Assembly: GCA_030148165.1 (NCBI GenBank)
Contig: JASBTZ010000008.1
Span: 1-64,000, forward strand
Length of the DNA: 64,000 bases
Reading direction: 5' to 3'
Source of the DNA: Bacteroidota bacterium
Lineage (GTDB): Bacteria > Bacteroidota > Bacteroidia > Flavobacteriales_D > Crocinitomicaceae
Every line of letters begins with the position of its first letter. Position 1 is the stretch's first letter. This document shows, piece after piece, positions 1 through 64,000 of this stretch. The notes under the pieces were generated by a model. The model had not been told where the DNA came from. It was given only the letters and a program-made list of their open reading frames with translations, and ran no database searches. A program made the translations under genes and the position numbers.

Positions 1-1
1 C

Positions 2-553
2 ACGCCATCGTCCTCGACTGTTTCGATACTAAACCCAACGGTTAACTTTGAGAACACATCGGTTAATGCGACAAGCTATGTTTGGGACTTTGGAGATAAT
101 AGTCCAACGACAACGGAGGAGAATCCAACACATAACTTCCCATCAGATGAACCGGGCAATTATGTAGTTGAATTAATTGCATACTCAGATCTTGGATGTA
201 CGGATACAGCATGGATAGTGATTACTGTTAATGAGGAGTTGATATTCTACGTGCCGAACACCTTTACTCCGGATGAAGATGATTATAACCCTGTATTTAA
301 ACCTGTATTTACAAGTGGATACGATCCATATGATTTCGAGTTATTGATCTTCAATCGATGGGGAGAAATAGTTTGGGAATCACACGATCCGGATGCAGGA
401 TGGGACGGAACCTACGGAGATGGCTCTCTAAACAACAACTTTTTGTATGATGGGGAAGTTCAGGACGGAACATATACCTGGAAGATCACATTTAAGACAA
501 CCATGTCAGATGAACGCATTCAGGTGGTTGGTCATGTCAATGTGATTAGATAA
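2..553 (+). CDS. T9SS type B sorting domain protein, 3' part (PKD domain + C-terminal sorting domain)
   Basis: The reading frame is open from the first bases of the window, so the start lies outside and only about 183 residues are visible. The first 75 or so form a PKD domain (the WDFGD motif is present). The last 100 or so residues are a gliding-motility-associated (type B) C-terminal sorting domain: VPNTFTPD at its start, FNRWGE in the middle, DGTYTWK near the end, closing with GHVNVIR. Known role of this domain: it directs a protein through the type IX secretion system to the cell surface. The same PKD plus sorting-domain arrangement, with close sequence similarity, ends the gene at 1216, so the two are paralogues; this copy has an insertion of about ten residues before DGTYTWK. 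A strong terminator follows. Ligand or substrate is unknown. Confidence 0.9.
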   Translation, partial: TPSSSTVSILNPTVNFENTSVNATSYVWDFGDNSPTTTEENPTHNFPSDEPGNYVVELIAYSDLGCTDTAWIVITVNEELIFYVPNTFTPDEDDYNPVFKPVFTSGYDPYDFELLIFNRWGEIVWESHDPDAGWDGTYGDGSLNNNFLYDGEVQDGTYTWKITFKTTMSDERIQVVGHVNVIR

Positions 554-580
554 AATACGTACTTAAATACACATCGGATG

Positions 581-606
581 AAGGGGATGAAAGTCCCCTT
601 TTTTTC
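581..606 (+). terminator. Rho-independent terminator after the first T9SS gene
   Basis: A perfect seven-base stem (AAGGGGA / TCCCCTT) with a six-base loop is followed directly by a run of T. It lies 28 bases after the stop of the T9SS gene and separates it from the next transcription unit. Confidence 0.85.
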
Positions 607-696
607 TACCAACTCATTAATTGTGTTAAATATTTAAACACGTGGTTGGATTTTGTGATATATACTGGATTAGCGACGGTTTCTTTCTAAGGATAG

Positions 697-704
697 TAAC
701 TTTG
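697..704 (+). promoter_or_regulatory. TAACTTTG, -7 promoter box
   Basis: Perfect match to the Bacteroidetes -7 consensus TANNTTTG. It lies 50 bases upstream of the gene at 755 and downstream of a terminator, so it probably drives the 755-4527 pair. I see no TTTG -33 box at the usual spacing. Confidence 0.6.
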
Positions 705-754
705 TGACAACTATACTGTTTTAGTAACGTATTACTAATGTCCAGAAAACTAAT

Positions 755-1216
755 ATGAGCAAACGAAAAGTACTTGCATTTTTACTCCTTACCTTCATAG
801 CGAAATTTAGCTTGGGTCAACAAATGGACCCTTCAGAAAATTGGCAAACCTATTCGACTTTTGACGGTATAGAGGTATCATTTAAGCTTGATAATTGCAC
901 AGGTGTGCAAGGTATTAATGGAAATGAAGTGAAACTGGTTCTTAGGTTTTCAAACACAAGCCAATCAACAAAAACTATTAGCTGGCGCCCGCAATGGTAT
1001 AGGGATGGTTCATGTGTGAACTGCCAAAATATCAATAGCAATGAATTTGATTTTTCCCTTGAGTTACAACCAGGTGAGGTAAAAGAAGGGAGCGCTTGTA
1101 ACAAAGACAAACGCTTCTATATGTTCTCACATTGGAAGAATGTCGTACAAGGTATGGATCATAAGCGCCTCACAAATTTCGAATTTATTAATACAGAAGT
1201 AACAGAGAATCTGTAA
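755..1216 (+). CDS. Small exported protein of unknown function
   Basis: Codes for 153 residues with a clear Sec signal peptide (basic start, hydrophobic core, ending near SLGQQ at residue 22-23). The mature part is polar, with four cysteines (one near residue 48, a CVNC pair, one near residue 113) that could form disulfides outside the cytoplasm. I do not recognise a family. Its stop overlaps the start of the large T9SS protein by one base (TAATG), so the two are almost certainly cotranscribed and perhaps translationally coupled. That suggests, as inference, a partner, assembly or anchoring role for the neighbouring surface protein. Confidence 0.8.
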   Translation: MSKRKVLAFLLLTFIAKFSLGQQMDPSENWQTYSTFDGIEVSFKLDNCTGVQGINGNEVKLVLRFSNTSQSTKTISWRPQWYRDGSCVNCQNINSNEFDFSLELQPGEVKEGSACNKDKRFYMFSHWKNVVQGMDHKRLTNFEFINTEVTENL

Positions 1217-4200
1217 TGAAAAAAGTAGTTGGATTATTAAGTTTCTTTTTATTCTTCATAAGTAGTTGGGGAAATGCTCAATGCTCCGTTGATATTGGTC
1301 CTGATGTTATCATCAATTGTGGTGATTCGGTAACAATAACCGCGATGGGATCAGGTAATGTCCCACTACTCCTGACAGATTTCAATAATAATCAGGCTGG
1401 TCCGGGATGGGCGTCAACCGGAGGCGCACAATTTTCGCAACCTTGTGGTCCTGGTGTAAATAATACCCCCTATTACTGGGCTTCAACTTCAGCAGGAACA
1501 CCAGCATTAACAACTGTTGGTTTTGATGTTAGTTGTGGTGCGACCATTACTTGGGATATGGTGTACTCCGTTCAAGGTGGCGCATCGCCATGTGAGGGAC
1601 CAGATTTACCGGATGAAGGTGTCACTTTTGAATACTCATTAGATGGAGGTATAACATGGATTCAGCTGGGTTATTGGGATCCAAATGGCGGAAACGACCC
1701 ATTCCTGACAAATTGGAATAGTTATACAATTACAATTCCACCGGGTGCGTGGGGGCCAAATACAATGTTCCAGTGGATTCAATATAACTCTTCAGGTACA
1801 TGTTGCGATAACTGGGGCATTGATAATGTATTAATCGTGCCGGGACTTTGCGGTGTGAATTGGGTGTATGATTGGTCAATGATTCCGGGAGCACCGGATT
1901 CAATAACACAGACAGTGGCTCCAATGACAACTACACAGTATTCGGTAATTCTAACAGATGGAACAGATATTTGCTATGATACTATCAATGTCATTGTTAA
2001 CCCATTATTAGCTGCAGCAACTACTTCGGCAACGGATCTAACCTGTCCGAACAGTGCAGATCTTGACGTACAGTTTACAAACAATAACGCTGGTTCAATA
2101 GTAGATGATTTTGACCCCACTATAGATATGGCTATGTGGTCTGATGTTCAGAACGGAACTCCCGGTACAGGATGTACTTCGATGTCGGGTAATGCACTGC
2201 ATTTTAATGGTGCAGGAACTAGACAGGTAACAACGGTTCCGATTAACACAACTGTATGTGGTATGGTAGATTTCTGCCTCTTTATGGGTAATACAGGTTC
2301 AGGTGGTGCACCTTGTGAGAATGCCGACGCAGGTGAAGACGTGGTTTTTGAGTATTCAACAAATGGAGGGGCTACATGGACGATTATCACAACATACGCA
2401 CATACGCTTTGGGATAACAACAACAGCTGGCAGTGTTTTACGCTTCCAATTCCGCCACCTGCTCAGACTACCAACACCATGTTCCAATGGAGACAGTTGA
2501 GTAACAGTGGTAATAATATGGATAACTGGGCATTGGATAATGTAGATATTGCATGCGCACCTCCAGCATTTGATTATGTTTGGACACCGGCAACAGGATT
2601 AAGTTCTGACACAGTTCAAGCGCCTAATGCATGTCCGGTTGATACCACAACATACACTGCAACTATTATGGATCCTTCATCAGGATGTTCAGCTCAAGCT
2701 AGTGTAACGATCAATGTAACTTGTATGTGTATGTTCACACAGTTTACAGCAAATGTGAGTAATTGTCTGAATGGAAATGAATTTGAAATTACAGGAGAAT
2801 TTGAATACGTAGAAGATCCGGGAACAGGAACAATTGTGGTTGAGGCCACCAATTCTTCCGGAACAGTCACTCAGGTGTTTAATCCACCATTTATTACACA
2901 ACAGTTATTTAATTACACATTAACGGGTCTGATTGCGGACGGTTCTCCGGTTACAGTAGAAGTCTATTTCTCAGATGATTTATCATGTACGAGTCAGATT
3001 GTAGATGTATCCCCCGTTTTACCGACACTAACAGCAATCACCGGAGGAGGAATTTATTGTCCGAACGATCCGATTACAGACATAACTGTTGACGTAACCG
3101 GTAATGGTCCATGGACAGTTGATTATACATTAGATGGAACACCTATGACTGCCACTGGAGCGGGTACATCAATTTCATTGGGAAGTGCACCTGGAGTATA
3201 TCAAATCGTAACGGTAAATGATTCTGCTTGTACGAATTCAGCAGTAGGACTAGACTCAATTGTTATTCATCCGGAACCAACGATTATTGACATGTTTGGT
3301 GGTGACACTTATTGTCAGGGGGATTCAATCTCCAATATCGAAATTGACATGACCGGAACCGGCCCATGGACAGTTAATTATACGATTGATGGAAATGCCA
3401 CATCTGCTTCTGGTACGAGTCCGGTACAATTGGGTACACAACCGGGGGTTTACGTGGTAACTTTGATTTCTGATGCGAATTGTTCTTCAAATGTGAATGA
3501 TACTGAATCGATCATTATTTCACCGGCACCGCCTGTATTTGCAGGAGCAGACTTTATTTCATGTGATGGTGATCCAATTACTCTTACAGCTACCGGAGCT
3601 CAAACATATGTATGGAATAATGGGGTAACGAATGGTGTTCCTTTCGTACCGTCTGTGACAACAACCTATACGGTAGAAGGAACGGACGCAAATGGTTGTA
3701 TTGCAACGGATGCCATTACAGTAACGGTAGAAGCTCTTCCAGACCCTCAATTCTTTGCTGACACTTTGCTGGGTTGTGATCCTCTAACAATAACTTTCGT
3801 TAATACTACTCCGGGTAACATGGCTAATTGTGAATGGAACTTTGGTGATGGAGGAACAGGAAATAGTTGTGATACAATCCAAAATATATACAATGGTAGC
3901 GGTTATTTCGATGTAACGCTGACAACCACATCGGTTAATGGTTGCGTTAATTCCATAACATATTCGGATTACATATATGTGGAGCAAGTACCAGAAGCGC
4001 TGTTCAATGTTTCAAGCCAGATTGTAATGAGTCTGGATCCGGAAGTGGTCTTTAGCAATCAAAGTACAGGAGCTGTTAATTACTTATGGGATTTCGGTGA
4101 TGGTTCTCCTACAACAACTGATGTGAGCCCTTCACATGCCTTCCCGGGAGAAGTAGATCATTCATATCCTGTTTGGTTATATGCATATTCGCCAATTGGC

Positions 4201-4527
4201 TGCGTGGATTCTATGCGCTTGTATATCAAGGTGAACGAAGAAGTGATCTACTATATTCCGAACACTTTTACACCGGATGGCGACCAGCATAATCAGCAGT
4301 TTCAGCCAATCTTTACAGCCGGATATGATCCGTATGACTTTAATTTGAAGGTCTTCAATCGTTGGGGGCAGATTGTATTCGAAACCTACAATGATGAAAT
4401 TGGTTGGGATGGAACTTACAATGGCGTGCTTGTTCCTGATGGAACGTATACCTGGAAGATAGAATTTAAGACGAGCGCTACGGATGAACGAATGATGATC
4501 TCAGGTCATGTGAACCTCATTCGATAA
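1216..4527 (+). CDS. Large T9SS type B surface protein with two reelin-like modules, Ig-like repeats and PKD domains
   Basis: 1103 residues. A signal peptide covers residues 1-21. Two related modules of about 150 residues follow (about 54-208 and 297-447); each has a CE..D motif, an FEYS..GG..W strand and ends in DNW.(I/L)DNV, which resembles the reelin subrepeat. Ig-like segments follow, including two tandem repeats of about 80 residues (about 605-770) that share GPWTV.YT.DG. PKD domains with FGDG motifs occupy roughly 845-1010, and the last 90 or so residues are a type B T9SS sorting domain (PNTFTPDGD ... FNRWGQ ... DGTYTWK ... GHVNLIR). Family knowledge: such proteins are exported by T9SS and displayed on the surface, often as adhesins. 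The specific ligand is unknown. It ends two bases from the convergent proline dehydrogenase gene. Confidence 0.88.
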   Translation: MKKVVGLLSFFLFFISSWGNAQCSVDIGPDVIINCGDSVTITAMGSGNVPLLLTDFNNNQAGPGWASTGGAQFSQPCGPGVNNTPYYWASTSAGTPALTTVGFDVSCGATITWDMVYSVQGGASPCEGPDLPDEGVTFEYSLDGGITWIQLGYWDPNGGNDPFLTNWNSYTITIPPGAWGPNTMFQWIQYNSSGTCCDNWGIDNVLIVPGLCGVNWVYDWSMIPGAPDSITQTVAPMTTTQYSVILTDGTDICYDTINVIVNPLLAAATTSATDLTCPNSADLDVQFTNNNAGSIVDDFDPTIDMAMWSDVQNGTPGTGCTSMSGNALHFNGAGTRQVTTVPINTTVCGMVDFCLFMGNTGSGGAPCENADAGEDVVFEYSTNGGATWTIITTYAHTLWDNNNSWQCFTLPIPPPAQTTNTMFQWRQLSNSGNNMDNWALDNVDIACAPPAFDYVWTPATGLSSDTVQAPNACPVDTTTYTATIMDPSSGCSAQASVTINVTCMCMFTQFTANVSNCLNGNEFEITGEFEYVEDPGTGTIVVEATNSSGTVTQVFNPPFITQQLFNYTLTGLIADGSPVTVEVYFSDDLSCTSQIVDVSPVLPTLTAITGGGIYCPNDPITDITVDVTGNGPWTVDYTLDGTPMTATGAGTSISLGSAPGVYQIVTVNDSACTNSAVGLDSIVIHPEPTIIDMFGGDTYCQGDSISNIEIDMTGTGPWTVNYTIDGNATSASGTSPVQLGTQPGVYVVTLISDANCSSNVNDTESIIISPAPPVFAGADFISCDGDPITLTATGAQTYVWNNGVTNGVPFVPSVTTTYTVEGTDANGCIATDAITVTVEALPDPQFFADTLLGCDPLTITFVNTTPGNMANCEWNFGDGGTGNSCDTIQNIYNGSGYFDVTLTTTSVNGCVNSITYSDYIYVEQVPEALFNVSSQIVMSLDPEVVFSNQSTGAVNYLWDFGDGSPTTTDVSPSHAFPGEVDHSYPVWLYAYSPIGCVDSMRLYIKVNEEVIYYIPNTFTPDGDQHNQQFQPIFTAGYDPYDFNLKVFNRWGQIVFETYNDEIGWDGTYNGVLVPDGTYTWKIEFKTSATDERMMISGHVNLIR

Positions 4528-4528
4528 A

Positions 4529-5704
4529 TTACTTCTTTTTTCTTCGTGCTCTCTCCTTCATAATTAGAGATAGCTCTCTACTCGTCTGACCAGCGACTGA
4601 TGTATTTTCCTCAGCTCTTCTTATCAGATAAGGCATCACCTCTTTTATTGGCCCATATGGAACATACTTCGCTACCATGTAGCCATGATCAGCCAGGTTG
4701 AATGAAATATGATCGCTCATACCCAAGAGCTGTGCAAAGTAAATTCTAGGGTCGTCATTTGTAATTTGATGCTCTTTCATTAATTCTGTCAGATACAATG
4801 AACTTTCTTCGTTATGAGTTCCGGCGCAAATAGAAACCCTGTCAATGTGATCGATAGAGATCTTGAGTGCCTTGTTGAAATCGCGGTCAGAAGAAGCTTT
4901 GTCTGGCTGAATTGGGGAAGGGTATCCCTTTTCTTCGGCACGTTCACGTTCTTTCTCCATGTAGGCTCCTCTGACTAATTTCATTCCGAGATAATAACCG
5001 TTTTGTTCAGCTTCTGCAATAGCCTCGTTTAAAAAAGTAATTCGATCATGGCGATACATTTGGAGCGTGTTGTAAACGATAGCTCTCCTTTGATTGTATT
5101 TTTCACTCATTTCAGTGACGATTCGATCGATCGTGTCCTGGATCCATGACTCTTCTGCATCAATGAATACGGGTACATCAGCATCTTTTGCTGCACTACA
5201 TATTTCATCGATTCGTTCGACAATTCGCCGATAAGAATTTAGTTCTGATTCGGATAAGTTATCTATAGAATCATTTGCCTTTTCCAGAATTTCGAAAGTT
5301 GCTATTCCGGTCGTTTTAAATACTGCAAATGGAATATTAGGATTCTGTCTTGCTTCTTTGATTGTCTCTAAGATTTCATTTAGCGTATTATCCAAATCAT
5401 CCTCGCTTGTTTTCCCTTCAACGCTATAGTCCAGAATCGTTTTAACATTTCGTTCAGCCAACTGTTTCGATGTATCAATGGAGTCTTTTATGGACACACC
5501 ACCACAAAACTGTTTGAATATCGTCCGCTTAATTATACCCTTAACGGGCATACGGGTTTTCAAAGCGAAATTAGTCATCCATTTACCAAAGCGAACCATA
5601 CTCGTACTTCCGACCAATTTAAATAGCCAATAAGCACGTTTAAGATCTTTATCCGATTTTCCCCGGAAAGCGACTTCAGTATTTTCGAACGAAATCATAC
5701 GCAA
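4529..5704 (-). CDS. Proline dehydrogenase
   Basis: 391 residues, the monofunctional size, not the PutA fusion. The enzyme oxidises proline to pyrroline-5-carboxylate using FAD and passes electrons to the respiratory quinone pool. The FAD/substrate barrel is recognisable by LVRGAY at residues 243-248 with the following KERERA segment, and by PYLIRRAEEN near residue 355, whose arginine pair binds the proline carboxylate in this family. It is convergent with the T9SS gene with almost no gap and stands alone on its side. No P5C dehydrogenase is visible nearby. An alternative start two codons downstream (ATG at 5698) is possible. Confidence 0.93.
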   Translation of the reverse strand: MRMISFENTEVAFRGKSDKDLKRAYWLFKLVGSTSMVRFGKWMTNFALKTRMPVKGIIKRTIFKQFCGGVSIKDSIDTSKQLAERNVKTILDYSVEGKTSEDDLDNTLNEILETIKEARQNPNIPFAVFKTTGIATFEILEKANDSIDNLSESELNSYRRIVERIDEICSAAKDADVPVFIDAEESWIQDTIDRIVTEMSEKYNQRRAIVYNTLQMYRHDRITFLNEAIAEAEQNGYYLGMKLVRGAYMEKERERAEEKGYPSPIQPDKASSDRDFNKALKISIDHIDRVSICAGTHNEESSLYLTELMKEHQITNDDPRIYFAQLLGMSDHISFNLADHGYMVAKYVPYGPIKEVMPYLIRRAEENTSVAGQTSRELSLIMKERARRKKK

Positions 5705-5771
5705 AAATAACCGCTTTTGAATATGGTGAAATGATTCTCATCAACTTTTTAATTTGCGTGGGACAATTCTC

Positions 5772-5779
5772 TATTTTTG
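5772..5779 (+). promoter_or_regulatory. TATTTTTG, -7 promoter box for aroB
   Basis: Perfect TANNTTTG match. It overlaps a possible upstream start codon (5777), so the transcript should begin after that codon. This decides for the ATG at 5795 as the aroB start. A TTTG lies 15 bases upstream, closer than the usual spacing. Confidence 0.6.
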
Positions 5780-5794
5780 TATGGATTAAGCGAT

Positions 5795-6874
5795 ATGCAA
5801 ATCATAGAAACAAATAACTATCAAATAGAATTCGGACCCCTCGCTGAGTCAGGTCTTAACGATCTGTTAAAGGAGTATTATAGTGAAAGAATCAAACTTA
5901 TTCTCGTTGATGAAAACACGCATGAAAACTGTTTGTTCTATCTATTAGAATCAGTCAGCGAATTGCATGGTGCCGAAATCATTCAACTACCTTCCGGTGA
6001 AGAAAACAAAACGTTGGAAGTAAGTGCTAACGTGTGGGAAGCATTCTCCGAATACTTGATCTCCAGAGGAGACATTCTAATTAATCTAGGTGGAGGGGTA
6101 ATATCTGATATAGGTGGATTTATTGCCTCTTGTTATAAGCGTGGAATTGATTTTGTCAATATCCCAACTACCTTATTAGCGATGGTGGATGCTTCAGTTG
6201 GAGGAAAAACAGGAGTGAACCTTGGACCATATAAAAATCAGGTTGGTTCATTTGCCTTTCCAAAAGGAATCTACATGGATACAGTTTATCTGGACACATT
6301 GCCCGAAATAGAGATATACAATGGTTATGCGGAGATGCTTAAACACGGTTTGATCGCAGATAAAGAATTGTTTGACAGCATTTTAAATGCAGCTAATTCA
6401 GGAGAATTACCTGATGATGAAATGATAATCGAGTCGATTAAGATTAAACAGCAAATCGTCGAAGAAGATCCATATGAGCAGGGGGCAAGAAAAAAATTGA
6501 ATTTCGGTCACACCATTGGTCATGCAATTGAGGGACATTTTCTGCATAAGATGAAGATTTCTCATGGCCATGCTGTTGCATTGGGGATGGCTATGGAAGC
6601 ATTCTTGTCTTTTAAGGAAGAACTACTATCCAAGGATGATTTTGAATATGTGGCTAATTCCCTCCTTGCTATCTACGAATTGCCAGTGTTTTCAGACGAT
6701 GATATACATGAAATGATCGAATTGCTCAACAATGATAAAAAGAATGAATCCGGAAAGATAATGTGCAGCCTTCTGGATTCATTGGGTTCATGTGCATATA
6801 ATATTGAAATTTCCGAGCAGAAATTCCTCGATACCTTCATGCATTTTAAAAATCTAAATCTAAGTCTGAATTAG
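5795..6874 (+). CDS. aroB: 3-dehydroquinate synthase
   Basis: 359 residues. Second step of the shikimate pathway: DAHP to 3-dehydroquinate, with NAD and a divalent metal. The glycine-rich NAD segment GGGVISDIGGF and the NIPTTLLAMVDASVGGKTG signature are intact, as are the metal-binding positions in AEMLKHG, FGHTIGHAIEG and SHGHAVALGM. I chose the ATG at 5795 over the possible start at 5777 because a perfect -7 box overlaps the latter. The gene is monocistronic and convergent with the MerR-type gene; no other shikimate genes lie in the window. Confidence 0.95.
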   Translation: MQIIETNNYQIEFGPLAESGLNDLLKEYYSERIKLILVDENTHENCLFYLLESVSELHGAEIIQLPSGEENKTLEVSANVWEAFSEYLISRGDILINLGGGVISDIGGFIASCYKRGIDFVNIPTTLLAMVDASVGGKTGVNLGPYKNQVGSFAFPKGIYMDTVYLDTLPEIEIYNGYAEMLKHGLIADKELFDSILNAANSGELPDDEMIIESIKIKQQIVEEDPYEQGARKKLNFGHTIGHAIEGHFLHKMKISHGHAVALGMAMEAFLSFKEELLSKDDFEYVANSLLAIYELPVFSDDDIHEMIELLNNDKKNESGKIMCSLLDSLGSCAYNIEISEQKFLDTFMHFKNLNLSLN

Positions 6875-6886
6875 TTTAAGAACGAT

Positions 6887-7234
6887 CTAATTATCTTTTA
6901 GATTCAGAAGTTTATCTTTTAAATCCTTTAGTCTGTTGATCACCTCTTCGTCTTTACTGTCATCGATTTCCTGAGGTTGATCTTTTTTTCGAATAGCTTT
7001 TTTAGCTCCATCCAGGGTATATCCTTGCTCCTTTACAAGTGAGTAAATTCGGTCGATTTTGGCGATCTCTTTTGGTGTAAAAAGTCTGTTACCCTTTTTG
7101 TTTTTTTTAGGCTGAATTGTAGGAAATTCCTTCTCCCAAAAGCGAATAAGGGAGGTGTTTACGTCGAACATGTCTGCGACCTCTCCGATCGAGTAATATA
7201 ACTTAGTTAGTTGATTTTCAGTTATTCGCGACAA
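6887..7234 (-). CDS. MerR-family transcriptional regulator (short, DNA-binding domain only)
   Basis: 115 residues. The N-terminal winged helix-turn-helix matches the MerR family (YYSIGEVADMFDVNTS, then IRFWEKEF and GNRLFTPKEI), followed by the usual second helical pair and a short charged coiled-coil tail. There is no effector-binding domain and no metal-binding cysteine pair, so ligand and target are unknown. The protein matches the small MerR proteins widespread in Bacteroidetes. The only suitable start is a TTG at 7234; no ATG precedes the conserved domain. Confidence 0.88.
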   Translation of the reverse strand: MSRITENQLTKLYYSIGEVADMFDVNTSLIRFWEKEFPTIQPKKNKKGNRLFTPKEIAKIDRIYSLVKEQGYTLDGAKKAIRKKDQPQEIDDSKDEEVINRLKDLKDKLLNLKDN

Positions 7235-7312
7235 TAGTTAGAGCTTTGGTATCGAAGATAATTATTATTTCTCAGTTTGAGCAGTGGAAATTATTTTTTG
7301 TTTCTTTAGCCT

Positions 7313-8107
7313 ATGTTCGATGATACAAAACCGGTTTCGGACCTGATTCGCAGAAGAAGGGAGTGGATATTCTTGTTAATGGCAGGAATTTTTCTTGGTT
7401 CGCTGGCTATGCTCAATATACTTGGTGTTTCCCGGTTTATTGATCTTTCAGATTTTTTTGGATTTGATTCCGAATCGTCCATACGTTTTGTCATAGCCGT
7501 TGGCGTATTGCCCTACCCAATTACTTTTTTATGTACCGATCTTATATCGGAGCTCTATGGTAAGAAGCGGGCATCCATGGTTGTTTGGATAGGTTTGATC
7601 TTAAATATTTGGGTATTGTTCATCATGTGGTTAGGTGGTTGGATGCACCCTCCGGCGGAACTACTTGCGGATCAAAGTCTGCCGGTAACCGTTGAAAACG
7701 GTGCTGCGGTCATTCCACACGATTACGCTTTTTATCACATGCGAAAATTAACGTTCGGAGCTACACTATCATCAATGATAGCATACTTATGTGCTCAATT
7801 CGTTGATGTGCATGTTTTTCATTTGATTAAAAAGAAGACAAAAGGTAAAATGCTTTGGTTAAGAAATAACGGATCCACCTTAACAAGTCAACTGGTCGAC
7901 TCGGTTGCTGTAATTTTGATTACCCATTTTTATGCTCACGCACTTCCCATAGATCCTGCTGATGACCTCGTAATAGTACTTTGGTCTTTCATTCTGAGCA
8001 GTTACCTATTTAAGTTTTGTTTCGCATTATTCGACACGATACCGATTTATATTCTCGTACCTTATCTCCGTCGTTATCTTCAAATTGAAGACGAATTACG
8101 TTTTTGA
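7313..8107 (+). CDS. Queuosine precursor transporter (YhhQ/VUT family)
   Basis: 264 residues with about six hydrophobic membrane segments. The family signature is visible near residue 65-85: YPITFLCTDLISELYGKKRA, and a later QLVDSVAVILITHF segment. Members of this family (DUF165/VUT) import the queuosine precursors preQ0 or preQ1 for tRNA modification. The last 12 bases overlap the convergent MFS gene. No queuosine biosynthesis genes are visible here. The substrate assignment rests on family knowledge. Confidence 0.88.
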   Translation: MFDDTKPVSDLIRRRREWIFLLMAGIFLGSLAMLNILGVSRFIDLSDFFGFDSESSIRFVIAVGVLPYPITFLCTDLISELYGKKRASMVVWIGLILNIWVLFIMWLGGWMHPPAELLADQSLPVTVENGAAVIPHDYAFYHMRKLTFGATLSSMIAYLCAQFVDVHVFHLIKKKTKGKMLWLRNNGSTLTSQLVDSVAVILITHFYAHALPIDPADDLVIVLWSFILSSYLFKFCFALFDTIPIYILVPYLRRYLQIEDELRF

Positions 8108-9262
8108 ATTTCGTTTCTGAAGATGCCAGATCAGGAAGAAAATAGCGGTAAGTGCGAACACTACTCCTATTAGGAAAACTGTCAATAAGGAAGCTAAAGT
8201 GTTGTCGTAGCTAATTAATGTTATAGTAGATCCGGCCATGATACCCCCTTCGAGTGCAATGAACAGGGTTCCTGCACCAATACCTCTTCTATCAAATGTC
8301 GACAAATCCGCTGTCCATGCAAATAGGGTAGGACTTGATATTCCCGTCGATACACCGAATAGAATGGCACCAATCGTATACATGATCCATTCCGTTGAGA
8401 ATGCGATTGTTGTCATGCTGATAGCCATAAAACTCATTCCTATTACCAGTGTAGGTCTCCTTCCAATTTTATCTGAAAGGCTACTGGCGAAAAGTCTAAT
8501 GAGAATAGTAGAAATCATGTAAAACCCAAAAAACCAACCCTTATTAGAAATTCCAAGAAATGTGGACAGATCTGGTGTAACTACGAATACTATACCTGTT
8601 GAGATAGCTGAACAAAACATGACCGTAGCTGCTGGTCGGACATTTGGCTCAAAGATTTCGTTCCAACTGACTTTGATGAAATCAGTTTTAAATCGTTGTG
8701 GTTGAGGAAGCGTCTCACTTAAAAATGAAATCATAATTCCCGCTAAAAGTGTAAAAGCTGTACCAACCATAAATAAGCTATTCAGTCCCCAATTATCAAC
8801 AATCCATGAGGAGAAAAACTGACCGGATCCGATGCCAACCGATATAAAGGTTCCCCAAATACCCATGCCGATACCGCGACGGTCTTCGGGGAGAATATCG
8901 GTGATCAGAGCTGTGGCACCAGTTGGCAGAAAACCTGCACTGATACCATGAATAAAACGTAAAACGAGGAAACTAAACAAACCCGTAAGCGGATAGATCA
9001 AGCTGACTATTGATGCAACAATAACACCCATAATCATTACTTTTTTTCGGCCGATCGTATCGGATAATTTTCCTGAAAAGGGTCTGGATAGTGCAGCAGT
9101 TATCGAAAATAGAAAATAGATGAGTCCTTTGAGGTCAGCTCCTCCCAGGTCAGAAATAAAATCATTTAACTCGGGGAGGATCACACTGAAACTGATCATG
9201 AAGAACATAAGTGCTAATGATAGCAACCAAAAGTTCAATGGATATCCTTTGAGTTTCATCAT
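8096..9262 (-). CDS. MFS transporter (drug-exporter-like)
   Basis: 388 residues with twelve predicted membrane segments. The loop 2-3 motif of the major facilitator superfamily is present in the N half (GKLSDTIGRKKVM) and repeats in the C half (SSLSDKIGRRPTLV), and a motif-C-like glycine-rich stretch lies between. Substrate is unknown; the size and motifs fit 12-helix exporters. Two ATG codons are adjacent (9262 and 9259). The second lies exactly five bases after a perfect -7 box, matching the spacing at four other genes in the window, so 9259 is the more likely start. Confidence 0.9.
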   Translation of the reverse strand: MMKLKGYPLNFWLLSLALMFFMISFSVILPELNDFISDLGGADLKGLIYFLFSITAALSRPFSGKLSDTIGRKKVMIMGVIVASIVSLIYPLTGLFSFLVLRFIHGISAGFLPTGATALITDILPEDRRGIGMGIWGTFISVGIGSGQFFSSWIVDNWGLNSLFMVGTAFTLLAGIMISFLSETLPQPQRFKTDFIKVSWNEIFEPNVRPAATVMFCSAISTGIVFVVTPDLSTFLGISNKGWFFGFYMISTILIRLFASSLSDKIGRRPTLVIGMSFMAISMTTIAFSTEWIMYTIGAILFGVSTGISSPTLFAWTADLSTFDRRGIGAGTLFIALEGGIMAGSTITLISYDNTLASLLTVFLIGVVFALTAIFFLIWHLQKRNSKT

Positions 9263-9263
9263 G

Positions 9264-9271
9264 CAAAAGTA
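9264..9271 (-). promoter_or_regulatory. TACTTTTG, -7 promoter box for the MFS gene
   Basis: Perfect TANNTTTG on the minus strand. The ATG at 9259 begins five bases after the last G, so the message is predicted to be leaderless or nearly so. Confidence 0.6.
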
Positions 9272-9339
9272 CAGCTAATTCACCAATAAACGTTTAAGTC
9301 TGGTTGTAAGGAGACTCAACTTACTTCGTCAAATGTGAC

Positions 9340-9855
9340 ATGAGAAATTTTATATATCTAAGCGTTATTTTTACGATTCTAGGCGTCTATTATTCCTGCA
9401 TAAAGAATGCTGAAAAAACTGATAACATTGCAATTGCAAGCGAGATTCAGCAAGTTGAAGATTCATTAAAACTGTCCAGGTCTGATGCTGAATGGCGGAA
9501 GAAACTATCAAAAGAGACATTTGAGGTAACTCGCAGAGGAGGGACAGAGAGAGCTTACAGTGGTAAGTATTGGGATCACCATGAAAATGGAACGTATACA
9601 TGCATTTGTTGTAACAATTCACTTTTTTCGAGTAAAACAAAATTCGATTCGGGAAGTGGTTGGCCAAGTTATTATGCTCCGATTAAATCGTCTAATGTTA
9701 AATTGATAGATGACAAATCACTGGGTATGCTTCGAACGGAAGTGCTTTGTGCCAAGTGTGATGCACATTTGGGTCACGTATTCAATGACGGACCCAAGCC
9801 GACCGGGAAAAGATATTGTATCAATTCTGTTGCACTGGATTTCAAATCGAAATAA
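9340..9855 (+). CDS. msrB: Peptide-methionine (R)-S-oxide reductase, lipoprotein form
   Basis: 171 residues. Reduces the R epimer of methionine sulfoxide in damaged proteins. The structural zinc pairs are C88/C91 (in YTCICC) and C137/C140 (CAKC), and the catalytic cysteine is C160 in [15 protein letters not shown] and HLGHVF are standard MsrB motifs. The N terminus is a lipoprotein-type signal ending in YYSC (C20), so the enzyme should be anchored outside the cytoplasm, unlike the adjacent MsrA, which has no signal. It lies 21 bases upstream of msrA, which also has its own promoter box. Confidence 0.95.
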
Positions 9856-9864
9856 AGATTCTTT

Positions 9865-9872
9865 TACATTTG
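9865..9872 (+). promoter_or_regulatory. TACATTTG, -7 promoter box for msrA
   Basis: Perfect TANNTTTG in the 21-base gap between msrB and msrA; the msrA ATG begins five bases after the last G. This suggests that msrA can be transcribed independently as a leaderless message. Confidence 0.55.
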
Positions 9873-9876
9873 TGAC

Positions 9877-10407
9877 ATGTCTGATAAAGCAACATTTGGT
9901 GCCGGGTGTTTTTGGTGTATAGAAGCCTGTTTTAAGGATGTCGATGGCATTCTGGATGTTAAGCCTGGTTATGCCGGTGGAGATCCTTCCAGAGCAAACT
10001 ATGAGGATGTTTGTAAGGGAGACACAGGGCATGCAGAGGTAGCACAAATTACCTATGATCCTGAAAAAGTGAGTTATGACAAGCTTTTGGAGCTATTTTG
10101 GTTTGTGCATGATCCTACACAGCTTAATAGACAGGGAGAGGATATCGGTTCGCAGTACAGATCTGTGATATTCTATCATAACGATGAGCAGAAAAATTCG
10201 GCGGAACGATATAAAGACCGATTAACGCATGAGCAGGTTTGGGATAAGCCAATTGTTACGGAGATAACCGAATTGGATACGTTCTTTCCTGCGGAAGACT
10301 ATCATCACAACTACTTTGAGAATAATCCGGGCAACATGTACTGTCAATCCGTTGTTCGACCCAAAGTAGATAAATTTAAGTCCGTCTTTTCACATTTATT
10401 AAAATAA
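9877..10407 (+). CDS. msrA: Peptide-methionine (S)-S-oxide reductase
   Basis: 176 residues with no signal peptide, so cytoplasmic. Reduces the S epimer of methionine sulfoxide. The catalytic motif GCFWC places the nucleophile at C11. The downstream GYAGG, GHAEV, FW..HDPTQLNRQG and DIGSQYRS segments are all typical of MsrA. Paired with msrB just upstream, so the locus covers both sulfoxide epimers, apparently in two compartments. Confidence 0.96.
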   Translation: MSDKATFGAGCFWCIEACFKDVDGILDVKPGYAGGDPSRANYEDVCKGDTGHAEVAQITYDPEKVSYDKLLELFWFVHDPTQLNRQGEDIGSQYRSVIFYHNDEQKNSAERYKDRLTHEQVWDKPIVTEITELDTFFPAEDYHHNYFENNPGNMYCQSVVRPKVDKFKSVFSHLLK

Positions 10408-10408
10408 A

Positions 10409-10433
10409 AAGACCCGCTAAAAAAGCAGGTCTT
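10409..10433 (-). terminator. Terminator for the Spy-like gene (convergent with msrA)
   Basis: An imperfect stem (AAGACC-GC / GC-GGTCTT with one C-A mismatch) has a seven-base loop. The A-rich stretch on its low-coordinate side gives the U tail for minus-strand transcripts. It starts two bases after the msrA stop and may slow transcription from both sides. Confidence 0.65.
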
Positions 10434-10455
10434 CATACGTTTAACTTATCGTTGA

Positions 10456-10833
10456 TTAGTAGTCTAATTCATCAAATTTTTCTAACTGATCAGGAGTAAG
10501 GATACTGCTCATAGCTCTCCTTCTGTCGATAAGGTTACCTTTTATGTACTCTTGCTTTTTGTCATCAGTTAGATCAGCATTTTTTTGTATAGCAGCAATT
10601 TTCTCAGCTACTTTCTTATTCAGAAAATAAACATTCGGTTCTTGTGCATCAGACAAATCAAGGGCTGTCTTCATACGATTCGTTTGTAGTTGAGCGATAT
10701 CATCCGGAGTTCCGGTCTGATATTCTGCTAGTAATTCTTTCTTTATTTCAGGCTGTTCATTCACCTGAGAGAAACCTGCACTGATTCCGATTAGGAACAT
10801 ACTAAGTACAATAGATAGCTTCATTAATTTCAT
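10456..10833 (-). CDS. Small exported protein, Spy/CpxP-like (LTxxQ) pattern
   Basis: 125 residues with a Sec signal peptide (cut after about GFSQ, residue 23). The mature part is helical and charged and ends with an LTPDQLEKF segment, reminiscent of the LTxxQ motif of periplasmic Spy/CpxP-type proteins. Similar short exported proteins are common in Bacteroidetes. The family call is tentative; only the export signal and the motif support it. Confidence 0.7.
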   Translation of the reverse strand: MKLMKLSIVLSMFLIGISAGFSQVNEQPEIKKELLAEYQTGTPDDIAQLQTNRMKTALDLSDAQEPNVYFLNKKVAEKIAAIQKNADLTDDKKQEYIKGNLIDRRRAMSSILTPDQLEKFDELDY

Positions 10834-10958
10834 TTTTCAGTTGTTTTGAATTCAACAATTGCAGGATTTAATGCTAATCCCTCAACTTATAGATGCTAAT
10901 ATATCGAAAAAGTTGCCTGTTTCATAGACATTATTCTATTTTAAGTACCTTAGATAAA

Positions 10959-11690
10959 ATGCGATTTCGGACAAAAATATTCTGTTTTCTTCTGCTTTTT
11001 TTGGTGGCTTGCAACCAATTGAAAGGGATTAGCTTTAACAGAAAGGGTGATACACTTAACTTGAGCAGGAGAGGATTAAGCGAACTTCCGGAAGAAGTTT
11101 TTATGAATCCGGACCTGAAAGTTCTCAAATTATACAACAATAAACTAGATTCCTTACCGGAACGAATAGGGGAATTGGAGAATTTGGAAAAATTATATCT
11201 GGGCAAAAACAACTTAAAGACTTTACCCGAATCGATTAGTCAACTTAAAAACTTAAAGTTGCTTTCTATTCAATACAATGATCTCGAAGAATTGCCTGCC
11301 GGGATAGGAGAAATGACATCTTTGGAACAACTAATTCTCAATAATAACGACTTGAAATCGATACCCCCGGAAATTGGGAACTTGAAAAATCTACAAAATT
11401 TAGCTCTTAAGTTCAATGATCTGAGATCCATACCCGAAGAAATTGGCGATTGTGAACGATTGCAATTCGTATATCTGAATCGAAATAATTTGCAGGGTTT
11501 ACCAGAGTCCATAGGACGCTGTAAACAACTTAGAGAATTGCATGTTTCTTATGCAGGACCGTTGATGGCCTTACCGGAATCTTTATGTGAATTACGTGGA
11601 ATGGATTTACTGGAAGTAGATCGTTCCGTAGCTATTCCTCCATGTCTTCTTGTTCAACAAACAACTCGTCTTCAAATTGTTTGGAATTAG
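10959..11690 (+). CDS. Leucine-rich-repeat lipoprotein
   Basis: 243 residues from the ATG at 10959. That start gives a clean lipoprotein signal (FLLLFLVAC, lipobox cysteine C18); the frame is open further upstream but has no such logic. After the signal come about seven to eight 23-residue leucine-rich repeats of the bacterial LPxxIGxLxxL type. Such repeats form a solenoid used for protein binding; the partner is unknown. The last 59 bases overlap the 3' end of the convergent CPBP protease gene, an unusually long antiparallel overlap. Confidence 0.88.
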   Translation: MRFRTKIFCFLLLFLVACNQLKGISFNRKGDTLNLSRRGLSELPEEVFMNPDLKVLKLYNNKLDSLPERIGELENLEKLYLGKNNLKTLPESISQLKNLKLLSIQYNDLEELPAGIGEMTSLEQLILNNNDLKSIPPEIGNLKNLQNLALKFNDLRSIPEEIGDCERLQFVYLNRNNLQGLPESIGRCKQLRELHVSYAGPLMALPESLCELRGMDLLEVDRSVAIPPCLLVQQTTRLQIVWN

Positions 11691-12240
11691 ATTTTCGACT
11701 CATCACAAGAAAAAGGACAAGATCATAAATAAAATGAGCTGCGATGCAAAACCAAAGTCCATAATATATGAGGCCGTAGCTGATCACTACAATAAACGGT
11801 AATACCACCAGTCCATATAACGACATTTTCCAATCAAAAGGATTTATGTATCCGTGCAGTCCAACAAAAACAACAGATGTTATTATCGGTCCAAGGTATA
11901 ACTGTACTCCGGCTCTAAATAATATTTCTTCACCAACACCGGCACAGATTGACAGAAAAACACAATCGATGATCGACAGGTCCATTTTCTGAACGATTTT
12001 TTCAATTCTATTGGGCATCGTCTTGAAAACTCTTAATTGCATCAGTAGCAATGCGAGCAATGCGTATACGGTTCCGAAGGCTAATCCGAGTCCTACGTTG
12101 ATCAAATTAATATTATCGAGCTCAAGTGCCAGAATGGGTGGCTTTGACTCAATGAAATAATAGGCCAGGAAGGTTGGTATGGGAAAGACCAATAAAGTAA
12201 TCAATCCGAGTAGATAAAGGGATCTTTTTGACATTAACAT
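11632..12240 (-). CDS. CPBP-family intramembrane glutamic protease
   Basis: 202 residues with about five to six membrane segments. The three conserved motifs of the CPBP (Abi/Rce1-like) family are present: EEILFR at residues 104-109 (catalytic glutamates and the arginine), H129 in FVGLHG, and HFIYD with H169 and D173. Members cleave within or near membranes; the bacterial substrates are mostly unknown. The gene follows the AMP nucleosidase gene after six bases in the same direction, so they are probably cotranscribed. The C terminus overlaps the leucine-rich-repeat gene on the other strand. Confidence 0.88.
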   Translation of the reverse strand: MLMSKRSLYLLGLITLLVFPIPTFLAYYFIESKPPILALELDNINLINVGLGLAFGTVYALLALLLMQLRVFKTMPNRIEKIVQKMDLSIIDCVFLSICAGVGEEILFRAGVQLYLGPIITSVVFVGLHGYINPFDWKMSLYGLVVLPFIVVISYGLIYYGLWFCIAAHFIYDLVLFLVMSRKSNSKQFEDELFVEQEDMEE

Positions 12241-12246
12241 CGTCTG

Positions 12247-13020
12247 CTATCCGAATCTTAGGTGCTTAACGGTATGTCCGTTATTGATAAGTTGTTTCAA
12301 TGATTCGATTCCAATTTTCAGATGATTATCTACAAAATCGGCAGTTACCTTCGAATCACTTTCGCTTGTTTTAACTCCTTCCGGCACCATTGGCTGATCT
12401 GAAACCAAGAGTAATGCCCCTGTAGAAATTTCATTAGCAAAGCCTACTGAAAAGATGGTGGCTGTCTCCATATCGATAGCCATGGCCCTGATTGTATTCA
12501 GGTATGCCTTGAAATCATCGTCATGCTCCCAAACGCGTCTATTTGTAGTATAACAAGTCCCTGTCCAATAATCCAGGTCGAAATCCCTGATCGTAGTGGA
12601 AATCGCCTTTTGAAGCGCGAATGCTGGTAGAGCAGGGACTTCCGGAGGAAAGTAATCATTACTTGTTCCTTCACCGCGGATGGCAGCAATTGGTAGAATT
12701 AGGTCACCTACTTGACTCTTTTTCTTGAGTCCACCACACTTCCCGAGAAATAAGACTGCTTTTGGACTTATAGCAGAAAGTAGATCAATACAAGTCGCTG
12801 CGGATGCACTTCCCATACCAAAGTTGATGATAGTTATCCCATTCGAGGTTGCACATGACATTGGCTTTCCTTTACCCATCACCTCTACATTGTGCAGCTT
12901 CGCAAACTTTTCAACATAGTTCTGAAAATTACACAGTAGGATGTACTGGCCAAAATTCTCAATTTCTTCGCCAGTGTAACGCGGAAGCCAATTCTCTACA
13001 ATATCTTGTTTTGATTTCAT
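12247..13020 (-). CDS. AMP nucleosidase
   Basis: 257 residues from the ATG at 13020. The frame extends upstream across a terminator hairpin, which rules out the longer reading. The enzyme belongs to the purine nucleoside phosphorylase fold and is expected to cleave AMP to adenine and ribose 5-phosphate. Characteristic segments are INFGMGSA, FLGKCGGLKKK, AIRGEGTSNDYFP and AIDMETATIF (the glutamate that binds ribose), then LLVSDQP. The sequence resembles the highly conserved short Bacteroidetes form, not the longer E. coli Amn. First gene of a pair with the CPBP protease. Confidence 0.92.
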   Translation of the reverse strand: MKSKQDIVENWLPRYTGEEIENFGQYILLCNFQNYVEKFAKLHNVEVMGKGKPMSCATSNGITIINFGMGSASAATCIDLLSAISPKAVLFLGKCGGLKKKSQVGDLILPIAAIRGEGTSNDYFPPEVPALPAFALQKAISTTIRDFDLDYWTGTCYTTNRRVWEHDDDFKAYLNTIRAMAIDMETATIFSVGFANEISTGALLLVSDQPMVPEGVKTSESDSKVTADFVDNHLKIGIESLKQLINNGHTVKHLRFG

Positions 13021-13035
13021 ATAGTTGATTTCTGT

Positions 13036-13070
13036 AAAAATAAAAAAAGGGAGATGTATCATCTCCCTTT
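13036..13070 (-). terminator. Terminator after the DUF2541 gene
   Basis: AAGGGAGAT / ATCTCCCTT stem with a five-base loop. The long A run on the low-coordinate side reads as the U tract on the minus strand. It ends the transcript of the gene at 13089-13478 and insulates the AMP nucleosidase gene. Confidence 0.85.
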
Positions 13071-13088
13071 GATGGATTCTATTTACGA

Positions 13089-13478
13089 TCAATGTCGACC
13101 AAATACGTGAATCTTAGCTTTTGCGCGTGCTAAGTTCTTCGTGTCGTAAACGAATGTAATCTTTTTAATAAGTCGCTTGTTGCCTGCTAAATCAATCACT
13201 CTACTACCACTCGCTTTTGAGAAATTATGTCTGAGTGGGATTTCTTGCTTGGTGCCGTTCATATAGTGAACAACCATTTTATGCATATTCAATGCTCCAC
13301 CGCGTACGACCACCCTAAGTTTAGTAAAAGCCCCTTCATGAGCACCTACAATGATGTCGTCTTTATCTAATCCATAATTAACAACCCGACTTCCGAGTCG
13401 TTCCCATTTTTGTGCCTGGCTTTGGAACGAGATAAATAAGATTCCCAATGCTAATAGTAATACTAATCTTGATTTCAT
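13089..13478 (-). CDS. Exported DUF2541-type protein
   Basis: 129 residues with a Sec signal peptide ending near SQAQ (residue 23). The mature part begins with W..LGSRVV, then a D.I.VGAHEG segment, alternating beta-strand residues, and RVIDLAGNKRLIKKITFVYD, a pattern I associate with DUF2541. Function unknown. It is monocistronic, with a strong terminator just downstream. Confidence 0.8.
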   Translation of the reverse strand: MKSRLVLLLALGILFISFQSQAQKWERLGSRVVNYGLDKDDIIVGAHEGAFTKLRVVVRGGALNMHKMVVHYMNGTKQEIPLRHNFSKASGSRVIDLAGNKRLIKKITFVYDTKNLARAKAKIHVFGRH

Positions 13479-13527
13479 GATACGTGAATTTGTATAGTTA
13501 GATGAATAAAGTTACGAAAGGTTTAAT

Positions 13528-14172
13528 TTACTTCAACTCTTTCTTTGCTTTAGCTGTTCCAATAGTGGATGTGATAAAGTCAAGGTCTAGTTTAGGTGAT
13601 CTGGCAGGAGAGTATTCACGACCATAAAAGATGATTTGTAAATGCAATTTGTTCCATTTGTCTTCCGGAAATAATCGTTTTGCGTCCTTTTCGGTTTGAA
13701 CCACATCTTTACCATTGGTGATTCCCCAACGTGTTAGCAAACGATGTATATGCGTGTCAACCGGAAAGGCAGGAACATTAAAAGCCTGAGCCATGACAAC
13801 AGATGCCGTTTTGTGTCCGACTCCAGGTAGATTTTCTAGATCAGTAAAGTTCGAAGGTACATCTCCACCGTGTTGATCGATAATGATATTCGAAAGGTCA
13901 AATATCGCTTTCGATTTTCTCGGCGACAATCCACAAGGCCGAATGATCTCCTTGATCTCATCGACTTCTAATTTGACCATATCATAAGGATTGTCAGCTC
14001 GATCAAACAGTATGGGAGTGACTGTGTTTACTCTGGCATCTGTACATTGCGCCGAGAGCAATACTGCTACCAGAAGTGTATATGCATCCGTATGATCGAG
14101 CGGAATTGGTGTTTCCGGATATAGCTTTTCAAGTTCGCGAATGATATATGCTGCTTTCTCCTTTTTAGTCAT
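13528..14172 (-). CDS. nth: Endonuclease III, variant without the iron-sulfur cluster
   Basis: 214 residues. A DNA glycosylase and AP lyase that removes oxidised pyrimidines. The helix-hairpin-helix LPGVGHKTA carries the catalytic lysine (K121), and PVDTHIHR carries the catalytic aspartate (D139). The C-terminal four-cysteine motif that binds 4Fe-4S in E. coli Nth is absent: the region after HLQIIFYGRE has no cysteine at all. The enzyme should still be catalytically competent, since the catalytic residues are intact. Its start overlaps the stop of the upstream TPR gene by four bases (ATGA). Confidence 0.93.
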   Translation of the reverse strand: MTKKEKAAYIIRELEKLYPETPIPLDHTDAYTLLVAVLLSAQCTDARVNTVTPILFDRADNPYDMVKLEVDEIKEIIRPCGLSPRKSKAIFDLSNIIIDQHGGDVPSNFTDLENLPGVGHKTASVVMAQAFNVPAFPVDTHIHRLLTRWGITNGKDVVQTEKDAKRLFPEDKWNKLHLQIIFYGREYSPARSPKLDLDFITSTIGTAKAKKELK

Positions 14173-14792
14173 TTTAGACGGAATCCATTTTTTACGAATG
14201 CGAGAAATTCACGAAATTGCTTTCTTGAAGTAAGTGTTTTCTTCATTTCATGCAAGGTACCACCTTTCGAAGCGTCAGGATTTATTTCTTCAGTTGATTT
14301 TTTGGTAGCATCGTCTGGCTTCTGCTTTTCATTAATCTTTGGATCCTGCTCCATTTGGTCCATCACTTTAAAGAAATGATCTTCCATTTTAGAAAGTTTA
14401 TCTGCCAGATCAAATCGTTGTTGTGCTTCTGATTGATAGCCTTTCTGCTCCAGAAGCATGCCGAGATTATTGTGTGCAACCGCATCGTTTGGATCCAACT
14501 CGATCGCCTTATTATAATCCTCGATTGCTCCATCCAGGTCACCAAAGTTATTTTTGGCGTATGCCCTGCACGCGTAACGGAAGGCATAATCGGGTTGCAG
14601 CTCTATAGCTTGATTAAGATCAGAAAAACACGCTTCAGCATTTTTAAGATGTAAGAATGCCACACCTCGGTCCGAATACAGATCCGGGTGTTCGTATTGT
14701 TGTATCAACTCTGTATAGATCGCTATAGCAACTTCAACATTACCTGCTTTAAGTTCTTTGTCGGCTGATTCGTGTTTTTGGTTAATGAACAT
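14169..14792 (-). CDS. Tetratricopeptide repeat protein
   Basis: 207 residues with no signal peptide. About four TPR units span residues 8-140 (for instance a DLNQAIELQPDYAFRYACRA segment and A..DYNKAIELDPNDAVAHNNLG), followed by a charged, probably disordered linker and a basic C terminus. TPR solenoids mediate protein contacts; the partner is unknown. First gene of an operon with nth (four-base overlap). It has a -7 box 18 bases upstream, overlapping the start codon of the divergent gene at 14817. Confidence 0.88.
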   Translation of the reverse strand: MFINQKHESADKELKAGNVEVAIAIYTELIQQYEHPDLYSDRGVAFLHLKNAEACFSDLNQAIELQPDYAFRYACRAYAKNNFGDLDGAIEDYNKAIELDPNDAVAHNNLGMLLEQKGYQSEAQQRFDLADKLSKMEDHFFKVMDQMEQDPKINEKQKPDDATKKSTEEINPDASKGGTLHEMKKTLTSRKQFREFLAFVKNGFRLK

Positions 14793-14809
14793 TACTTAAT
14801 TTCGTTGTA

Positions 14810-14817
14810 CAAAGTTA
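14810..14817 (-). promoter_or_regulatory. TAACTTTG, -7 promoter box for the TPR-nth operon
   Basis: Perfect TANNTTTG on the minus strand. Its last base coincides with the first base of the start codon of the divergent 80-residue gene, so the two transcription units are packed head to head. Confidence 0.6.
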
Positions 14818-15059
14818 TGGACTTTCCGCAATACAGAAAACTCAACAACGATCAAGTTTATTATAGGATAAATAGTGAGCGTGATTTTAACGAATTAAAA
14901 GTAGTTGGCAATACCGTTCAGCACTTTCACATAACCGCCAGTCAGTATCCTGAAATATTGAGAATACAGGAGATGTTGTCCTTTAAGGTGGAACATATTA
15001 TTACTTGCGAAGCATCGGAGTATGAGGAAATAGCTCAAAGAATTACCCATTATCAATAA
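14817..15059 (+). CDS. Small conserved-looking cytoplasmic protein, function unknown
   Basis: 80 residues from the ATG at 14817 (MDFPQYRKL). An upstream in-frame start at 14772 would lie inside the divergent TPR gene and is less likely. No signal peptide or membrane segment; a mixed alpha/beta composition. The sequence resembles short Bacteroidetes proteins of unknown function, but I cannot name the family. Confidence 0.75.
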   Translation: MDFPQYRKLNNDQVYYRINSERDFNELKVVGNTVQHFHITASQYPEILRIQEMLSFKVEHIITCEASEYEEIAQRITHYQ

Positions 15060-15122
15060 TGGAATTGCTTTAGGAAAACCCCTTGTTTTTATTACATTTA
15101 TTGAAGCTATTCTATTCCGTTA

Positions 15123-15605
15123 ATGAAGAATAATACTCACTTCCTGCTGCTGAGCGTATTCCTAACTGCTTTTATGGGATCCTGCACTCTTAATTCTGAA
15201 CAGGAAGCTTCGTTGAACAAAGCAATGAGCAGGTATATCGAATCCAGAAACGACGAGCAGCTTCTTTCGTATGTTGCTTATACATATCCGTCCGCTGTGG
15301 CATACTATAAAAATCAGGGTGATAGTGTTTTCGTTAAGAGATTTACCCTTGTCGATTCAAATGGTATGGTTCCGTATATCCAGGATGGGAACATTAAGAC
15401 GATTAAAAGCTCGGGTGATCATATTCATGTCAAATATCGATTCTTGTCGATCACTGAGGAATTATTTGACATTCAAAGTGAAGAGATTTTCATTTATGCT
15501 ATCTCAAAAGATGATGGGAAGACCTGGTATTTTCTGGATGAGATTGATTACAAGAATGATGAAATTGTCGATTCTGAAAACAGATTAATCTATGTGGAGG
15601 GCTAA
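15123..15605 (+). CDS. Lipoprotein of unknown function
   Basis: 160 residues. The N terminus is a lipoprotein signal (hydrophobic core, then FMGSC with the lipid-modified cysteine at residue 21). The mature part reads like a small alpha/beta exported domain ending in a DDGKTWYFLDE segment. Its end overlaps the start of the next gene by 14 bases, which makes it the first gene of a three-gene envelope operon (lipoprotein, barrel, helix-hairpin-helix barrel). Confidence 0.82.
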   Translation: MKNNTHFLLLSVFLTAFMGSCTLNSEQEASLNKAMSRYIESRNDEQLLSYVAYTYPSAVAYYKNQGDSVFVKRFTLVDSNGMVPYIQDGNIKTIKSSGDHIHVKYRFLSITEELFDIQSEEIFIYAISKDDGKTWYFLDEIDYKNDEIVDSENRLIYVEG

Positions 15606-16422
15606 ATTAATAACCGTCGTTTCGATATTTATATCAGTCAATACGTTCTCACAAGGCTGGTACCCTTCCGGATCAAGGTCCATGAGTATGGGAAATGCTT
15701 CAGTGACGAACGGAGATGTCTATGCATTTTTCAATAATCCGGCAGCGTTATCAGAAGTGGAGGAGTTACAATTTGGTTTGTCGTACGAAAATCGATTCCT
15801 GTTAAAGGAGCTACAGACACAAAGCCTCGCCTGTGCCGTACCACTTGCTAAAGGCGTATTAAGTGTTGGGGGACACGTTTACGGATACGATCAATTTAGA
15901 TCTTACAAGACCGGTATAGGATATAGTATGAAATTAGGTGAACATTTCATGGCAGGTGTTCAAATGAACTATCAGGGGATTCAGCTCAATCAGAATTATG
16001 GGTCTGCGGGAAAGATGACCGCAGAAGCTGGATTACTTTTCTACATATCCGACGACTGGAATGTTGGTGTCAGTGCCTTCAATCTGGGTCGAACTGAATT
16101 GCTGGATGAATCTCAAAACAGTTATTCAGACCGATTTTCATCGATCATGCGTCTTGGAACGAGTTATCGTTTTTCAGATGTTTTTAGAATTTGTGCAGAA
16201 ATTGAAAAAGATCTGGACTTCAAATCGAGAGTCAAGCTGGGATTGGAATATCAAATTATACCGGACTTTTATATCCGGTCTGGATTTTCAACAAATCGAC
16301 CGGAATTTGCATTTGGTTTTTCATATCATTTCAAACGCATTTATTTAGACCTGGGAAGTTCCTATGATCAAATACTGGGTTGGTCACCTAACTTTTCATT
16401 CACCTATGCACTTGTCAAATAA
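15592..16422 (+). CDS. Outer-membrane barrel protein of the PorV/PorQ (FadL-fold) type
   Basis: 276 residues. A signal peptide ends near TFSQ. The mature N terminus SRSMSMGNASVTNGDVYAFF leads into NNPAAL, the pattern shared by PorV, PorQ and related FadL-like barrels of Bacteroidetes. The rest is alternating polar and hydrophobic beta strands ending with an aromatic residue pattern typical of outer-membrane proteins. PorV itself shuttles T9SS cargo, but paralogues are common and I cannot assign that role here. It overlaps both neighbours (14 bases upstream, 1 base downstream). Confidence 0.82.
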   Translation: MWRAKLITVVSIFISVNTFSQGWYPSGSRSMSMGNASVTNGDVYAFFNNPAALSEVEELQFGLSYENRFLLKELQTQSLACAVPLAKGVLSVGGHVYGYDQFRSYKTGIGYSMKLGEHFMAGVQMNYQGIQLNQNYGSAGKMTAEAGLLFYISDDWNVGVSAFNLGRTELLDESQNSYSDRFSSIMRLGTSYRFSDVFRICAEIEKDLDFKSRVKLGLEYQIIPDFYIRSGFSTNRPEFAFGFSYHFKRIYLDLGSSYDQILGWSPNFSFTYALVK

Positions 16423-18509
16423 TGATGAGGTTTCGGAAATATCTGTTTAGCATTTTATTGATGTCTGGACCGTTATTTAGTCTTGCACAAAATGAAACGG
16501 AGAAACAGCTAATCATTCAATCGAGAATAGAGTTTATCTCAGAACAACTGGAAACAGAAGATCTTGACCTCACCGATGTGATTGCCCAACTCAACTACTA
16601 TTTTGATCATCCATTGAATTTGAATCACGCATCAATGGAGGAATTGAGACAGTTAAACCTATTGAGCGATATTCAGATTAATGAATTATTGCTGCATAGA
16701 GAACTTTATGGTAAACTGATTTCTGTCTACGAGTTGCAGGCTCTAGAATATTGGGACATGTCAACTATTAGGAGAGTCTTACCTTTTATTAAAGTGGATG
16801 ACAAACTGGAACAACTCCATGTTAACTTGAAAGAGATCATACGAAACGGAGTCTTCGAAGGGTTTGTACGCTATCAAAGAATACTTGAAGATAAAAGTGC
16901 CTACCAAAGCGTTTCTGATTCTATTCTTCAGTCAAGTAATTCTTACTATCACGGTGATCCGAATAAGTACTATACACGATTCAGGTATAGTTACCGCACA
17001 AACTTCAGCATTGGATTGACTGCCGAAAAGGATGCCGGAGAAGAGTTCTTTCAAGGTTCTCAAGCGAATGGGTTTGACTTTTACTCTGCTCATGCATACT
17101 ACGCAGGCGGAAAGTACTTGAGAACGGTAGCACTGGGTGATTACCAGATTCAAATTGGTCAGGGATTAGCGCTTTGGTCAGGATATGCATTCAGGAAGAA
17201 TGCGGATGTCATGAACATAAAACGATCTGCTATACCCTTACGTCCATACAAATCGGTTGATGAGACTCGATTTTTTCGGGGAGCCGCATGTGAATTGGGT
17301 TTAGGAAAATTTGCCCTAACAAGTTTCATTTCATACAAAGATGTGGATGCTACAGTAACGATGGACACATTAAGCAATGAGGAGATCCAGGCCAGCAGCA
17401 TTAATTTATCCGGATTGCATAGAACAAATAGTGAGATTGCACGCAAGAACAGTTTGTCAGAATTCATTTTCGGATCGAATTTCAGGTATAAGAGTCGCTC
17501 ATTCGATTTTGGACTCAGTGGAATCTACCAGTCATATGGGTCGGCATTTATTAAAGATACAACGTCCTACAATCAATTTGATTTTAGAGGAAAGGAAACA
17601 ACCGTTTTCAGTGCTGATTACAGTTGGGTGCGTCGAAATGTAAACTTCTTTGGGGAACTGGCTTATGCTGATCATTCTTCAAGCATTGCGGCATTGCAGG
17701 GAGTCTTGATTGCACTGGATCAACGGGCATCTGTATCTTTCTTATACCGCTACTATGATAAGGCCTACCATTCGTTTTACAATGCAGGCTTTTCAGAAGG
17801 AAGTAAAACACAAAACGAGCAAGGTTTGTATAGCGGAATGAGATTGTCATTAACCAGAAAACTGTCCTTGAATGCGTATGTCGATCTCTTTAGTTTTCCT
17901 TGGTTGAAATATCAGGTCGATGGACCGTCGAAAGGTCATGAATATCTCATCCAACCTACTTATAAACCAAATCGAGAGCTTGAAATATATTTCCGATTCA
18001 GAGAACAATCGCGTGAAAAGAATAGTCGTATTTCCGATGGGAGCGTAACAGAATTGGAAGCAAATATTCAGCGAAATTATCGCTTAAATTTGGCGTACAA
18101 AGTAACCGAATCTGTTCGTTTAAAGAGCAGGGTTGAATACGTGACTTTGTCAAGAGAATCTCTCGGAGATCAGGACGGGTTCATCATTACACAAGATGTA
18201 ATCTACCGACCAAAGTCAAGTCCTTTGGACCTTAGTATGAGGTATGCACTTTTTGATACGGATAGTTACGACACCCGGATTTACACCTATGAGAATAATG
18301 CCCTATATACTTTTTCGATTCCAGCGTATTACTACCGTGGAAGCCGCGCTTATGTACTTTTACGATACACCTTCTTTAGAAAACTGGATCTGTGGATCCG
18401 TTATGGTGTGAGTGTTTTTGACAACCGCGACTCGATTGGTTCCGGTCCTGAAGAAATAAGTGGTAATCGTAAAACAGATCTAACTATTCAGCTCAGATTA
18501 AAGCTCTAG
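16422..18509 (+). CDS. Helix-hairpin-helix protein with a C-terminal outer-membrane barrel
   Basis: 695 residues. A signal peptide (to about SLAQ, residue 22) is followed by a helix-hairpin-helix segment around residues 60-125 (LNLNHASMEELRQLNLLSD, with a second turn at GKLISVYELQAL). The remaining 550 or so residues are beta-rich and look like an outer-membrane barrel. Helix-hairpin-helix domains usually bind DNA, so a surface or periplasmic DNA-handling role is conceivable, but this is inference. Last gene of the 15123-18509 operon. Its stop shares the palindrome CTAG with the stop of the convergent dnaX reading. Confidence 0.82.
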   Translation: MMRFRKYLFSILLMSGPLFSLAQNETEKQLIIQSRIEFISEQLETEDLDLTDVIAQLNYYFDHPLNLNHASMEELRQLNLLSDIQINELLLHRELYGKLISVYELQALEYWDMSTIRRVLPFIKVDDKLEQLHVNLKEIIRNGVFEGFVRYQRILEDKSAYQSVSDSILQSSNSYYHGDPNKYYTRFRYSYRTNFSIGLTAEKDAGEEFFQGSQANGFDFYSAHAYYAGGKYLRTVALGDYQIQIGQGLALWSGYAFRKNADVMNIKRSAIPLRPYKSVDETRFFRGAACELGLGKFALTSFISYKDVDATVTMDTLSNEEIQASSINLSGLHRTNSEIARKNSLSEFIFGSNFRYKSRSFDFGLSGIYQSYGSAFIKDTTSYNQFDFRGKETTVFSADYSWVRRNVNFFGELAYADHSSSIAALQGVLIALDQRASVSFLYRYYDKAYHSFYNAGFSEGSKTQNEQGLYSGMRLSLTRKLSLNAYVDLFSFPWLKYQVDGPSKGHEYLIQPTYKPNRELEIYFRFREQSREKNSRISDGSVTELEANIQRNYRLNLAYKVTESVRLKSRVEYVTLSRESLGDQDGFIITQDVIYRPKSSPLDLSMRYALFDTDSYDTRIYTYENNALYTFSIPAYYYRGSRAYVLLRYTFFRKLDLWIRYGVSVFDNRDSIGSGPEEISGNRKTDLTIQLRLKL

Positions 18510-19120
18510 TATTCAATGTCCAGATTAAAAGTTGACTTGAGAGAATGGAGATTTGGATTCTTCCGAGCCATCTTGGTAAATTTGTCTTTTCCCGAAATGT
18601 ATTTCACTTCCTCTCCGGCATTTTTACTCATTTCAACTACAACATTCACTGAATAATTTTTTACCTTTTTTCGAAGTTCGCTTACAAAGTCGTTTATCAG
18701 TGGTGTACAGATATCAAACTGTGCCTGATTGTCAACTTCCAGAACGTATAAGTGTTCTTCCTTAACTACAGGATCGCGCTTCACCAATGCACTAAAGAAT
18801 GATTCATGACCTTCCTTTTTATGGACAAAGGCAATTTGTCTCCAAAATCGCTTAATATCGTCAATTGAGTATGCCTCTTTTGGCATATCATTGATGTTGA
18901 TTGAACTTTCCGGTGCAAGATCCGGTGAAAGCATTTTCTTAATCGATAGCGTAGAGCTTTTGAGTTTGCCGGTTGGTTCTTTGAGACTTTTGATCTTCGG
19001 CTGTTCCTGGACAACAGGTTTATCTTCTTTGATAACCGGTTTGTTTTTGACTTTAGAAGCTTTCTCACGTAGATCCTGATCAGGAAAAGGAATGATCTTA
19101 ACCTTGTCCGTCAGGCATTT
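18506..19120 (-). CDS. dnaX: dnaX tau-specific C-terminal extension (reached by -1 shift)
   Basis: This frame has no convincing start of its own at the right place; the first ATG (18934) falls in the middle of a continuous open frame that reaches back to the A run of dnaX. Read by a -1 shift there, it adds about 200 residues: a lysine/proline-rich linker and then a domain ending in NPNLHSLKSTFNLDIEY, which matches the C terminus of Bacteroidetes DnaX (tau). The combined product would be 573 residues, the usual family length. In other bacteria tau contacts the polymerase core and the DnaB helicase. The alternative is a homopolymer sequencing error. Confidence 0.8.
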   Translation of the reverse strand, partial: KCLTDKVKIIPFPDQDLREKASKVKNKPVIKEDKPVVQEQPKIKSLKEPTGKLKSSTLSIKKMLSPDLAPESSININDMPKEAYSIDDIKRFWRQIAFVHKKEGHESFFSALVKRDPVVKEEHLYVLEVDNQAQFDICTPLINDFVSELRKKVKNYSVNVVVEMSKNAGEEVKYISGKDKFTKMARKNPNLHSLKSTFNLDIEY

Positions 19121-20226
19121 TTTTTTTCTTGCTCCGCTTTAATGGAACACAGTTGCATGAGAGCCATCTCGACCAGGAGCCGTTGATTCTTAGAAGCTTT
19201 ATACTCCACATCTGCCTGGCTGAGAACACCCAAAGCCCGAACAATGAAACTACCATCTAACTCTTTAGACTGTGCTACATAGCGTTCCTGTGTTGACTCT
19301 CCAACTTCAAGTAACCCTGCGGTACGAACATCTTTGCAGACCAGTAGATTTCTGAAATGATCCGCGAGTCCTACAATGAAATTATGAGGATCAAAACCAT
19401 GTTCAATAATATCATTGAGTAATAGCATTGATCCTGGAATATCTTCTTTGAGTGCATAATCGACAATTCGGAAATAGTAATCGTAATCGAGAATATTTAA
19501 GTTGTCAATGACATTCTGGTAGGTAATCGTATTACCGGAGAAGGTTACTATCTGATCAAAGATCGACAGTGCGTCACGAAGTGCTCCATCTGCTTTTTGT
19601 GCAATAACATGTAACGCTTCACTTTCTGCGTCAATTCCTTCTTTCTTGGCGATTTCTCCTAAATGCTCTGCTATGTCTTTAACCTTGATACGATTAAAGT
19701 CGAAAATCTGACAGCGTGAAAGAATTGTAGGAATAATCTTGTGTTTTTCCGTCGTCGCCAATATAAAAATAGCATGCTTTGGCGGTTCCTCCAAGGTCTT
19801 TAGAAATGCATTAAATGCACTTGTTGACAACATGTGAACCTCATCGATGATATAGACCTTGTAGTTTCCTAGCTGTGGACCAACCCGAACCTGATCGATC
19901 AGATTACGGATATCTTCAACAGAATTATTCGATGCAGCATCAAGTTCATATACGTTTAATGATGCCCCGGAATTGAAGGACTCACACGATTCACATTGAT
20001 TACATGCCTCGAAATTTTCCGTCAGATTCGAACAGTTGATGGTTTTCGCCAGAATCCTTGCAGTAGAAGTTTTACCTACTCCGCGCGATCCACAGAACAA
20101 GAATGCCTGAGCTAAATGATCGTTTTTGATTGCATTTTTGAGCGTAGCCGTAATCGACTTTTGGCCAACAACCGTATCAAAGGTTTGTGGTCTGTATTTT
20201 CGGGCCGAAACAACAAAATCACTCAT
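19111..20226 (-). CDS. dnaX: DNA polymerase III gamma/tau subunit (gamma reading)
   Basis: 371 residues in the zero frame. This is the clamp-loader ATPase. Walker A is GSRGVGKT (46-53), the zinc module uses C65, C75, C78 and C81, Walker B is DEVH (128-131), sensor 1 is ATTE (157-160) and the SRC motif is at 170-172. Collar residues follow to about 360. The frame then enters a run of ten A and ends three codons later, so it codes only the short gamma-type product. A -7 box lies six bases before the start. Confidence 0.95.
   Translation of the reverse strand: MSDFVVSARKYRPQTFDTVVGQKSITATLKNAIKNDHLAQAFLFCGSRGVGKTSTARILAKTINCSNLTENFEACNQCESCESFNSGASLNVYELDAASNNSVEDIRNLIDQVRVGPQLGNYKVYIIDEVHMLSTSAFNAFLKTLEEPPKHAIFILATTEKHKIIPTILSRCQIFDFNRIKVKDIAEHLGEIAKKEGIDAESEALHVIAQKADGALRDALSIFDQIVTFSGNTITYQNVIDNLNILDYDYYFRIVDYALKEDIPGSMLLLNDIIEHGFDPHNFIVGLADHFRNLLVCKDVRTAGLLEVGESTQERYVAQSKELDGSFIVRALGVLSQADVEYKASKNQRLLVEMALMQLCSIKAEQEKKNA
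19118..19127 (-). other. A10 slippery run in dnaX (frameshift or transcriptional slippage site)
   Basis: On the coding strand, GAA-AAA-AAA-AAT-GCC-TGA. Ten uninterrupted A are followed almost at once by the zero-frame stop. Shifting by -1, or adding one A by polymerase slippage, continues into the 200-residue tau extension. A perfect palindrome (CCTGATCAGG) lies about 30 bases downstream but has no loop, so it is a poor stimulator. Confidence 0.7.
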
Positions 20227-20231
20227 AAGAA

Positions 20232-20239
20232 CAAATATA
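20232..20239 (-). promoter_or_regulatory. TATATTTG, -7 promoter box for dnaX
   Basis: Perfect TANNTTTG on the minus strand, six bases before the dnaX ATG, implying a very short leader. Confidence 0.55.
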
Positions 20240-20308
20240 CTTGAAATCTGTACTCGATCTTATAACTGTTGATAACTCATGGTAAAATCCATGGCAATGT
20301 GCTTGTTT

Positions 20309-20761
20309 TTACTCCAGAATTTCGATGGAATCGATGCTGTCTCCTTGCTCGATGTCATCAACTATATCAACCCCTTCTATGACCTTGCCAAAACAAGTGT
20401 GATTTCTATCCAAATGGGCTGTATTGTTTCGCGAGTGACAAACGAAGAATTGTGATCCTCCTGTATTTCTTCCAGCGTGAGCCATTGATAAAACTCCCCG
20501 GTCATGAAATTGATTATCTCCTTCTGTTTCACAATCGATGGTGTATCCCGGACCACCCGTACCAGGCATGCCATGCGCTCCTTCACGAGTATTCGGACAA
20601 CCACCTTGAATAACGAAATCAGGTATTACGCGATGCCATTTAAGACCATCGTAATAACCATCTTTCGCAAGCTTAACAAAATTAGCAACAGTCTTAGGAG
20701 CATCGTTTTCATAGAACTCTACAGTCATGTCTCCTTTATTCGTATGTATAATTCCTTTCAT
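20309..20761 (-). CDS. Cyclophilin-type peptidyl-prolyl isomerase
   Basis: 150 residues from the ATG at 20761. An upstream TTG at 20776 lies inside a perfect -7 box and cannot be used. Cyclophilin motifs are complete: FHRVIPDFVIQGG-like segment (WHRVIPDFVIQGGCP), then GVLSMAH, SQFFVCH and HLDRNHTCFGKVI. There is no signal peptide, so the enzyme is cytoplasmic. It assists folding by proline isomerisation. It lies 82 bases downstream of dnaX's start, in the same direction but with its own promoter. Confidence 0.93.
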   Translation of the reverse strand: MKGIIHTNKGDMTVEFYENDAPKTVANFVKLAKDGYYDGLKWHRVIPDFVIQGGCPNTREGAHGMPGTGGPGYTIDCETEGDNQFHDRGVLSMAHAGRNTGGSQFFVCHSRNNTAHLDRNHTCFGKVIEGVDIVDDIEQGDSIDSIEILE

Positions 20762-20773
20762 CTTTTTTTTCTG

Positions 20774-20781
20774 CAAAGATA
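20774..20781 (-). promoter_or_regulatory. TATCTTTG, -7 box for the cyclophilin gene, with upstream TTTG
   Basis: Perfect TANNTTTG on the minus strand, 13 bases before the ATG. A TTTG lies 21 bases further upstream, close to the known -33/-7 spacing, making this the best complete promoter in the window. It is back to back with the bshC promoter. Confidence 0.65.
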
Positions 20782-20821
20782 GGTTCTTGTCGTTTTACCG
20801 ATCAAATCATCAGCTAAATTT

Positions 20822-20829
20822 TATTTTTG
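20822..20829 (+). promoter_or_regulatory. TATTTTTG, -7 promoter box for bshC
   Basis: Perfect TANNTTTG; the bshC ATG starts five bases after the last G, predicting a leaderless message. Confidence 0.6.
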
Positions 20830-20833
20830 TTCT

Positions 20834-22417
20834 ATGCAGCGGTATAAATTCCATCGATCCTTCACGGATATTTTCAATGATCAGCACGTAAGTCTTGTAT
20901 ATGATCAGGAACGTTATCTTTCATTTATTCGAAATAACTTCAGTCTTGATGCATTTGAAGACCAGATTGAGCTGAAATCAAATCAGTTTGAAAAAACGAA
21001 GCGCGAAACATTGGTAACGGCGTTGAAGGAACAGTATCGCGAAACAGACATTGATGATTGTGTACAGAAAAACATCGACGCTTTAATTAACGATAAAACC
21101 TTTACGATAACTACCGGTCATCAACTTTCGCTTTTTACCGGTCCATTATACTTCGTCGTCAAGATCCTTCATGTGATCCGGCTCTGTGAGAAATTAAACG
21201 AACAATATCCGGAGAATCACTTTGTACCTGTCTACTGGATGGCCACAGAGGATCATGATTTTGAGGAGATCAATCATTGCAACATCTTTAACAAGGTGAT
21301 TAAATGGGACATAGACGCAAAAGGTCCGGTGGGTAGACTGGATGCACAGCTCGATGAGGTAAGGGATGAGCTTCACGATTTATTTCAGAGGAATCCCGAA
21401 AGTGAAATCCATCAGTTGATAGATAAGTACCAGGGTCAGAACTACGCGCAGGCAATGCGAAATCTGGTGAATGAACTTTTCGGTGAACATGGTTTGGTTA
21501 TCATCGATGGAGATCATGTCGATCTGAAACAATCGTTTAATAATATAACCAAAAAGGAATTAACAGAACATTTCTCTTATAGCGCCGTGGTGAGCACAAG
21601 CAAACGCTTAAATCAACAGGGTGTTCCGCCTCAGGTAAATCCGCGAAAGATTAACTTATTCTATATAGATAAGGGTATTCGGTCGCGAATAGAAGCCACT
21701 GAAACAGGCTATTCAATAGAAGGAGTTGGAGAATTTAATGAAGTTGATCTCTTAAAGATGGTTGACGAACATCCTGAGCGATTCTCTCCCAACGTCGTAT
21801 TAAGACCGGTTTATCAGGAATTTATTTTACCAAACCTGGCCTATATAGGTGGAGTGGGAGAAATATCCTATTGGCTGCAGTTAAAAGATGTTTTTGAAGC
21901 AGTTGATCTTTTGTATCCGCTGATACAGATAAGAAACAGTGTGCTATGGGTCGAACAGGCCGTCACAAATAAACGTGAGCGTTTGGACATACAGCTGGAG
22001 GATGTTTTTAAAGATGCGGATCATCTCAAGAAGAATTACGTGCAGTCGAATGAATCGGACTCACTGGATTTTGAGGAGCTGGACTCTCTACATTCCAAAC
22101 TGGCGAAAGTTCTTGATCAATTGGTGAATGATGTAGATCCCGGTATGAATAAGTATGCCCAAGCTGAAATTGCCCGTCTTGACAAACAAATTTCGACGAT
22201 CAAGGAGAAGATGATCCGTGCTTACAAGAAAAGACATGAAGATGCTATGAAAGGTATTGACTTCATAAAAGATCGCTTGTTCCCTGATGGTCAACTACAG
22301 GAACGCAAGGTAAATTTCTTCCAGTTCTGTCCGGATGGCGATTATCGAAATAAACTAGGCATGTTGTATCGAAGTATTGACCCCATTGAAAAAGATCTGA
22401 TCGTAATTCGTGAATGA
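20834..22417 (+). CDS. bshC: Bacillithiol synthase (cysteine-adding enzyme)
   Basis: 527 residues, the usual size. BshC joins cysteine to glucosaminyl-malate, the last step of bacillithiol synthesis. The family segments TTGHQLSLFTGPLYF, VPVYWMATEDHDFEEI and a C-terminal FFQFCP region are recognisable, with the long coiled-coil helix pair in the C-terminal third. BshB1, the preceding enzyme in the pathway, is coded at 49591 in this window; I do not see BshA. The gene is alone on its strand with a near-leaderless promoter. Confidence 0.93.
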   Translation: MQRYKFHRSFTDIFNDQHVSLVYDQERYLSFIRNNFSLDAFEDQIELKSNQFEKTKRETLVTALKEQYRETDIDDCVQKNIDALINDKTFTITTGHQLSLFTGPLYFVVKILHVIRLCEKLNEQYPENHFVPVYWMATEDHDFEEINHCNIFNKVIKWDIDAKGPVGRLDAQLDEVRDELHDLFQRNPESEIHQLIDKYQGQNYAQAMRNLVNELFGEHGLVIIDGDHVDLKQSFNNITKKELTEHFSYSAVVSTSKRLNQQGVPPQVNPRKINLFYIDKGIRSRIEATETGYSIEGVGEFNEVDLLKMVDEHPERFSPNVVLRPVYQEFILPNLAYIGGVGEISYWLQLKDVFEAVDLLYPLIQIRNSVLWVEQAVTNKRERLDIQLEDVFKDADHLKKNYVQSNESDSLDFEELDSLHSKLAKVLDQLVNDVDPGMNKYAQAEIARLDKQISTIKEKMIRAYKKRHEDAMKGIDFIKDRLFPDGQLQERKVNFFQFCPDGDYRNKLGMLYRSIDPIEKDLIVIRE

Positions 22418-22451
22418 CAAAATAATCGGCCGTCAATTGCGTTTGTAAAGC

Positions 22452-22459
22452 TACATTTG
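22452..22459 (+). promoter_or_regulatory. TACATTTG, -7 promoter box for the TonB-type receptor
   Basis: Perfect TANNTTTG; the ATG begins five bases after the last G, the same spacing as at bshC, msrA, the SpoIIE gene and the MFS gene. Confidence 0.6.
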
Positions 22460-22463
22460 CCGC

Positions 22464-25118
22464 ATGCAGAAACTACTTCTAATCTGTTTATTCCTGTACG
22501 GAACCTTCGCCTTTTCTCAGACTACCGGGATCAAAGGTCGATGTACTGATTCCAGAGGTAAAGCTGTAAATGTCGTTATCAAGTCAAGAGCATCAGATGA
22601 AGTTGTCTGGACGGACTCACTTGGAAATTATCAAATTACATTTAATAAGGCGGGCTTGGTAGAGGTGTTCTACAAAATTCCGAGTGCCGATTTGGATACG
22701 GCCATCTCCTACGTTTTAGTTGAAGGAGAGATAAGCCTGGTTTCGGATATTAAGTTTCCATTTCAAGCTGTAGACCCCACTATTGTTATACGAAACAGAA
22801 TTGAACCATTTGGTCTCAATGATATAAAATTAATTGATCTTGGATTGCTGCCAAGAGGTGGAGTCGAAAACCTGCTTATCTACAGCGGCATCGGTGTAAG
22901 CTCGAACAATGAATTAACTTCTAACTACAACGTAAGGGGAGGAGCTTATACGGAGAATCTGGTATATGTTAATGGCTTTAAAGTATACCGACCGTTTTTG
23001 GCGAGAGCAGGTCAACAGGAAGGAATGAGTTTTATCCATAGTGCGCTGGTTCAGTCCATTCGTTTTTCTGCAGGCGGCTTTGAAAACAGATACGGTGATC
23101 GACTTAGCTCGGTTTTGGATATTGAGTATAAGACACCGGACTCACTACGCGGTTCAGCAATGGCTTCCTTGTTGGGTGTTGAATCTCATTTGGAACACAA
23201 AGTCAACTCACGATTAAACTTCTTGGTGGGAGCCAGATACCGGTCTAATGGCTACTTATTGAACTCACTGCCAACTAAAGGTGCTTACAATCCTGTTTTC
23301 TGGGATGCACAGTTCCTTACTAACTATGCCATTAATGAAAACTTAACATGGTCTGTTCTGGGACATTTTTCATCAAATAATTATCGTTTTTCACCTCAGA
23401 CGCAACAAACCGATTTCGGTACAGCTAATGAAGCTTATTCTTTTACAATCTATTTTGAAGGTAACGAACAAACTCGCTTTCAGACTATGATGGGAGGTAC
23501 TTCCTTAAGTTGGAATGCAGGTAAGGGAACAACACTAGACCTGTACGCTACGGTCTTCAATACAGATGAGCGCGAGTATTTTGATATTCTCGGCCAGTAT
23601 TACATTAATGAGTTAGAAACGGATCCTTCCAAGGAGGAGTTCGGTGACTCTATTTCGGTTCTGGGTATCGGGTCTTTTCTGGATCACGCTAGAAACAGAT
23701 TAAACGCAACCATCATAAACATATATCACCAGGGAATGGACACGCTCGTTCGTGGGTTTAAAGATACGTCAAGAACGAAGTTTAGGTCACATGTCCTTAA
23801 ATGGGGTGTCAATTATCAAATCGATGATTTTACCGATGTTTTGAGCGAATGGCATTTGATCGATTCAGCGGGCTATTCATTACCTCAACAGCCAGAAGAT
23901 GAAATAACCTTGTTCGAATCTATCAAGAGCGAGAACACATTGGACGCACAACGACTAACTTCGTTCATACAAATGAATTCCTTGTGGTCCCGAACACAGA
24001 AGAATAAAATAGTCAGCATTCGAAAAAAATATAAGGACAAGGAAGGAGATAAATATTACAAAACCTATACTGATACCATTCCTGAATCAGCTGCGAGATG
24101 GGCCTTGTCATTTGGGACCAGAGCAGGGTATACAACTGCTAACGAAGAGTTCTTTCTTACTCCGCGCTTGACGTTGAAATACTATCCTCGTACTTATATG
24201 GTTGAAAAAAACAAACTGGGAATTGAGCAAATCAAGCGAAGGAATGTGGAGTATCGCTTTTCAACCGGGCTTTATTATCAGCCGCCTTTTTATCGGGAAT
24301 ACAGACAATTTAATGGTGATTTGAACCTGAATGTTTTGGCTCAGAAATCATTACACCTCGTAGCCGGAACCGATGTATATTTCAGCATGTGGGAACGGGA
24401 TGATCCATTCAAGTTTACTGGGGAGATCTATTACAAGTATTTATGGGACGTCAATCCATATGAGATCGAAAACGTTCGTACGCGTTATTATGCAAGCAAC
24501 AATGCCAAGGGTTATGCTTATGGTCTTGACCTGAATGTCAATGGGCAGTTTGTAGAAGGAATAGAATCATTTTTCAAACTGGGATTTTTGTCGACCAAAG
24601 AGGATATTCTTGATGACTATTATTATGATTTTTACAATGCAGCGGGAGAAAAGATCATCTTTGGATACAGTGAGGATCAGACAGTTGTGGATAGTGTTTT
24701 AGTTGAACCGGGTTACGTGCCACGACCGACAGACCAGTGGGTAAGTTTCAGTACACTCATACAGGATAGAATGCCCGGCTTTGAAAGCTTTAGTGTTCAA
24801 ATGGGCTTGCAATACGGTTCACGATTACCGTATGGTCCACCTGATTTCTACCGATACAAAGATACACTCCGAATGAAGTCGTATTTCCGGGTTGACATAG
24901 GCTTTTCGTACGATTTTCTGTACAAACAAAAAGAAATGAAAACCTTCTGGAATAAACGCTTCACCGATGCGATCATATCGTTTGAAGTCTTCAACCTTTT
25001 GGGAGTTAACAATGTTCTATCAAAACAGTGGGTGCAGGATGTCTCAGGAAAATATTATTCCATTCCGAATTACCTGACGCAAAGAAGGTATAATCTTAAA
25101 CTGATCGTTCGTTTTTAG
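22464..25118 (+). CDS. TonB-dependent receptor with N-terminal CarboxypepD_reg domain
   Basis: 884 residues. A signal peptide (to about FAFS) precedes a carboxypeptidase-regulatory-like beta-sandwich ([18 protein letters not shown], then a DSLGNYQI segment) at about 20-110. A plug domain follows ([35 protein letters not shown]), then a long C-terminal barrel ending in an aromatic-rich strand with a final phenylalanine. Such receptors import large substrates across the outer membrane with TonB energy. The substrate is unknown; no SusD partner is adjacent. The stop shares four bases with the stop of the convergent rimK. Confidence 0.88.
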
Positions 25119-25990
25119 TCAGCGTGACGTTCAACGTATCGAATGATCTGCTTCGCGATGTCTTTCTTAGTAGCATTTTCAATTCCTTCCAAACCTGGAG
25201 ATGAATTTACCTCAAGTATCATGGGACCTGAATTGGATTGAAGCATGTCAACACCTGCAATTCCAAGCTTTAAAACACGCGCAGCTTTAAGGGCAGCATT
25301 TTCTTCATCTTCGGTTAGCTCTACCAGGCTTGCTGTCCCACCTCTATGAAGATTCGAGCGGAACTCTCCCTCTTTAGCCTGCCTTTTCATAGCGCCTACT
25401 ACAACCCCGTCAACGACGATAACACGTAAGTCTGCACCTTTGGCTTCTTCGATAAATTCTTGAACAATAACACGTGCTTTTAATCCCTGAAAGGCGTCTA
25501 GAACAGATTCTGCAGCAGAGCGAGTTTCCGCCAGCACAACTCCTACACCTTGTGTTCCCTCCAGCAATTTCAATACACACGGAGCACCACCAACCTGATC
25601 AATGATTCGTTTAGCATCCTTCGAAATATTCGTGAATGCTGTCTTTGGAAGATTTAGTCCAGCGCGCGAAAGAATCTGAAGGCTGCGTAATTTATCTCGG
25701 GAACGAACCAAAGCTTGTGATTCGGTAGCCGTGAAGACTTTCATCATTTCGAATTGTCGAACTACCGCTGTTCCATAAAAGGTAACGGAAGCACCAATCC
25801 GTGGAATAACCGCATCAACATCCGTGAGTTCCTTTCCCTGATAAAAGATTTTTGGCTTACGACGTTCGATTACGATATCACACTTCGTATGATCAACGAC
25901 CAGCATTTCATGGCCTCGCTGTTCGCCCGCTTCTTTCAATCTACCCGTTGAATAGAGTTTATTATTTGTAGATAAGATGACAATCTTCAT
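25115..25990 (-). CDS. rimK: RimK-family ATP-grasp glutamate ligase
   Basis: 291 residues. ATP-grasp ligase that adds glutamate to the C terminus of ribosomal protein S6 in the type enzyme. The N-terminal domain, the central [16 protein letters not shown] nucleotide-binding loop, the DLRVIVVDG strand, [18 protein letters not shown] and the C-terminal [15 protein letters not shown] metal/ATP segment are all typical. It follows the RimB-like peptidase gene after one base, so they form an operon. By analogy with rimBK loci, the pair may adjust a glutamate tail on S6 or another protein. Confidence 0.92.
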
Positions 25991-25991
25991 A

Positions 25992-26399
25992 TCAGTGTTT
26001 CTTTTTTGTAACGTCTACTAAAAATTTATTTGCCAGAAATCTTCTCCCGATTAGGATTGGAAACTTCATGTCCGCCCTATCTGTGAGACTAAATCGTATA
26101 TCGAATACTTTATCTTTAATTTCGATTTTAGTTTGAATGATAAATCGTTTTTCCGTTTCACCATTCGAGCTTTTAACAGTTGTTTTTTTAATGATAGGCA
26201 ACACAAAGGACTTCCCGGACGAGTGGTGAGAGCTATCCAGCGGTTCGAATTCTACGTGATCTTCATCTACCTGTTTGACGAATGCACAATGTAAACTCGA
26301 AGTGTAGGCTCCTGTGTCAACCTTGACGAAGACCTTATTAAGCATTAATTCCGGAAAATTTGCTTGCTCTGTTCTACCAATAATATCTAGTTCTTTCAC
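25992..26399 (-). CDS. RimB-like retropepsin (ATP-dependent zinc protease family)
   Basis: 135 residues, one domain. The motif [13 protein letters not shown] puts the presumed catalytic aspartate at D28; later [23 protein letters not shown] and FLVDV segments match the family often labelled ATP-dependent zinc protease (DUF785), which has an aspartic-protease (retropepsin-like) fold. Members lie next to rimK and are thought to act on glutamylated protein. First gene of the pair with rimK. Confidence 0.88.
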
Positions 26400-26427
26400 T
26401 GCTTTTTCTAAAAATCAGGTGGCGAAT

Positions 26428-26463
26428 GTATCAAAAAAAAGTATCATAATGCACGTGGTATCA
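26428..26463. repeat. Three short direct repeats GTATCA
   Basis: GTATCA occurs at 26428, 26441 and 26458 in the 170-base gap between the divergent rimB and SpoIIE genes, two of the copies followed by five or more A. They could be regulator-binding sites or chance in an AT-rich region. Confidence 0.3.
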
Positions 26464-26557
26464 AAAAGTTAACATTTTGACTACAATTAAGCATATTATT
26501 CGATTTATACAAGACTTCTAATTTTCATCGGAATATCGAATAGTCCTTTGTTTTCAT

Positions 26558-26565
26558 TAATTTTG
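26558..26565 (+). promoter_or_regulatory. TAATTTTG, -7 promoter box for the SpoIIE-type gene
   Basis: Perfect TANNTTTG, with the ATG five bases after the last G. Confidence 0.6.
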
Positions 26566-26569
26566 AGAC

Positions 26570-28615
26570 ATGCGCTATTATCTCGTATTAGGAGTCATTT
26601 TCTTGTCCGTTTTCAGCTTCTCTCAAAAGGATTCGGAAGATTCTATTAGAATTGAAAATGAAATCGATTCACTTCGCGGTGAACTTTACTCTAAGTCGAT
26701 TAAGCTCATGGACAGTGTCCGTATAGCTGATTATGATCGTTTGGCCAGATTAATGAGTGCAAAAAAAGACTATCACTCGGCAATTCAATATTACGACACG
26801 ATCATCAATAATTTTCCTTCAATGGATTATGAAGATAGGGTCGATTTTAGACGACGACAGGCCCTACTGTATAAAAACATAGGAAAGACAGATGTTGCAA
26901 TCGAGCTTTTACTGGATTTGGTGGCTGAAGTTGAAGATAAAGGTATTGATCATTTGAGCGCCATGCTCAATAACCGAATCGGAGTGATCTTTCTAAAAAT
27001 GGGTGAACTGGGCAGTGCCGAGTATCATTTAGGAGAGAGTATAGAATTTGCGCGTAAAATAGATGACTTTGAGACGGAAGCATCCAGCCTCATGAGCATG
27101 GGTAATCGCTTCAAGAAAGAAAACAAATTTGATCAGGCAGAAGCGAATTATAATGCGAGTATCAAGATTTGTGAAGAACATGGTTTTAAAAAGCTCTTGG
27201 CAGGTAACTATAACAACTTCGGAAGTCTACTGAGACTTAAAGGCCAACCGGATGAATCACTGGAGTATTACAACAAAGCTGTTGAGATCAATCAAGAAAT
27301 GGGTAATGATTTGTGGTTAAGTTACAATTACAATAACATTGGAAATATCTATAAGGAGAAGGGGAGGTACAATGATGCGTTGCGTTATTTCGGGATGAGT
27401 AATGAGATCAAGATTAAAATGGAGGATCGAAGAGGTCAGGTACTCACCATGCAGAATATAGCTCTCACCTATGAACTGATGGGTAATTACATTGAAGCTT
27501 ATAATTACTATAAGAAATTTGAAGAAATGAAGGATTCTCTTCATACAGTGGATCGGGTTGAACAGTCAAAAGAATTAGCCGCACAGTTCCAGGCAGAAAG
27601 AAGAGAGGCAGAAATCCTGCAATTGACCATGCAGGACGAACTCCGCTCAAAAGAGATTGAAAGTAAAGATGCCCGAATTCGGTATTTCGGAATAGGAATC
27701 GTTCTTATTCTTGGAATTGTTATCATACTCTGGAGATCCGTAATGATCCGTAAAAAAACCAATGATGAACTCGAAATAAAAAACGAGCAGATTGATGAGA
27801 AGAACAAAGAGATTATTGACAGTATTAATTATGCAAAGCGGATTCAAAAATCGATTCTTCCGAATGAGGATGCTTTACAGCGATTGATTCCTAAACACGC
27901 CATTCTTTACAAACCAAAGGATATTATTTCAGGTGATTTTTACATCTGTGAGGATGTCGGGGACAACATTTACTTCGGGACAGTTGATTGTACAGGTCAT
28001 GGTGTTCCGGGTGCTATGGTGAGCATTATTGCCTCCAATAGTTTCAGTAAGATGATTCATGAGCTCAATCTCGTTGAACCAGGCGATATACTTAATGGAC
28101 TGGATTTGGACGTCCGTAGAAAACTGGAAACGGAAAAAGAAGAGTCATCCGACGGTATGGATATGTCGGTTTGTCGATTGAACAGGGACCTTGGAGAATT
28201 GGCATTTTCCGGAGCTTTTCAGAACTGCTGGCTGTTTAATTCGAAAGATGAATTAAAAGACCGGTCAATCCCTGAAACAAACACGGTTAAATACGAGTCT
28301 GACAGTAATATGCTAATAGAGTTTAAAGGAATTCGTAAAGGGATTGGTATGTCTTCGGATCAAACAAAGTTTGATCAGGTTAAAATAAACGTTAAACCAG
28401 GTGACAAGATCTTGTTGTCGACGGATGGCTTTCAGGATCAGTTTGGCGGACCGCATAACAAGAAATTTAAGGTGAGTCAGATGAGGGAAATAGTCCTCAA
28501 TAATGCTGATTTACCTCCGAATCAATTAGTAGACACCCTGAGCAATTCACTGAAAAACTGGCAAAAGAACGAAGAGCAGGTAGACGATATCTGTGTATTC
28601 ATTGTAGAAGTTTAA
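26570..28615 (+). CDS. TPR sensor with SpoIIE-type PP2C phosphatase domain
   Basis: 681 residues. A signal peptide (to about FSFSQ) is followed by six or seven TPR units outside the membrane (about residues 50-330, including NYNNFGSLLRLKG and YNYNNIGNIYKEKG). One membrane helix lies around 370-388, then a coiled-coil linker of charged residues (to about 430). The C-terminal cytoplasmic domain is a SpoIIE-type Ser/Thr phosphatase: KPKDIISGDFY, then VDCTGHGVPGAMVS, LLSTDGFQDQFGG and the final DDICVFIVEV carry the metal-binding aspartates. It should turn an envelope signal into dephosphorylation of a partner, probably an anti-anti-sigma-like protein, though none is nearby. Confidence 0.9.
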   Translation: MRYYLVLGVIFLSVFSFSQKDSEDSIRIENEIDSLRGELYSKSIKLMDSVRIADYDRLARLMSAKKDYHSAIQYYDTIINNFPSMDYEDRVDFRRRQALLYKNIGKTDVAIELLLDLVAEVEDKGIDHLSAMLNNRIGVIFLKMGELGSAEYHLGESIEFARKIDDFETEASSLMSMGNRFKKENKFDQAEANYNASIKICEEHGFKKLLAGNYNNFGSLLRLKGQPDESLEYYNKAVEINQEMGNDLWLSYNYNNIGNIYKEKGRYNDALRYFGMSNEIKIKMEDRRGQVLTMQNIALTYELMGNYIEAYNYYKKFEEMKDSLHTVDRVEQSKELAAQFQAERREAEILQLTMQDELRSKEIESKDARIRYFGIGIVLILGIVIILWRSVMIRKKTNDELEIKNEQIDEKNKEIIDSINYAKRIQKSILPNEDALQRLIPKHAILYKPKDIISGDFYICEDVGDNIYFGTVDCTGHGVPGAMVSIIASNSFSKMIHELNLVEPGDILNGLDLDVRRKLETEKEESSDGMDMSVCRLNRDLGELAFSGAFQNCWLFNSKDELKDRSIPETNTVKYESDSNMLIEFKGIRKGIGMSSDQTKFDQVKINVKPGDKILLSTDGFQDQFGGPHNKKFKVSQMREIVLNNADLPPNQLVDTLSNSLKNWQKNEEQVDDICVFIVEV

Positions 28616-28634
28616 ACAGACTAGGCGATCGAAA

Positions 28635-31076
28635 GTGCGTAATTGGCTCCTTTATATTTTAGTTCTGATGATTTCCACCTGGTCATTCGGTCAGCGTTCC
28701 TACAACATTAAAATGTTGGATGGTGAAGTTGAGCTGGATGGTGAATTGAACGAAGAGCAATGGCAGAAAGCAGAAGTTACCGGGGACTTCATTATTAAAT
28801 TCCCTAACTATGGAGAAAAGACAAGATTCGATAGTTACGTTCAGTTATTCTATGATAACGAGGCAATTTATGTAGGAGGAGTGCTGGTTGACTATGAGCC
28901 TGATTCGGTGAGCTACACATTGTCTCAGAGAGATGATGCTGGTAATGCTGATTGGTTTGGTATTTCTTTTGATCCTTACGCGACAAATGTCACTTCCTTT
29001 GCTTTTATAGTTACTTCAGCTGGAGTAGAACTAGATGCCATTGAATTCCTTTCAGGTCCGGATTTCTCATGGAATGCAGTATGGAAAAGTGCAACAAAAA
29101 GAAGAGATGATGGTTGGTCTTTTGAAATGAGAATACCTTTTTCGGCGATAAGATTTCCTAATAAGAATGTTCAGAATTGGAATTTCAATATGGCCAGACA
29201 GGTTCGAAGAAATCGGGAAGAATCTTATTGGAACCCGGTAGATCCAGCAGTATTTGGTGAGATTACTCAGTCAGGTAAACTTGTAGGAATTGAGAATATC
29301 GAATCTCCCATTCGATTATCATTTACGCCTTATTTAACCGGCTATCTGGAAAATTCATACGATGAGAGTTTGGATCGACAGACCTGGAAACAGCGACTGC
29401 GAGGCGGAATGGATCTAAAATATGGTTTGAATGATGCCTTCACGCTGGATTTAACCATGATTCCGGATTTCGGACAGACAACATCCGACAGGCAGGTCTT
29501 GAATCTGGGTCCTTTTGAGGTGAGGTATAATGAAAATCGACCGTTCTTTATTGAAGGAATGGACCTTTTTGGGGCCGGTGGGGTATTTTATACCAGAAGA
29601 GTTGGGGGCACACCTTATAATCAATATGCTGCTTATTCTGAGTTGAATGCCGGAGAAGAAGTTATCAGTAATCCCGATCTCGCCCCTTTGTACAATGCAG
29701 CAAAGCTTTCCGGAAGGATGAAAAATGGATTAGGGCTGGGTGTTTTTAATGCGATTGAGGGAGAGTCATTTGCTATTATTCAAGACTCTATGGGTAATGA
29801 ACGTCAGGTACGAACAAATCCGCTAACGAATTATAATGTTTTCGTTGCTTCCCAGAATTTAACCCAGAATAGCAGTGTTACTTTCACTAATACAAATGTA
29901 ATGCGTAGTGGATCCGCAAGAGATGCGAATGTGAGCGTATTAGGGTCATCGGTTTATTCTAAGGACAGATCCCATCAGATTAATACCTCCATTAAAATGT
30001 CATCCTTGTTCGGGGAAGCTGAAACAATCTTTGGACATGCATTCAACACCTCGATAAGCAAGGTCTCTGGAAATTGGGGCTATACCTTATCCTACGATGA
30101 AATCAGTGATACCTATGATCCAAATGATCTGGGATTTCTTTACAACAACAATAGCAGGAACTATGGACTGAGATTTAGATTCAATGATTATACTCCTGGT
30201 AAGAATTTATTGCGTAAATGGGGTGGTATTGGCATGAGTTATGGAGAATTGTACAAACCTAATCGTTACTCATTCTTTGGTTTCAATTGGGATGTTGTTG
30301 GGACAACGAAGAATTTTATTTGGACCGGATTTAGTGGGGATGTTTTACCATTTGGATCTCTGGATCATTTCGAATCAAGAACATTCGGTAAAGAAGTTGT
30401 CTATGGGCCAAGCTATCGGGTTCATTGGTTTATTTCTACGGATTATAGTAAAACATTTGCCTGGGACATGAGGACATATGTTCGGGATTTTACGGATAGC
30501 GATCAAATCGAATATGGTTTCAATGTAGAACCGCGTTATCGGGTGTCTGACCGAATCATGCTAATTTTAGAGAGCTCTGTGGATTTTCTCGAAAAGAACT
30601 TCGGATACGTACGTATTCTTGATGAAAATTATGAAGGACAGATCATGTTGGGTGTCCGCGATCGCGTTGTTGTCGAGAATACCTTCAGAATGGACTGGAT
30701 CTTTACAAAAAGAATGGGAATGGATTTGCGTGTTCGCCATTACTGGCAGCAAGTCGATTACCGATATTTCGATCAGTTGCTTGATGATGGTGTTACGCAG
30801 CGATCGGATTATAATCCACTCACAGAAGAGGGATCGAGTTTACATAACACAACATATAACGCCTTTACTCTTGACTTGAATTACAGGTGGGTGTTCATGC
30901 CGGGGAGTGAATTGAGAATAGTCTACAAGAATAATATATTCGATTCGAAGGTCATGTTAGAAGATAGCTATTTCAATACATTCGAAACACTCTTCGAACA
31001 ACCTCAAATCAATTCAATATCGCTGAAGTTTTTAATTTATGTAGATGCGATCTATTTGCGTCGAAAGAAAGTCTAA
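28635..31076 (+). CDS. DUF5916 protein: CBM9-like domain plus outer-membrane barrel
   Basis: 813 residues from a GTG start; the signal peptide (to about WSFGQ) supports this start. The N-terminal 200 residues form a carbohydrate-binding family 9-like domain (LDGELNEEQWQKA at its start, then EAIYVGGVLVDYEPDSV and RDDAGNADWFGISFDPY). The C-terminal 550 or so residues form a beta-barrel of the DUF5916 type, with RPFFIEGMDLF and YTRRVG motifs. The family is common in Bacteroidetes; its substrate is not known. It follows the SpoIIE gene by 19 bases and may be cotranscribed. Confidence 0.88.
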   Translation: MRNWLLYILVLMISTWSFGQRSYNIKMLDGEVELDGELNEEQWQKAEVTGDFIIKFPNYGEKTRFDSYVQLFYDNEAIYVGGVLVDYEPDSVSYTLSQRDDAGNADWFGISFDPYATNVTSFAFIVTSAGVELDAIEFLSGPDFSWNAVWKSATKRRDDGWSFEMRIPFSAIRFPNKNVQNWNFNMARQVRRNREESYWNPVDPAVFGEITQSGKLVGIENIESPIRLSFTPYLTGYLENSYDESLDRQTWKQRLRGGMDLKYGLNDAFTLDLTMIPDFGQTTSDRQVLNLGPFEVRYNENRPFFIEGMDLFGAGGVFYTRRVGGTPYNQYAAYSELNAGEEVISNPDLAPLYNAAKLSGRMKNGLGLGVFNAIEGESFAIIQDSMGNERQVRTNPLTNYNVFVASQNLTQNSSVTFTNTNVMRSGSARDANVSVLGSSVYSKDRSHQINTSIKMSSLFGEAETIFGHAFNTSISKVSGNWGYTLSYDEISDTYDPNDLGFLYNNNSRNYGLRFRFNDYTPGKNLLRKWGGIGMSYGELYKPNRYSFFGFNWDVVGTTKNFIWTGFSGDVLPFGSLDHFESRTFGKEVVYGPSYRVHWFISTDYSKTFAWDMRTYVRDFTDSDQIEYGFNVEPRYRVSDRIMLILESSVDFLEKNFGYVRILDENYEGQIMLGVRDRVVVENTFRMDWIFTKRMGMDLRVRHYWQQVDYRYFDQLLDDGVTQRSDYNPLTEEGSSLHNTTYNAFTLDLNYRWVFMPGSELRIVYKNNIFDSKVMLEDSYFNTFETLFEQPQINSISLKFLIYVDAIYLRRKKV

Positions 31077-31477
31077 TCCTCGTGCAGAATCTCTACAAGC
31101 TCTACGAGATAAGTCAATTCACTTTTATTTGTCCCCGCAACGGCGTTTGCAATTTTGGTTGCAGAATCTATGATTCGCTTGTTGACAGAATGGGTGAATA
31201 ACGATGGGTTCTTTGTTCTGAATTCTTTCAAATCATCCAAAGCATCCGATATCTCAATGTCATTTTCGTAAAGATAATCTACAACGAATTCTATTTGAAA
31301 TGCAGAATCTGAACCGAAAGTATCAAATGTATCTTCTGCATCGAGCCAAATATTCTTTACAATCTTTTTGATCTCGTCCATTTCTTCTGGACGCACATTT
31401 CGGTCTGCTTGTGCAACACCGTATAGGACATTTCCAAGTACTCGATAAAAGGCCACCATTTGTTGATCGTTAGACAT
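31073..31477 (-). CDS. TerB-like protein
   Basis: 134 residues, all helical, no signal peptide. The segment LYGVAQADRNVRPEEMDEIKKIV matches the start of the TerB/DjlA N-terminal fold, including acidic residues that can bind metal. These domains occur with tellurite-resistance and chaperone-related proteins; here it stands alone 11 bases downstream of dnaN and is probably cotranscribed with it. Its specific role is unknown. Confidence 0.78.
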   Translation of the reverse strand: MSNDQQMVAFYRVLGNVLYGVAQADRNVRPEEMDEIKKIVKNIWLDAEDTFDTFGSDSAFQIEFVVDYLYENDIEISDALDDLKEFRTKNPSLFTHSVNKRIIDSATKIANAVAGTNKSELTYLVELVEILHED

Positions 31478-31488
31478 ATACTTATAGC

Positions 31489-32607
31489 TTATCTGTTTAA
31501 CATTACCGGCATTACCAGCATTAGGATATCTTCATCTTCCGCTGATTCCATCGGTTTTAGTAACCCGGCTCTGCTTGGCTCACTCATTTCCAGTTTTACC
31601 TCAGTAGACTCAAGGTTATTCAACATTTCCATCAGGAATCGCGAGTTGAATCCGATCTCCATATCGTCACCGTCAAAATTACAGGTTAAACGTTCATTTG
31701 CTTCATTATTAAAGTCAATATCCTCGGCAGACAAAGACAATTCTGAACCAGCCAGTTTTAACTTGATTTGATGCGTTGTTTTGTTGGCAAAGATCGAAAC
31801 CCGTTTAATCGAGCTAAGAAACTGCATGCGATCAATAGTTAGCACGTTTGGATTTTCCTTTGGAATAACCGCTTCATAATTTGGATATTTTCCATCGATT
31901 AAACGGCAAATCAAAATGATATCGTTGAAGGTGAATACAGCATTGGAATCATTGTATTCCAGTAATACTTCTTCGTCACCTTTAAGATTTGTTTTAAGCA
32001 AATTCAAAGGCTTTTTAGGAAGAATAAAAGAAGAACTTCCTGATGCCTGCGAATCGGTTCGCGTATAACGAACCAATTTGTGTGCGTCTGTCGCAACAAA
32101 GGTGATGCTTTCCGGAGAAAACTCACAAAAAACACCGCTCATTACCGGCCGAAGGTCATCAACACCTGTGGCAAATAGCGTTTTATTAATGGCACTTGCC
32201 ACAATTTCACCTGATACCCGAATTGAACTTGTGCTTTCAAGTGTAGGAACCTTAGGGAATTCATCTGCGTTGAATCCAACCATCTTGGACTTACCGTTAT
32301 CATAAACGATCTCTACAGCCAATTTATCCGAATCGACTACAAACGTGCAAGGTTGATCAGGAAGTGCCTTTAAAACATCCAGGACAAGTTTAGCCGGAAT
32401 TGCAATCCTTCCTTCTTCTTTGGCATCATCAACCTCCATACTTGTTCGCATCGTGGTTTCAAGATCAGACGCCGATACAGTTAGTCTGCCATCATTTATT
32501 TCGAAAAGAAAATTATCGAGGATTGGCAAGGTATTACTCGTGCTCAATACACCTGAAATTCCTTGTAAATTCTTTAATAGGCTCGCGCTGGATATAACAA
32601 AATTCAT
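31489..32607 (-). CDS. dnaN: DNA polymerase III beta subunit (sliding clamp)
   Basis: 372 residues, the standard clamp length. Three structurally similar domains are recognisable (LTVSASDLETTMR in the first, TFVATDAHKLVRYT in the second, and the C-terminal LMLVMPVMLNR, which closes the protein with the M-P-x-x-L-like family ending). The ring slides on DNA and tethers polymerases. It is not next to dnaA here. A -7 box lies 30 bases upstream. Confidence 0.95.
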   Translation of the reverse strand: MNFVISSASLLKNLQGISGVLSTSNTLPILDNFLFEINDGRLTVSASDLETTMRTSMEVDDAKEEGRIAIPAKLVLDVLKALPDQPCTFVVDSDKLAVEIVYDNGKSKMVGFNADEFPKVPTLESTSSIRVSGEIVASAINKTLFATGVDDLRPVMSGVFCEFSPESITFVATDAHKLVRYTRTDSQASGSSSFILPKKPLNLLKTNLKGDEEVLLEYNDSNAVFTFNDIILICRLIDGKYPNYEAVIPKENPNVLTIDRMQFLSSIKRVSIFANKTTHQIKLKLAGSELSLSAEDIDFNNEANERLTCNFDGDDMEIGFNSRFLMEMLNNLESTEVKLEMSEPSRAGLLKPMESAEDEDILMLVMPVMLNR

Positions 32608-32636
32608 TACGATCGTTTGAATAGTTTTTAACGAAT

Positions 32637-32644
32637 CAAAGCTA
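32637..32644 (-). promoter_or_regulatory. TAGCTTTG, -7 promoter box for dnaN
   Basis: Perfect TANNTTTG on the minus strand, 30 bases before the dnaN ATG, within a 110-base gap behind the gld operon. Confidence 0.55.
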
Positions 32645-32717
32645 TCAAATATGAAGTAATTCTCTGAAGGAGCAAATTACCTTTTTCGTAATAGTTATCA
32701 ACAAAATGTTTACTACT

Positions 32718-33779
32718 TTATTCGTCGATTGGTCGGACACCGTCAATCGTTTCAACCCCTGAGAGATCCAATGGGAAAAACAGGTCTCCGAAAATCAGCT
32801 TGTTGAATACGAAATACTGACATTTGACGAGTTCGCCACTCGGAAGCTCACACCAGAAACGGTTTCGATCTATATCTTCTACATCAGTCATTCCTGCTTG
32901 TTCCGGCGCCTTGGTAATAATTCGATAACACTTGAGTAATTTGCTTTTTCCGGACTTTTCTGTGACGTTCAATTCAACAAACGGAGTAGTTCCTTTAATG
33001 CTATCAACTTGTTTCTCATTCAGGACATAGTTGGCAACATCGTAATGAACCTTTTTATATTGCTGCAGATAACGGAATATCATCGCTGTATCAACTTCAG
33101 AAAGTTCTTTGTTACCTTGATAGACGTGTAATTCCGAACCATTTTTAGTGACACTGAATGAGCGTTGAGGCTCATCATTAAATTTCACTTCTACCTTACT
33201 GATGTCTGAAAGTGGAATAGCGAAGATGTTTGTGCATCCCCATTTCAACGGATCTGCGAAAAATCGAGGTTCTATGATTCCGTGCATGCCCTTGATCTTC
33301 ATTAAAACCGGTAAATCACTCTTGCCTGATTCTTTCGACTCTAACAGCATAACCTGGCCATAGTGATCTTGCGATGTTGGTCCGATGAACCACGTTTTGG
33401 TCCACTCTCCATTCTGAAAGATTTCTACTTTCGTATGGCTGACGGACATCATATTTGTGAATCGTTCATGCGCATTATCCGGCAGATAGCCTTTGAATTC
33501 AATATTTTTAAAGGCCTCCAGAATAAATTCTACACTTTCCTGTACGATGCAGTTTCCATCTTTATCAGTCCACTTGTCCTCTTGTTTATGGATTTCAAAG
33601 ACACGATTAAAGCCATCTGTGATAATTACTTTGTCAATTGTTTCAATATCCGGAATCGCGAAATCGAACAACTCACTTTTAGGATCAGACTGACCACTAT
33701 TGCTGATCAGGTTTATAGCATACCATCCGAGAACAACGATTGCAGCAAGCATGATTATTAATCCAACTGTTTTTTTCAT
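32718..33779 (-). CDS. DUF4340 protein, third gene of the gldF-gldG operon
   Basis: 353 residues. One N-terminal membrane helix (about 5-26) anchors a beta-rich periplasmic domain of the DUF4340 type, with repeated strands such as VFEIHKQEDKWT and RSFSVTKNGSEL. It follows gldG by 11 bases in the same direction. DUF4340 genes commonly sit beside GldG-like ABC auxiliary proteins, so it is probably part of that exporter. The exact role is unknown. Confidence 0.85.
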   Translation of the reverse strand: MKKTVGLIIMLAAIVVLGWYAINLISNSGQSDPKSELFDFAIPDIETIDKVIITDGFNRVFEIHKQEDKWTDKDGNCIVQESVEFILEAFKNIEFKGYLPDNAHERFTNMMSVSHTKVEIFQNGEWTKTWFIGPTSQDHYGQVMLLESKESGKSDLPVLMKIKGMHGIIEPRFFADPLKWGCTNIFAIPLSDISKVEVKFNDEPQRSFSVTKNGSELHVYQGNKELSEVDTAMIFRYLQQYKKVHYDVANYVLNEKQVDSIKGTTPFVELNVTEKSGKSKLLKCYRIITKAPEQAGMTDVEDIDRNRFWCELPSGELVKCQYFVFNKLIFGDLFFPLDLSGVETIDGVRPIDE

Positions 33780-33790
33780 AATAGAAATTC

Positions 33791-35581
33791 TTAGTGAGCA
33801 AATTTTCGTTTGCGAATGTAATGCAGTCCAATGCCAAGAATAAGGATCAAAAGTAAGGGTAGATTTAAATTTAAAATCCGATAGTAATTCGCGCTTTCTT
33901 TCACTTTCTCGTTATCAATTTCATGTTGTTCGATCTGTCTTGAACGAATGTCAAGAACGGAATTATCTCCCATCATGTAATCCGCAAGATTTTGCATGAA
34001 CTCCTGATTCCCGAACATATGCTGCATTCCCATTTGAGCGAGCTCTTCATCATAAATCAGGTCATTGAATGCTTTCGGACGATACATAAAACCATCTCCC
34101 ATTTTTTCCGGCATCGAATCATATTGGTTCGCTAACATACGACCATTACCGATGACAAATACTTTTCCTTCTTTGACACTTTCTTTCTTCATGCCAATGT
34201 CAGGGTTGTTGGCAAATTCTTCAACCAAACGATTCTTAAAGTGGGAAGTGAACATTCCTTCGGCAAGACCAGCAATGCATTTCTTATTATTCTCATTGTC
34301 CGGGTCCGGTACGAGTTCAGGGTTCTTCCCATAATTCAATGGCATTCCCAGACTTACCAACGGCGCCAATCCAGTTACAGTCGCATTTGTACTTGATGTC
34401 AATATAGGTGTTAAGGCAACACTTTCATTTTGATTTACAAATTGAACCTCACTCGTATACTTGAGGTCAACCGGCTCTACGTTTCTGGCAATGGGGTGGG
34501 AGGTAGGCGTAGCAACGACGTGGAAGAACCAGGGTAACATCGCCTTGTCTGCCATGGGCACTCTTTTCGGCACACATCTCGCGTCAATGACATAGTTATC
34601 GTTGATTTTTAATCCATAGTCAAATAGAAGATTATCAATCCCGAGGTCATAGCGAACGGTATTCGTCTTCCCATATGCATCTAAAGTGTCTTCCGGTAAG
34701 AACAATTTGTCGATGAAGCACATCAGTCTCCCCCCATTCATCAGAAACTGATCGATCAGGTATAGGTCTTTATCGCTGAATTTCTTTCTAGGACGAGCGA
34801 TGACCAATCCATCGAATCGTTCAAGCGCATGAATCGAATCGTTAAGGGTAACATCATTTACTGCATAGTAAGGAGTTAACAATGCCCTTACTCGTTGTGT
34901 TTCTGCAAAGGTTAATTCTCCATGCCCTTGCAGGAATCCAATTCGCGGTTTCACTTCTTGCGTAGCTCTTCTAAGTGAAGAGACCAGCATATATTCCAGG
35001 TTGTTAATCGCATTGTGAATAGTTCTTGACAGATCATTCAGGTGCATTGGCTGACCACTTCTTGACCCCGGTAATAGTTGGACAGTATTCACTGTTGATC
35101 CGCCATATTCAATGAGCGCTCCGGGCCACAGTCTGATTTTACTTTGAGATCCATCTTTCATGTAAACAACATCCATTGGGAGAATGCCTCTTCCTTTATC
35201 CCAGAGGATATCATGCAATTCGCGATTCTCTTCTTCCGTAGCGTTCTCAGGGCTCGGGTTTATAAATTGGTACTCAATACGATCTCCCGCGTGCTGTTTA
35301 AATTCAATTAACTTATCCTCAATCGCATTTCTGAATCGACTTAATTCTGCCGGTAAATTTCCCTCCAGGTATATCTTGATATTGAGTCGGCTTTTAAAAT
35401 TATCTGCCTTCTCAAGAAAGTTAATGGTACTCGGTGCCAGCGAAAAACGCTGATCCTCTGTCATGTCAAATCGCTTATAGACAAATGAACTGATAATATT
35501 AATCAGGATAACGCCGGCAATTACGATCATAAGAACCGTATAGCTGTAGATGCCTGATAATATTTTCTTTTTGTTCGACAT
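33791..35581 (-). CDS. gldG: Gliding-motility ABC transporter auxiliary protein GldG
   Basis: 596 residues. An N-terminal membrane helix, a large extracytoplasmic ABC_transp_aux domain (DMTEDQRFSLAPST near residue 40 is the family entry motif; RPRKKFSDKDLYLIDQFLMNGGR in the middle) and a C-terminal membrane helix followed by a basic tail (RKRKFAH). GldG works with GldF and the ATPase GldA in a transporter needed for gliding in Flavobacterium. It overlaps gldF by one base. gldA is not in this window. Confidence 0.92.
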   Translation of the reverse strand: MSNKKKILSGIYSYTVLMIVIAGVILINIISSFVYKRFDMTEDQRFSLAPSTINFLEKADNFKSRLNIKIYLEGNLPAELSRFRNAIEDKLIEFKQHAGDRIEYQFINPSPENATEEENRELHDILWDKGRGILPMDVVYMKDGSQSKIRLWPGALIEYGGSTVNTVQLLPGSRSGQPMHLNDLSRTIHNAINNLEYMLVSSLRRATQEVKPRIGFLQGHGELTFAETQRVRALLTPYYAVNDVTLNDSIHALERFDGLVIARPRKKFSDKDLYLIDQFLMNGGRLMCFIDKLFLPEDTLDAYGKTNTVRYDLGIDNLLFDYGLKINDNYVIDARCVPKRVPMADKAMLPWFFHVVATPTSHPIARNVEPVDLKYTSEVQFVNQNESVALTPILTSSTNATVTGLAPLVSLGMPLNYGKNPELVPDPDNENNKKCIAGLAEGMFTSHFKNRLVEEFANNPDIGMKKESVKEGKVFVIGNGRMLANQYDSMPEKMGDGFMYRPKAFNDLIYDEELAQMGMQHMFGNQEFMQNLADYMMGDNSVLDIRSRQIEQHEIDNEKVKESANYYRILNLNLPLLLILILGIGLHYIRKRKFAH

Positions 35582-36312
35582 TATTTCTTGAGCGATTTTA
35601 CTACCGTCAATGCAGCATAGATGAATAGGATTATTACTGTAAGGAAGTACACCACATTTTTCGTGTCAATGACCCCTTTTTTGATGGCTTCGTAATGATA
35701 GGAAATTCCACAATATTGAATAACGGAATCGAATCCTCCCATTAAATTATAAGAACCAAGGAGTGTAAATCCATCGTAAAATAACCAACATAAAAACATC
35801 GCCAAAATAAAAGCTACGATCTGACTACTGGTGAATGAAGATGCAAATATTCCAATAGCAATAAATGTTGATCCAAGAAGAACCAACCCTATGTAGGATG
35901 TTAAGGTTGCTCCATGATCGAATGTTTCCGGATTAAGCGCTAATTCGTACATCGAATAATAGTAAATCAATGTCGGTAGCAGGGAAACGATCAGCAAACT
36001 AACTCCGGCAAAGTACTTCGCCAAAATGATTTTTAAATCTGAAATAGGGCGAGTAAATAGAAGTTCTATTGTTCCCGTCCTTCTTTCCTCTGCAATTGAT
36101 CGCATGGTAATCGCAGGGATCAGGATTAAGAAGATTAATGGAGACAGATTAAAAAAAGGAATCAGATCTGCTTCGGAGCCTTCCAGTAAATTGGTGTCAT
36201 ATGAAATGATCCAATGGAACAATCCCGCTGAAATCAGGTAAATCAGGATAAAGATATATCCGATAATTGAACTTAAGAAGCTTCTTATTTCCTTAAAGTA
36301 TAACGCTCGCAT
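35581..36312 (-). CDS. gldF: Gliding-motility ABC transporter permease GldF
   Basis: 243 residues with six membrane segments, matching ABC-2-type permeases (ALYFKEIRSFLSSIIGYIF at the start, then RSIAEERRTGTIELLFTRPI, the typical coupling segment). First gene of gldF-gldG-DUF4340. A perfect -7 box precedes it. Confidence 0.92.
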   Translation of the reverse strand: MRALYFKEIRSFLSSIIGYIFILIYLISAGLFHWIISYDTNLLEGSEADLIPFFNLSPLIFLILIPAITMRSIAEERRTGTIELLFTRPISDLKIILAKYFAGVSLLIVSLLPTLIYYYSMYELALNPETFDHGATLTSYIGLVLLGSTFIAIGIFASSFTSSQIVAFILAMFLCWLFYDGFTLLGSYNLMGGFDSVIQYCGISYHYEAIKKGVIDTKNVVYFLTVIILFIYAALTVVKSLKK

Positions 36313-36344
36313 GAAGTGAATTCGAAATTCAATTCAAAAATAAG

Positions 36345-36352
36345 ATTTACAA
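36345..36352 (-). promoter_or_regulatory. TATTTTTG, -7 promoter box for the gldFG operon
   Basis: Perfect TANNTTTG on the minus strand, 33 bases before the gldF ATG; a TTG lies about 16 bases further upstream. Confidence 0.55.
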
Positions 36353-36380
36353 TTGATTCAAGGTCTTAAAAAACGTGAAC

Positions 36381-36407
36381 TGCACCAATCATTTATTAAG
36401 AGGTGCA
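36381..36407 (-). terminator. Possible weak terminator after the SDR gene
   Basis: TGCACC / GGTGCA stem with a 15-base loop, followed on the minus strand after eight bases by a run of T. The long loop makes it a weak candidate; a protein-binding inverted repeat is the alternative. Confidence 0.35.
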
Positions 36408-36436
36408 TGTTAGTTAATGGATATGCGCGGTACAGC

Positions 36437-37234
36437 CTACTTACCGAAAATGCGCATTATTTGTACTCCGACATATTGCCACCAGGGTGCTGAGTAGCGA
36501 AGTCTGGGTTTTTTCACTTCAGCTGCTCGCACTACTTTGCGAACGATACCCTTGATGGATTTTACTTCTACCAAGCGAAATTGGCGCTCTTCTTCTTTTC
36601 GGAGAGCGTCGATATGATCATAGAACAATGACTTCTCATTCATCCATTCATATTTCGTAGAAATGATCTTTTGATTGAACCCAGTATGGTAAGCTCCCGG
36701 TTCAACCAGCGAAACATGCACATTTCGATTTAAGCGCTTAAGTTCTTTTCGCAAAGACTCACCGGCACAACTCAATGCAAACTTGGTCATGCTATACGCC
36801 CCAAGAAATGGCATAGGTATTCTTCCCGCTAGTGAACTGATGAAAATAACCGTTCCTCTTTTTTTTGCGAGCATGGGTTTGATCACTAACTGGGTTAATT
36901 CAATGATGGCAAAAACATTGACTTCAAAGTTATTTCGTAGTCGATCAGGATCCAGTTCAGCTAAAGAACCGCTCTCACCAATTGCTGCATTGTTGATCAG
37001 GACGTCCAGATCGAAGTCAAGAACTTTTGTTCGGTCTTCAGCAGACCTTACGTCCAATTTGAAAATGTCCATTTCCAACTTAGCATTTGTCGCTTCCTGT
37101 TGGAGGTTTATACTTTGATCCTCATTTTCCGTTGTAGCAATAACATGATGACCTCTGCGAGCCAATTGAAAAGCTGTCTCTTTTCCGATTCCGGATCCTG
37201 CACCGGTGATGAGTATTGTCTTATTATTTTTCAT
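36437..37234 (-). CDS. Short-chain dehydrogenase/reductase
   Basis: 265 residues from the ATG at 37234. The frame extends upstream through a terminator hairpin, so the longer reading is rejected. The Rossmann motif TGAGSGIG is at residues 10-17, NNAAIGESG carries the stabilising asparagine, and the catalytic tetrad is seen as ISSLAG and YSMTKFA. Substrate unknown; the sequence resembles classical SDR enzymes. The terminator of the upstream subtilisin gene ends only a few bases before the start codon, so it is unclear where its own promoter lies. Confidence 0.9.
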   Translation of the reverse strand: MKNNKTILITGAGSGIGKETAFQLARRGHHVIATTENEDQSINLQQEATNAKLEMDIFKLDVRSAEDRTKVLDFDLDVLINNAAIGESGSLAELDPDRLRNNFEVNVFAIIELTQLVIKPMLAKKRGTVIFISSLAGRIPMPFLGAYSMTKFALSCAGESLRKELKRLNRNVHVSLVEPGAYHTGFNQKIISTKYEWMNEKSLFYDHIDALRKEEERQFRLVEVKSIKGIVRKVVRAAEVKKPRLRYSAPWWQYVGVQIMRIFGK

Positions 37235-37263
37235 AAAAAAAGCCCACTTAATGAAGTGAGCTT
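37235..37263 (-). terminator. Terminator after the subtilisin gene, abutting the SDR start
   Basis: AAGC-CACTT / AAGTG-GCTT stem with one mismatch and a four-base loop. The A run at 37235-37241 reads as the U tract on the minus strand. It lies directly in front of the SDR ATG at 37234. Confidence 0.75.
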
Positions 37264-37281
37264 TAAAATAGGTAGAATCTA

Positions 37282-38961
37282 TTAAAGTTTGATCACCTTG
37301 TCCGTCCAAAGGGGTTGACCGTTCGTGTCAGTTAGGTTAATCATGTACATACCGGGTTCCTGTAAATCAAGCGAGTAACGATTTGTACCGGAAGGCAATT
37401 CCGAATTTGCAATTACAGATCCATTCAAACTGATTACCTGAATGTTAAGTGCTTGATCATTATTCCATGTTACAGTCGCAGCGCCTGAGGTTGGGTTTGG
37501 AAATACCTTTGCTTCGAATTCATCAAAGAAAAAATCGGATCCGTCATCCGTACCTGTAAGTCTTCGACCATCTCCACTACCATCATCAGACCCATTATTA
37601 TTTCCATTTCCCTGACCTGGATTACTTGGATCGTTGTTTCCATTGTCATTACCGTGTCCGTTATTACCGTCATCACCATTACCAGCATGTGGATTTCCTC
37701 CATTCCCACCGTTGCCATTGTTTCCACCATTTGGTCCATGACAAGCAATGTCGTATGTGTAAGCAAGTGCAGCTCCCGCGTCTAATCTTCCGGCACCTAG
37801 TTTACCTGCGTATTCAGGATTTAAATGATCTATATTCACTGCTGTTGCCTGAAGAATTTCCAGTACATCTTCATAAGTCAAGCATGGTTTGATAGAAAGC
37901 ATCAATCCGATAGTTCCCGTTACATACGGCGCAGCGAACGATGTCCCGTTACCCGTAAGATACCATCCCGGAGCAACAGTTAGAGCAACGTCGTAACCAG
38001 GCGCGCAGATATCCACTGATTTATTATGTTGATGAGTTGTTGCAGGATTTCCAATTGTTCGCTCGTGATTATCATTCGGTCCGACACTTGATACGGCAAT
38101 AACATGATCAAGAGCGGCCGGGTAAACTAATGCTTCCGGACCTCCGCATGTACTTCCGTTTCCAGCTGCAGCAACGACTATTGTTCCATTATTGTAAACT
38201 TCGTCAATGATAGCTTGATAGTATGAATTGTATCCACAACCAACCGACCAGCTGATATTAATCACGCGTGCACCATTATATGATAGCTGTAGGATTTGGT
38301 TATAACCAATTGTATTCAATGCGAGCTTACAGTTATATCCGATTGAACTTTTTCCAACTCCGTTATTGGTAGCGCCACCTGCTGTAGTTGCTACAGCCGT
38401 ACCATGATAGTAAAATTGAGTTGATACATTTACGTCGTTTTGGATTGAAACATATTCTCCCTGAAGCTCTTCGTGCGCATTAAAAAAACTTCCATCTGAT
38501 ATACCAAGAATGACACTGGTATCTCCTGTAGAGTAATCCCATGCTTTTTTTGCATTTATAAGATCCAAAGCGTAATCATTAGAAAACTCAAGGGAGTAAT
38601 CATCTGGAGTTGACAATAATTCATACTCCGGTGCTCTGAATGGATCACTCAAACTTGTTGAGCGCTTCATTTCTTCCGCAAGTGCATCCTGGTTACAAAG
38701 ACAATCTACCTGATATACTTTTTGCAGGTCCTTATTTCGACTTGCAGGAAGTGCTTGTTCTACACTTATAATATTATAGCGATTGATTAAGTCCTGGACT
38801 TCAAGGCTATTTGATTGTAATCTTCCGTTAACAACTTCTGGAACATTTGATAAATCTTCGAATGTTACCCACAAGCTTTCAGTGTCGTTTTGTGCAAAAC
38901 CTGCACCTGTTTGAATGATTAGTGTGAAAATGCTGATTGTTATTAAGCTCAGATTTTTCAT
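37282..38961 (-). CDS. Subtilisin-like (S8) serine protease with T9SS type A sorting domain
   Basis: 559 residues. A signal peptide ends near GFAQ (residue 24). A propeptide-like region runs to about 125. The S8 domain carries the triad D156 (in ISDGSF), H186 (HGTAVA) and S341 (GTSFAAP), with the oxyanion N268 in AAAGN. A linker of almost pure Gly, Asn and Asp spans about 408-476. The last 75 residues (from VFPNPTSG) form a type A T9SS sorting domain ending in DKVIKL. The product should be an active surface or secreted protease; substrate unknown. It has a strong terminator. Confidence 0.93.
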   Translation of the reverse strand: MKNLSLITISIFTLIIQTGAGFAQNDTESLWVTFEDLSNVPEVVNGRLQSNSLEVQDLINRYNIISVEQALPASRNKDLQKVYQVDCLCNQDALAEEMKRSTSLSDPFRAPEYELLSTPDDYSLEFSNDYALDLINAKKAWDYSTGDTSVILGISDGSFFNAHEELQGEYVSIQNDVNVSTQFYYHGTAVATTAGGATNNGVGKSSIGYNCKLALNTIGYNQILQLSYNGARVINISWSVGCGYNSYYQAIIDEVYNNGTIVVAAAGNGSTCGGPEALVYPAALDHVIAVSSVGPNDNHERTIGNPATTHQHNKSVDICAPGYDVALTVAPGWYLTGNGTSFAAPYVTGTIGLMLSIKPCLTYEDVLEILQATAVNIDHLNPEYAGKLGAGRLDAGAALAYTYDIACHGPNGGNNGNGGNGGNPHAGNGDDGNNGHGNDNGNNDPSNPGQGNGNNNGSDDGSGDGRRLTGTDDGSDFFFDEFEAKVFPNPTSGAATVTWNNDQALNIQVISLNGSVIANSELPSGTNRYSLDLQEPGMYMINLTDTNGQPLWTDKVIKL

Positions 38962-39152
38962 TTCGTTAAGTTTTGAGTTTTAATGGTTTAAAGTTGATCT
39001 GCTATTTGCGACAACTATGCCAAAAACCCAACGATGAGCTTTCTTTCTTCAAATCATATTATCCAATTAACGAAAACGATTTAGGAATGAATATTTATCC
39101 TTTAACATTTTGGAATGGTAAAGGACATTTAATTAACAAAGTGGTGATTAAG

Positions 39153-40055
39153 CTATTCTGCGCGGAAAATTCTTTCCATGGACCCATCACTATATAAGTA
39201 GATGAGAATCTTGTTCGGCTCCTCTGTAATCTCGCGACCCATTAGATCAACAATGCGAATAAGTTCTTTTTCATCCGATTGGATAGTGGAGATTCCAGCA
39301 GAACAATTAAAATAAGGTCGGGTTTGCGTACGCCAATTGGCATTTGTACCGTACAATATCCCGTTGTTACCATTTACGATGTCTCCAACCACATTTCCGG
39401 TACCTTCATTAAATGTCCAGTAGGTGACAAGGTGAGGGTCCGTTGCTTTCGGAAGACAATTCGAATACATGACAACATCATCAGGCTCCATGGCTGTATA
39501 CCAGACACTGACATTATCAATAAGCGCGTTTAAATAATCGTAGGGATCACCAAGTGCGTGACCAAAAGTTAGGTGACCACTTGTTCCACCAACGGGTTGC
39601 TTTAAATATATTTGTGTGCTAATCAGTTCACTTTCTTTATATAAGTGAATTCGCTTTTTACTGGATTCCCTAACCAGGGTAATGTGCGTCCACTCATTGA
39701 ATGGTATTTCCACCGCAAAGTCAATTTCCTGCTTATGCACCACTTGATACTCGTCTGAATATTCATGTCGATACCTTAGTGTGTCTCCACCCGGGGATAT
39801 TTCCACGGAATAAAGGGTGTTGTACAAGGTCAAAGATGAGGTGTCATCTCCCAGGCATATAATTTGACTCCAATCGGTGGTATCTTTCATTCGGATATCG
39901 AACATCAGCGTTAGATTTCCAAGAATTCTTGCATCTGGGCAGTTTTCGATGTGTACAAAATCACTTTGCCCCCAAAATCGAAGTGAGTAGGTAGACTGTG
40001 ATCGTGCAGCGAAAGCGATTAACAAAAATCCGACGAGTAGAGGCGTAAGTTTCAT
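39153..40055 (-). CDS. Exported LamG (concanavalin-fold) protein with a degenerate T9SS-like tail
   Basis: 300 residues. A signal peptide ends near ARSQ (residue 20). The mature part is one LamG/laminin_G_3-type beta-sandwich (NEWTHITLVRESSKKRIHLY and LIDNVSVWYTAM are the usual strands; VTYWTFNEGTGN follows). The last 40 residues (IRIVDLMGREI, then a YSDGS turn) look like the end of a type A sorting domain but lack the VxPNP start. Probably binds sugar or protein at the surface. A -7 box lies 18 bases before the start. Confidence 0.82.
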   Translation of the reverse strand: MKLTPLLVGFLLIAFAARSQSTYSLRFWGQSDFVHIENCPDARILGNLTLMFDIRMKDTTDWSQIICLGDDTSSLTLYNTLYSVEISPGGDTLRYRHEYSDEYQVVHKQEIDFAVEIPFNEWTHITLVRESSKKRIHLYKESELISTQIYLKQPVGGTSGHLTFGHALGDPYDYLNALIDNVSVWYTAMEPDDVVMYSNCLPKATDPHLVTYWTFNEGTGNVVGDIVNGNNGILYGTNANWRTQTRPYFNCSAGISTIQSDEKELIRIVDLMGREITEEPNKILIYLYSDGSMERIFRAE

Positions 40056-40072
40056 GACTTCATTGTTATAGT

Positions 40073-40080
40073 CAAATGTA
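40073..40080 (-). promoter_or_regulatory. TACATTTG, -7 promoter box for the LamG gene
   Basis: Perfect TANNTTTG on the minus strand, 18 bases before the ATG at 40055. Confidence 0.55.
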
Positions 40081-40151
40081 CGCTCGGGGCTATATACAAA
40101 ACATGACTTAAATCATGGGAAAGTAGAACCTTTCTCAATCAATAAGCACTA

Positions 40152-40457
40152 TCATTTGTTTTCGAAACCATTGAAATATGCACTCACGCTCCATGCTTGA
40201 GGTTTTTCTGCAAACCAGGGCTTGATGCTAGGCCAGATCTCACCGAATTGTTCTGAGTTCCGGTAGTTCTCCAGTGCTTCTTCAGACTCCCAGTGACTAT
40301 AGGTCATAACTATATGAGGTCTTTCAATGTCTTGATAAAGCTTCATGCCATAACAACCCGGAAAACTGTTAACGACATCTTTTATACCATCAAAAAATTG
40401 AAGGAAGCTATCTATCTTATCTTTTTCAAATTCCAGTTTAACGATTCGAGTGATCAT
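40152..40457 (-). CDS. ABM-domain (antibiotic biosynthesis monooxygenase-like) protein
   Basis: 101 residues, a single ferredoxin-like ABM domain: MITRIVKLEFEKDKIDSFL, then FPGCYGMKLYQD and VMTYSHWESEEAL are typical. Members include small monooxygenases and heme-degrading enzymes, but most are of unknown function. Its start overlaps the stop of the upstream SAM-cleaving gene by one base, so both share a transcript. Confidence 0.85.
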   Translation of the reverse strand: MITRIVKLEFEKDKIDSFLQFFDGIKDVVNSFPGCYGMKLYQDIERPHIVMTYSHWESEEALENYRNSEQFGEIWPSIKPWFAEKPQAWSVSAYFNGFENK

Positions 40458-41314
40458 CAGAACAGAGATTCAATGGTTTTTCGTGAGCCTTTCGGTGTGA
40501 ACTCAATTCTGATTATGTCATTTAATCCAAGTCCGAACAATTTATCCGCACCACCTGTTCCGTTGGCAGCGGCTCTGTTAATAGCAATTTCCAGGTAACC
40601 ATTTTCATTGAAGATAGCCACCTTTTCGCCCTGAGGAACTTCGTTGTATGTTGTTGCTATTGAGTCAATGAAGTAATTCTTACTCTTGAAGTAAATGGTA
40701 AACGGAACTTCTTTTCCTATTCTATCAAAGAGCTCCTGATGAATATTGGTAATAAGGTTTCCATAGTTATCAATGTGGATGACATGTCCCTTGATAAGAT
40801 CTGTCTCAGAAATTGCAGCTGGCGTGAATGCCCGAGCGAAATGTTCCTGCGGAGAAGCAATCTCTTCGATCTTCTTACCATTGAGTAATTCTATCGCTGC
40901 CTTACACAGGATATTCTTTGTCGGAAACTTTAATAATTCCTTATTACTAAGAACATCATCAATTCGATAAAAACCTTGATGTTCCTCTTCCATGATTAAT
41001 GCACCAAAAAAACCATTGTCATTTGAAATAAAGATCTGGTCCTGATACTTCATGATGGAAGGAAATGTTCCTCCGGAATTTCCAAAGTTGATACTTGGTT
41101 CGCTATCTACTCCAATAACATGAATACTTCCTGCAGGAAAATCCCTGAGACATGAAGCCACCTGATATGCTGCCTCACCACTGTTAAAAGGAGAAACATC
41201 ATGGGTGATATCAATTATTCTGACATCTGAAACACTCGTAAGCAGGTATGCTTTCAGTGAAGCAACATAATGGTCTTTTAGACCCATGTCCGTAGTGAGT
41301 GTTACAATTTTCAT
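40457..41314 (-). CDS. SAM hydroxide adenosyltransferase (DUF62 family)
   Basis: 285 residues. The family cleaves S-adenosylmethionine with water to adenosine and methionine and is related to fluorinase and chlorinase. The N-terminal TLTTDMGLKDHYVASLK, the ITHDVSPFNSGEAAY segment and the conserved HVIGVDSEP region match. Halide-specific residues cannot be judged by eye. Upstream of the ABM gene with a one-base overlap. Confidence 0.9.
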   Translation of the reverse strand: MKIVTLTTDMGLKDHYVASLKAYLLTSVSDVRIIDITHDVSPFNSGEAAYQVASCLRDFPAGSIHVIGVDSEPSINFGNSGGTFPSIMKYQDQIFISNDNGFFGALIMEEEHQGFYRIDDVLSNKELLKFPTKNILCKAAIELLNGKKIEEIASPQEHFARAFTPAAISETDLIKGHVIHIDNYGNLITNIHQELFDRIGKEVPFTIYFKSKNYFIDSIATTYNEVPQGEKVAIFNENGYLEIAINRAAANGTGGADKLFGLGLNDIIRIEFTPKGSRKTIESLF

Positions 41315-41351
41315 ACCTTGAAAAATCGGTTATTTGAGCCGAATTATTTTC

Positions 41352-41359
41352 TAACTTTG
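41352..41359 (+). promoter_or_regulatory. TAACTTTG, -7 promoter box for phoH-purC
   Basis: Perfect TANNTTTG 54 bases before the phoH start; a TTTG lies 15 bases upstream, shorter than the typical spacing. Confidence 0.55.
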
Positions 41360-41413
41360 GTCAAAAATAAGGTTAATAAAGGTATTAAATAATATCGTTA
41401 ATAAAATTCTGTA

Positions 41414-42391
41414 TTGCTAGAAAGAAAGATTGAAATCACTGGTATTAATCCGGCAGAATTATTCGGATCCAACAATGCCAAACTTAAACACATCAAAGGT
41501 TTTTTTCCTAAGCTAAAGATCTTAGCAAGAGGTAATATACTGACTATAGCTGGTGAAGAGGAGGTAATGGATGAATTTGAACGGAAGTTTGAATTAATCT
41601 TAACTCATTTTCACAAATTCAATCGGGTCACCCTTAATGACATTGATAACCTGATGATGGAAGATGGAGCCAGTATGCTGAGCAATGATAAGGGTTCAGA
41701 AACGATTGTTCACGGAAATCAAGGTGCGCATATTAGAGCGAAGACGATTAATCAGCGAAAACTTGTAGAGCTCGTTGAAAAAAATGACATGGTTTTCGCG
41801 GTGGGTCCTGCCGGAACGGGTAAGACCTATACGGCTGTGGCATTGGCTGTTCGTGCATTGAAAGCAAAGGAAGTCAAACGTATTATCTTGACAAGACCCG
41901 CTGTGGAAGCTGGAGAAAATCTGGGGTTTTTACCCGGTGATCTTAAAGAAAAATTAGATCCTTATTTAATGCCATTGTATGATGCATTAAGAGATATGAT
42001 ACCTCCTGAAAAGCTCGCGGATATGATCGAATTTGGAGTAATCGAAATTGCTCCCCTGGCATTTATGAGAGGTAGAACGCTCGATAAAGCTTTCGTGATT
42101 TTAGACGAGGCTCAAAATGCGACTAAGATGCAAATGAAAATGTTTCTGACTCGTATGGGTATGACGGCGAAATTTGTCATTACAGGTGACATGTCTCAAG
42201 TAGATTTACCAAATAAACAAAGATCCGGACTTGCCTATGCACTTGATGCCTTGACAGAGGTAGAAGGAGTCGGAATTGTGCGAATGGGTCAGGCTGATGT
42301 GATCAGACACAGTCTGGTTAAAAAGATAATTGTTGCTCTTGAGGAAGAAGAGAACAAAGAAAAAGAAGACAAAATCAAAAAAGATAAATGA
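41414..42391 (+). CDS. PhoH-family ATPase
   Basis: 325 residues from a TTG start. The N-terminal 105 residues form a KH-like domain; the PhoH P-loop domain has Walker A GPAGTGKT at 131-138, the signature [17 protein letters not shown], Walker [11 protein letters not shown] near 235 and [11 protein letters not shown]. PhoH proteins are cytoplasmic ATPases linked to RNA metabolism (PhoH/YbeZ type). The stop overlaps the purC start by four bases (ATGA). Confidence 0.93.
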
Positions 42392-43350
42392 ACGCAATAA
42401 CGAATAGCTCATTTCAATTTAAAGGGCAAACCAAAGTATACAATGGTAAGGTTCGAGATGTCTATACGCTTGATAATGGATTGCTTGTCATGGTAGCATC
42501 AGATCGAATTTCAGCCTTTGATCATATTTTACCCAAAGGAATTCCTTTTAAAGGACAGGTATTGAATCAGGTTGCTACGATGTTTCTTGAAGCTACCAGG
42601 GATATCGTGCCTAATTGGTTGATTGGAACACCTGATCCATCAGTGGCTGTTGGATATGCTTGTGAACCGATAAGGGTCGAAATGGTTATTCGCGGGTATA
42701 TGTCGGGACATGCAGCTCGAGAATATAAAGCTGGCAAACGGATGCTTTGCGGTGTTCGTATGCCGGAGGGTATGATCGAAAACGATAAATTTCCGGAGCC
42801 CATTATTACTCCTGCAACGAAAGCAGATGAAGGACACGACGAGGATATTTCCAGAGAAGATATCTTAGCGAAAGGTATCGTTCCGGAAGATGTCTATGTA
42901 AAACTGGAAGAATACACACGCGCTTTGTTCCAACGTGGAACAGAGATGGCGGCCAGACAGGGATTGATCCTTGTGGATACCAAGTATGAGTTCGGCATTC
43001 GCAATGGAGAGATTATGCTAATTGATGAAATCCATACACCGGATTCCTCACGTTATTTCTATGCGGATGGTTATGAAGAACGTCAGGCAAAAGGTGAACC
43101 TCAGAAACAATTGTCTAAAGAATTTGTTCGCCAGTGGTTAATTGAAAACGGATTTCAAGGCCTGGAAGGACAAACAATGCCTGATATGCCGGACGAGTTT
43201 GTTCAAACGGTTACTGATCGCTATATCGAATTGTACGAAAAGATCACGGGTAAACCATTTGAAAAATCGGACACTTCGAACATAGAACAACGGATTCAAC
43301 AAAACGTTGATCGATTTCTGGAAGAGACCAATATGGAAGAGTTGAGTTAA
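42388..43350 (+). CDS. purC: SAICAR synthase
   Basis: 320 residues. Catalyses the ATP-dependent joining of aspartate to CAIR in purine synthesis. Conserved segments include [42 protein letters not shown]-like [23 protein letters not shown] and [11 protein letters not shown]. It is the longer form seen in Bacteroidetes and yeast, not the short bacterial one. Translationally coupled with phoH; its stop is shared in a TTAA palindrome with the AsmA gene. Confidence 0.95.
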
Positions 43351-46208
43351 CCCAACTTGTCCGCTCGTTCCTGAGCCTTCTTCATAATATCATTGGCCTT
43401 TTTGTCACCTTCCGCCTCAATCTTCTGAGCTTTGGATTCACCTTCAGCTCGTATTTTCTTAGCTGATTCCTCTGCCAATTTTTTCTTGATCGGGTTGCTG
43501 CCAGCAGCCTTAATCACCTCATCCGCTTGCTTGTTGGCTTCAGCTCTGGTTTGGTCAGCTAGATTTTTTGCTTCCGCTTTAACTTTATCCGCTTCTTTTT
43601 GTGCGTCGGCAAGAATCTTCGCTTTCTGCTTTTCGATCTCTTCATTCACGTTGTCTTTAACTTCTTGTATAGTCTGCTTAATCGTATCTTTAACTGTTTC
43701 CGTAACAGAATTGATTAAATCCTCTTTGAAGTCTCCTGTAGCCTTAAGAATCGCTTCCTTGAAGTCAGTTGTTATCTGAGGATCACTCACATCTCCAACT
43801 GCTTTCACTTTTACCGGAATAAAGGCAGGCAGCTTACCAACGTCTAATTTTGGTACGAGGGCATTTAATTTACCCATCGCAGCTTCCACTTCTTTTATCA
43901 TGGATGCAGGAATTTCTTCCTTCGGCACTTGCAGATCAAAATCGTAATTCATTTTCTGATCAAGCGTTGTGTAGCCTGAAACCGTTGTATTGATGTTGCC
44001 CAATTTTATGTCAAACGGCAGGACAGCAACCTTACCGTCGTTTACTGTAAACTTCGTTTTGAAGTTCTCAAGCTTTTGACTTGAGAAATTATTCAATTTG
44101 GTCACATTCTCGATCTTATTAAAAACTTTGATGTTTTTAATGGCAAGTCTGTCAGAACGGATGTCACCAATACTTGACAGTGAGCTAAGGATAGGTTCAA
44201 ATGAAGGAGTGATCTTCGTTTGCATATCGAAGTTTGATGTGATCTTTCCTTCTGCAAGTTTTGCCAGCGGCGCTATTTTCCCTACCGTTACAAAATTACT
44301 TGCAAGATCCTGTATGTTAACATTGGCAATGTTATAACCGAAATCAACCTTTGGATTCTTGTGATCTTGAGTATTGTACGCTCCTTTTAGTCCAACTGTT
44401 CCTCCCATGGTGTTCATGGTCAGATCTTCCAGATAAATAGTCTCATCTTTCATTCGGATGTTACCCTTCAGGTTCTTTATATCGATTCCATTGTATTTAA
44501 CATTGTTCATGGATGATGCCAGTTTGAAATCGATATTTTTCGGAACAAGGATTGGCTCATCGCTATCTGAGCTAGCTGTGCTCTCAGCAGTGCTTTCCTC
44601 AGGACTTCCTGCTTCATCAGCCGGAATGAATTCATCCAGGTCCATATGATTGCTGTGGAAGGTAAAGTCACCTTTGAGCACTTCATTATCGCGCAGCAGG
44701 TATCCGAAATAATTGCTCAATTCACCTTTGACATGGAAATCCGTTTTCCCCATTTTTGCATCCATGTCGTTTAGCGCCAGTCGTTCAGGTGAGAATACAA
44801 AATGCATCTTATCGATTGACACGTCGTCATCCAGTGAAGTTGAACTATACTTCATATCGCTTACAATCAGGTCGCCTGCCGCTTTGAATTTTTCGAAATC
44901 ACCTGCTTCCAGGTCAGACATCTTTCCGTTTATATCGATGTTAGCATCTAAGATTCCGTTGTAGCTTTCTCCTTCTGTCGGTGGAACATAATCTTTCATA
45001 GTCGCCAGATCGAAGTATGCTACAATTTTAGATTTTAAATATGGGTCAACCAATAAATTATTCATGAATAAATTTGCATCGATCTTGTTCTTGCCCATAT
45101 TCGCATGGAATTTAGGCACATCCACCGTCATTTTATTCATGTCAGAACCACCTGGGTACTTCGAGGAAGCACCAACTTGAATATTAGTAATCTTACCTGG
45201 CAGATCCGGATAATTAATAGATGCATTTTTAATATTCATTCCAAAGTCCCAGGAAGGAAGATCTTCTTCATTCATTTCTCCCTTGACAACTCCATTTAAA
45301 CTTAAAGACCCTGATGTAGCCATGCTCTCATATCCCGAATGATAGAATGCAGGGATTAATGACAGGAATTGTTTGAACGTGGCATCTGACGCATCCAACT
45401 TGAGATCCATTTCATCATGATCTTCAAATATTTCGTACATACCATCCACTGAAAATGCTATTTCGTTGAGCTTGATCTCATTTTCCTTAAGCGTGAACTT
45501 GGATGATTTATCTGTGAATTCCATCAAAATATTGACAATCGCTTCCGTTTTAACCTGGGTCAAATAACTAATGCCATCCATTCTGTACGATAAATTATTC
45601 ATCTCCGTAGAGGTTTCAAAGTCGATGACATCTGCAGTAAGATCACCTTTACCTGTATGTATCAGGCTATCCAGCTCAGCGTACATATTAAGTGATCGGT
45701 CATCGTATTTAAGTAATGCGTTGTTGATGCTGTAATCCTTAAGAGAGAGTTTGAAGCTAGAAGGTTCTTCCAACTCTTCATCTGTTTTGAGCGAATCTGG
45801 CTTCACAATATCGTAATTGGCAGTTCCGTCCTCTAAAACTCTTACATCGAAGGTCGGATCATATATGTGGATCTCATCGATTTCAATCTGATCACCTGAG
45901 ATAACATTCCAAAATCCAATATGCGCTTCAGCTTTTCCAATGCTGGCCAAGGTAACTCCTTCAAATTCATTTAAACCTGTGAGCTTAGCGTTGTACAACT
46001 CAACGGTCATATTGGGGAAGGTACTAAAGAAGGTCAGATCGAAGTCCTCCAGGCTTAATTCAGCGGTTAGGTTTTTATTCACTTCTTTGATCACCATCTC
46101 TTTGAGTTCATCTTTGAAGACAATCGGAACGATAATAATTGCAGCGATTAATAACACCAAAATAATACCAAGTACTTTGAGCGTTTTTTTGAGGATCTTC
46201 TTAACCAT
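43347..46208 (-). CDS. AsmA-family envelope protein with a long charged helical tail
   Basis: 953 residues. One N-terminal membrane helix (about 12-30) is followed by an AsmA N-terminal segment ([19 protein letters not shown] and [13 protein letters not shown]) and a very long beta-rich repeat region, as in AsmA/TamB-type proteins thought to carry lipids between the membranes. The final 130 or so residues are almost entirely Lys, Glu, Ala and Gln, forming a long amphipathic coiled coil (for example [19 protein letters not shown]). That tail is an unusual addition. Function is inferred from family. Confidence 0.88.
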
Positions 46209-46354
46209 TTTGAATGAAATTTTCAGTTTGTTTGAAAGTACTATAAAGATAACGAATGCGATTTGGAAATATCGTTTTAATGGCGATAAATAATCTAAAA
46301 TCTTTAATTGAAAGATTGTGTATCAATTTAACAAAGTAATGTAGTCAATCATAT

Positions 46355-46362
46355 TATCTTTG
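46355..46362 (+). promoter_or_regulatory. TATCTTTG, -7 promoter box for ccsBA-bshB1
   Basis: Perfect TANNTTTG 17 bases before the ATG at 46380. Confidence 0.6.
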
Positions 46363-46379
46363 TTACCCAAATCGAACAG

Positions 46380-49300
46380 ATGGATAAATTCGCGCGTTAC
46401 CTTTTTTCTATGAAAATGATGGCATTGGGAATGTTCATTTTCCTGGCTGCTATCGCAGTTGCGACCTTTGTCGAATCCGCATATGATTTACAAACAGCTA
46501 AGATCTGGATTTATGATGCGCTTTGGTTTGAAATACTATTAGCATATCTCGGAATAAATCTGATTGCTAACATTTTTACGTATCGTATGTATCGACGCGA
46601 GAAGATCGCTGTTCTCATGTTTCATTTAGCTTTTATTGTAATACTAATAGGAGCAGCTGTTACGCGCTTTGCCAGCTTTGAAGGACTAATGATCATCGAT
46701 GAAGGAGGTCAGTCGGATTTCATCTATTCTGCAGAACCTAAATTGTGGTTTAAAGTCAACGACGGCAAAAAGCAATTCACCTATGACGATAAACTATATC
46801 TAAGTGAATATGCGCGAAATGACTTTGACATTTCATTTTCATTCCCGGGTAGAGCAAATGATATCAGTATTGAATATGTAGATTTTAAGAAAAACCTGGT
46901 TGACTCTTTAATTGTTCATGACAGCATTCAAGATGCAGCTTTCGAAATCGTGACAAACGGAATGAAGTCGAATTTTCTTACGAAGAATAATATGCTTCCG
47001 GTTGGTAATGCGATCATTTCATACAGGGATGGAGGCTCTCCTGCGGATATTCAGTTATTCAAGGAAGGACCCAAGACCATGATTTTGACGAGAATTCCCC
47101 TGCGTTCAATTTCAATGTCTCAGCTACAAAGTCCGGGTCAACAAGTGCATGACTCGATGTATGTGGAGCTACCATTAGATACAATGGTACCTTTTCAATC
47201 TATGTCGCTCTATAGCATGCAGGACGGATCTCAATTCATGTTCAGAGGGGTTAAAGAACATGCAAAAATGATGAAACTTCCTTCGAAGATCAAGAACGCT
47301 GGCAAGGACATCTTAACTGTAAAAGTAACAGACGGTGATCATGAAAAGATTGTCAACCTGACCGGTGGAAAGGACGCGATTCCGGAAGAAGAATTATTCA
47401 TGCTCAACGGCTTGACTTATGAGATGCAGTATGGCGCTATCCGAATACCCTTGCCATTTTCCATTGCGTGTCGAGACTTTCAACTTGAACGATACCCGGG
47501 TTCGGAATCACCTTCATCTTTTGCAAGTGAGGTGTCAATAATCGATAATGAACGAAATTATAAAAGGGATCAGCGGATCTTCATGAATAACGTTATGGAT
47601 TACCGTGGGTATCGTTTCTTCCAATCGGGATACACACCGGATGAAAAAGGAACCAAGCTGAGTGTCAATCACGACTGGTGGGGAACCAACATTACCTATT
47701 TAGGTTACTTGATGATGGGAATAGGTATGCTGTTATCTCTTATTATGCCGGGAAGTCGTTTTAGAGATTTGATTAAAATGACTAAAAAAGCGGCTGCTAA
47801 GCATAAAAAGATTGTGAGTTCACTGTTGTTTGTAGTCGGATTATCAACGGTTGTATATGGTCAGGATAAGGTTGTTACTCATGACCATTCATCACACGAT
47901 CATTCCACAGAGGTGACCCGTCCAAAGACCGATCCGATATTTCGAATCATGTCGGCTGAGCATTCAGAGCAAGCCGCTTCGCTTTTGGTTCAGGATGCGA
48001 ATGGTAGAATCATTCCGCTTCATACCATGTGTGATCAGATATTGAGGAAACTTTATCGGGATAATTCTTATGAAGGTTATAATGCTGTACAGACCGTATT
48101 TAGCATGCACATGTATCCGGATCATTGGATGGAGCAGGATATTATTTATGTATCTAGTAAATCGAATTTAAGAGAGCGATTGGAATTAGATGGTACACAT
48201 ACATCATACAATAGTCTTACCGATTCAAATGGAGATTTTATTTATTTGGATGAGTATCGTAAAGCACATCAAACACTGGAATCAAAAAGGGGAGAGTTTG
48301 AGAAGCAGTTGATCAAATTGGCTGATAAATACGAAGTAGCCCGTGCTGTTTTTGGTTGGAGGTATATGCGTGTTATTCCATTGAAAGAAGATTTAAATAA
48401 CACCTGGATCTCACCATTGAATCTAAACTATCTTCAAAGTGATCCGGACGGGATTAAAAAGGGTATTCGGTACTTATCATCCTTAGATAGTGCGTCTGCT
48501 AATTTTAAATCTTATCGAGATGCTAACAAGGCATTAGAAGGTCTGGTCAAATATCAATATGATGTCGGAAAGGATGTGGTTCCTGAGAAATCTCTTGTTG
48601 AAATGGAGATCCGATATAATAACATGAATATCTTTGGCAGTAGTTTCAAGGGTTATATCCTATTCGGATTTCTGGCTTTGTTGATCTTTTACATAAAGAT
48701 ATTTATTAGACCTAAGCCGTCAGTTGAAAAGATTTTTAATCGGATTACAATAGGAATCACAATTCTGGTATCACTCATTTTTATTTATCATGGTTATGGA
48801 CTCTATATGAGATGGATGATATCCGGTCATGCGCCATGGAGTAATAGTTATGAAGCCGTTATTTTTATCGCCTGGGTCAGCATGGCTTTCGGATTGGTTT
48901 TAGGTCGAAGGAATGCCGTTATACTAGGAGCAGTGGCTATTCTGGCCTCGATGATGCTCTTTGTAACCGAAATGAATTTGCTCGATCCGGACATCACACC
49001 ATTGCAGCCCGTACTTAAATCATATTGGTTAATGATCCACGTGGCAGTTATTACAGGAAGTTACGGCCCATTGGGAATAGCTTGTATTCTCGGTATCATG
49101 AATTTGATTCTCTATATCTTCCGAACACAGCGCAATGCTGAACTAACCAACATCTTTATCAAGCAGATCACCTATGTTTCTGAAATGTCAATGACAATTG
49201 GTGTGTTTATGTTGACCATAGGAACATTCCTCGGAGGAATCTGGGCGAATGAGTCATGGGGAAGATACTGGGGTTGGGATCCAAAAGAAACATGGGCGCT

Positions 49301-49598
49301 TGTGGGAGTGTTGACTTATGCTGTAATTCTACATTTGCGTTACATTCCAGCTTTAAAAGGTAAGTTTCTGTTTAATGCGGTCAGCATGTGGGCGTACTCA
49401 GTTATTTTATTTACGTTCTTCGGTGTTAACTTCTATCTGGTTGGATTGCATTCATATGCTCAGGGTGAAGGATTGGGAAAAATTCCAAATTCTCTTATCT
49501 TGACAGTGGTGATCTTTATTCTGTTTACAGTGGTTGCCGCATTACGGAACAGAAGCTATAATAGAGATAAAGAGAGATTAAGGGCTATTGATGAGTAA
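46380..49598 (+). CDS. ResB-CcsA fused cytochrome c maturation protein
   Basis: 1072 residues. The N-terminal half is ResB-like: three early membrane helices, a long periplasmic domain and a fourth helix near 440-460. The C-terminal 300 residues are CcsA: multiple helices and the heme-handling WWD-type motif WGWDPKETW near residue 963-972, with conserved histidines in nearby helices. In system II the two proteins move heme out and attach it to apocytochrome c. The fusion of ResB and CcsA is known in Bacteroidetes and epsilonproteobacteria. A histidine-rich stretch (HDHSSHDHS) lies in the middle. It overlaps bshB1. Confidence 0.92.
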   Translation: MDKFARYLFSMKMMALGMFIFLAAIAVATFVESAYDLQTAKIWIYDALWFEILLAYLGINLIANIFTYRMYRREKIAVLMFHLAFIVILIGAAVTRFASFEGLMIIDEGGQSDFIYSAEPKLWFKVNDGKKQFTYDDKLYLSEYARNDFDISFSFPGRANDISIEYVDFKKNLVDSLIVHDSIQDAAFEIVTNGMKSNFLTKNNMLPVGNAIISYRDGGSPADIQLFKEGPKTMILTRIPLRSISMSQLQSPGQQVHDSMYVELPLDTMVPFQSMSLYSMQDGSQFMFRGVKEHAKMMKLPSKIKNAGKDILTVKVTDGDHEKIVNLTGGKDAIPEEELFMLNGLTYEMQYGAIRIPLPFSIACRDFQLERYPGSESPSSFASEVSIIDNERNYKRDQRIFMNNVMDYRGYRFFQSGYTPDEKGTKLSVNHDWWGTNITYLGYLMMGIGMLLSLIMPGSRFRDLIKMTKKAAAKHKKIVSSLLFVVGLSTVVYGQDKVVTHDHSSHDHSTEVTRPKTDPIFRIMSAEHSEQAASLLVQDANGRIIPLHTMCDQILRKLYRDNSYEGYNAVQTVFSMHMYPDHWMEQDIIYVSSKSNLRERLELDGTHTSYNSLTDSNGDFIYLDEYRKAHQTLESKRGEFEKQLIKLADKYEVARAVFGWRYMRVIPLKEDLNNTWISPLNLNYLQSDPDGIKKGIRYLSSLDSASANFKSYRDANKALEGLVKYQYDVGKDVVPEKSLVEMEIRYNNMNIFGSSFKGYILFGFLALLIFYIKIFIRPKPSVEKIFNRITIGITILVSLIFIYHGYGLYMRWMISGHAPWSNSYEAVIFIAWVSMAFGLVLGRRNAVILGAVAILASMMLFVTEMNLLDPDITPLQPVLKSYWLMIHVAVITGSYGPLGIACILGIMNLILYIFRTQRNAELTNIFIKQITYVSEMSMTIGVFMLTIGTFLGGIWANESWGRYWGWDPKETWALVGVLTYAVILHLRYIPALKGKFLFNAVSMWAYSVILFTFFGVNFYLVGLHSYAQGEGLGKIPNSLILTVVIFILFTVVAALRNRSYNRDKERLRAIDE

Positions 49599-50313
49599 TC
49601 AGGTAGACATATTGGCTTTCGCAGCTCATCCGGATGATGTTGAATTAGCAGCGTCCGGAACGATTATGAAGCATATTGATCAGGGCCGTAAAGTTGTTAT
49701 TGTCGACCTCACCGAAGGCGGTCTGGGATCCAGAGGCACGATTGAAAAGAGATATGAAGAAGCAGAAGTTGCTTCAAAAATAATGGGCATTACTAATCGG
49801 GTAAATCTCAAGATGAGAGACGGTTTTTTCGAGATCAATGAAGTGAACAAGATCAAGATAATTGAACAAATTAGGAGGTTTAAACCAACGATCGTATTGG
49901 CGAATGCAATCAGCGACCGACACCCGGATCATGGGCGAGCGGCTAAGCTTGTAAGTGAAGCTTGCTATTATGCAGGATTATTAAAAGTGGAAACCTCCTG
50001 GGAAGGTGAAACACAAGATGCTCATCGACCTAAAGCGATCTATCACTACATACAGGATTATCATCACGAGCCTGACGTTGTCGTGGACGTCAGTGATTAT
50101 TTCGATAAAAAGATGGAAGCGATTCAGGCTTACGGTTCGCAGTTTTTTGATCCGAACTCCAATGAACCGGAAACGCCGATTTCGGGTGAAGATTTTTTAG
50201 ATTTTGTTAAGGCACGAATGATCGATTTCGGACGTCCAATAGGTGCTCGTTATGGCGAGGGGTTCACTGTCAATCGGTACGTGGGTGTGGATGACCTTTT
50301 CAATCTGAAATGA
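49591..50313 (+). CDS. bshB1: Bacillithiol deacetylase BshB1
   Basis: 240 residues from the ATG at 49591 (a TTG one codon earlier is less likely). Zinc-dependent LmbE-family deacetylase that removes acetate from GlcNAc-malate in bacillithiol synthesis. The HPDD motif is at 13-16, and DRHPDHGRA carries the third metal ligand. GLGSRG, YYAGL and YGSQF segments are as in the BshB1 subfamily. Overlaps the cytochrome c gene by eight bases. BshC is coded 27 kb away in this window. Its stop directly abuts that of the convergent GreA-like gene. Confidence 0.93.
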   Translation: MSNQVDILAFAAHPDDVELAASGTIMKHIDQGRKVVIVDLTEGGLGSRGTIEKRYEEAEVASKIMGITNRVNLKMRDGFFEINEVNKIKIIEQIRRFKPTIVLANAISDRHPDHGRAAKLVSEACYYAGLLKVETSWEGETQDAHRPKAIYHYIQDYHHEPDVVVDVSDYFDKKMEAIQAYGSQFFDPNSNEPETPISGEDFLDFVKARMIDFGRPIGARYGEGFTVNRYVGVDDLFNLK

Positions 50314-50763
50314 TTAACGCAATTCAGTAATTGAATCGACTTTTCCCAAATGCTCAAAGCTTTCGCCCTGCTTTAATCCTATGAGCATCTTGCCAAGTGG
50401 TGAAACAGGAGAGAGACAGAAGACGGTCTTATCTCCGATAGAAACCGGACCAATCGAAACCGACAAAAAATAAGTTCCATTCTTGGTAGTCACAAGACTA
50501 CCCTGTTTGACTGTGAAATCGGCTTCTGAACAATCAATCTGCTTCAGAGCTGCTCGCATTTTGATAAGCGGTTCGATTTGTTTTCCCAAACGCTCTTGCT
50601 CAAGGTGTAGCATCGCTCTACCGGTTTCGTGTTTGTCTCCTGCTGTGCTTTTAGAATTTGATCCCAGACCTTGCTGTAGCTCATCCAGTTGCTCCTGCAG
50701 ATCGCTCAACTTTGATTCAATGGATTCGATTGCTGCCTGTTTAATATGTGTCTTATTTAGCAT
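50314..50763 (-). CDS. GreA/GreB-like protein
   Basis: 149 residues. An N-terminal coiled coil contains the conserved STAGDKHETGRAM segment, followed by a C-terminal beta domain with SPVSPLGKMLIGLKQGESF, the GreA/GreB C-terminal fold. Related Bacteroidetes proteins are variously labelled; I expect an RNA polymerase-binding role rather than the misapplied 3-oxoacyl-ACP synthase name. It overlaps the upstream glycosyltransferase by 11 bases. Confidence 0.8.
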   Translation of the reverse strand: MLNKTHIKQAAIESIESKLSDLQEQLDELQQGLGSNSKSTAGDKHETGRAMLHLEQERLGKQIEPLIKMRAALKQIDCSEADFTVKQGSLVTTKNGTYFLSVSIGPVSIGDKTVFCLSPVSPLGKMLIGLKQGESFEHLGKVDSITELR

Positions 50764-51880
50764 ACTTATGAATCAGATCATTCCATCTTTTTAGTATCCC
50801 CTCCTGACTGAACATATGCGCATATTCGCGGATCTCAGATGGCTCATAATGCTTCTCTCCTTCGATCAGACCTAGCATGGCTTGAGCTAAAGCTTGCGGA
50901 TTCCTTATTTGTACATTGACTCCAAGAAAATCAGGCATGTGTTGAGCAATACCAACCGAAGTAGATATGACAGGTGTTCCTGTTGCCCAGGCTTCGGCAA
51001 CCACTATTGAAAATGATTCGTAATCTGAGAATAATACAAAAGCGTCTGCTTTTTGATAGAAAGGTGGCATGTCCTCCCATCTTTGAGGGCCAACGAATTT
51101 TACTTGTTCCCCTAGTTTTTTTATCCGAACACTTTCTTCCAGGAATAAAGGATCCTCGTCACTAACGATTGTTAATTCAAACTTATCTGTCGTTTCTTTA
51201 AGAATAGCACAGGCCTCAATTATTCCGATCGGATTTTTAGTTTTATTATCAAGTGTTGATACGTGCAGAAATCGGGTAATATCAGATTGTTCTTTCGGCA
51301 CATAATCAAACAAGTTCATGTCTATGTGATTGCCAATGATGCTTATATCCGAATTAGAAAAATCGGCTTTCATATCCTCACGCAGTGCTGGTGAGACAGC
51401 AACAATTCCATCTGCATATTTCTTAACGCTTTTTAATACCACCCGTTCTTTCCATCCCCATTTCTTTCGTTCTTCAGCCCGAAAGTATGATCCATGTTCA
51501 ACATATATCAACGGACAATCAAAATGTTTCTTAGCTGAAGCGAAGATGAGTCCCTTTGGAAGTAAAATGTTTCCAATAATAAGATCAACATTTTCGACTA
51601 GAGCGAATCCCATTTGCAAAGCTAGATCTGCATATCGTTTTCTGGTGATGAGTGTGCTCCCCTTTTGATAATGCACGATAACTTCTCTGAAACCCTTGTG
51701 ATCGAAAGTTTTGACTTGAGGTTCCTGAACGACGTCAGAAGTTTGTATATCGAGTAGGGTGACCTGGTATTCTGTGGATAAAAGGCTTGCCTGCCGTTCT
51801 ATAAAATTGCCAAGATATGGGCTTTGCTCAGTCGGATACCACGAGCTTAGAATTAATATATGCTTTTGTTTTGACACCAT
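50753..51880 (-). CDS. Family 4 glycosyltransferase
   Basis: 375 residues, GT-B fold. The N-terminal domain begins HILILSSWYPTEQSPYLGNF (a start typical of GT4 enzymes acting on envelope sugars). The C-terminal nucleotide-sugar domain has KNPIGIIEACAIL and the E-x7-E pair in ESFSIVVAEAWATG. I considered BshA for the bacillithiol pathway, but the N-terminal motif does not fit. Acceptor unknown. It is between a cysteine desulfurase (11-base gap) and the GreA-like gene (11-base overlap). Confidence 0.88.
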   Translation of the reverse strand: MVSKQKHILILSSWYPTEQSPYLGNFIERQASLLSTEYQVTLLDIQTSDVVQEPQVKTFDHKGFREVIVHYQKGSTLITRKRYADLALQMGFALVENVDLIIGNILLPKGLIFASAKKHFDCPLIYVEHGSYFRAEERKKWGWKERVVLKSVKKYADGIVAVSPALREDMKADFSNSDISIIGNHIDMNLFDYVPKEQSDITRFLHVSTLDNKTKNPIGIIEACAILKETTDKFELTIVSDEDPLFLEESVRIKKLGEQVKFVGPQRWEDMPPFYQKADAFVLFSDYESFSIVVAEAWATGTPVISTSVGIAQHMPDFLGVNVQIRNPQALAQAMLGLIEGEKHYEPSEIREYAHMFSQEGILKRWNDLIHKYAK

Positions 51881-51891
51881 TCATTATGCCA

Positions 51892-53031
51892 CTATGCAAG
51901 CGTTTTTTCGTAAACTGACTTCACCTGTTCTATTGCATAATCGACTTCTTCTTTTGTTGTATAGCGGGAAAAGCTAAATCGAGCGTTTGGCCTGGACATA
52001 TCTGCACCTATACCAGTTAAAACATGAGATCCTGAATTGGCTCCTGATGAACACGCGCTACCGCCTGAAACCGCTACGCCTTTTAAATCAAGAGTAAAGA
52101 GGAACATGGATGACTTCTCATTTTTAGGAAAGCAAACATTTAATACAGTATATAGGGATCGCTCTGGATCGATTTCTCCATGGAAATCCAAATCATTGAA
52201 ATATGCTTTTAATTCATTGATCATGTGAGTCTTCAATTCCTGTACGTATTTTTGATGTGCATGAACATCTTCATATGCTAAGTCCATCGCTTTGGCCAAT
52301 CCCACAATTCCATAAATATTTTCAGTACCACCCCGATGACCTCTTTCCTGAGAACCACCGTGAATGATTGAATTTACTTTCGTGTTCTTATTAACATATA
52401 GAAACCCAATACCTTTTGGTCCATGAAACTTATGCGCAGCACAGGTAATAAAGTCGATATCCAATTCCGACAGATCGAAGGTGTAATGTCCCATTGTCTG
52501 TACGGTGTCAGAGTGAAAATAAGCGTTATATCTACGACATAACTCGCTAACTTCCTCTAGTGGTAATAGGGTTCCAATTTCATTGTTTGCATGCATTAAT
52601 GAAACCAGGGTTTTCTCATTCGATTGAAGTAACTTCTCCAGATCGTTCAGATCTACGTGACCTTTCTCATCTATTTTGACAAGAGATAAACGAATTTGCC
52701 CCTCATCTGTTATCGCCTTTGCGGTAAGTCCAACTGCGTGATGCTCAATAGGAGAAGTAATAATATGTGTCACGTTGAGGTCATTAACGGCTACTCGTAA
52801 AGCCATATTATCTGCTTCGGTACCGCCCGAGGTGAATATAATCTCAGACGGTTGACATTTTAGATACGCAGCAATTGATCTTCTCGATTTTTCAATCTCT
52901 GCTTTTGCCGCTCGTCCATATGCATGTGAGGAAGAAGGATTGCCGAAAACATCTTTCAATATAGGGATCATCGCTTCTGCTACTTCTGGTGCTACAGGCG
53001 TTGTAGCTGCATTATCCAAATATACTTTCAT
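51892..53031 (-). CDS. Cysteine desulfurase (NifS/IscS family)
   Basis: 379 residues. PLP enzyme that takes sulfur from cysteine for iron-sulfur clusters and tRNA thiolation. YLDNAATTP opens the protein, the PLP lysine is K201 in AAHKFHGPKG, HANNEIG and the substrate-binding SGGTEADNMAL are intact, and the active-site cysteine is C327 in GSACSSG. First gene of an operon with the glycosyltransferase and GreA-like genes; a -7 box overlaps the end of the upstream gene. Confidence 0.93.
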   Translation of the reverse strand: MKVYLDNAATTPVAPEVAEAMIPILKDVFGNPSSSHAYGRAAKAEIEKSRRSIAAYLKCQPSEIIFTSGGTEADNMALRVAVNDLNVTHIITSPIEHHAVGLTAKAITDEGQIRLSLVKIDEKGHVDLNDLEKLLQSNEKTLVSLMHANNEIGTLLPLEEVSELCRRYNAYFHSDTVQTMGHYTFDLSELDIDFITCAAHKFHGPKGIGFLYVNKNTKVNSIIHGGSQERGHRGGTENIYGIVGLAKAMDLAYEDVHAHQKYVQELKTHMINELKAYFNDLDFHGEIDPERSLYTVLNVCFPKNEKSSMFLFTLDLKGVAVSGGSACSSGANSGSHVLTGIGADMSRPNARFSFSRYTTKEEVDYAIEQVKSVYEKTLA

Positions 53032-53051
53032 GTTGCAAATAATAGACTGGA

Positions 53052-53059
53052 CAAAGATA
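53052..53059 (-). promoter_or_regulatory. TATCTTTG, -7 promoter box for the cysteine desulfurase operon
   Basis: Perfect TANNTTTG on the minus strand, 21 bases before the ATG and just after the stop of the upstream DUF1905 gene. Confidence 0.55.
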
Positions 53060-53060
53060 C

Positions 53061-53576
53061 TTATTCTTTGCCTATCAGGTGACGCATATTGAAGTCACCC
53101 TTAGGCATATTCTTTAAGTTTTGCATGAAGAAGAGGCTTTTTTCAATTCGTTTATCTACGGATTTGGATTGGCTAATCAAATAGATGATCGCTCTTCTTT
53201 TTCCTTTACTGAGCAGTTCAAAGCGTTCTTTGGCTATTGGATCCTGTTCCAGGACTGCTTCAAACTCTTCTGGAACAGGCATTCCGTATTCTGAGTCATC
53301 CCGTTCGATTTCTACTTGTACAACATCGCCTATATTAACGCCTAATTCCGTCATCCTTTTTGTCGATATGCTGATGTATGCATTTCCATCGCCCAAAGCA
53401 ACAGTGCCGCCATTCCAGGTTAGTTGATTATTCACAGTGACAATAATACGCTGATTATAGACGGAGCCCTGATCATCTTCCAATCGAATTTCTTCAAGTA
53501 CTTGGATCGGAATGGTCAGATGATTCAACTTAAGTTTATCTAATCTCTGAATAGTACTGGTGAATCGTTTCTTCAT
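53061..53576 (-). CDS. DUF1905 / YdeI-OmpD-associated domain protein
   Basis: 171 residues, cytoplasmic. The N-terminal 95 residues fit DUF1905 (a beta barrel with a GDVVQVEIERDDSEYGMPVP transition), followed by the YdeI/OmpD-associated helical region (FELLSKGKRRAIIYLISQ and FFMQNL). Related proteins are labelled bacteriocin-protection proteins, but the function is not established. A strong terminator precedes it, so it has its own promoter. Confidence 0.85.
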   Translation of the reverse strand: MKKRFTSTIQRLDKLKLNHLTIPIQVLEEIRLEDDQGSVYNQRIIVTVNNQLTWNGGTVALGDGNAYISISTKRMTELGVNIGDVVQVEIERDDSEYGMPVPEEFEAVLEQDPIAKERFELLSKGKRRAIIYLISQSKSVDKRIEKSLFFMQNLKNMPKGDFNMRHLIGKE

Positions 53577-53596
53577 AGTGTAGATATAAATTTAAT

Positions 53597-53628
53597 AAAA
53601 AAGACCCCATCGGTGACGGGGTCTTTTT
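53597..53628. terminator. Strong bidirectional-looking terminator
   Basis: AAAAAGACCCC / GGGGTCTTTTT stem with a nine-base loop, with A on the left and T on the right, so it can act on both strands. In context it ends the minus-strand VWA gene and insulates the DUF1905 gene. Confidence 0.9.
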
Positions 53629-53653
53629 CCTATGAAAACACAACACTACTCTC

Positions 53654-54778
53654 TTATGGGGTTGTGACCTTTTTATATCCTTTTTCTTCTGCTTTTTTGC
53701 GAATGCTTTCGTTAACAGAACTTCCAAAATCATCTTCAGTATTATCGGCCAATTTTGCTCTTTCTTCGGCGATAAACATTTCCCTTTCCTGAGCGAGTTC
53801 GGCTATTTTTTTCTGATATCGAATACGATCATCTTTCTTTTCCTTGTATAGCTCAATTTTTTCGGTAATCGTTTTACCCTGAAATTCCTTCGGTAGCTCA
53901 TCTTCTTCAAAATCACTGATCGATCGTCCGTTATCAACTGCATCGATAAAGTCCCAAGAAGAGTTTTTATAAACCGCCCCTTTGGATTTTGCAATGGACC
54001 TTTCTGTTTTTACCGAAGGTGACATTTCAGCTGCATTTGCATCTTCCGAAACCTGCATTTCTTTTTTATCGCGACCTCTAACTCCATAACCAAAGTAGGT
54101 TGCGTTCAGTGAATCATTTAATTGGTTGATTTGAACATCATAGGGTGTTTCAATGTGAGCAACGCGTTTGTTTGCATCAATATTGAAGTAATCACAATTG
54201 CTGCAGCTTGAGCCAGCTTGCCATTCCAGATCGATTCCAGCCTGATAATCGCCACAGAAAATAGTATTGATGCAAACTCCTTTTTCGGCAGCTTTTTTAC
54301 ATTGATCTTTATAATTCACTGGACCCTGAGCAAATGATTCATTACCGGCAATATAGATCATTCTTAGATCCGCCGGATCAGCTGACCAATTCAGATCATC
54401 AAGTGATCTTCCGATCACAGCACCACAGTACTCGTCACCACCATTGGTAGTGAGCCCGAACAATAATTTGGACAGTGTATCCAGGTCGTCTGTTAGATCC
54501 AGGATTTGTTGGATGTAGTTTTCTGTTTGTGGAAGGCCGGAATTACCATATTGATACAAGGCAAACTGAATTTCCGGTACTTGCCCATCATAACGTAGAT
54601 CAGAAATTTCGTTGATGATATTCCAGAGTCTGGATTTAGCCTGATCGAGCAAACCACTCATACTGCCCGAGGTGTCAAATAGAATGGATACCTGGATTTT
54701 TCTGGGATTATTGTTTGGTTGTGCGTACAACCCAATTGCTATCAGTGGAAATAACAAGGTCAAGAGTAATTTTTTCAT
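53654..54778 (-). CDS. Exported von Willebrand factor A domain protein
   Basis: 374 residues. A signal peptide ends at about YAQ (residue 20). The VWA domain (about 27-215) has a complete MIDAS start DTSGS at 35-39 and a later TTNGGDEYCGA segment; SSCSNCDYF supplies a cysteine cluster. The C-terminal 100 residues are highly charged and helical (EKIELYKEKKDDRIRYQKKI). A metal-dependent binding role in the envelope is expected; partner unknown. Monocistronic, ended by a strong terminator. Confidence 0.88.
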   Translation of the reverse strand: MKKLLLTLLFPLIAIGLYAQPNNNPRKIQVSILFDTSGSMSGLLDQAKSRLWNIINEISDLRYDGQVPEIQFALYQYGNSGLPQTENYIQQILDLTDDLDTLSKLLFGLTTNGGDEYCGAVIGRSLDDLNWSADPADLRMIYIAGNESFAQGPVNYKDQCKKAAEKGVCINTIFCGDYQAGIDLEWQAGSSCSNCDYFNIDANKRVAHIETPYDVQINQLNDSLNATYFGYGVRGRDKKEMQVSEDANAAEMSPSVKTERSIAKSKGAVYKNSSWDFIDAVDNGRSISDFEEDELPKEFQGKTITEKIELYKEKKDDRIRYQKKIAELAQEREMFIAEERAKLADNTEDDFGSSVNESIRKKAEEKGYKKVTTP

Positions 54779-54951
54779 AACTGATTTTTATTTCCAATAC
54801 AACTACTTTGATGTTTGGTTCAATGAATTCAAAAAAACGTGAATTATTGGATTCCAGACATTGGATAATCACTCGAGAAACAAGTTTTTGTATGATTTAT
54901 ATCATAAAATATGAACCTGAATTCGAATACATTTAGTTCAAATCGATTTTT

Positions 54952-55731
54952 ATGAAAATACTTCTGACTATTATCTCAGTTAGCCTTTCCTTTGGTCTAT
55001 TGTCTCAGACTAATGCCCCGGATATTACACCGGTGGATTGTCAGGGGAACCCCCATAACTTATATAATGAGCTCGATGCCGGCAAAATAATTGTGGTGGG
55101 TTGGACCATGCCATGCTCAGTTTGTGGACCACCGCTTCTTTCTGTACATAATGAGGTTTTAAATTATGCCATTAGCAATCCAGGCTTGGTAGAATTTTGG
55201 ATGTTTGATGACTTCTCGAATACAGATTGTGTTACCTTAAAAACATGGTGTACTTCGAACGGGATTAACAGCGCAACCTTCTTTTCAGATAATGCTATGA
55301 ATATGCAGGATTTTGGTGGAATTGGAATGCCAAAAGTTGTCGTGTTGGGATGTACTAGCCACTATGTTTATTATATAGGTAACAATAGTTTTACCGGAGC
55401 TGAGGTCGGTGCGGCAATAAATGCTGCTATGGCGGATCAGGCTAACGGGTGCATATTGAGCTTGAATGAAGAACTTGATTCTGATTTGATTCTATATCCA
55501 AACCCTGCTAACAAAACCATCCATCTATCATCTGATAAGATGAATCAACTTGAATCGATCTCCATCTTTTCAACATGTGGGTCGTTATTGTCGGAATTAG
55601 ATAAGGATGAAATTGTTGGAACTTCAACTGAAACAACTATTGACGTTTCGCAATTAGCTGAGGGGAGTTATCTGCTTCGCTTGAATTATATGAATAGCGT
55701 TGAGATCAGACGCGTACTTATTGAACGTTAG
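54952..55731 (+). CDS. Thioredoxin-like exported protein with T9SS type A sorting domain
   Basis: 259 residues. A signal peptide (to about LLSQ, residue 19) is followed by a thioredoxin-fold domain with the dithiol motif CSVC at 55-58 (in WTMPCSVCGPP) and a cis-proline-like GMPKVVVLG segment. The C-terminal 80 residues (from LYPNPANK) form a type A sorting domain ending in VLIER. It should be a secreted or surface redox protein; the substrate is unknown. It is two bases upstream of the metal-binding barrel gene, with which it is probably cotranscribed. Confidence 0.88.
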   Translation: MKILLTIISVSLSFGLLSQTNAPDITPVDCQGNPHNLYNELDAGKIIVVGWTMPCSVCGPPLLSVHNEVLNYAISNPGLVEFWMFDDFSNTDCVTLKTWCTSNGINSATFFSDNAMNMQDFGGIGMPKVVVLGCTSHYVYYIGNNSFTGAEVGAAINAAMADQANGCILSLNEELDSDLILYPNPANKTIHLSSDKMNQLESISIFSTCGSLLSELDKDEIVGTSTETTIDVSQLAEGSYLLRLNYMNSVEIRRVLIER

Positions 55732-55733
55732 GC

Positions 55734-57074
55734 ATGAAATGGATTTTAGTAATAGCATCCGCTGTCTTGTCAAATAGTGCATTAGCACAAGGCTGTTGTT
55801 CAGGAGGTGGTGGCAATCCCATGGCGGGCAATGCTTCAACTGGCGTTTTACCTCAACATCAATACGAACTTAGGGTTACTCATCAATATAATGAATCCAG
55901 CAAATTTCTTTGTGAAGACCGCGATACCGTTGCCTTTTTTGAAAAACTGCATAGTAATTACGCGTTTCTCAAGCTTGATTATGGTTTGAGTGATAATTTG
56001 ACCTTAAGCTTGGCTGCCGGTTATTATCTAAACAGAACAATCACCGAATTCTCGGAGAATGAAGCTGGCGAGCGGAATCAACTTTCATCTGGGGGTATTG
56101 GTGACCTTATGATATTCCCGAGATACAACATCATCTCTAAGAATACTCTAAGGCATCGGAATGAGCTAACCATGGCTCTAGGTCTTAAAATTCCACTTGG
56201 AAGTCACGACGATACCACATTAATCGGTCATTCATATTTTGTTAACATGAATGGAGGGACACCTTTTCTGGATTCAACTGAGATATGGCAAACTTTGCCA
56301 CCTACCATTCAAGCAACGACCGGTTCGAATGATGTCATGCTTTATGCAAATTACCTTCACGGGTTTAATCGAAAAAATTTACGTGTCTTCGCTAATGTGT
56401 TTTACATCAGAAAAGGTTGGAATTCACTTGGTCAAAGGTTTGGCGATTTTTCGTCTTTTGCGATTGCTGCTGATCAGACGATCTACAAGAATTTTGGCAT
56501 CATGCTACAATGCAGTGCTGAACATACCGGAAAATTAGAAAGTCATAAAGATGTCGATCAACTGGGACTTTACGGTGTCGATCAGGAGTCAACAGGAAGC
56601 TTTAAGTTTTCAGTTCTTCCGCAGTTGAGATATTCGTTTAGAAATGGAATGACTGTGTTTGTTAATTCTGATATTCCAATTTACCAATACATGAATGGAA
56701 CCCAAATCGGTGCCCAGGTATTAGTGACAACAGGAATTAATTATCGCTTTTATATCAATAAAAAGCATCTCCCACTAGATACTTGTGTTGCGGACGCTCC
56801 AGGAGTGATAAGAGATGTTTTCAAAGTGTGGGGTAATTGCGATATGTGCAAAGAGAAAATAGAGGAAACGGTCAATGCAATACGCGGAGTTGATGGGGCA
56901 TTGTGGGATCATGAGTCCTTACAATTGACAGTCATTTATAAAGAAAACAAAACAAGTCTCGAAGAGATTAAACAAGCTTTGGCGGAAGTAGGCTACGATA
57001 CCGAAACGCATCGTACATCAAAAGAGGTTTATAACGCTTTGCCTGAATGTTGCAAATATAAACGGCCTGACTAA
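55734..57074 (+). CDS. Outer-membrane barrel fused to a heavy-metal-associated (HMA) domain
   Basis: 446 residues. A signal peptide ends at LAQ (residue 19); the mature N terminus begins with a cysteine/glycine cluster (QGCCSGGGGNPM). Residues 40-340 are beta-rich, ending in an NYRFYI strand, like an outer-membrane barrel. Residues 360-428 form an HMA domain with the metal motif GNCDMC (C369 and C372) and the usual beta-alpha-beta pattern, followed by a second cysteine pair in LPECC (439-440). HMA domains bind copper or related soft metals. A role in metal export or sensing at the outer membrane is inferred. It follows the thioredoxin-like gene by two bases. Confidence 0.85.
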   Translation: MKWILVIASAVLSNSALAQGCCSGGGGNPMAGNASTGVLPQHQYELRVTHQYNESSKFLCEDRDTVAFFEKLHSNYAFLKLDYGLSDNLTLSLAAGYYLNRTITEFSENEAGERNQLSSGGIGDLMIFPRYNIISKNTLRHRNELTMALGLKIPLGSHDDTTLIGHSYFVNMNGGTPFLDSTEIWQTLPPTIQATTGSNDVMLYANYLHGFNRKNLRVFANVFYIRKGWNSLGQRFGDFSSFAIAADQTIYKNFGIMLQCSAEHTGKLESHKDVDQLGLYGVDQESTGSFKFSVLPQLRYSFRNGMTVFVNSDIPIYQYMNGTQIGAQVLVTTGINYRFYINKKHLPLDTCVADAPGVIRDVFKVWGNCDMCKEKIEETVNAIRGVDGALWDHESLQLTVIYKENKTSLEEIKQALAEVGYDTETHRTSKEVYNALPECCKYKRPD

Positions 57075-57132
57075 AAGGGAGCTTTTGCATTATTAAATTT
57101 CTTAATTTTAGGTGAATTAAGAGTCTACTACC

Positions 57133-59775
57133 ATGAAACTAATTACACAGCTTGTATTTTTCTTGTTTATCATGTCAGGATCCTATTCTCTGGCACAATT
57201 CCCGGGTTGTCCTAATGTTTACGCAGGACAAGATTCGACACTTGATTGTGGTGTACCTTGTATTGATCTGAACGCCGTTCCATTTGATGCTGGTGCTACT
57301 ACCAGCTATGCAGTTAATTCAATCCCATACAGTCCTCCTGTTACATTTGGTCAGGCGGGAGGAACTCCGGTTTCTGTCGGAACAGATGACGTATGGAGTG
57401 GAGTGATTAATCTTCCTTTCGATTTTTGTTTTTATGGACAGACGTACAATCAGTGTGTAATTGGTTCAAACGGTTGTATTAGCTTTAATACATCCTATGC
57501 ATTTGGGTATCATGAATGGTCTTTTACCGCAAGTATACCAAGCCCGGTATTAGTGCAATCCGGAGATATTTTCGGTCCATATCACGATATAGACCCTTCA
57601 GTTGGAGGCTCTGTTCAGTGGTATTTATTGGGAACGGCTCCTTGTAGGATTTTTGTTGTTACATACAACACGATTCCGATGTTCTCTTGTAACAACCTTA
57701 CTTCTTCTCATATGATTGTCTTATATGAGACCACGAATGCCATCGATGTTTATGTTGAGCTTAGAGAAGTTTGTGGCACCTGGAATGGTGGAAATGGCGT
57801 TATTGGCGTTCAAAATCCTACTGGTTCACAGGGGATTGCAGCACCTGGAAGAAACACCGGACCATGGGGTGTTACGACACCTGAAGGATGGCGATTTTTA
57901 CCGAACGGTGCGCCTATTTACACAGTAGAGTGGTTTGAAGGTGCAACTTCCATCGGTACCGGAAATACAGTTAATGTTTGTCCTACTGCACCGACGACTT
58001 ATACCGCTGTTGCTACTTATACCTCGTGTAACGGAACTGTGATTGTGGAGCAAGATGACGTCACGATTACACCTACGCCTACTGGAATGGTTGTAAGTGA
58101 AGTTAGCAATACACCAGCCAACTGTTCTGCGTCGGATGGTTCGTTCGAGGTATCAACAACTGGTGGTACTGGGCCTTACACCTATTCCCTTGATAATATC
58201 ACTTATCAGGGATCAGGTCTGTTTACAGGACTCGCGGCTGGGAATTATACGGTATTTGTGCAGGATGCCTTAGGTTGTATCACGACCTATAACATTACCG
58301 TCCAGAGTAACTCGAGTTTAACGCTGGATTTTACTTTAGTACAAGATGTGTCGTGCAATGGTGCGAATGACGGTTCAATATCTGTTGTAGCTACAGGAGG
58401 AACCAGTCCTTATTCATTTACTTTAAATGGAGGAGCGTCACAATCACTACCTGACTTTACTGGTCTGGGAGCTGGAACATACACGATTGAAGTAACAGAC
58501 AATGCTGGATGCACGGCTATTGTGGACACTACCATTATCGATCCAGCTCCAATGATTCTTACGGTAGTTGGAACAGTCAATACAACCTGTGGCCAGGCAA
58601 ATGGTGAATTAGAAGTTAGTGTAAGCGGAGGGTCAACCCCATATTCATTTTCGATTGATTCGGGAACGACGACTCAGGGTTCAGGAGTTTTTACGGGTCT
58701 TTCAGCAGGAACTTATTCGGTTGTGGTGATCGACAACGGTGGATGTATGGATTCAATTGATGTGATCGTATCAGCAGATCCATTCCCGGTATTATCGGTC
58801 TTCAGTGTAACAGATGCTACTTGTAATGGTGATTCAGATGGTTCGATCACGTTAAATACGTCAGGAGGAGCTTCACCTTATACCTATACGATTAACGGTG
58901 GTTCTTCTCAATCATCTAATGTTTTTTCTAATCTACCTGCCGGCACTTATACTTTTGAAGTAACGGATAACAACGGTTGTACATCAACGGTTAATGGCAT
59001 CATAAACGAACCGAATGCTATAACAATCAATATGGGAGCTGATTTCTCGATTTGTGTGGGAACGCAGGTTACCATTAATGCAAATGCAAGTGGAGGAACC
59101 GGAACGTTAACTTATAACTGGAATGTTGGTGGGAGTTCTTCAACAGTGACTGAAACTCCGGCTTCGACCACGACCTATACGGTTACGGTTACAGATGCAA
59201 ATGGATGTTCTTCTCAGGCGAGCCAGGTGGTGACCGTTCTTCCATTGCCTGTCGCAGACGGCATCGCTAATCCGAACACGGGTTACCCACCATTAACGGT
59301 AGTGTTTAACAATACCAGTAACAACGGAGCAACCTATACCTGGAATTTCGGGAATGGTTTAACACAAACTACTTCCGGAACAACCAACGTCACGACAACC
59401 TATACAGATCCGGGAGACTATGTTGTGGTCTTAACTGCTTCGAATGGAATTTGTGAGGATACCTGGACTACCCTTATAGTGGTGATACCTTATGATCCGG
59501 TGGAGTATAATATTCCAAACATATTCACACCGAATGATGATGGTAATAATGATCTGTTCGAGTTTGACGTAAAAAATGCAGCGAATGTAGAATTTACGAT
59601 CACCAACAGATGGGGTAATGTAATGTACGAGGCTGAAGGCCCGAATCCTGCATGGGACGGAAAAACTAAGGCAGGAGACATGGCTGAAGATGGAACTTAC
59701 TTTATAACTTATAAGATTGTAGGTTTGAACGGAGAAGAATTCACTGGTCATACATTCTTCCAGCTGATGAAGTAG
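57133..59775 (+). CDS. Large T9SS type B surface protein with four SprB repeats
   Basis: 880 residues. A signal peptide (to about SLAQ, residue 21) precedes an N-terminal domain of about 250 residues with FDFCFYG and VIGSNGCISF, a pattern common at the start of large Bacteroidetes surface proteins. Four SprB-type repeats of about 78 residues follow, each with C(N/S/G)..DG, a GG..PY.(Y/F) core and GC near its end. An Ig-like segment, a PKD domain and a type B sorting domain (IPNIFTPNDDGNND ... NRWGN ... DGTYF) finish the protein. SprB-type proteins are adhesins moved along the surface during gliding; the actual role here is inferred. Confidence 0.9.
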   Translation: MKLITQLVFFLFIMSGSYSLAQFPGCPNVYAGQDSTLDCGVPCIDLNAVPFDAGATTSYAVNSIPYSPPVTFGQAGGTPVSVGTDDVWSGVINLPFDFCFYGQTYNQCVIGSNGCISFNTSYAFGYHEWSFTASIPSPVLVQSGDIFGPYHDIDPSVGGSVQWYLLGTAPCRIFVVTYNTIPMFSCNNLTSSHMIVLYETTNAIDVYVELREVCGTWNGGNGVIGVQNPTGSQGIAAPGRNTGPWGVTTPEGWRFLPNGAPIYTVEWFEGATSIGTGNTVNVCPTAPTTYTAVATYTSCNGTVIVEQDDVTITPTPTGMVVSEVSNTPANCSASDGSFEVSTTGGTGPYTYSLDNITYQGSGLFTGLAAGNYTVFVQDALGCITTYNITVQSNSSLTLDFTLVQDVSCNGANDGSISVVATGGTSPYSFTLNGGASQSLPDFTGLGAGTYTIEVTDNAGCTAIVDTTIIDPAPMILTVVGTVNTTCGQANGELEVSVSGGSTPYSFSIDSGTTTQGSGVFTGLSAGTYSVVVIDNGGCMDSIDVIVSADPFPVLSVFSVTDATCNGDSDGSITLNTSGGASPYTYTINGGSSQSSNVFSNLPAGTYTFEVTDNNGCTSTVNGIINEPNAITINMGADFSICVGTQVTINANASGGTGTLTYNWNVGGSSSTVTETPASTTTYTVTVTDANGCSSQASQVVTVLPLPVADGIANPNTGYPPLTVVFNNTSNNGATYTWNFGNGLTQTTSGTTNVTTTYTDPGDYVVVLTASNGICEDTWTTLIVVIPYDPVEYNIPNIFTPNDDGNNDLFEFDVKNAANVEFTITNRWGNVMYEAEGPNPAWDGKTKAGDMAEDGTYFITYKIVGLNGEEFTGHTFFQLMK

Positions 59776-59860
59776 TTTGTTTCGATTTACGTTACGGAAC
59801 ATATCCTTTTATTTTTAATAAATTGAAAGCATCAAAAACCTCAGAATTCTACTTTCAATT

Positions 59861-60499
59861 TTGTTGGTATCACCATTTTTTCTTAATGCTCAAACAGCGC
59901 CCCAACGTTTGTATGTTCAGGTAAAACCAAAACGAGTAGACCTCAAAGAAGATGCATCGGTCAAACCATATGTACTTACAGTTGACAATGATAGCGTCTT
60001 CTACCATCAGGTAATAAGGTCTCGAGAATCGATTAAAGCCTATAGTGTGGACAAGGGATTTAGTAGCAGTGACGCCACCTTTTATGATATCGAGGATGTT
60101 TTAAGTTTTGGTTCGGTTATGCGCTACAGTTCATGGGAGCCAAGGGTATATCAGGTAATTGTCCGCAGAGATTCCGGCTTCGGTAATAAGGAAACCCTGT
60201 CGAATGATAGATCGAAGCCAAGAAAATTGACAACTCGTATCGTTTTGTTTTTTGATGGTGAAAAAATTCTTTTAACGAAAGAATATACTGGTAATGGTCA
60301 CCAAATACTCCTTAGTGGTAATTATAGCGAAGATGAATTTGAAGTAAAAAATCACCCATTTACATCTATTAATAAGCTTGTCAAAGAGGAATTCGGGACA
60401 AACAAAGAACTAGTTAGCATTGTTAACAGCTCCAAATCTTCGAAGAAGCTTATAAATGTTCATGAGTATTATATGAACAATGTTTTCAGATACTTTTAA
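59861..60499 (+). CDS. Exported protein of unknown function with an uncertain start
   Basis: At least 212 residues from the first usual start (TTG at 59861). The frame is open back to 59822, where it reads as a good signal peptide (KNLRILLSILLVSPFFLNAQ), but the codon where an ATG would be expected (59831) is ATC and no ATG, GTG or TTG precedes 59861. The stop TAA at 59819 closes the frame. The mature part is beta-rich, with no family I recognise. It follows the SprB-repeat gene by about 55 bases and is convergent with the barrel gene at 60554. Confidence 0.65.
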   Translation: MLVSPFFLNAQTAPQRLYVQVKPKRVDLKEDASVKPYVLTVDNDSVFYHQVIRSRESIKAYSVDKGFSSSDATFYDIEDVLSFGSVMRYSSWEPRVYQVIVRRDSGFGNKETLSNDRSKPRKLTTRIVLFFDGEKILLTKEYTGNGHQILLSGNYSEDEFEVKNHPFTSINKLVKEEFGTNKELVSIVNSSKSSKKLINVHEYYMNNVFRYF

Positions 60500-60553
60500 G
60501 CTGATTTTCAAGTATTTTTTCTGTGAAAGCGTGTAAGTGCTGTTAGTAACATT

Positions 60554-61348
60554 TTATTGTTCAGCTGCTGTATCAAAAGAATAACCAATTCCAATTCCAA
60601 CACCTAATACTCCAGAATCTTCCTGATTATTATACGTGTCTTCGTAGTGTATTAAAGTGGTTCGGCGTTGTTGATTGGATAATCCAGCGTACATATAAAG
60701 ATCAATAAAGATGTTTCTGTAACTTATTCTATTTCTTAATTCAAGTCCGCCTCCAAGTAAATCAATTTTCGCACTCAAAATATTAAACGTATTTTCATTT
60801 GGTTCTTCATAAATTATTTCGCCAGAATTAGAATCCCATTCTCCTATATACGACTTTTGATCTGTTTCTGAGTGGTTGAGTAATCGATCCCAAAAAAAAT
60901 GAGGTTCAATAAAGAGTTGATAGCCAATGCCGTTGTCACTCTTTACATTTGCGAATTGAAGTTGAAGACCAGTTTTTAATCCTAGATAATCAAGATGAAC
61001 CTTTGACTCATATTTGCGCCAATAGAGGACATTAGGACCGTAAATTGGATTTCCGTTGTATGTTTCCTGGTATTCGGTAGTTACCAAATCATGGATTCTT
61101 AAATATCTGAATTCAGCACTAAATCCGACTTTTGGGTAATGTGGTAATTTTGGATGTTCTGGCAGCAGGTAATCACACCGGATACCGTAGTAATCATTTA
61201 AATACAGGTTTCCTGAGCTGCTATTATAAAGCTTCGAATCATTGGTCATGTAACCATCTTTGTTGTGAGTTACAAAGGCTGACAGTGACAGTTGCGCAGT
61301 TATATGGTGTGCGATAATAAGTAGCGATATAGTTATCCAAATTTTCAC
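60554..61348 (-). CDS. Exported beta-rich protein (probable outer-membrane barrel), last gene of the repeat-separated array
   Basis: 264 residues. A signal peptide ends near ITAQ (residue 19). The rest is made of alternating strands with many aromatic residues (IFIDLYMYAGLSN, GVGIGIGYSFD near the end), like an outer-membrane barrel. No named family. It is the left-most of five minus-strand genes separated by related repeats; a repeat copy ends 52 bases upstream of its start. Confidence 0.78.
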   Translation of the reverse strand: MKIWITISLLIIAHHITAQLSLSAFVTHNKDGYMTNDSKLYNSSSGNLYLNDYYGIRCDYLLPEHPKLPHYPKVGFSAEFRYLRIHDLVTTEYQETYNGNPIYGPNVLYWRKYESKVHLDYLGLKTGLQLQFANVKSDNGIGYQLFIEPHFFWDRLLNHSETDQKSYIGEWDSNSGEIIYEEPNENTFNILSAKIDLLGGGLELRNRISYRNIFIDLYMYAGLSNQQRRTTLIHYEDTYNNQEDSGVLGVGIGIGYSFDTAAEQ

Positions 61349-61400
61349 GTATTAATTAAACGATGACACTATTGTATTGGTTGAGATGGTTATTGTAACT

Positions 61401-61610
61401 AGCGTTTTGCAGCTATACTATCGCCACACAGCTTGTCCGCCGTAGGCGGATCTCTACATGTTTAGTGATTGTAAGATAATGATTTGCCAACACTCCTTCA
61501 GCTTGCTGAACCTCCCGCTCGAGCTTCAGTCTTCGCAAGCTTCGCTTTGTCCTTCAGCTTTTCGAGCGACAACCTCGCTCGAGCTTCAGTCTTCGCAAGC
61601 TTCGCTTGCT
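61401..61610. repeat. Array repeat copy A (long, with internal duplication)
   Basis: Begins AGCGTTTTGCAGCTA (one mismatch to the other copies), then a TCCGCC-GTA-GGCGGA hairpin at 61436-61450 in place of the hairpin seen in copies B and C, then the conserved 40-base block at 61458-61497. A TTCAGC-TT-GCTGAA hairpin follows, and a 32-base CGCTCGAG...TTCGCTT unit occurs twice (61516-61547 and 61576-61607) at a 60-base period. Confidence 0.85.
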
Positions 61611-61624
61611 TAGATATAGGCAAC

Positions 61625-62305
61625 TTATTGTTGGATATAGTAATTAACGAGATTCCACACCTCATTACTATCAAGTAGTTCTTTACGTATTAATCCAACA
61701 TCCTGAGAAAAATAGTGGTTCGTTGATTGATTTCCTTCAACGTAATTCTTCAGTTCATGTATTCTAACCGTTTGACCAAACGTGGTTGACCCAATTGTGT
61801 AGCTATCCATGAGGGAGTCTATTGTAATTAAGTTTTCACTAAAAGTAGAGTTAAAAGCATAATCATATTCTCCTACACTTGGAATGAAGATAAAACATGG
61901 TGCTTCATGGACTAATACGCTGGGTATAAATATAGATCTCTTAACCTTGAGACAACGCTTGCAGATTGCACCTTGATTAGGGCAGTCACCAGGCGATGAT
62001 TGCGCAGATTCTGGCCAATAGTGATATTGATAGTCATAGTGAACACTATATGTTCTAACATCAAATTCATAAGTATTAGAATTATCCCATTGTTGAAATA
62101 CGTATACAGAATCTCTAATACCAGAGGTTTCTTCCTCATACACCCACCATGATCCTATTTTAAAGTCAAAGTACCGCTTGATGTCCTCAATTGGCTCACA
62201 TACATCACCAGCTCCACAATCACAATTATCTTGAGTGGTTTTATCCTTTTTACAACTAAAAAGAATAGCAAGAACTATTATTACTATGAACCAGTGATTT
62301 TTCAA
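61625..62305 (-). CDS. Lipoprotein of unknown function in the repeat-separated array
   Basis: 226 residues. Lipoprotein signal with the modified cysteine at C18 (ILFSCKK), followed by a cysteine-rich DNCDCGAGDVCEP stretch. The body contains FKIGSWWVYEEETSG and SVYVF, a pattern seen in many Bacteroidetes lipoproteins of unknown role. The stop lies 14 bases from repeat copy A, and copy B lies 62 bases upstream of the start. Confidence 0.78.
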   Translation of the reverse strand: MKNHWFIVIIVLAILFSCKKDKTTQDNCDCGAGDVCEPIEDIKRYFDFKIGSWWVYEEETSGIRDSVYVFQQWDNSNTYEFDVRTYSVHYDYQYHYWPESAQSSPGDCPNQGAICKRCLKVKRSIFIPSVLVHEAPCFIFIPSVGEYDYAFNSTFSENLITIDSLMDSYTIGSTTFGQTVRIHELKNYVEGNQSTNHYFSQDVGLIRKELLDSNEVWNLVNYYIQQ

Positions 62306-62367
62306 GCCCTATTTTTCTGATTTATTAAACGTGACACGCTCTGTGTACGTTGGTAATTATTGTCTAG

Positions 62368-62527
62368 AACGTTTTGCAGCTACACCATCTCCGCGGTATT
62401 TTCACCCTGAGCGCAGTCGACGGGTAAATGTTTTATGATTGTAAGATAATGATTTGTCAACACTCCTCCGGCATTATGAGCGACCACCTCGCTCGAGCTT
62501 CAGTCTTCGCAAGCTTCGCTTGCTCTG
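62368..62527. repeat. Array repeat copy B
   Basis: 160 bases. Begins AACGTTTTGCAGCTA, then an ACCC...GGGT hairpin with an inner CTG-AGCG-CAG (62404-62425), the 40-base block (62428-62467) and the CGCTCGAG...TTCGCTT unit (62490-62521). By my count it differs from copy C at about ten positions with no gap. Confidence 0.88.
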
Positions 62528-62548
62528 GCGCTGTTAAAGGTTTTTATT

Positions 62549-63079
62549 TTATGGTAAATAAGGTATTTCATTTTTGTCATTCTCATTTGTCTTAGACATC
62601 AACTCAAATTGATCCTTAGTCAGAAAAACTGCATGTAAGTCATTGCCACCATATAGCAGATAGAACTGCTCATCTATATTTTTTTCTTTCAATATGTTGT
62701 TGACAATTCTGAAAAAATTACAAGGTCCTGAATCCCAAAATTTCCCATTCGATAATTCTTCATTTGAATAGAGTTTAATTTTTTGTCCGTTGATTTTAAT
62801 TTCGAAAGATTGCTCATAATCATCGGTAGTTTGAACATCTAATTTTAACTCTTTTTTGGTCAATTTTTGATTCAATTGAGGTAGAAAGAAATCAAAATTG
62901 AATTCACATAATTCTTCAGCATCAATATAGGTTAAAACACCATCACTATAAAAGTCAAACTTACTATCTGCCGTAACCGAATTATTTTCATTAACCGTGT
63001 CGCTCTGTTTACTTATGTCGGATTTTTGCGAACAACTCACAACCATCAATGCACAAAGTATTATCAGGGGATGTCTCAT
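62549..63079 (-). CDS. Lipoprotein of unknown function in the repeat-separated array
   Basis: 176 residues. Lipoprotein signal with the modified cysteine at C16 (LMVVSCSQ), then a Ser/Asp-rich linker and a compact alpha/beta domain with no family that I recognise. The stop lies 21 bases from repeat copy B and the start 17 bases from copy C. Confidence 0.78.
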   Translation of the reverse strand: MRHPLIILCALMVVSCSQKSDISKQSDTVNENNSVTADSKFDFYSDGVLTYIDAEELCEFNFDFFLPQLNQKLTKKELKLDVQTTDDYEQSFEIKINGQKIKLYSNEELSNGKFWDSGPCNFFRIVNNILKEKNIDEQFYLLYGGNDLHAVFLTKDQFELMSKTNENDKNEIPYLP

Positions 63080-63096
63080 TTACTTTAATTACCTAT

Positions 63097-63256
63097 AACG
63101 TTTTGCAGCTACACTATCTCCGTGGTATTTTCACCCTGAGCGCAGTCGACGGGTAAATGTTTTGTGATTGTAAGATAATGATTTGTCAACACTCCTCTGG
63201 CATTACGAGCGACCACCTCGCTCGAGCCGTAGTCTTCAAAAGCTTCGCTTGCTCTG
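63097..63256. repeat. Array repeat copy C
   Basis: 160 bases with the same modules in the same order as copy B: AACGTTTTGCAGCTA, the ACCC...GGGT hairpin, the 40-base block (63157-63196) and the CGCTCGAG...TTCGCTT unit (63219-63250). The last unit carries several substitutions. Confidence 0.88.
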
Positions 63257-63275
63257 TTGCTGCTATAGGCATCAA

Positions 63276-63692
63276 TTATTCTGTTATGAGTTTTCTAAAA
63301 ATAAATTCATCAATGACCTTAACTGTGTCTATTTTGATTTGGTTTGTCTTGCCGCTTTTGGTTTGTCTTACAACAGTTTTATATTCTGAGGTCTGATCTA
63401 ATATTTTAATATCATGTGGATAGTCATAGCGATCAATTGGATTAAACGTCAAGAAAAAAATGGGCATAGAAATAATAATGCCCAGCACAATCCCAAACAA
63501 TCTAATATCTGGCACCTTGATAGTTGCTAGGCATATTATTGACATCACAATAGAAGAGTAATGAACAGACCAAAATAAATTGTAATAAATGGGAGCTATA
63601 AACTTCCATCCGTCACTGAACCAAATAAAAGCATACGTGAGCACAGTACTTATAATAGAAGTGAATAACAGAATTTTGTAGAAGACTTTCAC
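63276..63692 (-). CDS. Small membrane protein of unknown function in the repeat-separated array
   Basis: 138 residues from a GTG start (VKVFYKILLF). Three to four hydrophobic segments cover most of the first 95 residues, and the C-terminal 40 are basic and soluble. No known family. The stop lies 19 bases from repeat copy C; the start is 23 bases from the core motif of copy D. Confidence 0.72.
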   Translation of the reverse strand: MKVFYKILLFTSIISTVLTYAFIWFSDGWKFIAPIYYNLFWSVHYSSIVMSIICLATIKVPDIRLFGIVLGIIISMPIFFLTFNPIDRYDYPHDIKILDQTSEYKTVVRQTKSGKTNQIKIDTVKVIDEFIFRKLITE

Positions 63693-63704
63693 AGGGTTCT
63701 ATTT

Positions 63705-63753
63705 CAATTGCGTATAACGTTTTGCGGCTACGCAACGGTGCAGCTCGCAATTG
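63705..63753. repeat. Array repeat copy D core with inverted-repeat flanks
   Basis: Only the first 15 bases (AACGTTTTGCGGCTA, 63716-63730) match copies A-C. They lie inside a CGTT-TT-GCG / CGC-AACG stem with two bulged bases, itself enclosed by an inverted repeat CAATTGCG / CGCAATTG (63705-63712 and 63746-63753). Confidence 0.6.
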
Positions 63754-63883
63754 AGTTGTTTTTTCTAAGATACGAAAAGCGATTTAGCTTTGAGAAGTCA
63801 AGCGTTAGCGCCAGCCAATTTGGGTGAGAAGGATTAATTCATCGTAGAACGAAGGCTACGAAGGGGTGTAGGTGATGCTATAC

Positions 63884-64000
63884 TCACTTTTCAATTTGTT
63901 TCAGGCATGTTTCAACAAAGGAGGCGTATTGAACACTGCGAGTATATAGTACATAAAGATCATCACCTTGAACACTTATATATAGAGGCATTGGATGATA
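63884..64000 (-). CDS. 3' end of a fifth minus-strand array gene (truncated by the window)
   Basis: An open frame of 38 codons runs from the right edge to a TGA at 63884-63886. The residues look like real protein (YISVQGDDLYVLYTR, then FVETCLKQIEK). No family can be named. It fits the pattern of one minus-strand gene between repeats, since repeat copy D follows it. Confidence 0.5.
   Translation of the reverse strand, partial: YHPMPLYISVQGDDLYVLYTRSVQYASFVETCLKQIEK

Follow-up and report, generated by a model that had tools for sequence, protein, structure and literature searches.

What kind of genetic element places a related repeat between successive single genes of unknown function, all on one strand? 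The question is raised by the far end of the window, the 64,000-nucleotide stretch of DNA analyzed here (C18:1-64000, on one of the 18 contigs of a 3.5-Mb genome). A sequence-only reading of this stretch had noticed four such repeats between single minus-strand genes and had likened the unit of gene plus repeat to an integron cassette. The repeats and the lack of recognizable function are both borne out (Table 1), and, in agreement with its remark that the first 60 kb are free of the repeat, the first core on C18 is the one at 61402. The repeat that it started at (A)ACGTTTTGC is real, but the boxes at the two ends, TAAC on the left and GTTA on the right, had been missed.

Table 1. Features of the cassette array within the window (positions on contig C18)
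Feature	Position	Strand	Remark
attC, last of array, truncated: L'' arm and R box, GTAAGTGCTGTTAGTAACA	60533..60551	+	similar to right-end consensus
Cassette gene, 264 aa	60554..61348	-	no Pfam match at E 0.01
attC-like site 1, core 61402	61392..61622	+	right end degenerate; palindromic loop block
Cassette gene, 226 aa	61625..62305	-	no Pfam match at E 0.01
attC-like site 2, core 62369	62357..62542	+	right box 4/6 paired across next gene
Cassette gene, 176 aa	62549..63079	-	no Pfam match at E 0.01
attC-like site 3, core 63098	63086..63271	+	right box 5/6 paired across next gene
Cassette gene, 138 aa	63276..63692	-	no Pfam match at E 0.01
attC-like site 4, core 63717	63705..63886	+	right box GCTATACTCA
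Next cassette gene, 3' part	63887..64000	-	continues to C18:64510

The array continues outside the window, with further cores at C18:64519, 65894, and 66647; its head is an attI-like site 3.2 kb past the window end, at C18:67188. This array, of which the window holds a part, is one of about ten in the genome, located on C3 (three), C6, C8, C14 (two), C17, and C18 (the window array and a second one at C18:215k), besides a few lone sites. The genome-wide search for the core that the sequence-only reading had proposed found the 14-base core, with at most one mismatch, at 42 places, whereas the pattern reversed as a control matched once; the majority of these places stand in arrays of a single orientation, and a few are isolated. 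Nor are the repeats scattered genome-wide with, for the most part, no gene separating them, the outcome that the same reading had named as fatal to the cassette interpretation, given that the gene-strand open reading frame is the longer one in 50 of the 62 listed spans. In 38 of these 62 spans, the distance between the R box and the start of the frame is 3-65 bases.

Read on the strand opposite to the genes, a site runs TAAC-GTTTT-GCRGCTA, body, TAGGTGC-T-GTTA. GTTA begins 36 of 47 start-side boxes and 42 of 47 stop-side boxes, and the strict core GTTRRRY (RYYYAAC) has 3 examples among the 47 boxes of either side. The earlier statement that attC cores are absent is therefore correct in part: the strict form is rare, but R boxes are present and act as such in the pairing test described below. 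In relatives, the inner arms vary with their complementarity kept, as in GCAAATA/TATTTGC and CAACTA/TAGTTG (by eye). A loose, structure-only attC finder was dropped, as its reversed-sequence nulls (211 and 216 matches) exceeded the real strands (111 and 75).

The outer boxes match across genes rather than within sites, which supports the proposal that the unit is a gene plus its repeat. Across 35 spans, a test that omitted some sites without a called right end (two of them in the window array), a mean of 4.43 of 6 variable bases matched across the gene, compared with 2.36 +/- 0.20 after shuffling; 21 of the 35 spans had at least 5 matches, and 0 of 20000 shuffles scored as high. Within their own site, by contrast, the outer boxes of 47 sites matched at 2.49, close to the shuffled value of 2.41. 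When all called left ends and the nine attI heads, three of them themselves found by box matching, served as partners, 45 spans gave a mean of 4.56 (shuffled 2.34, sd 0.18), with at least 5 matches in 29 spans and scores of 0 or 1 of 6 in 7, part of which reflect false left ends. In this test the window array scored 4, 6, 1, and 6, and the site at 63098 scored 5. Within the array, GCTATACTCA and the left box that precedes C18:64519 pair at 6/6 positions over the gene between them, and the R box of the truncated last site pairs at 8/10 with the left box 61394-61403 (by eye). The arrays on C6, C8, and C14 contain runs of 6/6 matches. One exception is the site at L009:7647, in the 20-kb locus of the window array, where the two boxes of a single site match each other and the preceding box mismatches its neighbor. 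The L-arm extensions, in turn, covary within sites (3.26/4 versus 2.65, sd 0.10, shuffled; 38 of 47 sites), and each gene is thus followed, as in an integron, by an attC site whose R and L arms are paired. Boxes paired across genes and arms paired within sites are the pattern predicted for excision and insertion of circular cassettes, and an across-gene box is also visible in a true Vibrio integron, that of Vibrio atypicus (one cassette, by eye).

Folding was modeled on circular attC for 24 of the 47 sites, picked for an exact box match so that their R stems are paired by construction. The bottom strand is more stable than the top strand in 22 of these 24 models, and the printed folds display a one-sided 4-base bulge (6/6) and an unpaired base (5/6). 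The R stem comprises about nine pairs in the circle model and about four in the array, because the box of the neighbor mismatches. As it stands in an array, one intact attC folds no better than shuffled sequences (z -0.46), and the same applies to a 150-base piece of the window attC 63086..63271 (z -0.95). If stem pairing matters, capture of a circle would be easier than excision from an array. One cassette is present in three copies with different attC bodies, for which simple circle insertion offers no explanation.

Nine attI-like heads were located, namely those of the window array, the three C3 arrays, C6, C8, both C14 arrays, and C18:215k, while the C17 array extends to its contig end. 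An attI pattern built from sequences beside arrays occurs at 6 places in the genome and 0 times in the reversed control, and box matching added 3 further heads. Two subtypes can be distinguished, of which the one at L010 and L016 is similar to the integrase-side attI of a relative, G006 (by eye). At C8, attI lies beside an integrase gene and heads the array, as integrons are defined. The C6 attI is identical to this integrase-side attI over 81 bases, a stretch that reaches as far as the gene's final integrase codons, as if an integrase had been lost there. No integrase lies near 8 of the 9 attI sites, and tblastn gave no credible match to integrase remnants in the array loci.

A co-directional tRNA gene precedes five of the nine attI sites by no more than 1.6 kb, and four of these by no more than 620 bp (P about 1e-8, with distance limits set after the distances were known); at L016, 17 bases of the tRNA-Gln 3' end recur as a direct repeat. 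ARAGORN detected a tRNA gene in 1 of 23 integrase loci. Synteny around hemN yielded neither an empty site nor a mobility event. The neighborhood of hemN, tRNA, and attI is absent in the 20 relatives with sequence there; across 22 hemN loci, tRNA and attI occur together only at the genome's own locus, and one relative's locus stops 2 bases after hemN. Read-through from tRNA promoters into the cassettes was considered, and this idea is weakened by shapes of a hairpin and a T-run just 3' of the tRNA genes at L010, L012, and L016, and less clearly at L013 (by eye).

The sequence-only reading saw no integrase, which is true of the window and of the 20 kb read around its array, but the tyrosine recombinase gene that it suggested looking for exists on another contig; a RAYT gene, its other suggestion, is unnecessary. 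This gene (C8:2697-3815) is the one matching integrase gene found in the genome, which also contains other tyrosine recombinases. It encodes 372 residues in an intact frame, adjoins the C8 attI, and is co-directional with the cassettes. Its best NCBIfam match is NF040815 (239.5 bits, cut-off 220), whereas the IntI model TIGR02249 (cut-off 265 bits) is missed by this protein (226.5) and by other members (211.1, 207.5, and 209.8), compared with 479.5 and 413.3 bits for two true IntI. The best sequence match in the PDB is 2a3v, an integron integrase, and about 30 residues of 2a3v have no counterpart in the alignment. The distance from KxxKDR to HxLRHS is 58-59 residues in the clade, 62-67 in those Xer sequences for which it could be measured, and 100-101 in 12 of 15 IntI, the other 3 giving no value. 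R228, K253, H317, R320, H343, and Y352, assigned as the catalytic residues of the tyrosine recombinase family, are invariant in 16 aligned members. By these measures, the predicted integrase is a relative of IntI in which the I2 insertion specific to IntI is missing.

A tree of 92 proteins, whose loci were chosen from search lists (likewise for the attI calls), places the 15 IntI in one group (100/100) with the integrase outside. The 20 attI-labeled proteins form one group against the other labeled ones (94/88), and 27 proteins, 19 of these attI-labeled ones included, make up a core (100/99). Xer is split off at 100/100, and 37 unlabeled proteins lie around and between the groups. As far as this tree goes, the absence of I2 would not be a late loss inside IntI, and either of the two groups may have branched first. 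The named loci within the integrase clade belong to Bacteroidota, which, together with the Por_Secre_tail and GldN domains of cassette proteins, points to a Bacteroidota host.

Most members carry an extra N-terminal part of about 85-115 residues, for which AlphaFold gives a mean pLDDT of 83. Its fold weakly resembles the damage-recognition domain of XPB and the HARP domain of SMARCAL1, with modest fold matches; Foldseek gave no match at E <= 0.001 with this domain, and the HARP profile (PF07443) matched 2 of 16 members (best E 0.041). XPB and HARP domains are binders of DNA junctions. Two loci with an attI-like motif, L082 and L085, lack the N-terminal domain, which is therefore not the whole answer to the recognition of folded DNA.

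Among 66 related integrase loci, an attI-like motif is present in 28 and absent in 38, in some of which the contig ends there. Of 20 testable loci, 16 have 8-base boxes that match exactly on the two sides of the first cassette, whereas swapped k-mers gave 2.02 (maximum 7). These loci include 9 of 10 from an earlier round with a narrower attI pattern, which had been modeled on the initial loci and was broadened afterwards. An exact attC core is present in 20 of the 149 genomes searched and in 17 of 395 genomes of the phylum, this one counted in both. One 196-aa cassette protein is absent from all of the 148 other genomes in which it was sought.

Collectively, these results lead us to read the region, with a probability of roughly 0.82, as part of a chromosomal integron-type array whose cassettes would be moved by the IntI-related integrase without I2. 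In this model, each gene would travel as a circle consisting of the cassette start TTANNNNNN, the gene, the R box NNNNNNTAAC, and the attC body. The tyrosine recombinase from C8:2697-3815 would act on the bottom strand of attC in its folded form, recombining it with attI at G|TTA, new cassettes would enter at attI, and older ones would be shifted away from it. We infer that the integrase recombines the cassettes, that its attC substrate is folded single-stranded DNA, and that all nine attI sites are served in trans by one enzyme. A passage of PMC8138268 describes the I2-type insertion as essential for integron function, which argues against an integrase without I2 acting on folded attC.

That description would favor a different mover for genuine cassettes, such as a XerC/XerD-like host recombinase or an unseen canonical IntI, with the protein lacking I2 having another job. 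The further tyrosine recombinases of the genome are candidates, and an assembly in 18 contigs may miss a gene. However, the protein without I2 adjoins an attI and a matching first cassette at the 16 of 20 testable loci, and TIGR02249 exceeds its cut-off in 0 of 149 genomes, a point that is weak alone, since no control genome matched either; we regard another mover as distinctly unlikely. Relic arrays, once-active integrons that no longer move and are kept by inertia, would account for the degenerate right ends at some window sites and for the eight attI sites with neither an integrase nor a credible remnant nearby. The runs of 6/6 box matches on C6, C8, and C14 and the intact frame of one integrase speak against such decay, making this explanation unlikely. 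Dispersal of a REP- or MITE-type repeat between ordinary chromosomal genes is scarcely credible. The many sites and their common palindromic blocks are what such a repeat would give, but its insertion would not produce box matches that span a gene and are lacking inside the repeat, and nine arrays with attI-like heads would be left unexplained. In addition, a genome-wide search for the palindromic block, also suggested by the first reading, found this attC-loop variant within array spans at 22 of 22 places (<=3 mismatches), and a REP/RAYT repeat dispersed between genes was rejected on this ground.

The integron-type array favored here resembles the sedentary chromosomal integrons of the Vibrio type in its single-gene cassettes of one direction, each gene being followed by attC, in R boxes complementary across the cassette, and in an attI head with a tyrosine integrase beside it. 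It differs from them in an integrase that lacks I2, falls outside the IntI clade, and is co-directional with the cassettes, in the rarity of strict GTTRRRY, in the one-sided central spacer of the printed folds, and in having nine attI-headed arrays for one matching integrase gene found. The remark that this is not a classical system is upheld. The window array, with no integrase in 20 kb, qualifies as a CALIN, but has an attI-like head of its own, which is not required of a CALIN. Simple tyrosine recombinases such as XerA and archaeal Xer (NF040815, 5hxy, 4a8e) likewise have no IntI insertion, and NF040815 is the best family match; the integrase differs from them in its link to attI and cassette arrays and, in most members, in the extra N-terminal part. 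Judged by its predicted parts, the system works like an integron, but the integrase does not have the domain by which IntI is defined.

Integrons have been reported earlier in Bacteroidota (list in PMC8618304), but for Bacteroidetes proper IntegronFinder 2.0 names just a single complete one, that of Salinibacter ruber (PMC9024848). A literature search, with most subscription papers and all preprints outside its scope, found no published account of integrons without I2, of Bacteroidota integrons of this kind, or of several attI sites with tRNA. A tentative proposal, to which we give somewhat less than even odds, is that Bacteroidota hold a second class of integrons, overlooked so far, with integrases that have lacked I2 from the start. 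Folded attC may there be recognized otherwise, perhaps via the N-terminal HARP/XPB-like domain, and one integrase may serve many attI platforms, several of them downstream of tRNA genes. If so, this class would represent either an intermediate of integron evolution preceding I2 or an independent origin of cassette capture. An integron running without I2 would make the question around this insertion testable, and surveys demanding the IntI-specific domain would overlook such systems.

The cassettes constitute a store of unknown genes. PADLOC revealed no defense theme among the 41 cassette proteins scanned (three families, one member each). In the first 25 of 37 families, MORN_2 was identified in three proteins and Por_Secre_tail in two, and PAS/histidine kinase, TPR, LRR, GldN, and other domains were each seen once.

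One cassette recurs in three arrays, including that of the window, with 91-94% similarity when the copy in L020, a fetched array region, is taken as reference. The attI-like site adjoins this cassette in two of the three copies, the attC bodies differ among them, and short pieces matching it occur in five relatives. A search of the copy on contig C6 for ORFs of at least 60 aa found none. This is perhaps a regulatory cassette, or the product of exchange internal to attC.

Inverted repeats adjoining attI in L014 and L009 are possibly additional integrase-binding or regulatory sites. In L016 (6097-6487), 17 bases of the tRNA-Gln 3' end form a direct repeat between the tRNA and attI, resembling the trace that an element inserted at a tRNA gene may leave.

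Features of the cassette arrays
Feature	Location	Orientation
Repeated cassette, copy 1	L009:7648-8184	
Repeated cassette, copy 2	L013:2837-3376	reverse
Repeated cassette, copy 3	L020:3355-3886	
Inverted repeat (ACAACATAAT...ATATGTTGT type) adjoining attI	L014:2649-2685	
Inverted repeat, same type, adjoining attI	L009 near 8227-8265	
attC loop with tandem 60-base expansion of palindromic block	C3:529044-529188	
attC loop, same expansion	C3:531785-531989	
attC loop, same expansion	C3:536634-536838	

Contig breaks interrupt arrays at the right end of C6 and the left ends of C8 and C17; a single array direction would be preserved if C8 were reversed and followed by C17.
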